A stretch of DNA of 45,514 nucleotides from Actinomycetota bacterium (GTDB lineage: Bacteria; Actinomycetota; Nitriliruptoria; Nitriliruptorales; Nitriliruptoraceae). Location of the stretch: the NCBI GenBank assembly GCA_018335555.1, contig JAGXST010000343.1, positions 1 to 45,514 on the forward strand, given 5' to 3'. Shown here piece by piece: positions 1 through 45,514 of this stretch. Numbering within the stretch: the stretch's first letter is position 1; each line of letters starts with the position of its first letter. Below the pieces are notes generated by a model that was not told the DNA's origin, ran no database searches, and saw only the letters and a program-made list of their open reading frames with translations. Both the position numbers and the translations under genes were made by a program.

Positions 1-1
1 C

Positions 2-451
2 TACATCGGCTCGCCGCTCGTCCTCGACGAGCCGGGGGAGGGGCCGGACCCCGACAGCTTCGAGTACGTGCCGACCGCCCGCCCGGGCGCCCGCCTTCCA
101 CACGTGTGGCTCGACGATGGCACGGCGCTCCAGGACCGGATCGGTTCCGGTTACACCCTGGTCGTCCTCAACGGCCGAGACGTGGCGGCCGACGCGCTCA
201 GCGAGGCGTTCGCGGCGTACGGCGCCCCCTTCGAGGTGGTGTCGGTGCACGCCGCCCATGCCCGACACGTCTATGAACGCGACCTCTTGCTGCTGCGGCC
301 GGACATGCACGTGGTCTGGCGTGGGGACGCCCTGCCCGAGGATGTCACGATGCTCGCGGCGCGCGCGACCGGGCACGCGGGCGAGGAGACCGTGGCCGAC
401 GGGGCCAATGACGAGGCAAGCATGCTCACGGGTACGCTCCGCGGACGCTAA
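2..451 (+). CDS. FAD-dependent aromatic monooxygenase (PheA/TfdB-like), C-terminal part, 5' truncated by window
   Basis: Open frame from window start (YIGSPLVLDEPGEGPDPDSFEYVPTARPGARLPHVWL...LLLRPDMHVVWRGD), typical C-terminal thioredoxin-like domain of aromatic-ring hydroxylases; stop at 449-451. Confidence 0.75.
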   Translation, partial: YIGSPLVLDEPGEGPDPDSFEYVPTARPGARLPHVWLDDGTALQDRIGSGYTLVVLNGRDVAADALSEAFAAYGAPFEVVSVHAAHARHVYERDLLLLRPDMHVVWRGDALPEDVTMLAARATGHAGEETVADGANDEASMLTGTLRGR

Positions 452-506
452 GCCGCCAACTCGGCACTTCCCGCACACTGACATCGTCGGTGGTCCGCGA
501 GACCAC

Positions 507-544
507 TCGGTCAGACGGCTTCGCGTCGGTCAGACGGCTTCGCG
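507..544. repeat. Perfect tandem duplication of a 19-bp unit (tcggtcagacggcttcgcg x2)
   Basis: Read directly: 507-525 and 526-544 identical; overlaps 3' end of the IclR gene. Confidence 0.9.
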
Positions 545-1297
545 CTCGCGAGCCACCCATCGTTCGAGAAGCTGATTCTCGATGTCCCGGCACGTCTTCT
601 CGAGAGCAATCTCGAACTGCCCCAGCCGGTCCTTGAACGGTTCAGCAGCGACGATCGAAACGCTCGCGACGACTTCACGCTGATGGTCGCGGACCGGGCG
701 CGCAACGCTGTAGTACCCGTCATGGCGCTCTTGTCGCCCGTACGCCACACCGCGGCGTCGCACTTGTGCGAGTTCCTGCGTCAGGCGCTCCGGGCTGGTC
801 AAGGTGTGCTCGGTGTAGGAGGACAGGGGCGCGGCGAAATAGGTCTCGCGGAAGCACGGCGGGGCGAATGCGAGCAGTACCTTTCCGACTCCGGTGGCGT
901 GCAGCGGGCCGCGTTCTCCGACGGGGGTCAGGTTGTTCTTCCGATAGCCCACACGTTCGAGATAGAGCACCTCGTTGCCCTCGCGGACAGCGAGCTGAAC
1001 TGGAAGTTGACTGAACGCCGCGAGTCGTAGGATCGGACGCATCGCCGCCTCGTGAAGCCCGCGTCGGAGCGGGGCGAAGCAACCCAGCTCGAACAGTCGC
1101 ATGCTGAGTTGGTACTGGCCCGACTCGGTGACTTCGAGGACGCCAGCCGTCCGCAAGGTGACCAACATGCGATGGGTGCTCGCTCGAGGCGCGTTGAGGA
1201 GTTGGGCGGCTTCAGAGGCTCCGAGTGTCTGGCGCTCGATGAACAGCGACAGAACATCGAACGCTTTAAGGACCGTCGATGCCGAAGGTGTGGACAT
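530..1297 (-). CDS. IclR family transcriptional regulator
   Basis: MSTPSASTVLKAFDVLSLFIERQTLGASEAAQLLNAPRASTHRMLVTLRTAGVLE... winged HTH plus IclR effector domain; internal Met chosen as start. Confidence 0.85.
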   Translation of the reverse strand: MSTPSASTVLKAFDVLSLFIERQTLGASEAAQLLNAPRASTHRMLVTLRTAGVLEVTESGQYQLSMRLFELGCFAPLRRGLHEAAMRPILRLAAFSQLPVQLAVREGNEVLYLERVGYRKNNLTPVGERGPLHATGVGKVLLAFAPPCFRETYFAAPLSSYTEHTLTSPERLTQELAQVRRRGVAYGRQERHDGYYSVARPVRDHQREVVASVSIVAAEPFKDRLGQFEIALEKTCRDIENQLLERWVAREREAV

Positions 1298-1732
1298 TGC
1301 CAGTCTCCCGCTAGGCCGATCCGAGTCAGTCCGCCGCCTTCGAGTTCGCCACGATGGGGCTCGCAATCGCTGGTGGTCGCGTCGTACGCGCTAGCGAGCC
1401 GCCTCGTCCTCCCAACACCCGACAGGCCAGCCGAAGGGATAATATCGGACCATTAACCCGGCCATTGACCACTGGACCGCGAGTGCGCGCTCAGGCCAGC
1501 GCCCATGCGTCTAGCGCTCGCGGTAATCGTGCGGCACCAGCTGAGGGTTCTGAGGCAGGACCTGCTCGGACTCAGATGATGAGACCTCGGGTGCCGTTGC
1601 CTCGGGGGGGGAGGTAGAAGGAGCGGGCAGAGGTGCACGGCATCCCGAGAGCCACCGCGCCGGATGACAGAGTCCTTTGCTTAACGCGTGCGATCTGAGT
1701 CACTGCGGAGGTCATGTCGTGGCGGGGGTCAT

Positions 1733-1815
1733 ATGGAATTCTTGATGGATCTGCACCTCGACTCAAGCTTGTCGATCGATGAGCAAGACCGCCACTGGAG
1801 CAAGGTACGGGTGTC
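1733..1815 (+). pseudogene. Possible remnant of a muconolactone-isomerase-like gene (first ~28 codons only)
   Basis: MEFLMDLHLDSSLSIDEQDRHWSKVR resembles the start of muconolactone delta-isomerase family proteins, then the frame degenerates; preceded by a GGCGGGGGT-like RBS. Confidence 0.25.
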
Positions 1816-2119
1816 ATGGGGGGCCCGTGATCTCTGCAATTGTTATTGCCCGCGAGTTCGGGCGACTCCGCCGATGTCGAGGCCTGCTCCCGCGCCCTCA
1901 GCCAGTGCGGCGGTTGCGCCCAGAAGGCGTGCGCTGAGCTGCGCTCGAGCAGCGGGTCGGCGTCCGTCGCGGCGCTGGCCGCTACCTCATCAACTCGGGG
2001 GCACCGTCGTCACCACCCGGCAAGACGGCCGCCGGCCCGGCAAGCGCGAACCTGGCATCTGGACCGTGTGAACAAGACCGTGCGTACGGCAACGAACCCG
2101 AGAAGAAAGCGAGAACACG

Positions 2120-2944
2120 ATGGATCTCAAGAGCTACGTCGACTCCGAACTGGAAGAGGAAAAGGAGCTGGGGTACTCGCCCTCGGGTGTCTCCGGCAGT
2201 GATGCCAACGGCTACCCCGGCCCGGACGACGTGTATGTCTCCGAGAGCGATGTCAACGCCGAGACGATCACGTTCACAGCCGACGGCGCTGAACAATCGG
2301 CCTACCTGGTTCGTCCCAAGGATGGCGGATCGGCCCCCGTCGTCATCGTGATCCACGAGAACAAGGGCCTGGTGCCCTACATCAAGAACGTCACTCGTCG
2401 TCTGGCCGCCGAAGGCTATGTCGCAATCGCCCCGGACCTGCTGGCCCGCGTCGGCGGGACCGAGAGCTTCGACGGCGGCGAGGCCGCGATCGCGGCGATC
2501 CGTGATCTCGACCCGCAGGGCATCGTCGACGACGTCCGGGCGACGCTGACCGAGGTCTCGAGCCTCGACGGTGTCGACGCGGACAAGGCTGGCATCATCG
2601 GCTTCTGTTTCGGTGGCGGCGTCGCCTGGCGGGTGCTGACCCAGGAGCCGCGCCTGTCAGCCGGCGTGCCCTTCTACGGCCCGACGCCGGACGAGGAGGC
2701 GGTGCCCGACATCCAGGCGCCTGTGCTCGGGATCTACGGGGAACTCGACGAACGCATCACGTCGATGCTCCCCGGAATCCGCGACGCGATGGAGAAGCAC
2801 GGCAAGGAGTTCGGCGCCGTTGTGATGCCCGACGCCGGCCACGCCTTCCACAACGACACCAACCCGGACCGGTACAACCCTGATGCCGCAGCCAAGGCAT
2901 GGCGGACCGCCGTCGACTTCCTGGACGACACCATCAAGTCCTGA
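2120..2944 (+). CDS. Dienelactone hydrolase family protein
   Basis: VVIVIHENKGLVPYIKNVTRRLAAEGYVAIAPDLL...IIGFCFGGGVAW...DAGHAFHND; alpha/beta hydrolase with Cys nucleophile motif GFCFGG. Confidence 0.92.
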   Translation: MDLKSYVDSELEEEKELGYSPSGVSGSDANGYPGPDDVYVSESDVNAETITFTADGAEQSAYLVRPKDGGSAPVVIVIHENKGLVPYIKNVTRRLAAEGYVAIAPDLLARVGGTESFDGGEAAIAAIRDLDPQGIVDDVRATLTEVSSLDGVDADKAGIIGFCFGGGVAWRVLTQEPRLSAGVPFYGPTPDEEAVPDIQAPVLGIYGELDERITSMLPGIRDAMEKHGKEFGAVVMPDAGHAFHNDTNPDRYNPDAAAKAWRTAVDFLDDTIKS

Positions 2945-2960
2945 GGCTATGCCGGAAGCC

Positions 2961-3009
2961 ACCGGACGCACGCCGCCGGATACTCCCAGACGGGCGGCGT
3001 GCGTCCGGT
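2961..3009. terminator. Strong stem-loop, probable terminator after dienelactone hydrolase
   Basis: accggacgcacgccgcc ... ggcggcgtgcgtccggt, 17-bp perfect inverted repeat, 15-nt loop. Confidence 0.65.
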
Positions 3010-3162
3010 CCGGCGCGAGGGCGACCAGAGGTTCCCGAGGCACGAAGGGTGGTCACAGCGTGAACGGAGTCCATCATCACCGGTTGATTCCGTTCTGGGG
3101 GCTCCGGCCACGACGCGACACGGCGAGCCGCGCGGAGTAGTCACCTCGCCGCAACGGCGTTA

Positions 3163-3173
3163 TGGTCCTACCG
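3163..3173. promoter_or_regulatory. TGGT-N3-ACCA-like operator (TGGTCCTACCG)
   Basis: Upstream of MFS at 3224; one mismatch to palindrome. Confidence 0.5.
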
Positions 3174-3223
3174 AACGTCCGCGTGCAGGTGTCGTCGGGC
3201 ACCGGGCCTCACCGAAGAGCGTC

Positions 3224-4429
3224 ATGCGTCCGCCACCAGGATCCGAGGCCGATGGCCGGGTCGGCTATCTGGATGTCCTTCGGACCCGTTGGTCGTTGGT
3301 GTCGGCTGCCACGCTGCTGTACTGGACGGGTGCGCACGCGCTGCGTCCGTTGCTGCCGCTGCGTCTCGATGCACTGGGGGCGAACGAGGCCGTCATCGGG
3401 TTGGTGCTGGCGCTGTTTCCCTTGAGCGCGCTCGGACTGGCGATCCCAGGCGGTCGGTTCGTCGACCGTGTCGGGGTCCGCCGCGTCCTGCTCGGCGGGT
3501 TCGGTGGCATGACGCTGCTCGGACTCGGGTTCGCCCGGTCGACGTCCATCCCGGCGTTGGCGCTGCTGACCGCCGGCATCGGACTGGCCGAGCTCGCGAC
3601 CTGGATCTCGCTGCAGTCGATGGCCAGCGCCGGGGGGACCGGCCGCTTCCTCACCAGGCAGTTGGCGGTGTTCTCCCTCGCCTGGGGTGTCGGCCTTGCG
3701 GTCGGTCCCGTCATCGGCGCCGCGCTCTACGACCGTCTCGGGTTCGGTGCGGTGGGGCTGTTCTACCTGGTGTGCGGTGCCGTCTCGGTGGTGATGATCG
3801 CCCTCGGTCCGCGCGTGGCGGTCGTCGCGAGGGCTGCGCCAGGCTCGATACGCAGCGGTGTCAGCACGATGTGGGGGTCAGGGCCGGTGCGCGCCACGCT
3901 GCTGTCGAGTTTCGTGGCACTGTTCGTCGGTGGCGTGAAGGGATCGTTCCTCCCCCTTTACCTCGAGCGCGCCGGACTGTCGATTCCCCGCATCGGTGTG
4001 CTCCTGTCGGTCATGGGGGTCGCCTCCCTGGCCGTGCGGGTACCCCTGCCATGGCTGTTGCGGCGGGCCGGCGCCCGCACCGTGCTGCTCGCGAGCATGT
4101 GGCTCGCCGTGCTCCCGATGACCCTGGTGCCCTTCGCCGACGGGTTCGCGGCGTGGCTGGTGCTCACGACGCTGAGCAGCATCGGGCTCGGTGTCAACCC
4201 GCCGGTGACGGTCGAACTCATGGCCCGCTACACCGATCCGACCGAACGCGGCCTGGCGATGGGCCTGCGCCTGACGGCCAACCGCATCGGGCAGGTGATC
4301 CAGCCGGCACTGTTCGGCGGCATGGTCGCGGTGAGCGGCTTCCTCGGCGCGTTCGCTGCCGGCGGGGCGTTGCTCGCGGGTATCACGGTGTGGGCCCACC
4401 GCGTCAGGTTCTCCGAGCCGACCGGCTGA
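3224..4429 (+). CDS. MFS transporter
   Basis: 12-TM-like hydrophobic protein, FVDRVGVRRVLLGGFGGM MFS loop; internal ATG 3224 chosen (upstream operator). Confidence 0.85.
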   Translation: MRPPPGSEADGRVGYLDVLRTRWSLVSAATLLYWTGAHALRPLLPLRLDALGANEAVIGLVLALFPLSALGLAIPGGRFVDRVGVRRVLLGGFGGMTLLGLGFARSTSIPALALLTAGIGLAELATWISLQSMASAGGTGRFLTRQLAVFSLAWGVGLAVGPVIGAALYDRLGFGAVGLFYLVCGAVSVVMIALGPRVAVVARAAPGSIRSGVSTMWGSGPVRATLLSSFVALFVGGVKGSFLPLYLERAGLSIPRIGVLLSVMGVASLAVRVPLPWLLRRAGARTVLLASMWLAVLPMTLVPFADGFAAWLVLTTLSSIGLGVNPPVTVELMARYTDPTERGLAMGLRLTANRIGQVIQPALFGGMVAVSGFLGAFAAGGALLAGITVWAHRVRFSEPTG

Positions 4430-4529
4430 GCATGGCCGGCCGTGCCCGACCGGCGCGTGTCCCGCTCGACTACGTGAGGTGCGTGCCCAACTGTTTGGGA
4501 CGATGGGCCTCCTATTGTGTTGGCTCCAC

Positions 4530-4705
4530 ATGTCTGAGAGGTCGACAGCGAGCATCGTCGTCGGCTACGTCGACAATGCCGCCGAGAACGCCGCGCCAGG
4601 GCGGGGATGGCCGAGGCGGCACTGTGCGGGGCGCCGGTCCGCGTACGAGACGTGGTCCGGGTCGGTACCAACGACGAGTCGGTCGAGTCCTTCCTGATCC
4701 GAGTT
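4530..4705 (+). pseudogene. Truncated, frameshifted universal stress protein (UspA) copy
   Basis: 4530 frame: MSERSTASIVVGYVDNAAENAA, then 4607 frame: MAEAALCGAPVRVRDVVRVGTNDESVES; parallels intact UspA at 5971 (MNIVIGYVDNAAGNAALRVGLSEAALRGAAVRVRHVVRVGTHNEPPES) with a 1-nt deletion near 4584-4595 and no 3' half. Confidence 0.8.
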
Positions 4706-4728
4706 GCGTGCCCGACGGGGGCGGCACC

Positions 4729-5958
4729 TTGTCCACACGGCTTCCGCCACTGCTGCGCCACCGCGAGTTCAACCTGTACTGGGCAGGAGTCGCACTGTCC
4801 CAGATCGGCGTCCGCGGAACCACCGCGGTCAACCTCTTCCACGTCTACGACCTGACGGGTTCCACCGCGCTGGTCGGTGTCGTCGGACTCGTCCAGGGCA
4901 TCGCGGTCGTGGTCCTGTCTCCGCTCGGCGGTGCCTACGCGGATCGGGTCGACCGGCGACGGTTGCTGCAGATGACGCAGGTCGTGTCGCTGCTGGCGAG
5001 CCTCGCGCTCGCCGTGCTCTCGCTGGGCGGGGCGATCGTCGTGTGGCACATCTATGTGGCCGTGTTGGTCAACACGGCCGCCTCCACGTTCGATCACCCG
5101 ACTCGGACCGCGCTGATCCCCGCCCTCGTCCCGCGGGCGTTGCTGCCGCAGGCCTTCGCCCTGGTGAACCCGACCCGCGAACTCGCCATCCTGATCGGAC
5201 CGGCCCTGGGTGGGCTGCTGCTCGCCTTCAGGGGGCCCGCGGCCATGTACCTCTTCGACGCGGCCACCTACGTGCTGCTGATCGCGGTGCTCGCGAGGTT
5301 ACGCGTGCCGCCGTTGGACGTCGCCGAGGCGAAGGCGACACCCGTGCTGCGCAGCATGCGCGAGGGGGCGAGCTACCTGCGTCGGCGCCCGCTCATCGGG
5401 CAGCTGGTCTCGCTCGATCTCTCGACGACTCTGCTGGCCGGCTGGCGGGTCATCCTGCCTGCCCTGGCCGTCGACATCCTCGGCGCAGGAGAGGTCGCGT
5501 ACGGACTGTTGGCGGCAGCCCCGTCCGCCGGCGCCCTCCTCGGAACCGCGGCCATCCTGCCGCTGGTGCTGCGGGCACCCGCCGGCCCGCTCGTCCTGGC
5601 CGGCACGGGCGCATACGGACTGGCATGCATCGCGCTCGCCCGCGCCCCGAGCCTGAACCTGGCCCTGCTCGCCGGATTGGGAATCGGAGCGATGGACGCG
5701 CTGGCCAGCGCCATCCGCCAGGCAGCCGTGCAGCTCGAGACGCCGGACGCCATGCGAGGTCGGGTCACCTCGCTGGTGCAGGTGGCGTCGCGAGGTGGAC
5801 CGGCGCTCGGCGACGCCAACGTCGGGTGGATGGCAGCGCTGATGGGACCGGCCGCAGCCTTGACACTCGGAGGGGTCGTCCCGATGGTGTACGCCACGTG
5901 CATGGCGGTGTTCGGGACCCGGGTGCGCTCGTATCGGGTCGTCGAGAATTCCCCCTGA
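4729..5958 (+). CDS. MFS transporter (MFS_3/EntS-like)
   Basis: LSTRLPPLLRHREFNLYWAGVALSQIG...GGAYADRVDRRRLLQ...QLETPDAMRGRVTSLVQVASRGGPALGD; TTG start inferred. Confidence 0.85.
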   Translation: MSTRLPPLLRHREFNLYWAGVALSQIGVRGTTAVNLFHVYDLTGSTALVGVVGLVQGIAVVVLSPLGGAYADRVDRRRLLQMTQVVSLLASLALAVLSLGGAIVVWHIYVAVLVNTAASTFDHPTRTALIPALVPRALLPQAFALVNPTRELAILIGPALGGLLLAFRGPAAMYLFDAATYVLLIAVLARLRVPPLDVAEAKATPVLRSMREGASYLRRRPLIGQLVSLDLSTTLLAGWRVILPALAVDILGAGEVAYGLLAAAPSAGALLGTAAILPLVLRAPAGPLVLAGTGAYGLACIALARAPSLNLALLAGLGIGAMDALASAIRQAAVQLETPDAMRGRVTSLVQVASRGGPALGDANVGWMAALMGPAAALTLGGVVPMVYATCMAVFGTRVRSYRVVENSP

Positions 5959-5970
5959 TCGGAGATCGAG

Positions 5971-6381
5971 ATGAACATCGTCATCGGCTACGTCGACAAC
6001 GCGGCCGGAAACGCGGCGCTACGGGTGGGGTTGAGCGAGGCGGCGCTGCGCGGGGCGGCGGTACGCGTGCGACACGTGGTCCGGGTCGGTACCCACAACG
6101 AGCCGCCCGAGTCGATCGAGCGGATGCGCGGACGGCTGGAGCAGATCACCCGGCAGATCGCCTCGCAAGGGCTCGTCGGCGACGCCGAACTGCTGCTCGA
6201 ACGGGGCGAACCTGCCGACGCGATCCTCGACGAGGTTGTTCGGCTGCGCGCCGATCTGTTGGTGATCGGCTCCCGCCGACGCAGCCGGGTCGGCAAGCTG
6301 CTGCTCGGGAGCACGTCGCAACAGCTCGTGCTGCGGGCTCCCTGCGCCGTGCTGTCCTTGAGGCCGTCCGCCTCGCCTTGA
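5971..6381 (+). CDS. Universal stress protein UspA family
   Basis: MNIVIGYVDNAAGN...DLLVIGSRRRSRVGKLLLGSTSQQLVLRAPCAVL; G-x2-G-x9-G(S/T) nucleotide-binding motif. Confidence 0.9.
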   Translation: MNIVIGYVDNAAGNAALRVGLSEAALRGAAVRVRHVVRVGTHNEPPESIERMRGRLEQITRQIASQGLVGDAELLLERGEPADAILDEVVRLRADLLVIGSRRRSRVGKLLLGSTSQQLVLRAPCAVLSLRPSASP

Positions 6382-6402
6382 CCCGTTCCCCGTGACGTCA
6401 TA

Positions 6403-6413
6403 AGGTCATACCA
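6403..6413. promoter_or_regulatory. TGGT-N3-ACCA-like operator (AGGTCATACCA)
   Basis: 39 bp upstream of tctC-like ATG 6452. Confidence 0.5.
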
Positions 6414-6451
6414 TTCCACCCTTAACGGGCTCATCATCGCGAGGGAGCGGC

Positions 6452-7537
6452 ATGCGTTATCTGAAGAAGGGACGCCTGAACAAGACCGTCGGTGTCATGG
6501 CGGCGTTCGGGCTGATGTTGGCGGCTTGCGGAGGCGACGGCGACACCGCGACGCCCGCCGAGGATGCCGAGGAGTCACCCGACGCGGGTGCTGACGGCGA
6601 CGCCGACGGCGGGGGCGAGGGCCTGCTCGCCGGACAGACCATCACGTTCGTCGTCGGCGTGAGCCCGGGCGGCGGGTACGACTCGTACGCCCGCATGATC
6701 GCGCCCTTCCTCGCCGAGGAGCTCGGGGCCAACGTCGTCGTCGACAACCAGCCCGGCGCCGGTGGGCTCGTCTCGCTGAACAACCTCTACGCGGCCGAGC
6801 CGGACGGCACCACGATCGCGCTCGCCAACGGTTCCGGCACGGGCGGCAACGTGCTGGCCGGTGCCGAGGGCATGGAGTTCGAGTACGGCGAGTTCAGCGC
6901 GCTCGGCCGAGTGGCCGGCGAGCCGAAGGTGCTCGTCGCCTCGGCAGCCTCCGGCTACGAGTCGATGGAGGACCTGCTGGCCGACCCGGAGGGCTTCCGC
7001 TACGGAACGACCGGCCCGGGCGGCTCGACCCACACCGACGCCCAGCTCCTGCGTGCCAGCCTCGGCATCCCGGGCGACCTCGTGTCCGGCTTCGACGGCA
7101 GCGAGGAGATCGGTCTGGCCCTCGCCGCCAACGAACTGCAAGGCACCATCGGCACCCTCGACAGCCACGTCCCCGACATCGAAGCCGGCGACCAGGTCCC
7201 GATCGCGATGATCGCCGCCGAACGCGCCGAAGACTTCCCCGACGTGCCGACCGTGCTCGAATTCGTCGACGACGAGGACCGTCGCGTCATCGCCGAGACG
7301 CACATCGCCGTGATCGACCTCGGCCGAGCGCTGCTGGCGCCTCCGGGAATGCCCGACGACATCCTCGCCGAGTTGCGGCAGGCGATCGAGAACGTCTTCA
7401 CCAGCGAGGAGTTCCTCGCGGAGGCGGCGTCGCAGAACCGGCCGATCGGCTACCTGACCGGTGAAGAACTGGCCGAGCGGATCCAGGTCGTGGTCAACGC
7501 GCCCGAGTCGGTGTTCGAGGCCCTGCAGCAGCAGTAG
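6452..7537 (+). CDS. Tripartite tricarboxylate transporter substrate-binding protein (TctC/Bug family), lipoprotein
   Basis: Lipobox LAACGGDG; ITFVVGVSPGGGYDSYARMIAPFLAEELGANVVVDNQPGAGGLVSLNNLYAAEPDGTT. Confidence 0.93.
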   Translation: MRYLKKGRLNKTVGVMAAFGLMLAACGGDGDTATPAEDAEESPDAGADGDADGGGEGLLAGQTITFVVGVSPGGGYDSYARMIAPFLAEELGANVVVDNQPGAGGLVSLNNLYAAEPDGTTIALANGSGTGGNVLAGAEGMEFEYGEFSALGRVAGEPKVLVASAASGYESMEDLLADPEGFRYGTTGPGGSTHTDAQLLRASLGIPGDLVSGFDGSEEIGLALAANELQGTIGTLDSHVPDIEAGDQVPIAMIAAERAEDFPDVPTVLEFVDDEDRRVIAETHIAVIDLGRALLAPPGMPDDILAELRQAIENVFTSEEFLAEAASQNRPIGYLTGEELAERIQVVVNAPESVFEALQQQ

Positions 7538-7549
7538 GACCTTCCGGTA

Positions 7550-7585
7550 GCAGGGGTGGTGCGGCAGTATCCGCACCACCCCTGC
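7550..7585. terminator. Stem-loop between tctC-like and tctB-like genes
   Basis: gcaggggtggtgcgg-cagtat-ccgcaccacccctgc, perfect 15-bp stem, 6-nt loop, no obvious T-tract. Confidence 0.6.
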
Positions 7586-7632
7586 GGATACCGGATGTCA
7601 GCGGCGGTGCCGCGAGTCGAGGAGCAGCGCGA

Positions 7633-8202
7633 ATGGGTGGTCACGAGGTGGCGGCGGTCGGGCTGCGGCGCTGGACACCCTTGATCTTCGCACTCGCGCT
7701 GCTGGCGGCGGTCGGCTGGATGGTCTTCGTCGCGCTCGACTTCAGCGAACAGGCCCGTCGCATCCCGCTGGTCATCGGTGGGCCGACCGTGGCGCTGATC
7801 GCGATGCAGGTGATCCGCGTCGCCGCGTCACGCCCGGACCCGAGCCTCGAGGACGACACCGAGTTGGCCCGGCACGCTTCCGAGGCGGCCCACGTGCCGG
7901 AGCCGACGGCCACGGCGGCGGCGACCGAGCAACCGGTGGCAGCGCCCAGCAGGCGCGCCGAGGGGACCACGGGCCTGAAGTCCATCGGCTGGGTGCTGTT
8001 CCTGGGGGTGTCGGTGCTGTTGGTCGGCCTGCTCCCGACGGTGCCACTCTTCGCGGCCGTGTTCATGCGCCGCTACGGCCGTGAACCCTGGTGGCTCATC
8101 GGCCTGACGGTGGCCGGGACGCTGGCCGTGATCTACGGCTTCTTCATCCGCGTGCTCGAGGTCCGGATCTTCAACGGCTATCTGTGGGAGTGGCTCTCAT
8201 GA
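7633..8202 (+). CDS. TctB family small permease subunit
   Basis: Four hydrophobic segments, position between TctC and TctA. Confidence 0.75.
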   Translation: MGGHEVAAVGLRRWTPLIFALALLAAVGWMVFVALDFSEQARRIPLVIGGPTVALIAMQVIRVAASRPDPSLEDDTELARHASEAAHVPEPTATAAATEQPVAAPSRRAEGTTGLKSIGWVLFLGVSVLLVGLLPTVPLFAAVFMRRYGREPWWLIGLTVAGTLAVIYGFFIRVLEVRIFNGYLWEWLS

Positions 8203-8260
8203 GGCGCCATGATCACGACGGCCGCAGTGGCGCCGGGACCCCGGCCGGGGAGCACCGCTG

Positions 8261-9784
8261 ATGGCGCCGCTCGAGGGCCTCGCCCTGCTGAGTCCGACCG
8301 TGTTCGTCTACATGCTCCTCGGCGTGCTGTTCTCGACGGTGGTGGTGATCACGCCGGGACTCGGCGGGCTGTTCGCCATCGCGGTCATCCTGCCCTTCGC
8401 GCTGACCCTCGACCCGGTCGCCGGGATCGCGATGATCCTCGGCGTCAACGTCGTCAGCGGCACCGGCAACACGATCACGGCGATCCTGTTCGGCATCCCC
8501 GGCTCGGCGTCGGGGGTTGCCAGCACGTTCGACGGCTTCCCCATGTCACGCCGGGGGGAGGGCGTGCGGGCCGTGTCGGCCGGTCTCGTCGCCTCGGCGG
8601 TCGGTGGGCTCATCGGCGCGGCCGTGCTGGCACTCTCGCTGCCGGTCCTTCGACCGATCGTGCTGGCTTTCCGGCCCCCGGAATTCTTCGCGTTGATCCT
8701 CGTCGCGATGGTCTTCATGGCCTTCGTCGGCGGGGGCGATCCGCTCAAGGGTCTCATCTCCGGCGGTCTCGGACTGATGCTTGCGTTCGTCGGCCTCGAG
8801 AACAGCACCGCGCAGCAGCGCTACACGTTCGGCGAGCTCTACCTCTGGGACGGGCTGCCGCTCGTGCCGATCGTGCTCGGTCTCTACGCGATCACCGAGA
8901 TGCTGGCGTTGATCGAACGTGGCGGGGCGATCAGCGGCGCCAAGCACCCCGTGGGGTGGGCGCACCAGATGCTGCGCGGCACCAAGGACGTCTTCCGTCA
9001 CTGGCAGGCGACGCTGCAAAGTTCCATCGCGGGACTCTGGGTGGGCATGGCTCCCGGCCTTGGTGATTCGGCGGCGCAGTTCGTCGGCTACGCCCAGGTG
9101 GCCAAGACGTCGAAGAACCGCGAGAACTTCGGCAAGGGCGCGATCGAAGGCGTGATCGCGGCCGACGCCGCGACCAACTCCAAGGAGGGCGGGGCGCTGA
9201 TCCCGACCCTGGCGTTCGGCATCCCCGGCAGCTCGTCGATGGCCATCGTCATCGCGGCGTTCCTCGCCTTCGGGATCCAGCCCGGCCCCGAGATGCTCAC
9301 GCAGAACATCGACATCGTGTGGATGATCATCTGGATCCTGGTGTTCGCCAACCTGATCACGATGGTGGTCTGCCTGGCGGTCACGCCGGGCATCGCGAAG
9401 CTGACACAGCTCCGCGCCTCGCTGCTGGTGCCACCGATCCTGGTCCTGAGCGTGTTCGGCGCCTACTCCTCGTCGAGCCGTCTGGGCGACATCCTGACCC
9501 TGTTCGGGTTCGGGTTGTTCGGGTGGCAGTTGAAGCGCTTCGGCTACTCGCGAGCGATCTTCCTGATCGGCTTCGTGCTGGGGCCGATCCTGGAGTCGAA
9601 CTACCTGCTCTCCATGCGGATCTTCGGGCCGGCATTCCTGCGGCGGCCGATCACCCTGGGGCTGCTGTTGCTCCTGGTCCTGATCGTGGTGGGGCCGGCC
9701 ATCAAACGGCTGATCGTCGGGCTGCGCCGTCCGACGGTGCCCGAGAGCGCGAGCGGGGACGCCGACAGCAGGACCGACGCCTAA
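8261..9784 (+). CDS. TctA family large permease subunit
   Basis: VVVITPGLGGLFAIAVILPFALTLDPVAGIAMILGVNVVSGTGNTITAILFGIPGSASGVASTFDGFPMSRRGEG...LIPTLAFGIPGSSSMAIV. Confidence 0.95.
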   Translation: MAPLEGLALLSPTVFVYMLLGVLFSTVVVITPGLGGLFAIAVILPFALTLDPVAGIAMILGVNVVSGTGNTITAILFGIPGSASGVASTFDGFPMSRRGEGVRAVSAGLVASAVGGLIGAAVLALSLPVLRPIVLAFRPPEFFALILVAMVFMAFVGGGDPLKGLISGGLGLMLAFVGLENSTAQQRYTFGELYLWDGLPLVPIVLGLYAITEMLALIERGGAISGAKHPVGWAHQMLRGTKDVFRHWQATLQSSIAGLWVGMAPGLGDSAAQFVGYAQVAKTSKNRENFGKGAIEGVIAADAATNSKEGGALIPTLAFGIPGSSSMAIVIAAFLAFGIQPGPEMLTQNIDIVWMIIWILVFANLITMVVCLAVTPGIAKLTQLRASLLVPPILVLSVFGAYSSSSRLGDILTLFGFGLFGWQLKRFGYSRAIFLIGFVLGPILESNYLLSMRIFGPAFLRRPITLGLLLLLVLIVVGPAIKRLIVGLRRPTVPESASGDADSRTDA

Positions 9785-9793
9785 TTGCCGCAA

Positions 9794-9804
9794 TGGTTAG
9801 ACCT
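9794..9804. promoter_or_regulatory. TGGT-N3-ACCA-like operator (TGGTTAGACCT)
   Basis: ~95 bp upstream of cupin ATG 9899. Confidence 0.5.
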
Positions 9805-9898
9805 TTCCCGCCGTCGCTGGTAGGGTGGTCGCCACGTGGGTCGTGGGTCCGGTACCGGGCTGCGCGACGGACAATCCCAACGAGTGGAAGGGCCCGGT

Positions 9899-11038
9899 AT
9901 GGCCAAGGACGCGATCGTCAACGACACGATGGCGGCGAAGTTCGCCACCGAGAAGGAGACCCCCTACACCCGCTGGGTCGCCTCCGAGGGCCTGGAGATC
10001 ATCGCGGCCCACTACGTGCCGGACCTGCGGACGGTCGAGCTCAAGCCCTGGGACCGCCGGGGTGGCCACGGGGTCTTCATCAACCACGAGGCGTCGCGGA
10101 CGTCGAACGACTGCTATGTGTGCGAGATCCCGGCCGGCGGGAAGCTGGCGCCGCAGCGGCAGTTGTTCGAGGAGATGATCCTCGTCCTCGACGGGCAGGG
10201 CTCCACCCGCGTCTGGAACGACGCTGGTGCCGAGGTGACGTTCGAGTGGCAGGCGGGAGCGATGTTCGCCATCCCCCTCAACACCAACCACCAGCACTTC
10301 AACGGTTCGGGCCAGCGCGCGGCCCGGTTCGTCTCCTCGACGAACATGCCGCCGGTGATCAACCTCTACGACGACGCCGACTTCGTCTTCGGCACGGCCC
10401 ACGACTTCACCAACCGATTCGACGGGGAGCCGGACTACTTCGCCCCCAAGGGCGAGCAGAAGGGCCTGCTGCTCGACACCAACTTCGTCGCGGACGCGGT
10501 CAACCTCCCGCTCATCGAAGCCAAGGAGCGCGGCGCCGGCGGCGGGCACATCCGCTTCGCCATGGCGAAGGGCTCGATGAACAGCCACATCTCACAGTTC
10601 CCGACCGCGACGTACAAGAAGGCGCACCGTCACGGCCCCGGCGCCCACGTCATCATCCTCTCGGGCACGGGATACAGCATGATGTGGCCCGAGGGCGAAG
10701 AGCCGCGCCGCTACGAGTGGGGCCCCGGCGCCATGATCGTGCCGCCGAACATGTGGTTCCACCAGCACTTCAACAGTGGCGCCGAGCCCGCGCGCTACCT
10801 CGCGTTCAAGCACGAGGTCGTGTCGGTCCGAAACGCGCAGGGCGTCCCCAAGGCGTGGATCAGCCAGCGGATCGGCGGCGACCAGATCGACTATGCCGAC
10901 GAGTCCGAGCTCGTGAGGAGCACCTTCCGCGACGCGCTGGCCGAAGTGGGCCTCGAGCCGGCGATGGATGCGGTGTACGAGGCCGAACTCGAGGACCTGC
11001 CGCCCAAGCCGGACGAATCCGTCACCGCCGGCGCCTGA
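9899..11038 (+). CDS. Bicupin (two cupin domains) protein
   Basis: Two His-rich beta-barrel motifs: LVLDGQGSTRVWN...PLNTNHQHFN and KKAHRHGPGAHVIILSGTGYSMMWPEGEEPRRYEWGPGAMIVPPNMWFHQHFN. Confidence 0.85.
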   Translation: MAKDAIVNDTMAAKFATEKETPYTRWVASEGLEIIAAHYVPDLRTVELKPWDRRGGHGVFINHEASRTSNDCYVCEIPAGGKLAPQRQLFEEMILVLDGQGSTRVWNDAGAEVTFEWQAGAMFAIPLNTNHQHFNGSGQRAARFVSSTNMPPVINLYDDADFVFGTAHDFTNRFDGEPDYFAPKGEQKGLLLDTNFVADAVNLPLIEAKERGAGGGHIRFAMAKGSMNSHISQFPTATYKKAHRHGPGAHVIILSGTGYSMMWPEGEEPRRYEWGPGAMIVPPNMWFHQHFNSGAEPARYLAFKHEVVSVRNAQGVPKAWISQRIGGDQIDYADESELVRSTFRDALAEVGLEPAMDAVYEAELEDLPPKPDESVTAGA

Positions 11039-11048
11039 GGCCGCGCAC

Positions 11049-12632
11049 GTGACCGACCACGAGGTCCGTGACGTCGCGGACGGGCGGGTGTATTCCCCGC
11101 ACTCGCCCGACCATCACCACGACCACGACCACGACGCGCTGAGTCCGATCGAAGAGAACCCGATCTGGCAGCAGGACAACGTGATCCTGCACAGCGTGGG
11201 CATGGACGTCGGTTCGTCGGGGACCCAGGTCGTGTTCTCACGGCTGCACCTGCGACGGATCGGCGAGGAACTCACCAGCCGCTACATCGTCGTGCGGCGC
11301 GACACGCTCTACCACTCGCCGGTCGAGCTGACCCCGTACGCCAGTGACGAGCGCATCGACGCCGAGGCGCTCGGCGGGATCATCGACGACGCCTACGCCG
11401 AGGCGGGCGTGCGCCCCGACGACATCGACACCGGCGTCGTGATCCTGACCGGCGAGGCACTCCGTCGCCGCAACGCGCCACGGATCACCCAGGTTCTCGC
11501 CGAACGCGGCGGGGAGTTGGTCTGCGCCAGTGCCGGGCACAACATGGAGGCCATGCTGGCCGCCTACGGGTCAGGTGCGGCGAAGGTCTCCTACGAGCAG
11601 GGCAGTCGGCTGCTCAACATCGACATCGGAGGCGGGACCACCAAGCTCGCCGTGGTCGAACGTGGCCGGGTGCTGGCGACCGCGGCCGTCCACGTCGGCG
11701 GCCGTCTGCAGGTCGTCGACGACGAGGGTCGCATCGTGCGGCTCGACCCGGCCGGCCGCGAGCACGCGCGTCGCGCGGGCTTCGAGTGGGAGATGGGACA
11801 GCGGATCGACCCCCGCCACCTCGACGAGGTCGCCGAGGTCATGGCGGCTTCGCTGCTGTCGGCGATATGGGACCGTCCGCTCGATGCCGACGTGGAGCGG
11901 CTCTATCTGACCGATCCCATCGCGGATCTCGGTCCGATCGACGGCATCATGGTCTCCGGCGGCGTCGCGGAGTACGTCTACGACCGCGAGCACCGCCATT
12001 TCGGCGACCTGGGCCGTTCGCTCGGACTGGCGTTGCGGACGCGGCTCGCAGCACACGCCGTGCCGCTGTTGCCGGCGGGGGAGTGCATCCGCGCCACCGC
12101 GCTCGGCGCGTCGGAGTACAGCGTGCAGTTGAGCGGCAACACCGGTTGGATCTCGGATCACGACGCCATGCTGCCGCGGCGCAACCTCCAGGTCGTCAGG
12201 CCGCCCTACCGACTCGACGACGAGGTCGTCGCCGCCGAGGTCGGTGCGGCGATCCGTGACCACCTGGCGGTCTTCGACAAGGCGCACCCCGATGCCGAGG
12301 TGGCCCTCGCGCTGCACTTCTCGGGAGCCCCGGCCTACGAACGTCTCCGGGCCTTCGCCGACGGCGTCACCCAGGGCCTGCGTGAGCGCATCGAGGGGCG
12401 ACATCCTCTCTATCTGATGCTCGACGGCGACGTCGCCATGACGCTCGGGCGACTCCTCGAGGAGGAGTTCGCGGTGGCCGGCGACCTGCTGGTGATCGAC
12501 GGCCTCAGCCTGTGGGACTTCGATTTCATCGATCTGGGTCGCCTGCGTTACCCCTCCAACACCGTGCCCGTCACGATCAAGTCGCTGGTTTTCAGCGAGG
12601 ACCCGCGCCATGGCGGGAAGGCCAGGATCTAG
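11049..12632 (+). CDS. eutA: EutA-like ethanolamine ammonia-lyase reactivating factor (ATPase)
   Basis: VGMDVGSSGTQVVFSRLHLRR...CASAGHNMEAMLAAYGSGA...LLNIDIGGGTTKLAVVERGRVLATAAVHVGGRL...LSGNTGWISDHDAMLPRRNLQVVRPPY...FIDLGRLRYPSNTVPVTIKSLVF; pattern matches the recalled E. coli EutA sequence along its length; GTG start. Confidence 0.85.
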   Translation: MTDHEVRDVADGRVYSPHSPDHHHDHDHDALSPIEENPIWQQDNVILHSVGMDVGSSGTQVVFSRLHLRRIGEELTSRYIVVRRDTLYHSPVELTPYASDERIDAEALGGIIDDAYAEAGVRPDDIDTGVVILTGEALRRRNAPRITQVLAERGGELVCASAGHNMEAMLAAYGSGAAKVSYEQGSRLLNIDIGGGTTKLAVVERGRVLATAAVHVGGRLQVVDDEGRIVRLDPAGREHARRAGFEWEMGQRIDPRHLDEVAEVMAASLLSAIWDRPLDADVERLYLTDPIADLGPIDGIMVSGGVAEYVYDREHRHFGDLGRSLGLALRTRLAAHAVPLLPAGECIRATALGASEYSVQLSGNTGWISDHDAMLPRRNLQVVRPPYRLDDEVVAAEVGAAIRDHLAVFDKAHPDAEVALALHFSGAPAYERLRAFADGVTQGLRERIEGRHPLYLMLDGDVAMTLGRLLEEEFAVAGDLLVIDGLSLWDFDFIDLGRLRYPSNTVPVTIKSLVFSEDPRHGGKARI

Positions 12633-12681
12633 GCCTGGCCACAACCGGATCGACGTGGCGCCCGACGCGAAGGATTTCGAC

Positions 12682-13524
12682 ATGGACCAGGCCAGGACAA
12701 ACCCGCGTGTGGGCCTCATCGGACTCGGTCTGATGGGGGCGCCGGTCGCCCGCAACCTCCTGCGGGCCGGCCTGTCGTTGACCTGTCACGACCTCGATGA
12801 CGCAGCCGTGACGGCGGCGGTCGGTCACGGGGCGACCGCGGCCGACGACTCGGCGGCCGTGGCCGCGGCCAGCGACGTGGTGCTCGTGATCGTGCCGACG
12901 AACGACGACGCGCGAGCCGTCGTCGCCGGACCTGACGGGCTGTTGTCCGGTGCCGCTGCGGGTGCCGTCATCGTCCTGTGCAGTTCGCTCAAGCCCGAGA
13001 CCTGCGCCGAACTCGAGGCGCTAGGGCGTCAGAGGGAGGTCGAGGTCATCGACGCGCCCATGACCGGCGGCATCCGGGCGGCCGAAGCAGGCACGATGAA
13101 CCTGCTGGTCGGAGGTGACGCGGCGGCCCTGGAGCGGGCACGCCCCGCGCTCGAGCCGATCAGCAGCGCCATCCATCATCTCGGAGCGATCGGCGCCGGG
13201 CAGGTCGGAAAGACGGTCAACAACCTGATCCACTGGGGCGAGATCGTCGTGATCACCGAGGCGCTGGCGCTCGGCGCGAAACTCGGGGTCGACGTCAGCC
13301 GGATGCGGCAGGCACTCATGGACGGCAGCGTCGACAGCAAGACCCTGCGCGAGCTCGAGAAGATGAAGTTCACCTGGCATGCGAAGGACCTGGCGGACGC
13401 GCTCGCCATGGCGGCGACCGTCGACCACCCGATGCCGGCCGCCGAACTCGCCCGCGACGAGATGGTCGCCATCACCCCCGAGCGGGTGGCGCGGCTGCTG
13501 GAGGACCAGGGCTGGGACGGTTGA
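12682..13524 (+). CDS. NAD(P)-dependent 3-hydroxyisobutyrate dehydrogenase/2-hydroxy-3-oxopropionate reductase family
   Basis: VGLIGLGLMGAPVARNLLRAGLSLTCHD...DAPMTGGIRAAEAGTMNLLVGGD...GAGQVGKTVNNLI. Confidence 0.92.
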   Translation: MDQARTNPRVGLIGLGLMGAPVARNLLRAGLSLTCHDLDDAAVTAAVGHGATAADDSAAVAAASDVVLVIVPTNDDARAVVAGPDGLLSGAAAGAVIVLCSSLKPETCAELEALGRQREVEVIDAPMTGGIRAAEAGTMNLLVGGDAAALERARPALEPISSAIHHLGAIGAGQVGKTVNNLIHWGEIVVITEALALGAKLGVDVSRMRQALMDGSVDSKTLRELEKMKFTWHAKDLADALAMAATVDHPMPAAELARDEMVAITPERVARLLEDQGWDG

Positions 13525-13542
13525 TCCGGCTGCCGCCGCTCC

Positions 13543-14631
13543 TCAGTTGCGCACGTCCTCGAGGAACCACTCGGTCGGGAACGGGTGGCCGAGTCCGCGC
13601 TCACGGGCGAGCTGCAGGGTGATGCCGCCCACCGCCGCGAACTGCAGGCCCTGGGTGCCGGTCGTGACGAACAAGGTGATCTGCCGGTCCGAGGTTCGAC
13701 CGGGGTGGCGGCCGAGGTGCAGGTCGACGAGCGAGGGGTAGACCCCCCGCTCCGTGGATCGTCCGGCCGGGATGCGGCGCCGTTCGTCCGGGCGGCCCGC
13801 CACGTAGGCAGCCAGGCTGCCGCGGGGCCACTGCATGCCGGGAACCGCCACCCCGTGGGGGACGGTGCTCACGCCGAGCTGGACGACGGGATCGGCCAGG
13901 GCGAGTAGATCCTTGCCGAGCTCTCTTCGGGTCACGCAGGTCACGTGGGTGCCGGGCGACACCCAGGACGCATCGAACGTCGGTCCCATCGCGTCGGTCG
14001 CCGTCGCCACGATGTCGGCCCCGCGCACCGCTTCCTCGGCGCTGTCCACTGCGGTGACGCTCAGCCCCAGCTCTCGCTGTGCCGACTCGGCGAAGTGCTG
14101 CCGGTGAGCGGGCGTCGGGCTGAAGACCCGGACGTGCTCGAGCGAGCGGACCTCGGCGATCGCCTCGAGATAGCTGCGGGCCATGCCCCCCGACCCGAGC
14201 AGGCCAAGCGTGGCAGCGTTCTCGCGGGCCAGGACGTCGACGCCGATGCCCGCGCTCCCGCCGACCCGCATGTGCTGCAGGTACCCGTCCTGGATCAGCG
14301 CCAGGGGCTCACCGTTGCTGGTGGCGTACAGCAGGATCATCCCCGAGTAGGTGCCCGGTTCGACGCAGTGCTTCTCCTCGGTGCGTCCGTCGGGCCAGGA
14401 CACGATGTCTGACTTGAGGCGCGTGGCGAGGACTCCGTAGGTGCGGCAGGCGCCGCTCATGCTCCCGAACCGGTAGTAGTCGTCGTCGTTGCCCGTGGGC
14501 GCATACAGGTCGATGCGCGGGATGTAGGCCGCGTCGCCGGCCGCGAGGTCGGCGTAGCCCACCTGGAGCGCTCGTAAGGTGGTCGGCATGTCGAGCACCT
14601 GCCGAACGTCGTCGTTGCGCAGCAGCAGCAT
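13543..14631 (-). CDS. Ornithine cyclodeaminase/mu-crystallin family protein (copy 1)
   Basis: MLLLRNDDVRQVLDMPTTLRALQVGYADLAAG...MILLYATSNGEPLALIQDGYLQHMRVGGSAGIGVDVLARENAATLGLLGSGGMARSYLEAIA; good RBS GAGGAG before ATG 14631 (track ORF extends to 14655). Confidence 0.9.
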   Translation of the reverse strand: MLLLRNDDVRQVLDMPTTLRALQVGYADLAAGDAAYIPRIDLYAPTGNDDDYYRFGSMSGACRTYGVLATRLKSDIVSWPDGRTEEKHCVEPGTYSGMILLYATSNGEPLALIQDGYLQHMRVGGSAGIGVDVLARENAATLGLLGSGGMARSYLEAIAEVRSLEHVRVFSPTPAHRQHFAESAQRELGLSVTAVDSAEEAVRGADIVATATDAMGPTFDASWVSPGTHVTCVTRRELGKDLLALADPVVQLGVSTVPHGVAVPGMQWPRGSLAAYVAGRPDERRRIPAGRSTERGVYPSLVDLHLGRHPGRTSDRQITLFVTTGTQGLQFAAVGGITLQLARERGLGHPFPTEWFLEDVRN

Positions 14632-14661
14632 CGCGAACTCCTCGAGCACGGGCATGGCATA

Positions 14662-14672
14662 TGGTTATACCA
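14662..14672. promoter_or_regulatory. Perfect TGGT-TAT-ACCA operator
   Basis: In divergent intergenic region between OCD copy 1 and MFS-AKR gene. Confidence 0.6.
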
Positions 14673-14694
14673 ATGATCTCACAGATGGTGCGTC

Positions 14695-16968
14695 GTGACC
14701 GGACGAGGCGAGCGAAGCGAGGCTGGCACGGACCCCGTGCCGGCCTTCGCGCCGCTGCGGGTGCCCGCGTACCGCCGCGTGTGGTGCGCCATGACCGTCA
14801 GCCATCTCGGCACCTACCTGCAGTTGAGTGCGGCGCCCTGGCTGATGCACGAGATGACGCGGTCGCCGCTCATGGTCGCCCTGGTGACCTCGGCGCTGCT
14901 GCTCCCGCGACTGCTGTTGACGATCCCCGCGGGCGCGCTCTCCGACGTGATCGATCGCCGGACAATCATGCTGGTCGCGCAGGCGATCAGCGCCGTGGCG
15001 ACCGGGAGCCTGGCCGTCGTCGTGGCAGTCGGCGCGTTGAGCCCGACCTGGCTGCTCGGCTTCACCCTGCTGCTGGGCGTCGGTTCCGCCATCGACAAGC
15101 CGTCGTTCCAGACCATGGTGCCCGACCTGGTGCCCGGTCGGTTGCGGGCCCAGGCCATCACGCTCAACGCAGGCGCGCACCACGCCGCCCGGGTCGTCGG
15201 GCCGAGCCTCGGTGGCCTGCTGGTCGCACTCGATGTCGCCGAGTTCGCCTTCGCCGGCAACGCGCTGTCGTTCCTGCTCGTCATGGCGGTCCTCACGACG
15301 CTGCCGCGCGACCGGGAGACCGCCGGCGCCCGCCGGGCAGCGGGTACGCGGTCGGCAGTCGAGGGCATCCGGTTCGTCCGTTCCCATCCCGGCCTGCGCC
15401 GACTGCTCACGATCACGGCGTTCTTCACCCTCACCTCCGCCAGCGTGCAGGCGTTGCTGCCTTCGGTCGCGGCCGAGGACCTGCTCCTCGACGCCCGTGG
15501 GTTCGGCGTGCTGTACGGGATCTTCGGAGCCGGCGCACTTCTGGCGACCGTCTCGCGTGAACGGATGGCACTGTTGTGGGGGCCGCACATGGTGCCCGTG
15601 GCCATGGGCATCTTCGGCCTGGCGGCAATGGCACTCGGACTGGCCGACGGCAGCGTCGTCGCCGGGGTCGCCATCGCACTTGCGGGGTTGGCCTGGGTGT
15701 GGACCATGACCACGCTCAACGCCACCGTGCAACTGTCGGCACCGGCATGGGTCCGGGGGCGGGTCGTCGCGCTGTATGTCCTCGCCGTGGCCATGAAGCC
15801 GGTCGGAGCATTCATCAGTGGGGCCCTCGCCGAGATGCTGGGCCCGGGGACGGCGGTCACGCTGATGTCGGCCACGACGGTGGCGCTGGCCCTGGTCGCG
15901 ACCCGGGTCCGCCTCCCCGTGCTCGGCGATGCCGACTCCCAGTACCTGGAGCCCGAGATGCACGAACCGCCTGAGCCGAATGCCGTCGCCGACGTCGCCT
16001 GGCCATCCGTCGCCATTGGTGGGCGGGCCGTTCCGCCACTGGCTCTCGGATGTATGAGCATGACCCACCCCGGACGGTCGGAGGAAGAGGCTCGCGCCAC
16101 CCTTCGCCGCGCCTACGAAGCCGGCGTGCGGTTGTTCGACACCGCCGATCGATATGCCGACGGGCGCAACGAGCGGTTGGTCGCCGACGCCCTCGAGGAC
16201 GTCCGCGACGAGGTCGTCATCGCGACCAAGTTCGGTTTCGTGGGCAAGCCAGGTCGTGACACGCGGGTCGTGGACGGTTCACCCGGCCACGTCCGTGACG
16301 CCTGCGATGCAAGTCTTCGCCGGCTGCGCACCGACCGCATCGACCTGTGGTACCTGCACCGCCTCGACCCCATGGTCCCGGTCGAGGAGACCGTGGGCGC
16401 GATGGCCGAACTCGTCGAGGCGGGCAAGGTCGCGAGGATCGGGTTGTCCGAGGTCGACGTCGCGGCCCTCCGGCGCGCCGAGGCAGTCCACCCGATCGCC
16501 GCGGTGCAGAACGAGTTCAGCCTCTCGACAAGAGGCGCCGAGTCGGAGATGCTGCCGGCGTGCCGGGCATCGGGGGTCGCTTTCGTCGGCTACAGCCCGC
16601 TCGGCATCGGCCTGTTGACGGGCTGCTACCTCGCGCCAGAGGAACTGCCCGACGGCAACCGCCTCGCGCGCGGGCCCCGCATGGACGAGGCGCACCGGGC
16701 GGCGAACCTCGAGCGTGTCGCGGCGCTGCGCCGCCTCGCCGACAGTTGCGGCATGACCCCGGCGCAGCTCGCTCTGGCCTGGGTCCTGGCGCAGGGTGCG
16801 ATCGCTCTGCCAGGGAGTGCGCGCCGCCGGCATCTCGACGAGAACGTATGGGCTCTGAGGCTGCGACCCGACGCGGACGTCATGCACGCCCTCGAGGCGC
16901 TGTTCCCCGAGGGCGCGATCGCCGGGGCGCGCAAACCTCCTCCGGGACTCGCCCTGACGCCGGGGTAG
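14695..16968 (+). CDS. MFS transporter (EntS-like) fused to C-terminal aldo/keto reductase domain
   Basis: Single 757-aa frame: N-term MFS (FAPLRVPAYRRVWCAMTVSHLGTYLQLSAAPWLMHEMTRSPLMVALVT), C-term AKR (VPPLALGCMSMTHPGRSEEEARATLRRAYEAGVRLFDTADRYADGRNERLVADAL...VQNEFSLSTRGAESEMLPACRASGVAFVGYSPLGIGLLTG). Confidence 0.88.
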   Translation: MTGRGERSEAGTDPVPAFAPLRVPAYRRVWCAMTVSHLGTYLQLSAAPWLMHEMTRSPLMVALVTSALLLPRLLLTIPAGALSDVIDRRTIMLVAQAISAVATGSLAVVVAVGALSPTWLLGFTLLLGVGSAIDKPSFQTMVPDLVPGRLRAQAITLNAGAHHAARVVGPSLGGLLVALDVAEFAFAGNALSFLLVMAVLTTLPRDRETAGARRAAGTRSAVEGIRFVRSHPGLRRLLTITAFFTLTSASVQALLPSVAAEDLLLDARGFGVLYGIFGAGALLATVSRERMALLWGPHMVPVAMGIFGLAAMALGLADGSVVAGVAIALAGLAWVWTMTTLNATVQLSAPAWVRGRVVALYVLAVAMKPVGAFISGALAEMLGPGTAVTLMSATTVALALVATRVRLPVLGDADSQYLEPEMHEPPEPNAVADVAWPSVAIGGRAVPPLALGCMSMTHPGRSEEEARATLRRAYEAGVRLFDTADRYADGRNERLVADALEDVRDEVVIATKFGFVGKPGRDTRVVDGSPGHVRDACDASLRRLRTDRIDLWYLHRLDPMVPVEETVGAMAELVEAGKVARIGLSEVDVAALRRAEAVHPIAAVQNEFSLSTRGAESEMLPACRASGVAFVGYSPLGIGLLTGCYLAPEELPDGNRLARGPRMDEAHRAANLERVAALRRLADSCGMTPAQLALAWVLAQGAIALPGSARRRHLDENVWALRLRPDADVMHALEALFPEGAIAGARKPPPGLALTPG

Positions 16969-17027
16969 CCACGACGTCAGGACACGTGCCGGGTCCGGGT
17001 TGGCTCCGCCACGGCGGGATGGTAGAA

Positions 17028-17038
17028 CTGTCGGACCA
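17028..17038. promoter_or_regulatory. Degenerate TGGT-N3-ACCA-like site (CTGTCGGACCA)
   Basis: One perfect half-site; 25 bp upstream of ATG 17064. Confidence 0.3.
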
Positions 17039-17063
17039 TTTTCCCAGGGTCAGGGAGCGTCCC

Positions 17064-17660
17064 ATGCATCAGCTCGATCCCGCAGCGACGGGTCTGGTCG
17101 TCTTCGACATGCTCGAGTGCTACCGGCCCAAGATCGAGGCCGCCGGCGCCGTCGAGCCGATCCGCCGCCTCATCCAGACGTGCAGGGCGCAGTCGGTGCC
17201 GATCTTCTACGCGCGCGCCGATCACCGACCGGATGGCTCCGACTACAGCAAGGTCGTCACCGACACCGACAGCGAGTTCCGCCCCTACGGCCCCGACCGT
17301 CAACCCAAGCACCGGTTCGGGCACCCGCCGGAGACCATGGGCGTGCTGGCGGAATTCGCGCCGCAACCCGGCGACTACGACCTACCGAAGCACCGCTGGA
17401 ACGCGTTCTTCCAGACGCCGCTCGACCTCAGCCTGCGTTCGCGGGGCGTGGACACGATCCTGTTGGCCGGCGGGTCCACCCACGTCGGCATCGCGAGTAC
17501 GGCGTTCGGCGCCAGGGACATGGACTACAACGTCGTGGTCGTACGGGATGGACAGACGGGCTTCGAGAAGCAGCGGGAGTTCTTCCTCGACCACGTCTTC
17601 CCGCGCATGGCCCGCGTGCGAACGGTTGCCGAGATCGAGTCGATGTGGGCGACCGAGTAG
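17064..17660 (+). CDS. Isochorismatase-fold hydrolase lacking the usual nucleophilic Cys
   Basis: AATGLVVFDMLECYRPK...KHRWNAFFQTPLDLSLRSRGVDTILLAGGSTHVGIASTAFGARDMDYNVVVVRDG. Confidence 0.88.
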   Translation: MHQLDPAATGLVVFDMLECYRPKIEAAGAVEPIRRLIQTCRAQSVPIFYARADHRPDGSDYSKVVTDTDSEFRPYGPDRQPKHRFGHPPETMGVLAEFAPQPGDYDLPKHRWNAFFQTPLDLSLRSRGVDTILLAGGSTHVGIASTAFGARDMDYNVVVVRDGQTGFEKQREFFLDHVFPRMARVRTVAEIESMWATE

Positions 17661-17689
17661 CCAGCTCGTCGACGACGTAAGGGGAAGCG

Positions 17690-19000
17690 ATGGGACGGCC
17701 CGAGGTGCTCCGACACCGCGACTTCAACCTCTACTGGTCCGGCGTGGTGCTCTCCGAGATCGGCACGCGCGGGACCTTCGCGGCCGTGCTCTACCACGTC
17801 TATCTGATCAGCGGCTCGAGCCTCCAGGTCGGTCTCATCGGACTTGCCCAGGCCGTTGCGCTCCTGCTGCTGTCGCCCCTGGGGGGCGCCATCGCCGATC
17901 GGCTCGATCGGCGGCGCCTGCTCCAGGTGGCGCAGTCGCTCTCGCTGCTCGCCAGCCTCACCCTGGCCGTGGTCACCATCCTCGACGTGGTCGAGGTGTG
18001 GCACATCATCCTCGCGGTGCTGTTCAACACGGCGGCAGGGTCCTTCGAGCGCCCGGCACGTGACGCACTCATCCCGGCCCTCGTGCCGCGTGGGCAGCTC
18101 GTCCACGCGTTCGCGCTGCTCAACCCCTCGCGCGAGGCCGCGATCCTGGTCGGTCCGGCCATCGCCGGCGTGCTCATGGCGGTGTGGGGCCCCGAGGCGA
18201 TGTACCTGCTGGACGTCTTCACCTACGTGGTCATCATCGGCGCACTGGTCCTGATCAGGATCCCGCCGGTCGCCGCCGGCAAGCCCAGCCAGAACCTGTG
18301 GTCGAGCATCGGCGAAGGCGTGACCTTCGTCCGCGGCCGCCCGATCATCCTCCAACTCATGGCCCTGGACCTGTCGGCGACGGTGTTCGGCGCCTACCGG
18401 GTGCTCCTGCCCGCTCTCGCCACCGACGTGCTGGCGGTCGGGGCCACCGGCTACGGCCTGCTGAGTGCCGCGCCATCGGCCGGTGCCCTGGTCGGATCGG
18501 CGATCATCTTCCGGATGATGCACCGGCTCCGTGCGGGCCGCGTCGTGTTGAGCTCGACCGTCGCCTACGGGGCGATGGCCGTGGCGCTGGTCTGGTCGGG
18601 TCTGCTGCCGATGTCGGTCGCCTTCGCCGCGGCGATCGCTGCGGCGGTCGGCCTGGGGCTGTTCGATGCGATGGCGACCACGGTTCGTCATGCGGCCGTC
18701 CAACTCGAGACACCCGACGAGATCCGTGGGCGGGTGACCTCGATCTACCAGATGGCGTCCCGGGGCGGCCCGGCCCTCGGCAATCTCAACGTGGGGTGGC
18801 TGGCCAGCCTCCTCGGGCCGGTGGGGGCGCTCACGCTCGGCGGCCTCGTTCCCGTCGCGGTTGCCGGCGTGTTGGCGGCCACGGGCGGACGCATCCGCGA
18901 CTACGAGGTGGACAAGAGTGAGGACGTCGAGGCGGCGGCGCCCGACATCGTGGTGGCACCCGACGCGCGTCCGGACACGCAGGACACGTCCGAGACCTGA
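17690..19000 (+). CDS. MFS transporter, close paralogue of 4729..5958
   Basis: LRHRDFNLYWSGVVLSEIGTRGTFAAVLYHVYLISGSS...LSPLGGAIADRLDRRRLLQVAQSLSLLASLTLAV...QLETPDEIRGRVTSIYQMASRGGPALGNLNVGW. Confidence 0.9.
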   Translation: MGRPEVLRHRDFNLYWSGVVLSEIGTRGTFAAVLYHVYLISGSSLQVGLIGLAQAVALLLLSPLGGAIADRLDRRRLLQVAQSLSLLASLTLAVVTILDVVEVWHIILAVLFNTAAGSFERPARDALIPALVPRGQLVHAFALLNPSREAAILVGPAIAGVLMAVWGPEAMYLLDVFTYVVIIGALVLIRIPPVAAGKPSQNLWSSIGEGVTFVRGRPIILQLMALDLSATVFGAYRVLLPALATDVLAVGATGYGLLSAAPSAGALVGSAIIFRMMHRLRAGRVVLSSTVAYGAMAVALVWSGLLPMSVAFAAAIAAAVGLGLFDAMATTVRHAAVQLETPDEIRGRVTSIYQMASRGGPALGNLNVGWLASLLGPVGALTLGGLVPVAVAGVLAATGGRIRDYEVDKSEDVEAAAPDIVVAPDARPDTQDTSET

Positions 19001-19056
19001 GCGCTCAATCCCCCATGTCGGCCGAATTGCAACGGTGACTTGACATGGAGGCAGAA

Positions 19057-19067
19057 TGGTAGGACCA
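19057..19067. promoter_or_regulatory. Perfect TGGT-AGG-ACCA operator
   Basis: Just downstream of a TTGACA hexamer (19040-19045), upstream of ABC substrate-binding gene. Confidence 0.6.
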
Positions 19068-19115
19068 TACTATGACCGGCCATTCGCCGGCCAACCTGGG
19101 AGAGGGAGCAGTTCC

Positions 19116-20312
19116 GTGGGACGAGGACGCATTCGACCGCTGGCCGCGGCCAGCTTGTTCACCATCATGGCGATGGTGGCGGCATGTTCGACCCCGCCGA
19201 CGGCGGATGAGGAGCAGCCCGTCGCCGGCTCCGGCGAAGAAGGTGAGGAAGTCGAGACCGTCGACCCCGAGACCGCCGAGGAGGCGGCCGATGCCGACTC
19301 AGCGCAGTCGGCCCTCGACGAGGTGACAGCCGAACTCGAGGGGCTCGACCCCGACGCTCGACGCGCACGCCTGATCGAGCTCGCGATGGAGGAGGGCGGG
19401 GAGGTCTCCTTCTACGGCTCGACCAACATCGACGACATCGGTCCCGTGATCGACGCTTTCGAAGATGACACGGGCATCAGCATCAGCCACTACCGGGCGG
19501 GTGCATCGACGGTCATGAACCGCATCCTGCAGGAAGCCGATGCCGGCTTCGCCGGATCGGACGTGGTGCAGATCAACGGGCCGGAGATGCTGGTCCTGTC
19601 CGGTGAGGACCTGCTGCTGACCCTGGACACCCCGATCGCCGAGGACATCGTCGAGGCCGGCCGCTTCGACGACTGGCTGGCGCCGTACGTCAACGCGTTC
19701 ATCGTCGGCTGGAACACCAACCGGGTCAGCCCGGAGGAGGCCCCGACCACGTACGAGGAAGCCTTCTCCAACTTCTCCGGCACGCTCGCCATGGACGTCG
19801 ACGACTTCGACTGGTTCGCCACGCTCGTGGACGAGTACTTCGTCGGGGAGCTCGGCATGAGCGAGGAGGAGGCGGTCGAGTTGTTCAAGGAGGCCGCCAG
19901 CGGTGCCTCCGTGATCCGTGGGCACTCCCTCGGGGCCGAACTCGTGGTCGCCGGTGAGTACGACGTCCACGTGTCGCTGTACCACCACCACACCGCCCGC
20001 CACGCCGACGGCCCGATGGACTGGCAGCCCGCCATCGAGCCCGTCGTCGTCCGCCCCAACGGTGTCGGGATCGTGTCGACGACGACCCGCCCCGCCAGCT
20101 CGCTCCTGCTGGTCGAGTACATGCTCACCGACGGTCAGCAGTACCTGGCCGACGTCGGCCGCACGCCGGGCAGCACCGCCATCGAGGCCGGTCTCCCCAG
20201 TGACATCCGCACGATCGGGGTCGACCTGCTCAAGCTCGAGGAAGAGCGCGAGAAGTGGGAGGGCCTGTACGAAGAGGTCGTGCGCGAATCCGGGTCCGCC
20301 GTCCGCGAGTAA
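19116..20312 (+). CDS. ABC transporter extracellular substrate-binding lipoprotein (Fe3+/polyamine type)
   Basis: Signal plus lipobox MAMVAACSTPP; EEGGEVSFYGSTNIDDIGPVIDAFEDDTGISISHYRAGASTVMNRILQEADAGFAGSDVVQINGPEM. Confidence 0.88.
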   Translation: MGRGRIRPLAAASLFTIMAMVAACSTPPTADEEQPVAGSGEEGEEVETVDPETAEEAADADSAQSALDEVTAELEGLDPDARRARLIELAMEEGGEVSFYGSTNIDDIGPVIDAFEDDTGISISHYRAGASTVMNRILQEADAGFAGSDVVQINGPEMLVLSGEDLLLTLDTPIAEDIVEAGRFDDWLAPYVNAFIVGWNTNRVSPEEAPTTYEEAFSNFSGTLAMDVDDFDWFATLVDEYFVGELGMSEEEAVELFKEAASGASVIRGHSLGAELVVAGEYDVHVSLYHHHTARHADGPMDWQPAIEPVVVRPNGVGIVSTTTRPASSLLLVEYMLTDGQQYLADVGRTPGSTAIEAGLPSDIRTIGVDLLKLEEEREKWEGLYEEVVRESGSAVRE

Positions 20313-20317
20313 GACCA

Positions 20318-20355
20318 CCTCGGGGGCGCGCCCGCTCGACCGCGCGCCCCCGAGG
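20318..20355. terminator. Stem-loop between ABC substrate-binding and permease genes
   Basis: cctcgggggcgcgc ... gcgcgcccccgagg, perfect 14-bp stem, 10-nt loop. Confidence 0.6.
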
Positions 20356-20436
20356 ACCAACCTGCCCGCCCGCCCGGAAGCCACCGGCGGGACATGAACA
20401 CCCGGGCGTATCCGCGCCCCCTCTGGGAGGTCGACG

Positions 20437-22197
20437 GTGTCACAGGCACCCACCACGGACCGGAACGCGCTCGACGCGCTGCCAACGGGTAATCCGCCAC
20501 CGAAACCGAAACGCATGCGTTTCGACTGGCGCAAGCTCCGCGACCCCAAGACCTTCATCATCGTCGCGGTCGTGCTGGTCATCGGCTACCTGTCCCTCGT
20601 GCCGCTGCTGTACCTGCTGTGGGGCACGTTCTTCGACTCGACCGGGCTCACCGGGGCCGCGTTCGAGCGCGCCTATGGCACCACCGGGCTGGGTGAACTC
20701 GTCTACAACTCGATGGTGTTCGCCACGGGTGCCACCCTCGTGTCGGTGGTCATGGGCACGCTGCTCGCCTTCCTGACCGAGCGCACCGACGTGCCGCTCA
20801 AGCGGCTGATCTTCGCCGGGTCGCTGATCCCGCTGATCATCCCGGGCATCCTCTACACGATCGCCTGGATCTTCCTTGCCAGCCCCCGGATCGGCCTGAT
20901 CAACAAGTGGCTCGAACCGTTCTTCGGGCCGGGCACCTTCGACGTCTTCACCCTCTACGGCATGATCATCGTCCAGGGAATGGACAATGCGCCCCTGGTG
21001 TTCCTGCTGATGGTGGCGGCGTTTCGGTCCATGGACCCCTCGCTCGAGGAGTCCGCGCTGATGAGCGGCGCGAGCCTGCCGCACGTGTTCCGCAAGGTCA
21101 CGCTGCCGCTCGCCAAGCCGGCGCTCTTCGCGGCGTTCCTGATCATGGCCGTCAAGAACATCGAGGCCTTCGAGACCCCGGCCCTGCTCGGGATGCCGAA
21201 GGGCATCTGGGTGTTCACCTCGAGGATCTGGCGCGTGCTCAGCACCCACCCGGCCGACTACGGACAGGCCGGTGCCTACTCGATCTCGCTGCTGCTGATC
21301 ACCTCGCTCGGGATCTACTTCCAGACCCGCTACAGCCGGCGCGGCAAGCAGTTCCAGACCGTCACCGGGAAGGGGTTCCGTCCCCGCCCGATGCCGCTCG
21401 GCCGATTTCGCAGCCTCATCGGTGGCGCGCTGCTGTTCTACTTCTTCATCGCGATCGTGTTGCCCGCATTCATCCTGCTGTACATGTCGACGCAGCCCTT
21501 CTACCAGGTGCCCTCGATCGAGACGATGACCAACCTGTCGTTCGAGAACTACCGGTACGTCTTCGACCACTCGCAGACGATGAGAGCCTTCCGGAACTCG
21601 TTCGTACTCGGCATCTCGTCGGCCACCCTGGTCATGTTCGGCACCGCGGTCGCCTCGTGGCTGGTCGTGCGCTCGAAGCTTCCCGGTCGCTGGATGGTCG
21701 ACAACCTGGCCTTCGTTCCCCTCGTGATCCCCGGCCTGGTCCTCGGTGTCGCGTTGCTCTTCGTCTACCTGCGGTTCCCGATCGCGATCTACGGGACCAT
21801 GTGGATCCTGCTCATCTCCTACGTCACCCGCTACATGCCCTACGGCATGCGGTACGCCTCCACGTCGATGTATCAGATCGGTGGCGAACTCGAGGAGTCC
21901 GCGCAGGTCAGCGGAGCGACCTGGTGGCAGACGTTCCGACGGATCAACCTGCCCCTGCTCGTACCGGGGTTGCTGGCCGGGTGGATCTACATCGTCATGA
22001 CCTCGGTGCGCGAGTTGTCGAGTTCGATCCTGCTGTACTCGCCGGGCAACGAGGTGCTCGCGGTCATGATCTTCGAACAGTACGAGAACGGGCAGTTCAC
22101 CGAACTGGCTGCCCTCGGAACGTTGCTGATCGTTGCTCTGGTCATCCTGGTCTACGCGGCGCAGCGTCTGGGCGCCAACATCGGTGTCAAGTCCTGA
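20437..22197 (+). CDS. ABC transporter permease, double permease (Fe3+-type)
   Basis: 586 aa with two binding-protein-dependent permease EAA-type motifs (LEESALMSGASLPHVFRKVTLPLAKPAL and LEESAQVSGATWWQTFRRINLPLLVPGL). Confidence 0.92.
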   Translation: MSQAPTTDRNALDALPTGNPPPKPKRMRFDWRKLRDPKTFIIVAVVLVIGYLSLVPLLYLLWGTFFDSTGLTGAAFERAYGTTGLGELVYNSMVFATGATLVSVVMGTLLAFLTERTDVPLKRLIFAGSLIPLIIPGILYTIAWIFLASPRIGLINKWLEPFFGPGTFDVFTLYGMIIVQGMDNAPLVFLLMVAAFRSMDPSLEESALMSGASLPHVFRKVTLPLAKPALFAAFLIMAVKNIEAFETPALLGMPKGIWVFTSRIWRVLSTHPADYGQAGAYSISLLLITSLGIYFQTRYSRRGKQFQTVTGKGFRPRPMPLGRFRSLIGGALLFYFFIAIVLPAFILLYMSTQPFYQVPSIETMTNLSFENYRYVFDHSQTMRAFRNSFVLGISSATLVMFGTAVASWLVVRSKLPGRWMVDNLAFVPLVIPGLVLGVALLFVYLRFPIAIYGTMWILLISYVTRYMPYGMRYASTSMYQIGGELEESAQVSGATWWQTFRRINLPLLVPGLLAGWIYIVMTSVRELSSSILLYSPGNEVLAVMIFEQYENGQFTELAALGTLLIVALVILVYAAQRLGANIGVKS

Positions 22198-22242
22198 CGG
22201 CACAACCCGGCCAAGAACGCGGATACTCAAGGAGCCATCCAC

Positions 22243-23364
22243 ATGCTCACGATCACCGATCTGGTGAAGTCCTATCCTGGACCCAAGGGCGACAAGGCGA
22301 GCCGGGTGCTGGCCGTCGACAACGTCTCCATCGAGGTGGAGGAGGGCCAGCTCTACACCCTGCTCGGCCCGTCCGGTTGCGGCAAGACGACGACGCTGCG
22401 AAGCGTGGCGGGGCTCGAGGATCCGGACTCGGGCCGGATCGTCGTGGGCGACAAGACGTTCTACGACTCGGAGAAGCAGGTCCTCGTCCCGGCCAACAAG
22501 CGCGGGCTCGGCATGGTCTTCCAGTCGTACGCGATCTGGCCGCACATGAACGTCTACGACAACGTCGCATTCCCGCTGACGGTCGAGTCCCGCAGCACGC
22601 GACTCGGCAAGAAGGAGATGACCGAGCGCGTCGAGCGGGTCCTGGCCGTCGTGCAACTCGACCACCTCGCGGGTCGGCAGGCGACGGATCTGTCCGGCGG
22701 ACAGCAACAGCGTCTCGCGCTGGCCCGTGCGCTGGTGATGCAGCCGCCGCTGCTGCTGTTGGACGAGCCGCTGTCGAACCTCGATGCGAAGCTGCGCGAG
22801 GAGATGCGGTTCGAACTCAAGCGGCTGCAGCGTGACCTCAACATCACGGCGATCTACGTCACCCACGACCAGGTCGAGGCGTTGGCCATGTCCAACGTCA
22901 TCGCGGTGATGAACGGCGGCGTGATCGAGCAGGTCGGCCGTCCCCGCGACGTCTACAACCGCCCCGCGTCCAAGTTCGTGGCGGACTTCATCGGCTCCTC
23001 GAACTTCTTCGACGGGGTCGTCGACCGCCGCGAGGGCACCGACCGCTACGCGGTGTCCACCGACGAGGGCGAGATCTTCGCCACGTCGCAGTACGACCTC
23101 GCGCCGGGCGCCAAGGTGACGGTCGCGATCCGGCCGGAGCACGTACAGATCGAGGAAGGGCGACCCGAACAGGCCGGGCCCGGCATCTGGTCGGGAAGGG
23201 TCACGGCGCGCGCCTTCCTCGGCGACTCGGTCGAGCACAAGCTCGAGGTCGGCAAGCTCGAGCTGCAGGCGAGGTGCCACACCGACCTGAGCCTTCCGGC
23301 GAACACCGAGATCTCGATCGTGCTGCCGCCCGAGTGGTGCTCGTTGATCCCGACCGGCGAGTGA
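22243..23364 (+). CDS. ABC transporter ATP-binding protein with TOBE domain
   Basis: Walker A GPSGCGKTT, signature LSGGQQQRLALARAL, Walker B LLLLDEPLSNLDAKLREEMR. Confidence 0.95.
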   Translation: MLTITDLVKSYPGPKGDKASRVLAVDNVSIEVEEGQLYTLLGPSGCGKTTTLRSVAGLEDPDSGRIVVGDKTFYDSEKQVLVPANKRGLGMVFQSYAIWPHMNVYDNVAFPLTVESRSTRLGKKEMTERVERVLAVVQLDHLAGRQATDLSGGQQQRLALARALVMQPPLLLLDEPLSNLDAKLREEMRFELKRLQRDLNITAIYVTHDQVEALAMSNVIAVMNGGVIEQVGRPRDVYNRPASKFVADFIGSSNFFDGVVDRREGTDRYAVSTDEGEIFATSQYDLAPGAKVTVAIRPEHVQIEEGRPEQAGPGIWSGRVTARAFLGDSVEHKLEVGKLELQARCHTDLSLPANTEISIVLPPEWCSLIPTGE

Positions 23365-23398
23365 CCACCCGTCCGGCCACGAGGATCGGGACTCCCAC

Positions 23399-24145
23399 AT
23401 GCCGTTGAAGGGCAAGGTCGCGATCGTCACCGGTGCCGGCCGCAACGTGGGGGGTGCCGTCGCCTCGCAGCTCGTCGAGGCCGGTGCATACGTGGTCGTC
23501 GCCGAGCTCGACCCTGCCCGCGGGACCGAGATGGCACGGCTGCTGAACCAGCGCCGTGACGGGTGTGCGCGGTTCGTCCGCACCGATGTGGCGTCGGAAG
23601 CCTCTGTCGCGGGCCTGGTGGAGGCGACGGTGGACGCCTTCGGGGGCCTGGACGTCCTGGTCAACAACGTCGCCATCACCGACCGGGGACGAACGGTGCT
23701 CGATCTCGAGGCCGACGAGTGGGAGTCCGTGCTGCGGGTGACGCTCACGAGTGCGTACCTGTGCACCAGGTACGCGGCCCCGGCGATGCAGCGGTCGGGT
23801 GGCGGCAGCATCATCAACATCGGTTCGACCTCGGCTCACGTCGGCCGACGGAACGCGCTGGCCTACGGCGTGGCCAAGGCCGGCCTGCTGAGCCTCACCC
23901 GTTCATGTGCCGTGCAGCTCGGCGAGTACGGCATCCGGGTGAACACGGTCAGCCCGAACAAGGTGGGGTCGCCGGTCGGTCAGGCCATCGAGGCAGGCGA
24001 CCGCAAGCGCGACAACGCACTGGGTCGCGCGGCAACGCCGGACGACGTGGCCGCCGCCGTGTTGTTCATGGCGTCGGACTCGTCCAGCTTCGTGACGGGC
24101 ACGGAGTTGCTGGTCGACGGCGGGGCGCTGATCCAGAGCAACTGA
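23399..24145 (+). CDS. SDR family oxidoreductase
   Basis: VAIVTGAGRNVGGAVASQLVEAGAYVVVAELD...LVNNVAI...YGVAKAGLLSLTRS. Confidence 0.93.
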   Translation: MPLKGKVAIVTGAGRNVGGAVASQLVEAGAYVVVAELDPARGTEMARLLNQRRDGCARFVRTDVASEASVAGLVEATVDAFGGLDVLVNNVAITDRGRTVLDLEADEWESVLRVTLTSAYLCTRYAAPAMQRSGGGSIINIGSTSAHVGRRNALAYGVAKAGLLSLTRSCAVQLGEYGIRVNTVSPNKVGSPVGQAIEAGDRKRDNALGRAATPDDVAAAVLFMASDSSSFVTGTELLVDGGALIQSN

Positions 24146-24163
24146 CGGGTGTTCGGCCCGCGG

Positions 24164-24907
24164 TCAGCGGCGTCTGCTGCCGGCCCCGAGGAGGCGCTGG
24201 GTCCCGTCGGCTGCGTCACGTCCCCGCAGCAGGTGGGCGATCAACGTCGCTCGGGCCCGATCGGCGTCCCCCGCCGCGAGCGCGTTCACGATCTCGTTGT
24301 GCTCGTCGACCGTCTTCTTGTGGGCGTTGCGCCGCACTTCCTTGGAACGCATCGCGCCCATGGCGAGCGGGCCGGAGAACGACTCGGACAGCATGCTGAT
24401 GGCGGGATTGTGGGCTGCGGCGGCCAGGCGGCCGTGGAATGCCATGGACAGCTTGGTGTCGTACTCCCCGGCGGACAGCTTGCGTTTCGACTCGGCGCAC
24501 ATCTGCCGGAGGTCGGCGATGTCCTCGTCGGTGATGCGCTCGATCACGAGTGCGAAGATGCCGAGTTCGATGACCAGCCGCACCTCGGCGATCTGTTCCG
24601 GTTCGAAGCTGCGCATGACCAGCATGTTCGAGAGGGTCTCGCCGATCACGTCGGGGGTCGGTGTCGTCACGAACGCGCCGCCCGCCGATCCCACCCGGAT
24701 CTCGACGAGTCCCATGACCTCGAGCACCCGCAGTGCGTCGCGGACGGTGACCCGGCTGACGCCGAAGGTCGTCACGAGCTCTCGCTCGGCGGGAAGCCGG
24801 TCCCCGGGCTTGAGCTGGCCCTTGCGGATCAGATCGGAGATCTGGTTGACGATCTGGCCGGACATGCGACCACCTGCCACGGGGGACAGGAACGATGCGA
24901 CGGACAC
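24164..24907 (-). CDS. GntR family regulator, FadR subfamily (FCD domain)
   Basis: GQLKPGDRLPAERELVTTFGVSRVTVRDALRVLEVMGLVEIRVGSAGGAFVTTP; FCD helical domain; start codon uncertain. Confidence 0.9.
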   Translation of the reverse strand: MSVASFLSPVAGGRMSGQIVNQISDLIRKGQLKPGDRLPAERELVTTFGVSRVTVRDALRVLEVMGLVEIRVGSAGGAFVTTPTPDVIGETLSNMLVMRSFEPEQIAEVRLVIELGIFALVIERITDEDIADLRQMCAESKRKLSAGEYDTKLSMAFHGRLAAAAHNPAISMLSESFSGPLAMGAMRSKEVRRNAHKKTVDEHNEIVNALAAGDADRARATLIAHLLRGRDAADGTQRLLGAGSRRR

Positions 24908-24987
24908 GATGGGACTCCGGTGGGACAGTCGCAGTCAGACTACTGCCGAACCACCGCCCGGTGCCGGATTCGCAGCCGCACCGCGTT

Positions 24988-25734
24988 TCACCCGGACGCC
25001 GTGCGCCGTGCCGGCTTCTCGCTGCTGATCCGGCGGGCGGTCCGGCCGAGGTGCGTGCGCATCACGTTCCTGGCTTCGCGGACATCGCGCTCGGCGATGG
25101 CCGCCACGAGACGTCGATGCTCGTGGATGCCAGGGTCGCCCATGTGCGGGTCGATCGCCTTGGCCTTGACCAGCGACCGCAGCATGGGCTCCTGGAACGC
25201 CTCGGTGACCAGGCTGATCGCGACGTTGTGGGCGCTCTGCGCGAGGCGGATGTGGAACTCCGCGGACAGCGCGACGTCGAACGTGCCCTGCCGCAGCGCC
25301 TGCTCCGAGCGATCGCAGATCTCGGTGAGCTCGGCGAGATCCTCGGTCGTGGCCCGCTCGCACACCAGGCGGAGCGACCCGAGTTCGAAGACCATGCGGG
25401 CCTCGGTGATGTCGGCAGGGGACACCTGCGACATCATCAGCAGGTTGGCCAGGCCTTCACTCACGTGGTCGGTGTCGGGAGCGGTGACGAAGGCGCCTCC
25501 GTGCGCCCCGACACGGATGGCGACCAGACCGTTCGCCTCGAGGACCCGCAGGGCGTCGCGAACCGTCACCCGGCTCACCCCGAGCTGTGTGGCCAGTTCC
25601 CGCTCCGGGGGGAGCCGATCCCCGGGGCCGAGCTCGCCCGACTCGAGGGCGGCGTGGATCTGGGCGACGACGTCGGCGGAAGCGCGCGCCGTGGACACCC
25701 TCGTGAATAGTTCGTTGCCCACCGGTGCAGCCAT
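24988..25734 (-). CDS. GntR family regulator, FadR subfamily (FCD domain), tandem paralogue
   Basis: GELGPGDRLPPERELATQLGVSRVTVRDALRVLEANGLVAIRVGAHGGAFVTAP; FCD domain. Confidence 0.9.
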   Translation of the reverse strand: MAAPVGNELFTRVSTARASADVVAQIHAALESGELGPGDRLPPERELATQLGVSRVTVRDALRVLEANGLVAIRVGAHGGAFVTAPDTDHVSEGLANLLMMSQVSPADITEARMVFELGSLRLVCERATTEDLAELTEICDRSEQALRQGTFDVALSAEFHIRLAQSAHNVAISLVTEAFQEPMLRSLVKAKAIDPHMGDPGIHEHRRLVAAIAERDVREARNVMRTHLGRTARRISSEKPARRTASG

Positions 25735-25752
25735 CCCCAACCCCTGGTCAAA

Positions 25753-25763
25753 TGGTCCTACAT
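25753..25763. promoter_or_regulatory. TGGT-N3-ACCA-like operator (TGGTCCTACAT)
   Basis: Divergent intergenic region between GntR gene and bicupin; possible autoregulatory site. Confidence 0.4.
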
Positions 25764-25814
25764 TATGCTAGTCTGCCACAAGGATACGCACGCAGCCGAG
25801 CAACTGGAGACAAC

Positions 25815-26867
25815 ATGGGTAAGAAGGGGCGGACATTCGTTCGCGGCCTCGTGTCCGAAAAGTACGGGCTGGGTGACTTCCGGCGTGCGCAACTCGACAA
25901 CGAGCGGGTTCGCAACGACGAGGTCGTGGTGGACGACGCCAGCGTCGGCCACTCCGGTGACTCGGCGGACTCCCGAACCTGGTGGCGCATCGGGCCTGGC
26001 GACGAGGAATTCCTCACCCAGACCATCCAGGTCCACTTCGTGGAACTGCCGCCGCACTCCGCCAACCACGGACACGGCCACCAGAACGAAGCGGTGTTCT
26101 ACATCCTCGAGGGCAAGGGTTACGAGGAGCACGACGGCAAGCAGTACCGCTGGGAGAAGGACGACCTGGTCGTCGTTCACACCGACTCGGTGCATCGCCA
26201 CTTCAACGACAGCGACGAGAAGGCCGTTGCGCTGGTCATGAAGGCGAAGTCCACCTGGATGTTCATGGGGCTGATCCAGCAGGCGAAGAGCGGCCCGAAC
26301 GGAGCTCCCGACCCCGCTCCCGTCCCCAACGAGGAGCGGTTCGGCGAGCGCGAGGACTGGTCGCGGATCTGGACGCCTGGCGTCCTCGACATGAACAAGG
26401 TCGTCAAGCCCGAACACACCAAGTGGGAGACGACCCGCGACGGCCGCGTCCGTCAACTCGCCCAGCCTGGTATGGACGTCCGCTGCCACAGCGTCGACGT
26501 CTACCAGCAGGAGATCCCGTCCGGGAGCCGGTCGGCCAAGCACTGGCACATGGCGGACGAGGTGGTCTACATCCAGGAGGGCAGCGGTTACAGCCTGCAC
26601 TGGGAGGTCGAAGCGGAGATCGCCGACAAGTACTACGCGCGCATCGCCAAGGAGCCGACCCGGCACGAGTTCACCGCCGGTGACACCGTCTACATCCCGC
26701 AGAACACCATTCACCAGCACTTCGCGGCCGATGGCACGCCAGTCAAGTTGCTCTCGGTCCAGAACCGGTTGTTCCGCTACCTCGGCTACGACCAGGTGCA
26801 CTATCTCGAGGACGCACCCGAGTACACCGAGTCGCAGCAGCAGCAGTCGGTGCCCGCAGGCGTCTGA
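25815..26867 (+). CDS. Bicupin protein (second copy in window)
   Basis: VELPPHSANHGHGHQNEAVFYILEGKGYEEHDGKQYRWEKDDLVVVHTDSVHRHFN and SGSRSAKHWHMADEVVYIQEGSGYSLHWEVE...FTAGDTVYIPQNTIHQHF. Confidence 0.88.
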   Translation: MGKKGRTFVRGLVSEKYGLGDFRRAQLDNERVRNDEVVVDDASVGHSGDSADSRTWWRIGPGDEEFLTQTIQVHFVELPPHSANHGHGHQNEAVFYILEGKGYEEHDGKQYRWEKDDLVVVHTDSVHRHFNDSDEKAVALVMKAKSTWMFMGLIQQAKSGPNGAPDPAPVPNEERFGEREDWSRIWTPGVLDMNKVVKPEHTKWETTRDGRVRQLAQPGMDVRCHSVDVYQQEIPSGSRSAKHWHMADEVVYIQEGSGYSLHWEVEAEIADKYYARIAKEPTRHEFTAGDTVYIPQNTIHQHFAADGTPVKLLSVQNRLFRYLGYDQVHYLEDAPEYTESQQQQSVPAGV

Positions 26868-26882
26868 GCCACCACGAACGAC

Positions 26883-26917
26883 GACGGCGCCGCCGGACCG
26901 AGTCCGGCGGCGCCGTC
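26883..26917. terminator. Probable bidirectional terminator stem-loop
   Basis: gacggcgccgccggac-cga-gtccggcggcgccgtc, perfect 16-bp stem, 3-nt loop, after bicupin stop. Confidence 0.65.
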
Positions 26918-26932
26918 CGCGTCGTTCCCGTG

Positions 26933-27115
26933 CTACCGCACGAACACCACGAAGCGCTCTGCGACGGGGACCGACTGGGCGGCAGCCATCGCCGCGAGAC
27001 CCCGGTTGCCCCTCGTGGCGGTCGCGCGCGCGGCGCGGGCGGTCGGGGTCCGGCGGGGCGTGGACGGCAGGATGCGGCGACGCGAATCGATGGCGCGCCG
27101 GACGTTGTCGGTCAT
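26933..27115 (-). CDS. Hypothetical small Arg-rich protein (60 aa)
   Basis: MTDNVRRAIDSRRRILPSTPRRTPTARAARATATRGNRGLAAMAAAQSVPVAERFVVFVR; AGAAGGG-like RBS; converges on terminator at 26883-26917. Confidence 0.35.
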   Translation of the reverse strand: MTDNVRRAIDSRRRILPSTPRRTPTARAARATATRGNRGLAAMAAAQSVPVAERFVVFVR

Positions 27116-27285
27116 GGGAGAGTGCCCTTCTCTGGCGAACGAGGGAAACGGGCGAGCGCGAGACTCGCGACGGCGCGCTAACAGAAGTACGCGCTCGTGA
27201 ATGTTTTCCCGAGCGTACCCCCACGCCGCGACCTGGGGATCGGGCCCCCGTGGCCGGCGGGCCGTCGGGGTCGCCACCCCTGCGC

Positions 27286-27828
27286 TCAGGGGCCCAGCAG
27301 ATGCACCGCCGCAGACCAGGCGCCGCCGACGGCCACGGCCCCCAGAACCAGGAGCAGGGGGTTGACGTTGCGCCAGGCGACGAGGATGGCGACGAGGGCG
27401 ATCGTGATGATCTCGACCGCTCCGAGCTCGAGCGGGGCCGCGGTGCCCCAGGCCGCGGCGGCGATCAGGGCCGCCAGCACGAAGCCCGACGCCGGTGTCA
27501 CCAGCCGGACCAGTCGTCGCAGGGTGGCGGCCGCGTGGCTCACGGCCGCGGCTCCGAGGCACGTCGGCAGCGCGAGTCCGAGCACCGCGACGACCGCACC
27601 CGGGACGCCCGCGAGGTAGTAGCCGACACCCGCGACGAAGCCTGCCTTCGGCCCAGGGGTGAGATGGCTGAAGGCCAGGGCCATCGAGAAGCCGCCGGGG
27701 GACAGCAGCCCCGGCTCGACCCATTGCGCCTGCACCACCGGGATCTGGCCGTTCCCACCGCCGAAGGAGAACAGACTCGAGAGCGCGATGAAGGCGAAGA
27801 TCTCGAACAGCGTCGCGAGCTCGCCCAT
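27286..27828 (-). CDS. Chromate transporter family, half-size subunit
   Basis: MGELATLFEIFAFIALSSLFSFGGGNGQIPVVQAQWVE...FSMALAFSHLTPGPKAGFVAGVGYYLAGVPGAVVAVLGLALP; start overlaps upstream stop (TGATG). Confidence 0.82.
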   Translation of the reverse strand: MGELATLFEIFAFIALSSLFSFGGGNGQIPVVQAQWVEPGLLSPGGFSMALAFSHLTPGPKAGFVAGVGYYLAGVPGAVVAVLGLALPTCLGAAAVSHAAATLRRLVRLVTPASGFVLAALIAAAAWGTAAPLELGAVEIITIALVAILVAWRNVNPLLLVLGAVAVGGAWSAAVHLLGP

Positions 27829-28370
27829 CAGCCCGCAGCTTCGGGCGCATCCGGGGCCGGCCGGATCAACATGGCGCCGACCGCGAAGCCGACGAATGCC
27901 GCCAGGATCAGTGGGACCCCCACGACGATGGCGGCGAAGAGCGTCCCGCTCAGGCCGACGCCAAGGAGTCGCCGCGAACCGCGCACAGGCGAACTGCGCA
28001 GCTGGTGAACGGCGTTGCCGAACAGCAGGCCGATGATCGCCACGCTGACGACGGTGTTCATGGGTGCCAGGGCCCCCTGCAGCAGCTCGGGGCGGACGAG
28101 GGCCGCGCCCAAGGTGACCAGTGCAGCGCCCGGTGCGATGAGCCCGACGATGGCGGTGAGCGCGCCCAGCCATCCCCGGATCTTGAACCCGACCAGGCCA
28201 CCGAGCGAGAGGAACTTGGGAGCCGGGATCAGGGTCGATACGACCAGCAGGCCCTGCAGTTCCTCGCGCGTGAGCCAGCCCAGGCGGTCCACGAGGTCTC
28301 CCTCGAGTTTGCGGGTGGCTGCCCACATGCCGCCGAAGGTGGTGGCGCCGATGCCCAGGAACGCCCGCAT
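27828..28370 (-). CDS. Chromate transporter family, half-size subunit (start uncertain)
   Basis: MRAFLGIGATTFGGMWAATRKLEGDLVDRLGWLTREELQGLLVVSTLIPAPKFLSLGGLVGFKIRGWLGALTAIVGLIAPGAALV. Confidence 0.8.
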   Translation of the reverse strand: MRAFLGIGATTFGGMWAATRKLEGDLVDRLGWLTREELQGLLVVSTLIPAPKFLSLGGLVGFKIRGWLGALTAIVGLIAPGAALVTLGAALVRPELLQGALAPMNTVVSVAIIGLLFGNAVHQLRSSPVRGSRRLLGVGLSGTLFAAIVVGVPLILAAFVGFAVGAMLIRPAPDAPEAAG

Positions 28371-28443
28371 GACCGCCACGATCCCGATGCGTGGCGTCCT
28401 CGCTGCGGTCAATGCGGGCCTCCGTGGCAGGGATGACAGCAAA

Positions 28444-28454
28444 TGGTTATACCA
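28444..28454. promoter_or_regulatory. Perfect TGGT-TAT-ACCA operator
   Basis: Divergent intergenic region between chromate-transporter pair and OCD copy 2. Confidence 0.6.
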
Positions 28455-28480
28455 TCAATGCCCGAGGACGCGGAGTAGAC

Positions 28481-29551
28481 GTGACGCTCATCATCGACAA
28501 CGACGCCGTCGAGCGGGTCCTGACCATGGGTGCGTGCATCGATGCGCTCGACACCGCCTTCCGGGCGTACGCGACCGGTGGCGCGGTGAACCGCCCGCGA
28601 TCGCACACCTACACCGACCGCGGCGACGGGCACCACTACCTGTTCAAGTCGATGGACGGGGCGATCGCCGACCTCGGTGTGCACGCCTTGCGCCTGTCGT
28701 CCGATCTCACCCACGAGTTCGAGAGCCAGGGCCGACGCCGTCGACGCAAGATCCCGGCCGCCCCCGGGGGGCGCTACGTCGGCCTGGTCCTGCTGTTCGA
28801 CATCGAGACGCTCGTGCCGTTGGCGATCATGCAGGACGGGTTCCTCCAGAGGATGCGCGTCGGCGCCACGAGCGCGCTGGCGGCGCGACACCTGGCACGA
28901 CCCGAGGCGCGCAGCGTCGGGATGGTCGGGTCGGGCTGGCAGGCCGGCGCCCAGTTGCTCGGCCTGCACGAACGGGGCGGGATCGACGAGTACCGCGTCT
29001 ACAGCCCCGACCCGTCACGTTGCCGGGCCTTCTGTGACGAGTTCAGCGAGCGCCTCGGGCAGGAGGTCCGTCCCGTCGCCTCCGCCCGCGCCGCGGTGGA
29101 TGGCGTCGATATCGTCGCGCTCGCGACGAACTCGCATGACCCGGTCATCGAGGCGGGGTGGCTCCACCCGGGTCAGCACATCGGATCGGTCCAGGGTGGT
29201 GAGCTCGACGAGGCGACCCTCGAGCTCGCGGACGTGATCGGGGTCCGCAGCAAGGAAGAGGCCACGTTCCACTACGTGGAGGGGCACGCCCCGGTCGAGG
29301 CCGCCGGCAGGAAGCGGCCGGCAGGTGGCATCCGCGAGAAGATGGTCGAGCTCGGCGACATCGTGGCAGGAACGTCCGGCCGCTCGTCTGCGGACCAGAT
29401 CACGCTGTTCACCGGCGGGGGGACCGGCGCGAGCTCGGGTCTCGGTATCCAGTTCACGGCAGTCGCCTACGCGGTTCTCGAGGCGGTGCGCGACGACGGC
29501 GGAGGGCACGAGGTGCCCACCGAGTGGTTCACCCAGATCTACAAGCCCTGA
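28481..29551 (+). CDS. Ornithine cyclodeaminase/mu-crystallin family protein (copy 2)
   Basis: VTLIIDNDAVERVLTMGACIDALDTAFRAYATGGAVNRPRSHTY...LVPLAIMQDGFLQRMRVGATSALAARHLARPEARSVGMVGSGWQAGAQL; GTG start. Confidence 0.9.
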   Translation: MTLIIDNDAVERVLTMGACIDALDTAFRAYATGGAVNRPRSHTYTDRGDGHHYLFKSMDGAIADLGVHALRLSSDLTHEFESQGRRRRRKIPAAPGGRYVGLVLLFDIETLVPLAIMQDGFLQRMRVGATSALAARHLARPEARSVGMVGSGWQAGAQLLGLHERGGIDEYRVYSPDPSRCRAFCDEFSERLGQEVRPVASARAAVDGVDIVALATNSHDPVIEAGWLHPGQHIGSVQGGELDEATLELADVIGVRSKEEATFHYVEGHAPVEAAGRKRPAGGIREKMVELGDIVAGTSGRSSADQITLFTGGGTGASSGLGIQFTAVAYAVLEAVRDDGGGHEVPTEWFTQIYKP

Positions 29552-29573
29552 AACTGCAGCCCGGGTGGAGGGT

Positions 29574-29600
29574 GGAGCGGGTGAACGCGGAGCGGGTGAA
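29574..29600. repeat. Short direct repeat ggagcgggtgaa (x2) at the 3' end of tRNA-Gly
   Basis: 29574-29585 and 29589-29600 identical; the second copy overlaps the tRNA 3' end. Confidence 0.7.
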
Positions 29601-29662
29601 GGGAATCGAACCCTCATCACCAGTTTGGAAGACTGGAGCTCTAGCCATTGAGCTACACCCGC
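29591..29662 (-). tRNA. tRNA-Gly (anticodon TCC)
   Basis: Reverse complement GCGGGTGTAGCTCAATGGCTAGAGCTCCAGTCTTCCAAACTGGTGATGAGGGTTCGATTCCCTTCACCCGC folds as cloverleaf; CCA not encoded. Confidence 0.93.
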
Positions 29663-29797
29663 GGATCGGCGCTGGGGAGGGTAGCGAACGCACGCAGGCC
29701 ACCCGGCTGCCCCGGCGCTCCGGCGTCGGCGAGGGGCGAGGCGTCATCACCCTGGCCGGGGCTCGCCAGGACCTGTTCGGCAGGCCGAGGAGCTCGT

Positions 29798-29808
29798 TGG
29801 TATAACCA
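29798..29808. promoter_or_regulatory. Perfect TGGT-ATA-ACCA operator
   Basis: ~40 bp upstream of the molybdenum hydroxylase operon. Confidence 0.6.
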
Positions 29809-29849
29809 TTTCCGACGCGGCGGTCTCCGGCGCCGCCGCTCAGCGAGGA

Positions 29850-30344
29850 GTGCGAGTGGGAGGCGTCGATGTCGACCCGGCCTGGCCGTCGATCGCCCTG
29901 ACGGTCAACGGTCGCCGTCACGAGGTCTCGGTGCCGGCGGATCGCCGTCTCGCCGGCCTGTTGCGGGACGACCTCGGACTCACCGGGACGAAGCTGGGCT
30001 GCGAGGTGGGTGTCTGCGGCACCTGCACCGTGCTGGTCGACGGCCTGCCGACCAGCAGCTGCCTGACCCTGGCCGTCCAGGTCGACGGCGCCTCCGTGCT
30101 CACCGTCGAGGGCCTCGCCGCGTTTCCCGAACTCGCCGAGCTCGGACGGGCATTCGTCGAGGAAGGCGGCTTCCAGTGCGGGTTCTGCACGAGCGGGCAG
30201 TTGGTCGCCATCGCCGGCCTGATGCTCGAGCAGCGCCTGTCGTCGATGACCTCCGAGGCGGTGACCGAACACCTGCACGGCAACCTGTGCCGCTGCACGG
30301 GCTACTACGGCATCCAGCGTGCCATCGACCGTGCGCGCCGATGA
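29850..30344 (+). CDS. (2Fe-2S)-binding small subunit of molybdenum hydroxylase (CoxS/XdhC-like)
   Basis: KLGCEVGVCGTCTVLVDGLPTSSC and CGFCTSGQ...GNLCRCTGYYGI cluster motifs. Confidence 0.95.
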   Translation: MRVGGVDVDPAWPSIALTVNGRRHEVSVPADRRLAGLLRDDLGLTGTKLGCEVGVCGTCTVLVDGLPTSSCLTLAVQVDGASVLTVEGLAAFPELAELGRAFVEEGGFQCGFCTSGQLVAIAGLMLEQRLSSMTSEAVTEHLHGNLCRCTGYYGIQRAIDRARR

Positions 30345-31201
30345 CACTGCTCTGGCGGCGTCCGACCACCCTCGACGGGGCCATCGAGGAACTCGCGAGC
30401 GACGACGCGGCCATCTACGCCGGCGGTGTCAGCCTCGTGCTGCTGATGAACCTGGGCCTGTTCGAGCCGGCGACGTTGGTGTCGCTGGCGGCGGTGCCGG
30501 GACTCGCTGCCGTGACCGGCGACGACGAAGCAGTGGATCTCGGCGCCATGTGCACGCATGCTCGGCTCGCGGCGGACCCGATCCTGCGCCGGACACACCC
30601 CGCTGCCGCGGACATGTTCGCCGGGATCGGCAACGTGCGGGTGCGCAGTTGGGGCACGCTCGGGGGGAACCTCGCGCACGCCGACCCGGCCCAGGACCCG
30701 CCGGTGATGCTGGCCGCCCTGCATGGCACGGTCTCCGTCGTGGGGCCCCGAGGGGATCGCGTGATCCCCGTCGAGGCGATCGCCGAGGGGCCGTTGTCGC
30801 CGGCCCTCGACCCGGACGAGATCGTGACCTCCGTGCGTCTTCCTCTCGCCGAGGAGCGCAGCGGCAGCAGTTACCTCAAATACCTGCCGGGCACGAAGGA
30901 CGACTACGCCACCGTCAGCATCGGAGCGCACCTGCAGTTCGACCGGGCCGGGGCCGTGAGACAGGCACGTCTCGTCGCGGGGGCCGTCGGCCCGACCGTC
31001 GTGGTCCTCGGGGCCGGGAGCGAGGTGTTGACCGGACATCCGCTGGATCCCGACGTCCTCGATGCGCTGCGTGTGGCAGTGCGTGACGAGGTCAACCCGT
31101 CATCGGACCGACGTGGCAGCGCCGACTACAAGCGGGAGATGGCCGGCATCGTCGCAGCGCGGGCCGCATCGGCGTGTCGACCAGCGTCGGCGCGACCGTG
31201 A
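30341..31201 (+). CDS. FAD-binding medium subunit of molybdenum hydroxylase (CoxM-like)
   Basis: YAGGVSLVLLMNLGLFEPATLVSLA...IGNVRVRSWGTLGGNLAHADPAQDPP; ATGA overlap with previous gene. Confidence 0.92.
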   Translation: MTLLWRRPTTLDGAIEELASDDAAIYAGGVSLVLLMNLGLFEPATLVSLAAVPGLAAVTGDDEAVDLGAMCTHARLAADPILRRTHPAAADMFAGIGNVRVRSWGTLGGNLAHADPAQDPPVMLAALHGTVSVVGPRGDRVIPVEAIAEGPLSPALDPDEIVTSVRLPLAEERSGSSYLKYLPGTKDDYATVSIGAHLQFDRAGAVRQARLVAGAVGPTVVVLGAGSEVLTGHPLDPDVLDALRVAVRDEVNPSSDRRGSADYKREMAGIVAARAASACRPASARP

Positions 31202-33351
31202 CGTCGGAACGGAGGCCGTCGAGGTCGAGCGAGACGACCCACCGTGACGACCCGGACCAGGAGTGGGTGAGCGGTCGACGGCGGTTCGCGGCCGACATCG
31301 CCGCTGACACGTCCGAGCTGCTGCACGTGGCCTTCGTCCTGTCCACCGAACCCCATGCCCGACTGCTCGACGTCGACGCGGACGCGGCGCTGGCGCTGCC
31401 GGGGGTCGTGGCCGTGATGACCGGAGCCGACATCGGGCTGCGCCTGTTCGGGCGGTCGCTGCGCGACTATCCCGTCCTCGCGGTCGACCGGGTCCTGTTC
31501 GCGGGCCAGCGCGTCGCCGCGGTCGCGGCGGAGGATCCCGAGACCGCGCACCGGGCGGCCCGGATGGTCGACGTCAGCTACGAGCCGCTGTCGCCGCTGT
31601 ACGACCTCGAAGATGTGTTCGGCGAGCACGACGTGGAACTCCACCCGGGGGCGCAGGGCTACGAGGGCGCCACCGACGACCACCCGTTCGGGAATCTGCA
31701 GGGAGCGGACGTCGTGGTCGATGGCGACGTGGACGCTGCCTTCGCCGAGTGTGACCACGTCCGCGAGGACACGTTCGTGTTCGACCGTGTCCATTCGGCG
31801 CCCCTGGAACCCCACGCCTGCGTCGTGGACGCGCGGGGCGAGCACGTGTCGGTGTGGTCGAGCAACAAGGTGCCGAACCGGCTGCGGGCGGATCTGGCGC
31901 TGCTCGCCGACCGCGCCGTCGGCGACATCCACGTGCACCCCACCAACATCGGCGGCGACTTCGGCTCGAAGGCGGCGCCGTACCTCGAAGTGGTCTGCCT
32001 GCTGCTGTCCGAGCGCACGCAACGGCCCGTCGCCGCCCGCATGACCTACACGGAGATGCTCGGCACCACCGCCGTACGGCACCCGGGCCGCCTGAGGCTG
32101 CGGACCGGACTGCGGCAGGGCCGTATCCATGCGCACGAGGCCGAGGCGATCCTCGACGGCGGAGCTTTCGCCGCGATCAAGCCCCGGGCGACGCGTGTCG
32201 TGTCGATCCTCGGGCACGCCTACGCGAACTACGAGGTCTGTGTGCGCGACGAGCGCGCCATGACGGTCTACAGCAACAATCCGCCCGGCGGCCATGTCCG
32301 GTCCCCGGGCGAGTTCCAGTCCGTGTTCGCCGGCGAGTCGCAGGTCGACCTGCTGGCCCGCACGTGCGGCGAGGACCCGATCGCGTTCCGGCTACGGCGT
32401 ACGACCGTGCCAGAGGTACGCGGCATCCTGGAGGAACTCCGCGCCGGGGTGCAACCATGGGGCGGCGACGGACCGGACGTCGGTGTCGGCGTCGCCACGT
32501 TCGGTTGCCGGGCCGGGAACGGGGAGAGTGTGGTCGCCGCACGTGCGACCTCGTCCGGCGTCGTGTTGCGGGTCGGCGTCCCCGACCAGGGTTCGGGCAT
32601 GTACGCGACGTTCCGGCTGCTCGCCGCGCAGGCGCTCGAGATCCCCCGCGAGGCGGTGCACGTCGAAGCCATCGGCGCCGACGAGACCCTCACCGACGCC
32701 GGCGCCGGCTCGAGCCGGGTCACGGCGGTGGTGGGCAGTGCCTGCATCGACGCCTGCTCGAGGCTGCTCGAGGAACTCGGGCCGCCCGACCCCGACGAGG
32801 GCGGCGGGTACTGGCCGGCGGCCCGACTGGAACGGATGGGTACGCCGGAGGTCTCCGTCGAGGGGGTCGGCCGGAATCGTCGCGGTGAGGCCGCGGCCGT
32901 GAAGCCGACCTACGGCGGCCTGGCACTGCAGGTCACGGTGGACCGCATGACGGGGCAGTTCGTGATCCGGCGGGCGATGCTCGTCGTGGCGCCGGGTCGG
33001 ATCGCCAATCCCGTCGGCTTCCGGGGCCAGCTCGAGGGCGGCTTCGTCTACGGCCTCAGCCAGGCCGTGCTGGAACGGCTCGTCGTCGAACAGGGCCAGC
33101 TCGTGACCGCTTCGCTGGGTGACTACAAGCTGGCGTGCATCGGCGACGTCCCGCCCCTGGAGATCCGCCATGTGCGGGTGGGGGCCGAAACCGAGGGCGA
33201 GCTTCGAGCCGTGGGCGAGCTTGCCAACATCGGCGTCGCCCCGGCACTGGCCAATGCGATCGACGATGCGGTCGGGGTCCGCATCCGGACCCTGCCGATC
33301 ACGGGCGAGGACGTCTGGCAGGCACTTCGCTCGGTCGGCCAAGAGGGCTAA
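31198..33351 (+). CDS. Molybdopterin-binding large subunit of molybdenum hydroxylase (xanthine dehydrogenase family)
   Basis: PGVVAVMTGADIG...VHPTNIGGDFGSKAAPYLEVVCLLL...GELRAVGELANIGVAPALANAIDDAVGVRIRTLPITGEDVW; GTGA overlap start. Confidence 0.92.
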   Translation: MTSERRPSRSSETTHRDDPDQEWVSGRRRFAADIAADTSELLHVAFVLSTEPHARLLDVDADAALALPGVVAVMTGADIGLRLFGRSLRDYPVLAVDRVLFAGQRVAAVAAEDPETAHRAARMVDVSYEPLSPLYDLEDVFGEHDVELHPGAQGYEGATDDHPFGNLQGADVVVDGDVDAAFAECDHVREDTFVFDRVHSAPLEPHACVVDARGEHVSVWSSNKVPNRLRADLALLADRAVGDIHVHPTNIGGDFGSKAAPYLEVVCLLLSERTQRPVAARMTYTEMLGTTAVRHPGRLRLRTGLRQGRIHAHEAEAILDGGAFAAIKPRATRVVSILGHAYANYEVCVRDERAMTVYSNNPPGGHVRSPGEFQSVFAGESQVDLLARTCGEDPIAFRLRRTTVPEVRGILEELRAGVQPWGGDGPDVGVGVATFGCRAGNGESVVAARATSSGVVLRVGVPDQGSGMYATFRLLAAQALEIPREAVHVEAIGADETLTDAGAGSSRVTAVVGSACIDACSRLLEELGPPDPDEGGGYWPAARLERMGTPEVSVEGVGRNRRGEAAAVKPTYGGLALQVTVDRMTGQFVIRRAMLVVAPGRIANPVGFRGQLEGGFVYGLSQAVLERLVVEQGQLVTASLGDYKLACIGDVPPLEIRHVRVGAETEGELRAVGELANIGVAPALANAIDDAVGVRIRTLPITGEDVWQALRSVGQEG

Positions 33352-33362
33352 TGGTTTGACCT
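33352..33362. promoter_or_regulatory. TGGT-N3-ACCA-like operator (TGGTTTGACCT)
   Basis: Immediately after the large-subunit stop, ~100 bp upstream of ThDP enzyme. Confidence 0.5.
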
Positions 33363-33460
33363 TCGAGCGTGTGCGTGCTTGCTTGCGAGGGTGGAGATGG
33401 GCGGGAGGGCCGGGAAGCGCTGTGCCGGGGCCGGACCCGCCCCCGATGTCGAGGGAGCGA

Positions 33461-35236
33461 ATGACGATGACCGCAGACGAGGCCGGATCGAAAAAGACCT
33501 ACCCCCGCGAGTACGGGTCGGACGTCATGGTCGACGCGATGCAGGCCTACGGCCTCAAGTACGCCGCCATGAACCCGGGCGCCACCTTCCGGGGCCTGCA
33601 CGACTCCATCGTGAACTACGGCGGCAATTCGCCCGAACTCATCGAATGTCCGCACGAGAAGATCGCCGTCAGCCTCGCCCACGGTTACGCGAAGGCCTCG
33701 GGCGAGCCGATGGCCGTCATCCTCCACAACGTGGTCGGTCTGCTGCAAGGAACGATGGGGATCTACTACGCCTACGTCGACCGCGTGCCCGTCATCGTGT
33801 TCGGTGGGACCGGCCCGATGGCCTACGAGCGACGACGCCCCAACATCGACTGGATCCACACCGCGAACGTGCAGGGCAATGTCGTGCGCGACTACACCAA
33901 GTGGGACGAGCAGCCGACGAGCATCCACTCGGTCCACGAGGCGGTCGCCCGCGGCTACCGGGTCGCGGTCAGTGAGCCCGCGGGGCCGGTCTACCTCACG
34001 CTCGATGCCGGACTGCAGGAGGACCGCCTCGAGGAGGACATCGAACCGCTCGACGTGAGCCGGTACAAGGTGCCGTCGCGGATCGGGCCCGATCCCGCCG
34101 CACTTCGTGAGCTTGCCGAGGTGCTGGTCGCAGCGGAGCGGCCGATCATGGTGACCGGGTACGCCGGCCGCGATCCCGAGGCATTCCACCAACTGGTAGA
34201 GCTCGCCGAGTTGCTCGGTATCGGCGTCATCGACACCAACTGGCGCCTCAACTTCCCCAACCGCCATCCCCTGAACATCACCGAATCCGATGCGCTCGAG
34301 ACCGCCGACGTCGTGCTCTTCGTGGACGTCAAGGACATGGGAAAGCCGACCCAGGAACTCGACAAGACCACGCGCCGTGTGACGTCTCAGATTCCCGCCG
34401 ACGCCAAGATCCTCGACATCGGGTTCCACGACATCGAACTGTCGGCATGGCTCCATGACTTCGCGCAACTGCATGCGACCGACGTGCAGGTCACGGCCGA
34501 CACCGTCATCGCGCTGCCCCAGCTGCTCGACCTCTGCCGCGAACTCGAGGGGCGGGAGCCCCAACGTCGGGATGCCCGCGAGGCGCGACGTGAGGAACTC
34601 GGTCGGATCCATGACGCCCTCTGGGAGGGTTGGCGCAAGACGGCCGAGGAGAACTGGGATGCGTCGCCGGTGTCGACGCCCCGCTTCACCTCCGAGGTGT
34701 GGGAGGTGATCAAGGACTACGACTGGGTGCTCACGGCGGGCACGGTCAAGAACTGGGCGCTGCGTATCTGGGACTTCGACAAGCCCTACCGGCACCCCGG
34801 ACGTGAACTCGGGACGGCGACGCAGATCTCGATGTCGCTCGGCGTCGCGCTCGCGCACAAGGGTTCGGGGAAGCTGGTGGTCGACCTGCAGCCCGACGGC
34901 GACCTGATGTTCGACCCTGGTGCCCTCTGGGTCGCGTCCTACTACAAGCTGCCGATGTTGGTGATCATGTTCAACAACCGGGCCTACTACAACGACTGGG
35001 AGCACCAGGAACGGATGGCCAGGGCCCGCGGGACCGATCTCGACCTGGCCTACCTGGGCATGGAGATCGACAACCCGGCACCGGACTTCGCGGCCATCGC
35101 CAAGGCGTTCGGCTGGTACGCCGAGGGTCCGATCACCGACCCCGACGCGGTGCAGGACGCGGTCCGTCGCGCCGCCGAGTACGTGACCGAGACCGGCCTG
35201 CCCGCGTTGGTCGACGTCGTCTGCCAGTACCGGTGA
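33461..35236 (+). CDS. Thiamine-diphosphate-dependent enzyme (acetolactate synthase/benzoylformate decarboxylase superfamily)
   Basis: YGLKYAAMNPGATFRGLHDSIVNYGGNSPELIECPHEKIAVSLAHGYAKASGEPMAVILHNVVG; C-terminal ThDP-binding DGDLMFDPGALWVASYYKLPMLVIMFNNRAYYND. Confidence 0.92.
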   Translation: MTMTADEAGSKKTYPREYGSDVMVDAMQAYGLKYAAMNPGATFRGLHDSIVNYGGNSPELIECPHEKIAVSLAHGYAKASGEPMAVILHNVVGLLQGTMGIYYAYVDRVPVIVFGGTGPMAYERRRPNIDWIHTANVQGNVVRDYTKWDEQPTSIHSVHEAVARGYRVAVSEPAGPVYLTLDAGLQEDRLEEDIEPLDVSRYKVPSRIGPDPAALRELAEVLVAAERPIMVTGYAGRDPEAFHQLVELAELLGIGVIDTNWRLNFPNRHPLNITESDALETADVVLFVDVKDMGKPTQELDKTTRRVTSQIPADAKILDIGFHDIELSAWLHDFAQLHATDVQVTADTVIALPQLLDLCRELEGREPQRRDAREARREELGRIHDALWEGWRKTAEENWDASPVSTPRFTSEVWEVIKDYDWVLTAGTVKNWALRIWDFDKPYRHPGRELGTATQISMSLGVALAHKGSGKLVVDLQPDGDLMFDPGALWVASYYKLPMLVIMFNNRAYYNDWEHQERMARARGTDLDLAYLGMEIDNPAPDFAAIAKAFGWYAEGPITDPDAVQDAVRRAAEYVTETGLPALVDVVCQYR

Positions 35237-35246
35237 GCGTCGGCCT

Positions 35247-36464
35247 TCAGGCGACGGGGGCGGGTTCACGCACCTTGAGCCAGGCGTAGTAGGCGAAGAA
35301 GACGACGGGCACGCCCAGGCCGGCCGCGAGGAACGTCGGCTCGTAGCCGAACGCGTCGACCGAGAACCCACCGAGCACCGGCCCGATGATCTTTCCGATG
35401 TCGAGGCCGGACATGTAGATCCCCGATGCGGTGCCGCGCTGTCGGTCCGAGCCACCCGCCGAGTCCATCACCAGGGCCGCGGACGACACGCGAAGGATCG
35501 CGCGGCTCGCGCCTATGCCGATCCAGGCGATGGCAAGCGCGGCGAACACCCGCGAGATGGTCAGGGCGGCGGTCGCCAGGCCCCCGAGCACCACCATCCA
35601 GGGCAGCAGGCGCTGATAGGAGACCCGCTTGAACAGCGCAGGCGTGGAGAACCGGATCGCCGAGCTGACGGCGGAGCTCATGCCGGACAGCGAGCCCACC
35701 TGCGTGAGGCTCAGTCCGATGGCGAGCCCGTAGAGCGGGAAGAAGGCGTGCAGGACGCCACTGAGCAGGTTGATGTGGAGCGCGCAGAAGAAGGCGAGCA
35801 GGACGAACGGACTCAACGTCCTGATGCCTCGGATCCCCACCCGTGGCCGCCCCGTCGACGGGGCCTCGGCCAGGCTCGCGTCGCCCGAGAGACGCCACAC
35901 CGCGCTCGCAAGGCCGATCGCGGCGACCAACGGAAGCACGGCCAGCAGCGTGATGGCACGCGGGATGCCGAGGTGGTCGCCGGCCAGGCCTCCCAGGAAG
36001 CTGGAGACGGCGTAGCCCGCACCGATGCATCCGGTGTACCAGCCCATGAGCACGCCGGCGTTGCTGGAGGGTCGCAGCTCCATGACGGCCGCCAGGCCGC
36101 CTGTCGAGGCGATGGCGAAACCGATGCCGTTCGTCGTCGTCGCGCCGGCCAGCACGGCCTGGCTGGTGCTGTTGGCGAGCACGAGGAAGGAGAGGGCCTG
36201 CAGCAGACAGCCGCCCGGGATCAGGTAGCGGATGCGGTCGGTCCGGTAGAGGGCGCCGGTGACGAAGCGGAAGCAGAGCGCGCCCACGCTGTAGGCCGCG
36301 ACGATCGGGCCGATCCTCGCGGGTCCCACCCCCTGCGCCTGCAGATGGGGAGCGATGAGGATCTGGATGCTGCCATCTCCGATGGTGAACACGATCGATG
36401 CCGCGAACAACACGATGAGGGGTCGGGCGGGTGCCGACCGGTGATCTGTCCTGGCCGTCACCAC
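35247..36464 (-). CDS. MFS transporter
   Basis: RPLIVLFAASIVFTIGDGSIQILIAPHLQAQGVGPARIGPIVAAYSVGALCFRFVTGALYRTDRIRYLIPGG; start placed downstream of operator. Confidence 0.85.
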   Translation of the reverse strand: MVTARTDHRSAPARPLIVLFAASIVFTIGDGSIQILIAPHLQAQGVGPARIGPIVAAYSVGALCFRFVTGALYRTDRIRYLIPGGCLLQALSFLVLANSTSQAVLAGATTTNGIGFAIASTGGLAAVMELRPSSNAGVLMGWYTGCIGAGYAVSSFLGGLAGDHLGIPRAITLLAVLPLVAAIGLASAVWRLSGDASLAEAPSTGRPRVGIRGIRTLSPFVLLAFFCALHINLLSGVLHAFFPLYGLAIGLSLTQVGSLSGMSSAVSSAIRFSTPALFKRVSYQRLLPWMVVLGGLATAALTISRVFAALAIAWIGIGASRAILRVSSAALVMDSAGGSDRQRGTASGIYMSGLDIGKIIGPVLGGFSVDAFGYEPTFLAAGLGVPVVFFAYYAWLKVREPAPVA

Positions 36465-36485
36465 ATGCCCAGTCGCCGTCCAGAT

Positions 36486-36496
36486 AGGTCTGACCA
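36486..36496. promoter_or_regulatory. TGGT-N3-ACCA-like operator (AGGTCTGACCA; T in position 1 on neither strand)
   Basis: Upstream of the minus-strand MFS gene. Confidence 0.5.
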
Positions 36497-36649
36497 ATCC
36501 TATTTCATGCGAGCAGCAGGTCGGTCAGGACGCGACGGCCCCGGGGCCTGTCCGGCGGGAGGCGTTTGACTCTGACAGCCCCGCGGGTGCCGTCCTAGGG
36601 TCGACGTCCGAGCCCATCCGACAGCCCATCCGACATCATCGAGGTAGCC

Positions 36650-36973
36650 ATGAGCATCATCGCCGAACGTCTGCGGATCGTCCCGGAGTTCCTGCCCGAC
36701 GACCACGCGATGGTCCACCAGGTGCTCTCGGGCAAGCTCGATCGGAGGCTAAGCCGCTGGGACCCCGAGCAGGTCGAACTCGAGATCTCGGTCAAGGGAC
36801 GCGACACCGACCAGCAGCGGGTCGCGCTCGAGTGCTGGATCGCCGGGGCCCCGAAGATGGTCGGCACCTCCAGCGAGCGGCGCCTCGAGACCGCCGTCGC
36901 CGAGGTACGTGACGACCTGCACCGGCAGGTCGACAAGTTCGTCACCAGGCGTGAGACCGCACGCAAGAACTGA
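36650..36973 (+). CDS. Ribosome hibernation promoting factor/RaiA-like protein
   Basis: LDRRLSRWDPEQVELEISVKGRDTDQQRVALECWIAGAPKMVGTSSERRLETAVAEVRDDLHRQVDKF; short S30AE-like fold. Confidence 0.6.
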   Translation: MSIIAERLRIVPEFLPDDHAMVHQVLSGKLDRRLSRWDPEQVELEISVKGRDTDQQRVALECWIAGAPKMVGTSSERRLETAVAEVRDDLHRQVDKFVTRRETARKN

Positions 36974-37023
36974 TGGTCCGGTCGCGCCGCCGGGCACTCG
37001 CGGCGGCGCGACCGGCACCCGCA

Positions 37024-37100
37024 TGGTCGGGGTGGCCGGATTCGAACCGACGACCTCCTGCTCCCAAAGCAGGCGCGCTACCAAGCTGCGCTACACCCCG
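37024..37100 (-). tRNA. tRNA-Pro (anticodon TGG)
   Basis: Reverse complement CGGGGTGTAGCGCAGCTTGGTAGCGCGCCTGCTTTGGGAGCAGGAGGTCGTCGGTTCGAATCCGGCCACCCCGACCA; encoded CCA. Confidence 0.95.
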
Positions 37101-37406
37101 CAGGGCCCGGGAGGACGAGTCCCGAGGCGCGCGGAGCCTACCGGGCCGTGTCCTCGGGCCGTCACCGCGCTGCATCGGTCGCGCACGTGACCGTCGGAGG
37201 TGGTCCGCGGTTGGACACCTCGGCCGTCAGGTGGAACCATCCCCTTCCCGGCCGGTCTCGACCGGCGCAGCCGCATGCCGCGGCGCGCGTGCTCGTCGTT
37301 CGCGCGCGCCGCCGGTGACCGCACCACGCGCCGTCGACCCGTGTCCCCCGATGTCGGTGTCATGACGACGCCCGTCGGCTCCACGCCCGAACGAAAGCCA
37401 CCCATC

Positions 37407-38840
37407 GTGAAGACGTCCGTCGAGACCCTCGACCCGGTCAAGGTCAAGCTGACCGTCGAGGTCGAGCCCAAGCGCGTGAAGCAGGCCTTCGACCGCGCTG
37501 CCAGGGAGCTCGCGAAGCAGGTCAACCTGCCGGGCTTCCGGCCCGGCAAGGCCCCCCGCCGCCTGATCGAACAGCGGTTCGGCGACGGCATCATCGCCCA
37601 GACGGCGCTGGAGAACTCGCTCACCGACTTCTACGTCGAGGCGTTGCGCAGCGAGGAGATCGATGCGGTCAGCCAGCCCGAGGTCGACGTGCAGACCTTC
37701 GACGAGAACGAGGGCTGCGTCTTCACCGCCGAGATCGAGACCCGTCCGACCTTCGACCCGCCCGGGCACGAGGGCATCAACGTCACCTTCCCCGAGTGGG
37801 ACGTCGACGACGACGACCTCGACACGCAGCTCGAGCAGTTGCGCGAGCGTTTCGCCGAGGTCGACGAGGTCGAACGTGCTGCCGCGGACGGCGACATGGT
37901 CACCCTCGACCTGCGGGTCGAGGTGGACGGCAACGAGCTCGAGTCTGCCCGCGTCGAGGACGCGCTGTACGAGATCGGCTCGCAGGGCGTCACCCCGAAG
38001 CTCGACGAGGAACTCGTCGGCAAGAGTGCAGGTGACGAGTTCACCTACGAGGACGCGCTGCCCGCGGAGTACCCCGAACACGGCGGCGAGCAGGCCACGT
38101 TCTCCGTGACCGTCAAGGACGTTCGCGCGAAGACGCTGCCCGAGCTCGACGACGACTTCGCCCAGACCGCGTCCGGCTTCGACACCCTCGACGAACTCAA
38201 GACCGACCTGCGCAACTCGCTGCTGCGCCGCAAGGTCGAACAGGCCCAGCACGAGCTGCGTGGACGCATCCTCGAGGCCTACCTCGCCCGCGTCGACGTG
38301 CCGCTGCCGCCCTCGATGGTCGAGGCCGACAAGGCGGGGCGCATCCACCAGCTCGAGCACCAGGCCGAACGCTTCGGCATCGAGATCGAGCAACTGTTCT
38401 CGATGGAGGGCACCACGCGCGAGGAGTTCGAGGAGACGGCGCAGAAGCAGGCCGAGGAGACCGTCAAGGCCCAGCTCGTCCTCGACGCGCTGGCCGGCAC
38501 GCTGTCACTCGACCTGCAGCCGGGCGACATCGACGAGGAGATCGTCCGGCACGCCCAGTCCAACGGCGTGTCCCCGCAGGAGATCGCCCAGATCATCCAG
38601 CAGCAGGGCACGCTGCCGGCGCTGGTCGGCGACATCCTGCGTCGCAAGACCATCGACACGATCGTGGCCGGCGCCCAGATCGAAGGCGGCCCGTCCGACG
38701 AGGTGCTGATCGAACTCGGCCTGATGGACGACCCGGACGCGCCGAGCCCGGACTCACCCGACAGCGTGGATTCACCGGAGAGCGCCGATTCGCCCGACAG
38801 CGTCGACAGTCCCGAGAGCACCGACAGCGACGAGGACTGA
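37407..38840 (+). CDS. tig: Trigger factor
   Basis: VKTSVETLDPVKVKLTVEVEPKRVKQAFDRAARELAKQVNLPGFRPGKAPRRLIEQRFG; FKBP-like and C-terminal domains. Confidence 0.96.
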   Translation: MKTSVETLDPVKVKLTVEVEPKRVKQAFDRAARELAKQVNLPGFRPGKAPRRLIEQRFGDGIIAQTALENSLTDFYVEALRSEEIDAVSQPEVDVQTFDENEGCVFTAEIETRPTFDPPGHEGINVTFPEWDVDDDDLDTQLEQLRERFAEVDEVERAAADGDMVTLDLRVEVDGNELESARVEDALYEIGSQGVTPKLDEELVGKSAGDEFTYEDALPAEYPEHGGEQATFSVTVKDVRAKTLPELDDDFAQTASGFDTLDELKTDLRNSLLRRKVEQAQHELRGRILEAYLARVDVPLPPSMVEADKAGRIHQLEHQAERFGIEIEQLFSMEGTTREEFEETAQKQAEETVKAQLVLDALAGTLSLDLQPGDIDEEIVRHAQSNGVSPQEIAQIIQQQGTLPALVGDILRRKTIDTIVAGAQIEGGPSDEVLIELGLMDDPDAPSPDSPDSVDSPESADSPDSVDSPESTDSDED

Positions 38841-38854
38841 TCGCCGACGATCCC

Positions 38855-38892
38855 GACGAAGCGGGCGCCCCACGTTGGGCGCCCGCTTCGTC
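38855..38892. terminator. Bidirectional terminator between tig and the convergent lipoprotein gene
   Basis: gacgaagcgggcgccc-cacgtt-gggcgcccgcttcgtc, perfect 16-bp stem, 6-nt loop. Confidence 0.75.
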
Positions 38893-38906
38893 CGCAGGGA
38901 CCGGGG

Positions 38907-39653
38907 TCAGCCTCCGGCGCCCCCGTCGCTGTCGTCACCGGGCTCGGGCGCCGGTCCCGGCGGGGCCGGCGGTGGTTCGGGCGGTTGGCTGTCGGGGTCG
39001 ATCCCGGCGCCCTCGAGCATCAGCTCGGCGATCGCTTCGTCGAAGTCGCCCGTCGGTGCCGCGTAGTTGAACAGCGCGATCCTGCCCTCGCCGTCCTCGG
39101 CGAGCACGAGTTCGAGGTCGAACGCGGGCTGCTGATCGATCTGTACGTCCTCGAAGCGCAGCCGGTGGGCCGCCGTCGCGCCCTCGATCTCGACCGCCTC
39201 GTCGATGCTCGGGGTGAGATCGGGATCGATCGCCTCGAACTGGCTGCGCTGTACCTCGAGCAGGTCGTCGAAGCTGACCTGCTGGTCCTCGCCGAGCTGG
39301 GTGGTGTCGACCGCCTGCGCGGCGAGTTGCTGCATCTGGTCGTCGTCGGCACTCGCCGAGACCAGGCCCTGCAACAACGTCATCTGGTCGACGCTCCAGC
39401 CGTCGGGCAGCGGCAGGACGACGCCCTGTCCACGGAACTCGCCGTCGGCGATGAACTCGTCGGGGTCGGGCAGCTCGAGGTCGTCGAGCGTGTCGCCGTC
39501 GTTCGGTTCGCCCTCGGTGCCGTCGGCGTCGACGCCGGTGTCGTCGTCCGTCGCGGTCTCGGGAGCGGCTCCGGGGTCACCGTCATCGGTGCCGCCGCAG
39601 GCCGCGAGCAGCACCGCGGCGCTCGCCGCGGCGGTCATGTTGCGCAGTCGCAC
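38907..39653 (-). CDS. Hypothetical lipoprotein
   Basis: Signal and lipobox [20 protein letters not shown]; acidic low-complexity linker; Pro-rich C-terminus. Confidence 0.75.
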
Positions 39654-39852
39654 GGGGTCTCCTCGAAGTGGTCAGCCCCCGACGGTAGGGAATCGGGCAG
39701 CCACCACGGTCCGCCGCGGGTCCGTTCGGCCGGGGCAGGCCCGGCGGGTGGGCACCTCCGCAGCGAGCATGAGGCGTGGCGACGCAACCGCCCGGCCGCG
39801 CACGACCCCACGGGTACAGTCGGCGGCCAGCCGAGTCAACGAAGGAACCGCG

Positions 39853-40491
39853 GTGGACTTCATCCAGCCGACGCCGTCGCCGACCAACTACCTGGTCCCG
39901 ACCGTCATCGAGCAGACCAACCGCGGCGAGCGGGCGTTCGACATCTACTCGCGCCTGCTGCAGCAGCGCATCATCTTCCTCGGCACGCCGGTCAACGACG
40001 AGATCGCCAACGTGATCATGGCGCAGCTGCTGCACCTCGAGTCCGAGGACCCGGACAAGGACATCGCCCTCTACATCAACTCGCCCGGCGGCTCGATCAC
40101 GGCGCTGTTCGCCATCTACGACACGATGGAGTACATCAAGCCCGACGTGCAGACCATCTGCATGGGCCAGGCCGCATCGGCTGCCGCGGTCCTGCTGGCG
40201 GCGGGCACCCCGGGCAAGCGGTTCGCACTGCCCCACGCGCGCATCCTGCTGCACCAGCCCTCCGGAGGCGCCGAGGGCCAGTCGGTCGACATCGAGATCC
40301 AGGCACGCGAGATCCTGCGCATGCGTGACCTGCTCAACGAGATCCTGGCCGAGAAGACCGGGAAGACCGTCGAGCAGATCGACAAGGACACCGACCGCGA
40401 CTTCATCCTCGACGCCGACCAGGCCAAGGACTACGGCATCGTCGACGAGATCATCGCCAGCCGCAAGGCGCAGGAGCGCGTGGTCCGCTGA
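39853..40491 (+). CDS. clpP: ATP-dependent Clp protease proteolytic subunit
   Basis: [33 protein letters not shown]...[44 protein letters not shown]...[17 protein letters not shown] start. Confidence 0.96.
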
Positions 40492-40589
40492 CCGACAATT
40501 GACGCAGCGCCGCTGCGTTCTCCCCAGCCTCACAGCACACGCGGGCGGCGGTCGTTACCATCGCCGACGAGCGACGGTGGAGGGCCGCG

Positions 40590-41867
<1,278 letters not shown>

Positions 41868-41890
41868 CCACCGCCGGTAGCGTCGCGGTC

Positions 41891-42844
41891 ATGGAACCCG
41901 TGGATCGCGACCAGGTCGAGGCTGCCGCACGGCGTATCGCCGGCGCGGTCCGCCGGACCCCGGTCGTCGAGTTCGAGGCCGACGCGTTCGGTCTCGATGT
42001 CCCGGTGCTCGCCAAGCTCGACCTGCTGCAGCCGACCGGATCGTTCAAGGTGCGCGGTGCCACCTCGCTACTGGTCGGCGTGGAGGTACCCGACGCGGGT
42101 GTCGTCGCAGCGTCGGGAGGCAACTTCGGTCTGGCCGTCGCCTGGGCGGCCCGCCGGCTCGGCCACCGTGCCGCCATCTTCGTGCCCGACACCTCGCCGC
42201 CGGCCAAGCTGCGACCGCTCGACGAACTCGGCGCCGACGTCCGTGTCATCCCCGGGTACTACGCGGACGCGCTGGCCGCCGCGGACGCCCACGTCGAAGC
42301 CACCGGGGCGCTGCGGGCACACGCCTACGACCAGGCCGAGGTGGTCGCCGGACAGGGCACCGCCACCGCCGAACTGCTCGCCGACGCCCCCGGCGTGGAC
42401 ACGCTGCTCGTCGCCGTGGGCGGCGGCGGTCTGATCGCCGGCGCGGCCGCGTGGGTCGGCGACGACGTGCGCCTCGTCGGTGTCGAGACCGAGGGTACGC
42501 CGGCGATGTCGGCCGCTCGGGCAGCGGGTGGGCCGGTCGATGTCGAGGTGGGCGGGTTGGCGGCCTCGTCGCTCGGTGCCCGGCGGCTGGGCGAGCTCGC
42601 CTGGGCCGCGCAGCGCTGGATCGACGACAGCCTGCTGGTCACCGACGCCGAGGTGGCCGACGCCCAACGGCGCCTGTGGCACGCCGCCCGCCTGGTCGCC
42701 GAGCCGGGTGGGGCGGCGGCACTGGCGGCGCTCACCTCGGGCCGCTACCGGCCGGCCCCCGGCGAACGGGTCGCGGTGCTGGTCTGTGGCGGCAACGCCG
42801 ACCCCGCCGGCCTCACCGGCGAGTCCTCAAGCGGCCCCAGATGA
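41891..42844 (+). CDS. PLP-dependent threonine/serine dehydratase family protein
   Basis: LDLLQPTGSFKVRGATSLLVG PLP-lysine motif; VAVGGGGLIAGAAAW. Confidence 0.88.
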   Translation: MEPVDRDQVEAAARRIAGAVRRTPVVEFEADAFGLDVPVLAKLDLLQPTGSFKVRGATSLLVGVEVPDAGVVAASGGNFGLAVAWAARRLGHRAAIFVPDTSPPAKLRPLDELGADVRVIPGYYADALAAADAHVEATGALRAHAYDQAEVVAGQGTATAELLADAPGVDTLLVAVGGGGLIAGAAAWVGDDVRLVGVETEGTPAMSAARAAGGPVDVEVGGLAASSLGARRLGELAWAAQRWIDDSLLVTDAEVADAQRRLWHAARLVAEPGGAAALAALTSGRYRPAPGERVAVLVCGGNADPAGLTGESSSGPR

Positions 42845-42927
42845 CGTAGGGGCATTCCCCTCTGGCTTCGGAACCCATGCCGCCGCACGATGGTCCCGAC
42901 GGGATCTCGAGCGAAAGAAGGCGTGCC

Positions 42928-43914
42928 ATGCGCGACACCACCACCACGTTGCTTCAGGACTGGCACGAGGCCGGGTTGGTCACTGCCGAGCAGGTCGATG
43001 CGATCGCGCGCTTCGAACGTGCCCGCACGCCGGGGCCGGCGGCGCGCCGGACCGTCGTCGCGGAGGCGATCGGCTACGTCGGTGCGGCCCTGGCGCTGGG
43101 GGCGATCGCCTTGCTGGTCGGCGAGTTCTGGGACCAGTTCACCGTTGCCGCCCGCCTCGCCCTCGTGCTGGTGCTGACGGTCGCACTGTTCGGGTCGGGC
43201 ACCGCCCTGCGGCATGCCGCCCGGCAACCGCTGCAGCGCCTGGCCAGCGTGCTGTACGCCGGCACGGTCGCCGGCGTGGCGTGGACGACCGGGATCGTGG
43301 CCGGGGACGTCATGGCCCTCCGGGACGCCGAGGTCGGCCTCGCGGTGGGCGCGGTGAGTGCCGCCGCTGCGCTCCCGCTCTACCTGCTCCGCCGCCGCGC
43401 ACTGCCACAACTCGCCCTGCTCGTCGCGGTGCTCGCCACCGCGCTCGCCGCCTTGTCCCTGCCGAACCAGGCGCCCGACACGGAGTGGTACAGCCTGATG
43501 GTGGTCGTGATCGGCGTTGCGTGGTTCCTGCTGGGTGCGGGTGGGTGGCTACCGCCGTCCCGGGTCGCCGAGTCCGTCGGCGCCGTGCTGGCCGTGGTCG
43601 CCTGCCAGTTCACCGGCGGCGATGGGTCGGGGTTGCTGCTGCTCGGGGTGGCGCTGGCCGTCGGCCTCGTCGTGCTGGCCATCCGTTCGGACGCGCTGCA
43701 CCTGCTCGCCGTCGGTGCCGTCGGGCTGTTCCTGGTCGTGCCGCGGCTGGTGTTCACCTGGTTCGGTGACGCGATCGGCGCGCCGGCCACGATGCTGGTG
43801 ATCGGGCTCCTGCTGGTCCTGCTCGCCGTCGGCCTGGGCCGCGCCCGCCGCGAGATCGGCGAAGGCCCGGAACTCCAGCCGCCCGCAGCCCCGACTGGCC
43901 GGGAGGTCGCGTGA
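42928..43914 (+). CDS. DUF2157-like multi-TM membrane protein
   Basis: N-terminal WHEAGLVTAEQVDAIARFE plus many TM segments (IGYVGAALALGAIALLVGEFW). Confidence 0.6.
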   Translation: MRDTTTTLLQDWHEAGLVTAEQVDAIARFERARTPGPAARRTVVAEAIGYVGAALALGAIALLVGEFWDQFTVAARLALVLVLTVALFGSGTALRHAARQPLQRLASVLYAGTVAGVAWTTGIVAGDVMALRDAEVGLAVGAVSAAAALPLYLLRRRALPQLALLVAVLATALAALSLPNQAPDTEWYSLMVVVIGVAWFLLGAGGWLPPSRVAESVGAVLAVVACQFTGGDGSGLLLLGVALAVGLVVLAIRSDALHLLAVGAVGLFLVVPRLVFTWFGDAIGAPATMLVIGLLLVLLAVGLGRARREIGEGPELQPPAAPTGREVA

Positions 43915-44588
43915 TGACCGAGACCGACGCCCCTGGCTCCCTCGTCGACCGTCGCAGCCGGGGCCTACTCGTGGCCGCCGCCCTCCTGGTGGTCGGCACG
44001 GTCGTGCTCGTGGTCGTGTTCGGGGTCCAACGTCCCCCGAGCCTTTCGACCCTTGCCGACGACCCGGCGGACGGCCCCTCGGCGGCCGTGGCCTGGATGG
44101 CATGGGAACGCGGCGAGGCCTGTGTCGGGGTCGCCCGGCCGTCCGGCGTGGTCGCCGCCCCATGGTGCTCGCCGGCGGGGGGCGAGGTGGTGCGCTTCAG
44201 CGGCGACGAGATCGTCGTGCGCACGTGGGAGGCGGGGGAGCGGCTGCGCACGATCGACCTCGACGACGGGCGCCCCACCGGTTGGCTCCCGGCCGAGGAC
44301 GACCTCGCCGTCGACCCGGTCCCCGACGCCGTGTGGCCGGAGCGCGACGACAGCAGCCTGACCCTGCGCGAGATCGGCAGCGACGCGGTCCTGTGGCGGG
44401 TCGAGGCGCCCGAGCGCTACACGATCGACAGTTCGGCGCACAGCCCCGACGGTGCATGGATCCTGATGGTGGACTCGGCCGGCCGGCTGTTGGTCGTGCC
44501 GGCCGACGGGTCGGGACCGCCGCGCGTTTGGGCGGAGGACGTACCGGCGTGGCCCGTGCCGGTCTGGGAGGACGCGACGGCGGGCTGA
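43911..44588 (+). CDS. Hypothetical membrane-anchored protein
   Basis: One N-terminal TM (GLLVAAALLVVGTVVLVVVFGV); overlaps upstream stop. Confidence 0.6.
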   Translation: MMTETDAPGSLVDRRSRGLLVAAALLVVGTVVLVVVFGVQRPPSLSTLADDPADGPSAAVAWMAWERGEACVGVARPSGVVAAPWCSPAGGEVVRFSGDEIVVRTWEAGERLRTIDLDDGRPTGWLPAEDDLAVDPVPDAVWPERDDSSLTLREIGSDAVLWRVEAPERYTIDSSAHSPDGAWILMVDSAGRLLVVPADGSGPPRVWAEDVPAWPVPVWEDATAG

Positions 44589-44606
44589 GCCGGGTTGGTG
44601 GTCCTT

Positions 44607-44682
44607 CCCCCGGGCCCACTTGACCGCCTCCCCCGGGGCCCACCCTTGACCGCCTCCCCCCCGGGGCCCACCCTTGACCGCC
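44607..44682. repeat. Three tandem ~24-28 bp GC-rich repeats
   Basis: ccccggggcccacccttgaccgcc exact at 44631-44654 and 44659-44682, with a shorter variant at 44607-44628. Confidence 0.85.
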
Positions 44683-44753
44683 GTCGCTAGGCTCGAAAGG
44701 ACGCGCCCCGCCGGTGCCGTCCGACCTCCCTAGCCTGCCGAAAGCCTGCCGCC

Positions 44754-45514
44754 GTGACCGAGCTGTCCAAGGCCTACGACCCCGCGGCCGTCGAGTCCGA
44801 CCTCTACGCCGACTGGGTCGCCGCCGGCCTGTTCCACGCCGACCCCGAAGGCGACGGTGAGCCGTACTCGATCGTGATCCCCCCACCGAACGTCACCGGG
44901 TCGTTGCACATCGGGCACGCGCTGGACAACGGCATCCAGGACGTGCTGATCCGTCGGGCCCGGATGCAGGGCAAGAACGCGGTCTGGATCCCGGGCACCG
45001 ACCATGCCGGCATCGCGACCCAGAACGTGGTCGAGAAGCAGCTCGCGGACGAGGGCACCGACCGGCACGAACTCGGCCGGGCCGCCTTCGTCGAGCGCAC
45101 CTGGCACTGGCGGGAGGAGTCCGGCGGCACGATCCTGCGGCAGTTGCGTCGGCTCGGCGCGTCGTGCGACTGGGAACGCGAGGCGTTCACGTTCGACGAG
45201 ACCCGCTCGAACGCGGTCCGCGAGGTCTTCGTCACGCTCTACGAGCAGGGCCTGATCTACCGCGGGAACCGCCTGATCAACTGGTGCCCGCGCTGCCGCA
45301 CCGCGCTGTCCGACATCGAGGTCGAGCACACCGACACGCAGGGCGAACTGCTCCGCTTCCGATACGAGTTCGCCGACGGCGACGGGTACATCGAGGTGGC
45401 CACGACCCGGGCCGAGACGATGCTCGGCGACACCGCGATCGCGGTGCACCCCGACGACGAGCGCTACGCCGACCTCGTCGGGCGCGAGGTCCGCCACCCG
45501 TTCCAGGACCGCAC
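44754..45514 (+). CDS. valS: Valyl-tRNA synthetase, N-terminal part, truncated by window end
   Basis: Class I HIGH motif [58 protein letters not shown] start. Confidence 0.95.

Follow-up and report, generated by a model that had tools for sequence, protein, structure and literature searches.

A conserved pair of bicupin and EutA-like ATPase genes suggests an undescribed ATP-driven helper for an enzyme type unlike the B12 enzymes

EutA, the closest described relative of the protein considered here, reactivates ethanolamine ammonia-lyase (Mori et al., 2004, cited in PMC5821096) and uses ATP to clear the damaged cofactor out of this partner enzyme (PMC5821096). On the side of the cupins, known ring-cleaving dioxygenases are found among the 3-His cupins (PMC4019311), and the eut operons themselves contain a cupin, EutQ, which is encoded near the EutA gene. 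The EutA-like protein of the present locus shares with EutA the full-length Pfam family, the ATP motifs and a small operon with one partner enzyme, but it differs from canonical EutA in having a bicupin as its partner, in carrying S56 and K199 at positions where the latter has T and N, and in scoring below the equivalog cut-offs. These features suggest an undescribed ATP-driven helper for an enzyme type unlike a B12 enzyme.

The window, that is, the whole stretch of DNA analysed (45,514 nucleotides; GCA_018335555.1, contig JAGXST010000343.1), belongs to a MAG of an Actinomycetota bacterium of the Nitriliruptoraceae. The initial annotation had placed a EutA-family ATPase in an operon between a bicupin gene and an HIBADH-like gene, downstream of a TctABC importer, and both the open frames and the Pfam matches agree with this layout. 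Three importer genes come first, encoding the TctC-like substrate-binding protein of a tripartite tricarboxylate transporter (6452..7537; PF03401, 89 bits), the TctB-like small membrane subunit (7633..8202; PF07331, 31 bits) and the TctA-like large membrane subunit (8261..9784; PF01970, 405 bits), the last being 96% identical to its counterpart in the same position of the same-genus genome G009. They are followed by the bicupin gene (9899..11038; PF07883, Cupin_2/PF00190, Cupin_1), the gene of the EutA-like ASKHA ATPase (11049..12632), which has a GTG start and is separated from the bicupin stop by a 10 bp spacer, and the gene of an HIBADH/tartronate-semialdehyde-reductase-family dehydrogenase (12682..13524; PF03446, NAD_binding_2, 131 bits; PF14833, NAD_binding_11, 49 bits), all on the + strand. 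Pfam scans of the window detected no B12-enzyme or microcompartment family, as the initial annotation had also held, and a promoter/terminator scan of positions 6300-14700 gave no signal above chance.

The EutA-like gene encodes a true PF06277 (EutA) homologue: the match reaches 373 bits against a cut-off of 27 and covers model positions 3-474 of 475. All four NCBIfam EutA equivalog cut-offs are nevertheless missed (304/598, 238/769, 206/952 and 179/799 bits). The ATP motifs are intact, comprising D53, G55 and S56 in phosphate-1, D192-T197 and K199 in phosphate-2, and G304 and G305 in the adenosine motif. In the PDB, a sequence search retrieved no EutA relative, only short MreB/GppA matches; the AlphaFold model (pLDDT 72, pTM 0.57) matches the ASKHA proteins Ppx/GppA, HgdC, PilM and MreB. 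The two structure models of this study, for the EutA-like protein and the bicupin, are of middling confidence and were used for the fold only.

In a maximum-likelihood tree of 52 proteins, 38 cupin-type sequences, including that of the window, are split from 14 EutB-linked ones with support 100/100, so that the gene does not group inside canonical EutA. The EutB-linked set was drawn from enterobacteria, clostridia, Listeria, Fusobacterium, haloarchaea, five EutB-bearing relatives of the same phylum and Paenibacillus. Residues D53, G55, D192, G194-G196, G304 and G305 are invariant across both clades and T197 nearly so, whereas S56 and K199 (38/38 cupin-linked) versus T and N (14/14 EutB-linked) separate them. 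Gene neighbourhood follows the same division: 35 of the 38 cupin-clade genes have a bicupin neighbour, two lie beside a monocupin and a UbiD gene, one has no cupin nearby, and none adjoins eutBC; all 14 EutB-linked genes examined fall in the other clade. Both kinds occur together in Paenibacillus thalictri, the canonical EutA by EutBC and the cupin-clade one by a bicupin.

The linkage to the bicupin is near-obligate. A scan of close relatives, with one genome per species, yielded 12 loci from Streptosporangiaceae, Thermomonosporaceae, Geodermatophilaceae, Pseudonocardiaceae, Alphaproteobacteria and Paenibacillus, the taxonomic breadth being taken from named loci only. In every one of these, the bicupin adjoins the EutA-like gene, although in the Paenibacillus locus the EutA-like match starts about 570 bp after the bicupin; identity to the window proteins is 72-87% for the bicupin and 51-70% for the EutA-like protein. 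The pair, thus found in Actinomycetota, Alphaproteobacteria and Paenibacillus, is arranged in three ways, with the bicupin first, with the EutA-like gene first (L008, L009, L107) or divergently (L012), and these differing gene orders indicate that it survived rearrangement. Bicupins of the subtypes w, a and b are accompanied by the matching EutA-like subtype, also in genomes with two pairs (L014, L009, L040), and two EutA-like genes each are carried by the symbiotic plasmids of Phyllobacterium and Sinorhizobium. The exception to the matching is the basal pair L116 of the wider alphaproteobacterial set, in which only a cupin fragment is present, close to the end of a contig.

EutB was not found in the rest of the source genome, which contains one EutA. 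The MAG is only 77.5% complete and this absence is weak evidence, so relatives were examined. Two same-genus genomes, each 98% complete, agree with it, having the pair and lacking EutB, and a third (G052, a single contig) lacks bicupin and EutA alike; EutB is also absent altogether from nine of the 12 relatives' genomes that carry the pair. Among 297 genomes sampled from the same phylum, 10 have EutA. In five of these (501-532 bits), EutB adjoins EutA; the other five (300-399 bits, one with two copies) are without EutB and are exactly the five with the bicupin (p = 1.4e-8 for the overlap of bicupin and EutA); two of them are the 98% complete same-genus genomes. Taken together, the EutA genes of this sample also show an association with EutB (p = 2.4e-5), because the five that adjoin EutB are canonical. 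In an alphaproteobacterial sample of 289 genomes, centred on the relative G304, the bicupin is present in all six EutA genomes against 7/289 overall (p = 9e-12), and EutB, present in 24 genomes, overlaps with EutA once, without association (p = 0.41). The correspondence is not strictly one to one: G534 has the bicupin and no EutA match, and G412, G421 and G524 have several bicupins and few EutA-like genes. The proposal of the initial annotation that the EutA-like protein may service a different enzyme or mark an undescribed pathway is supported by the separate clade, the EutB-less genomes and the conserved bicupin.

Two cupin domains are indicated in the bicupin by the Pfam match on the N-terminal cupin, by the two barrels of its AlphaFold model (pLDDT 68) and by bicupin fold matches; the model resembles oxalate decarboxylase/MncA and matches bicupins generally. 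In the C-terminal cupin, H243, H245, H288 and H290 are present in 25/25 w- and b-type sequences and H250 in 24/25, and all 17 w-type bicupins have H243, H245 and H288 as well as H250 and H290; their N-terminal cupin is missing the HxH pair. Metal binding is only inferred from these residues, and with three to four histidines in one cupin the protein is probably a metalloenzyme. The a-type bicupins have lost H250, and some members also H243/H245; since the metal histidines have decayed in several of them, a 3-His enzyme cannot be the partner in every case. Judged from its residues, the histidine set is compatible with ring-cleaving dioxygenase activity without proving it, and the bicupin is plausibly a ring-cleaving dioxygenase, of the Fe(II) type or possibly with Ni/Co, for which activity, metal and substrate are all inferred. 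It is like the 3-His ring-cleaving dioxygenases acting on gentisate, salicylate and 1-hydroxy-2-naphthoate in its architecture, in having at least three histidines in one cupin and in its aromatic catabolic setting, but the sequence similarity is very weak (28 bits to MabB, cut-off 650; E 0.005 to gentisate dioxygenase 3bu7), and the metal histidines of salicylate dioxygenase lie in the N-terminal cupin (PMC4019311), whereas those conserved in the bicupin lie in the C-terminal one. A relation to EutQ was rejected, for it is general cupin models, Cupin_2/Cupin_1 among them, that recognise the bicupin and the monocupins, and no EutQ family model does so. A second bicupin family is encoded in the window (25707-26867) and is an equally good candidate for ring cleavage.

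The genes around the pair point to the catabolism of aromatic acids. A Rieske oxygenase alpha subunit, whose nearest solved structures are 9ina and the putative phthalate 4,5-dioxygenase 7fhr, occurs in most w-type loci or genomes with 74-78% identity across phyla; its gene is on another contig (C57) in the MAG of the window, and in G009 and G076 it shares a contig with the pair, at most about 17 kb away. Other neighbours are an amidohydrolase close to 4-oxalomesaconate hydratase (LigJ-like; PDB 2gwg, 544 bits), 4,5-dihydroxyphthalate-decarboxylase-like proteins (PDB 9jp7), an RraA protein resembling LigK, a zinc alcohol dehydrogenase and an alpha/beta hydrolase, as well as importers, either TctABC or others. 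Eight EutB-linked loci contain none of these pathway genes, apart from one weak RraA match. The hydratase and aldolase homologues recall the tail of protocatechuate/gallate meta-cleavage (LigJ, LigK), and the oxygenase and decarboxylase homologues recall the phthalate 4,5-dioxygenase/dihydroxyphthalate decarboxylase pathways. The protocatechuate/gallate pathways differ, however, in that no LigAB/DesB-type dioxygenase is encoded in the scanned cluster genes: LigB, intradiol and glyoxalase-type ring-cleaving families were all missing from the 16 frames ahead of TctABC in G009 (Pfam, E 1e-8). To our knowledge, a module of EutA-like protein and bicupin is part of neither set of pathways. The riboflavin catabolic operon, which is partly similar, was set aside, as it has an extradiol catechol dioxygenase and no EutA. 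With regard to the substrate, for which the initial annotation had suggested a carboxylated compound or an amine, these neighbours favour aromatic acids, and an amine is not supported. Among the loci, the Rieske, LigJ-like and other pathway genes vary in their presence and the bicupin remains constant; the Rieske oxygenase was rejected as the client, since several loci retain the pair without it.

Because the bicupin is the sole constant neighbour, and because several bicupins accompany few EutA-like genes in some genomes, action of the EutA-like protein on the bicupin is the simplest reading, and ATP-driven reactivation of its metal site is proposed on account of the analogy to EutA. That the EutA-like protein activates or reactivates a metal bicupin at the expense of ATP is the reading to which we give a probability of roughly one half; that the bicupin is its client is an inference, as are the metal and the substrate. 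The two proteins would form a module that takes the place of the relation between EutBC and EutA in a different chemistry. In the pathway envisaged, import by TctABC would be followed by Rieske oxygenation and decarboxylation, the bicupin would perform the ring-opening step, and 4-oxalomesaconate-hydratase-like hydration and then LigK-like aldol cleavage would follow. With the ATP site of its EutA/HSP70-like fold, the EutA-like protein would bind the bicupin and open it at the cost of ATP, and an inactivated state, such as an oxidised or lost metal or a trapped suicide product, would be freed and replaced, as EutA does with damaged cobalamin. Physical contact and reactivation are inferred by this analogy.

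The same linkage could also mean that a single ATP-dependent enzyme is built from both proteins, with the EutA-like subunit spending ATP at each turnover and the bicupin subunit performing the chemistry. Acetone/acetophenone carboxylase and the HgdC-type activators are models for an ASKHA subunit that spends ATP in this manner, and the near-obligate pairing with matched subtypes, the fixed K199 after the phosphate-2 motif, which is missing in EutB-linked EutA, and the similarity in fold to ASKHA proteins that use ATP, HgdC among them, are all in line with it. We nevertheless consider a fixed complex unlikely, though worth serious attention, as the partners have diverged unequally in the same loci (72-87% against 51-70% identity) and several bicupins for few EutA-like genes, in G412, G421 and G524, are better accommodated by a shared helper than by fixed subunits. 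If the EutA-like protein instead acts as a metal-loading chaperone of the cupin (Ni, Co, Fe or Mn) and not as a reactivator, the NikR and NixA genes beside EutA_a in Phyllobacterium (L014), the NikR-like gene in L009 and the NicO-family transporter gene directly behind EutA_b in L111 would find a ready explanation. Such nickel/cobalt genes are, however, confined to these three loci and occur neither in the window nor in the Actinomycetota loci; they give a clue to the metal and no more, and a mere loader seems rather improbable to us.

Little credence is given to a linkage at the level of the pathway only, in which the EutA-like protein would be an enzyme in its own right, such as a kinase acting on an intermediate, that merely shares its regulation with the bicupin. 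The ASKHA families do include many small-molecule kinases and members of the clade also stand by UbiD/monocupin genes, but a constant bicupin amid varying Rieske, LigJ-like and other pathway genes argues against it, and the matching of subtypes would be hard to account for. That the protein is an ordinary EutA, reactivating ethanolamine ammonia-lyase or some other B12 enzyme whose gene lies elsewhere, is scarcely credible: the full-length match to the same Pfam family is in its favour, but this reading was rejected on the separate clade, on the distribution, with near-complete genomes carrying the EutA-like gene without EutB, and on the Paenibacillus genome in which each kind has its own partner. 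No B12-enzyme family was found among the scanned G009 cluster genes either.

Reactivation of the bicupin by the EutA-like protein may be extended, as a tentative proposal that we regard as possible and no better, to the whole branch of the EutA family, which would then consist of ATP-driven reactivases (or metal/ligand exchangers) of cupin metalloenzymes, most likely aromatic-acid ring-opening dioxygenases. The annotated members of the clade, from Phyllobacterium, are labelled as EutA, the reactivator of a B12 enzyme; since the clade has another constant partner, these annotations are probably wrong in function. A literature search, by which subscription journals were largely not covered, returned no text tying EutA to such cupins or to aromatic catabolism. 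If the reactivase reading is true, it would be, as far as we know, the first case of ATPase-assisted repair outside the B12 enzymes in the EutA family. The principle of the ATP-driven reactivase would then extend from cobalamin to mononuclear metal enzymes, and a handle would be gained on a widespread, uncharacterised aromatic-acid pathway that has no classical ring-cleaving enzyme in the examined cluster.

The conserved unit consists of the bicupin and the EutA-like protein, and the HIBADH-like dehydrogenase is not part of it. Of the order bicupin-eutA-HIBADH, which had been considered for relatives in the initial annotation, the adjacency of the first two genes is conserved across the three phyla, and the third gene is not retained outside the genus. 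There the HIBADH-like gene is absent, displaced or unrelated, and it was therefore rejected as a fixed member of the module. It shares the operon with the pair in the window and in G009 (78% identity, same place), the only relative that keeps it directly behind the EutA-like gene; a relative in Actinomadura alba (58% identity) lies 6 kb off, and one in Phyllobacterium (33% identity) lies ahead of one of the pairs.

A second bicupin family, distinct from the partner of the EutA-like protein, is encoded on the forward strand at window 25707-26867, and counterparts with 68-70% identity occur in the related loci L007 and L056. The similarity of this protein to gentisate and 5-aminosalicylate dioxygenases is weak, and it is an alternative candidate for ring cleavage within the same island. 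Also on the forward strand, a single open frame (window 14695-16968) fuses an aldo/keto reductase to an MFS transporter, and this long frame was also observed in the same-genus genomes G009 (76%) and G076 (56%).

In the Actinoallomurus MAG, the bicupin (L010 6495-7607) contains an in-frame stop after about 85 codons, but the match spans the full length; the stop may represent an assembly error or a pseudogene. In two clade loci, the bicupin is replaced, and the genes flanking the EutA-like gene are those of a UbiD-family decarboxylase and monocupins (L105 4703-8255; L111 3528-8215); in L111 it is followed immediately by a NicO-type nickel transporter. NikR and NixA in Phyllobacterium (L014 8911-13293), and NikR in L009 (16739-17290; NixA was noted for L014 only), are located near the bicupin-EutA pair, a proximity that hints at nickel or cobalt.

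Among 289 sampled alphaproteobacterial genomes, no EutA-family gene was found in 23 that carry EutB (e.g., G431 and G399), and therefore alphaproteobacterial ethanolamine ammonia-lyase seems often to work without a PF06277 EutA. Four small alphaproteobacterial genomes of 2.4-3.6 Mb (G412, G421, G518, and G524) each contain at least six bicupin matches and two to four EutA-like genes.
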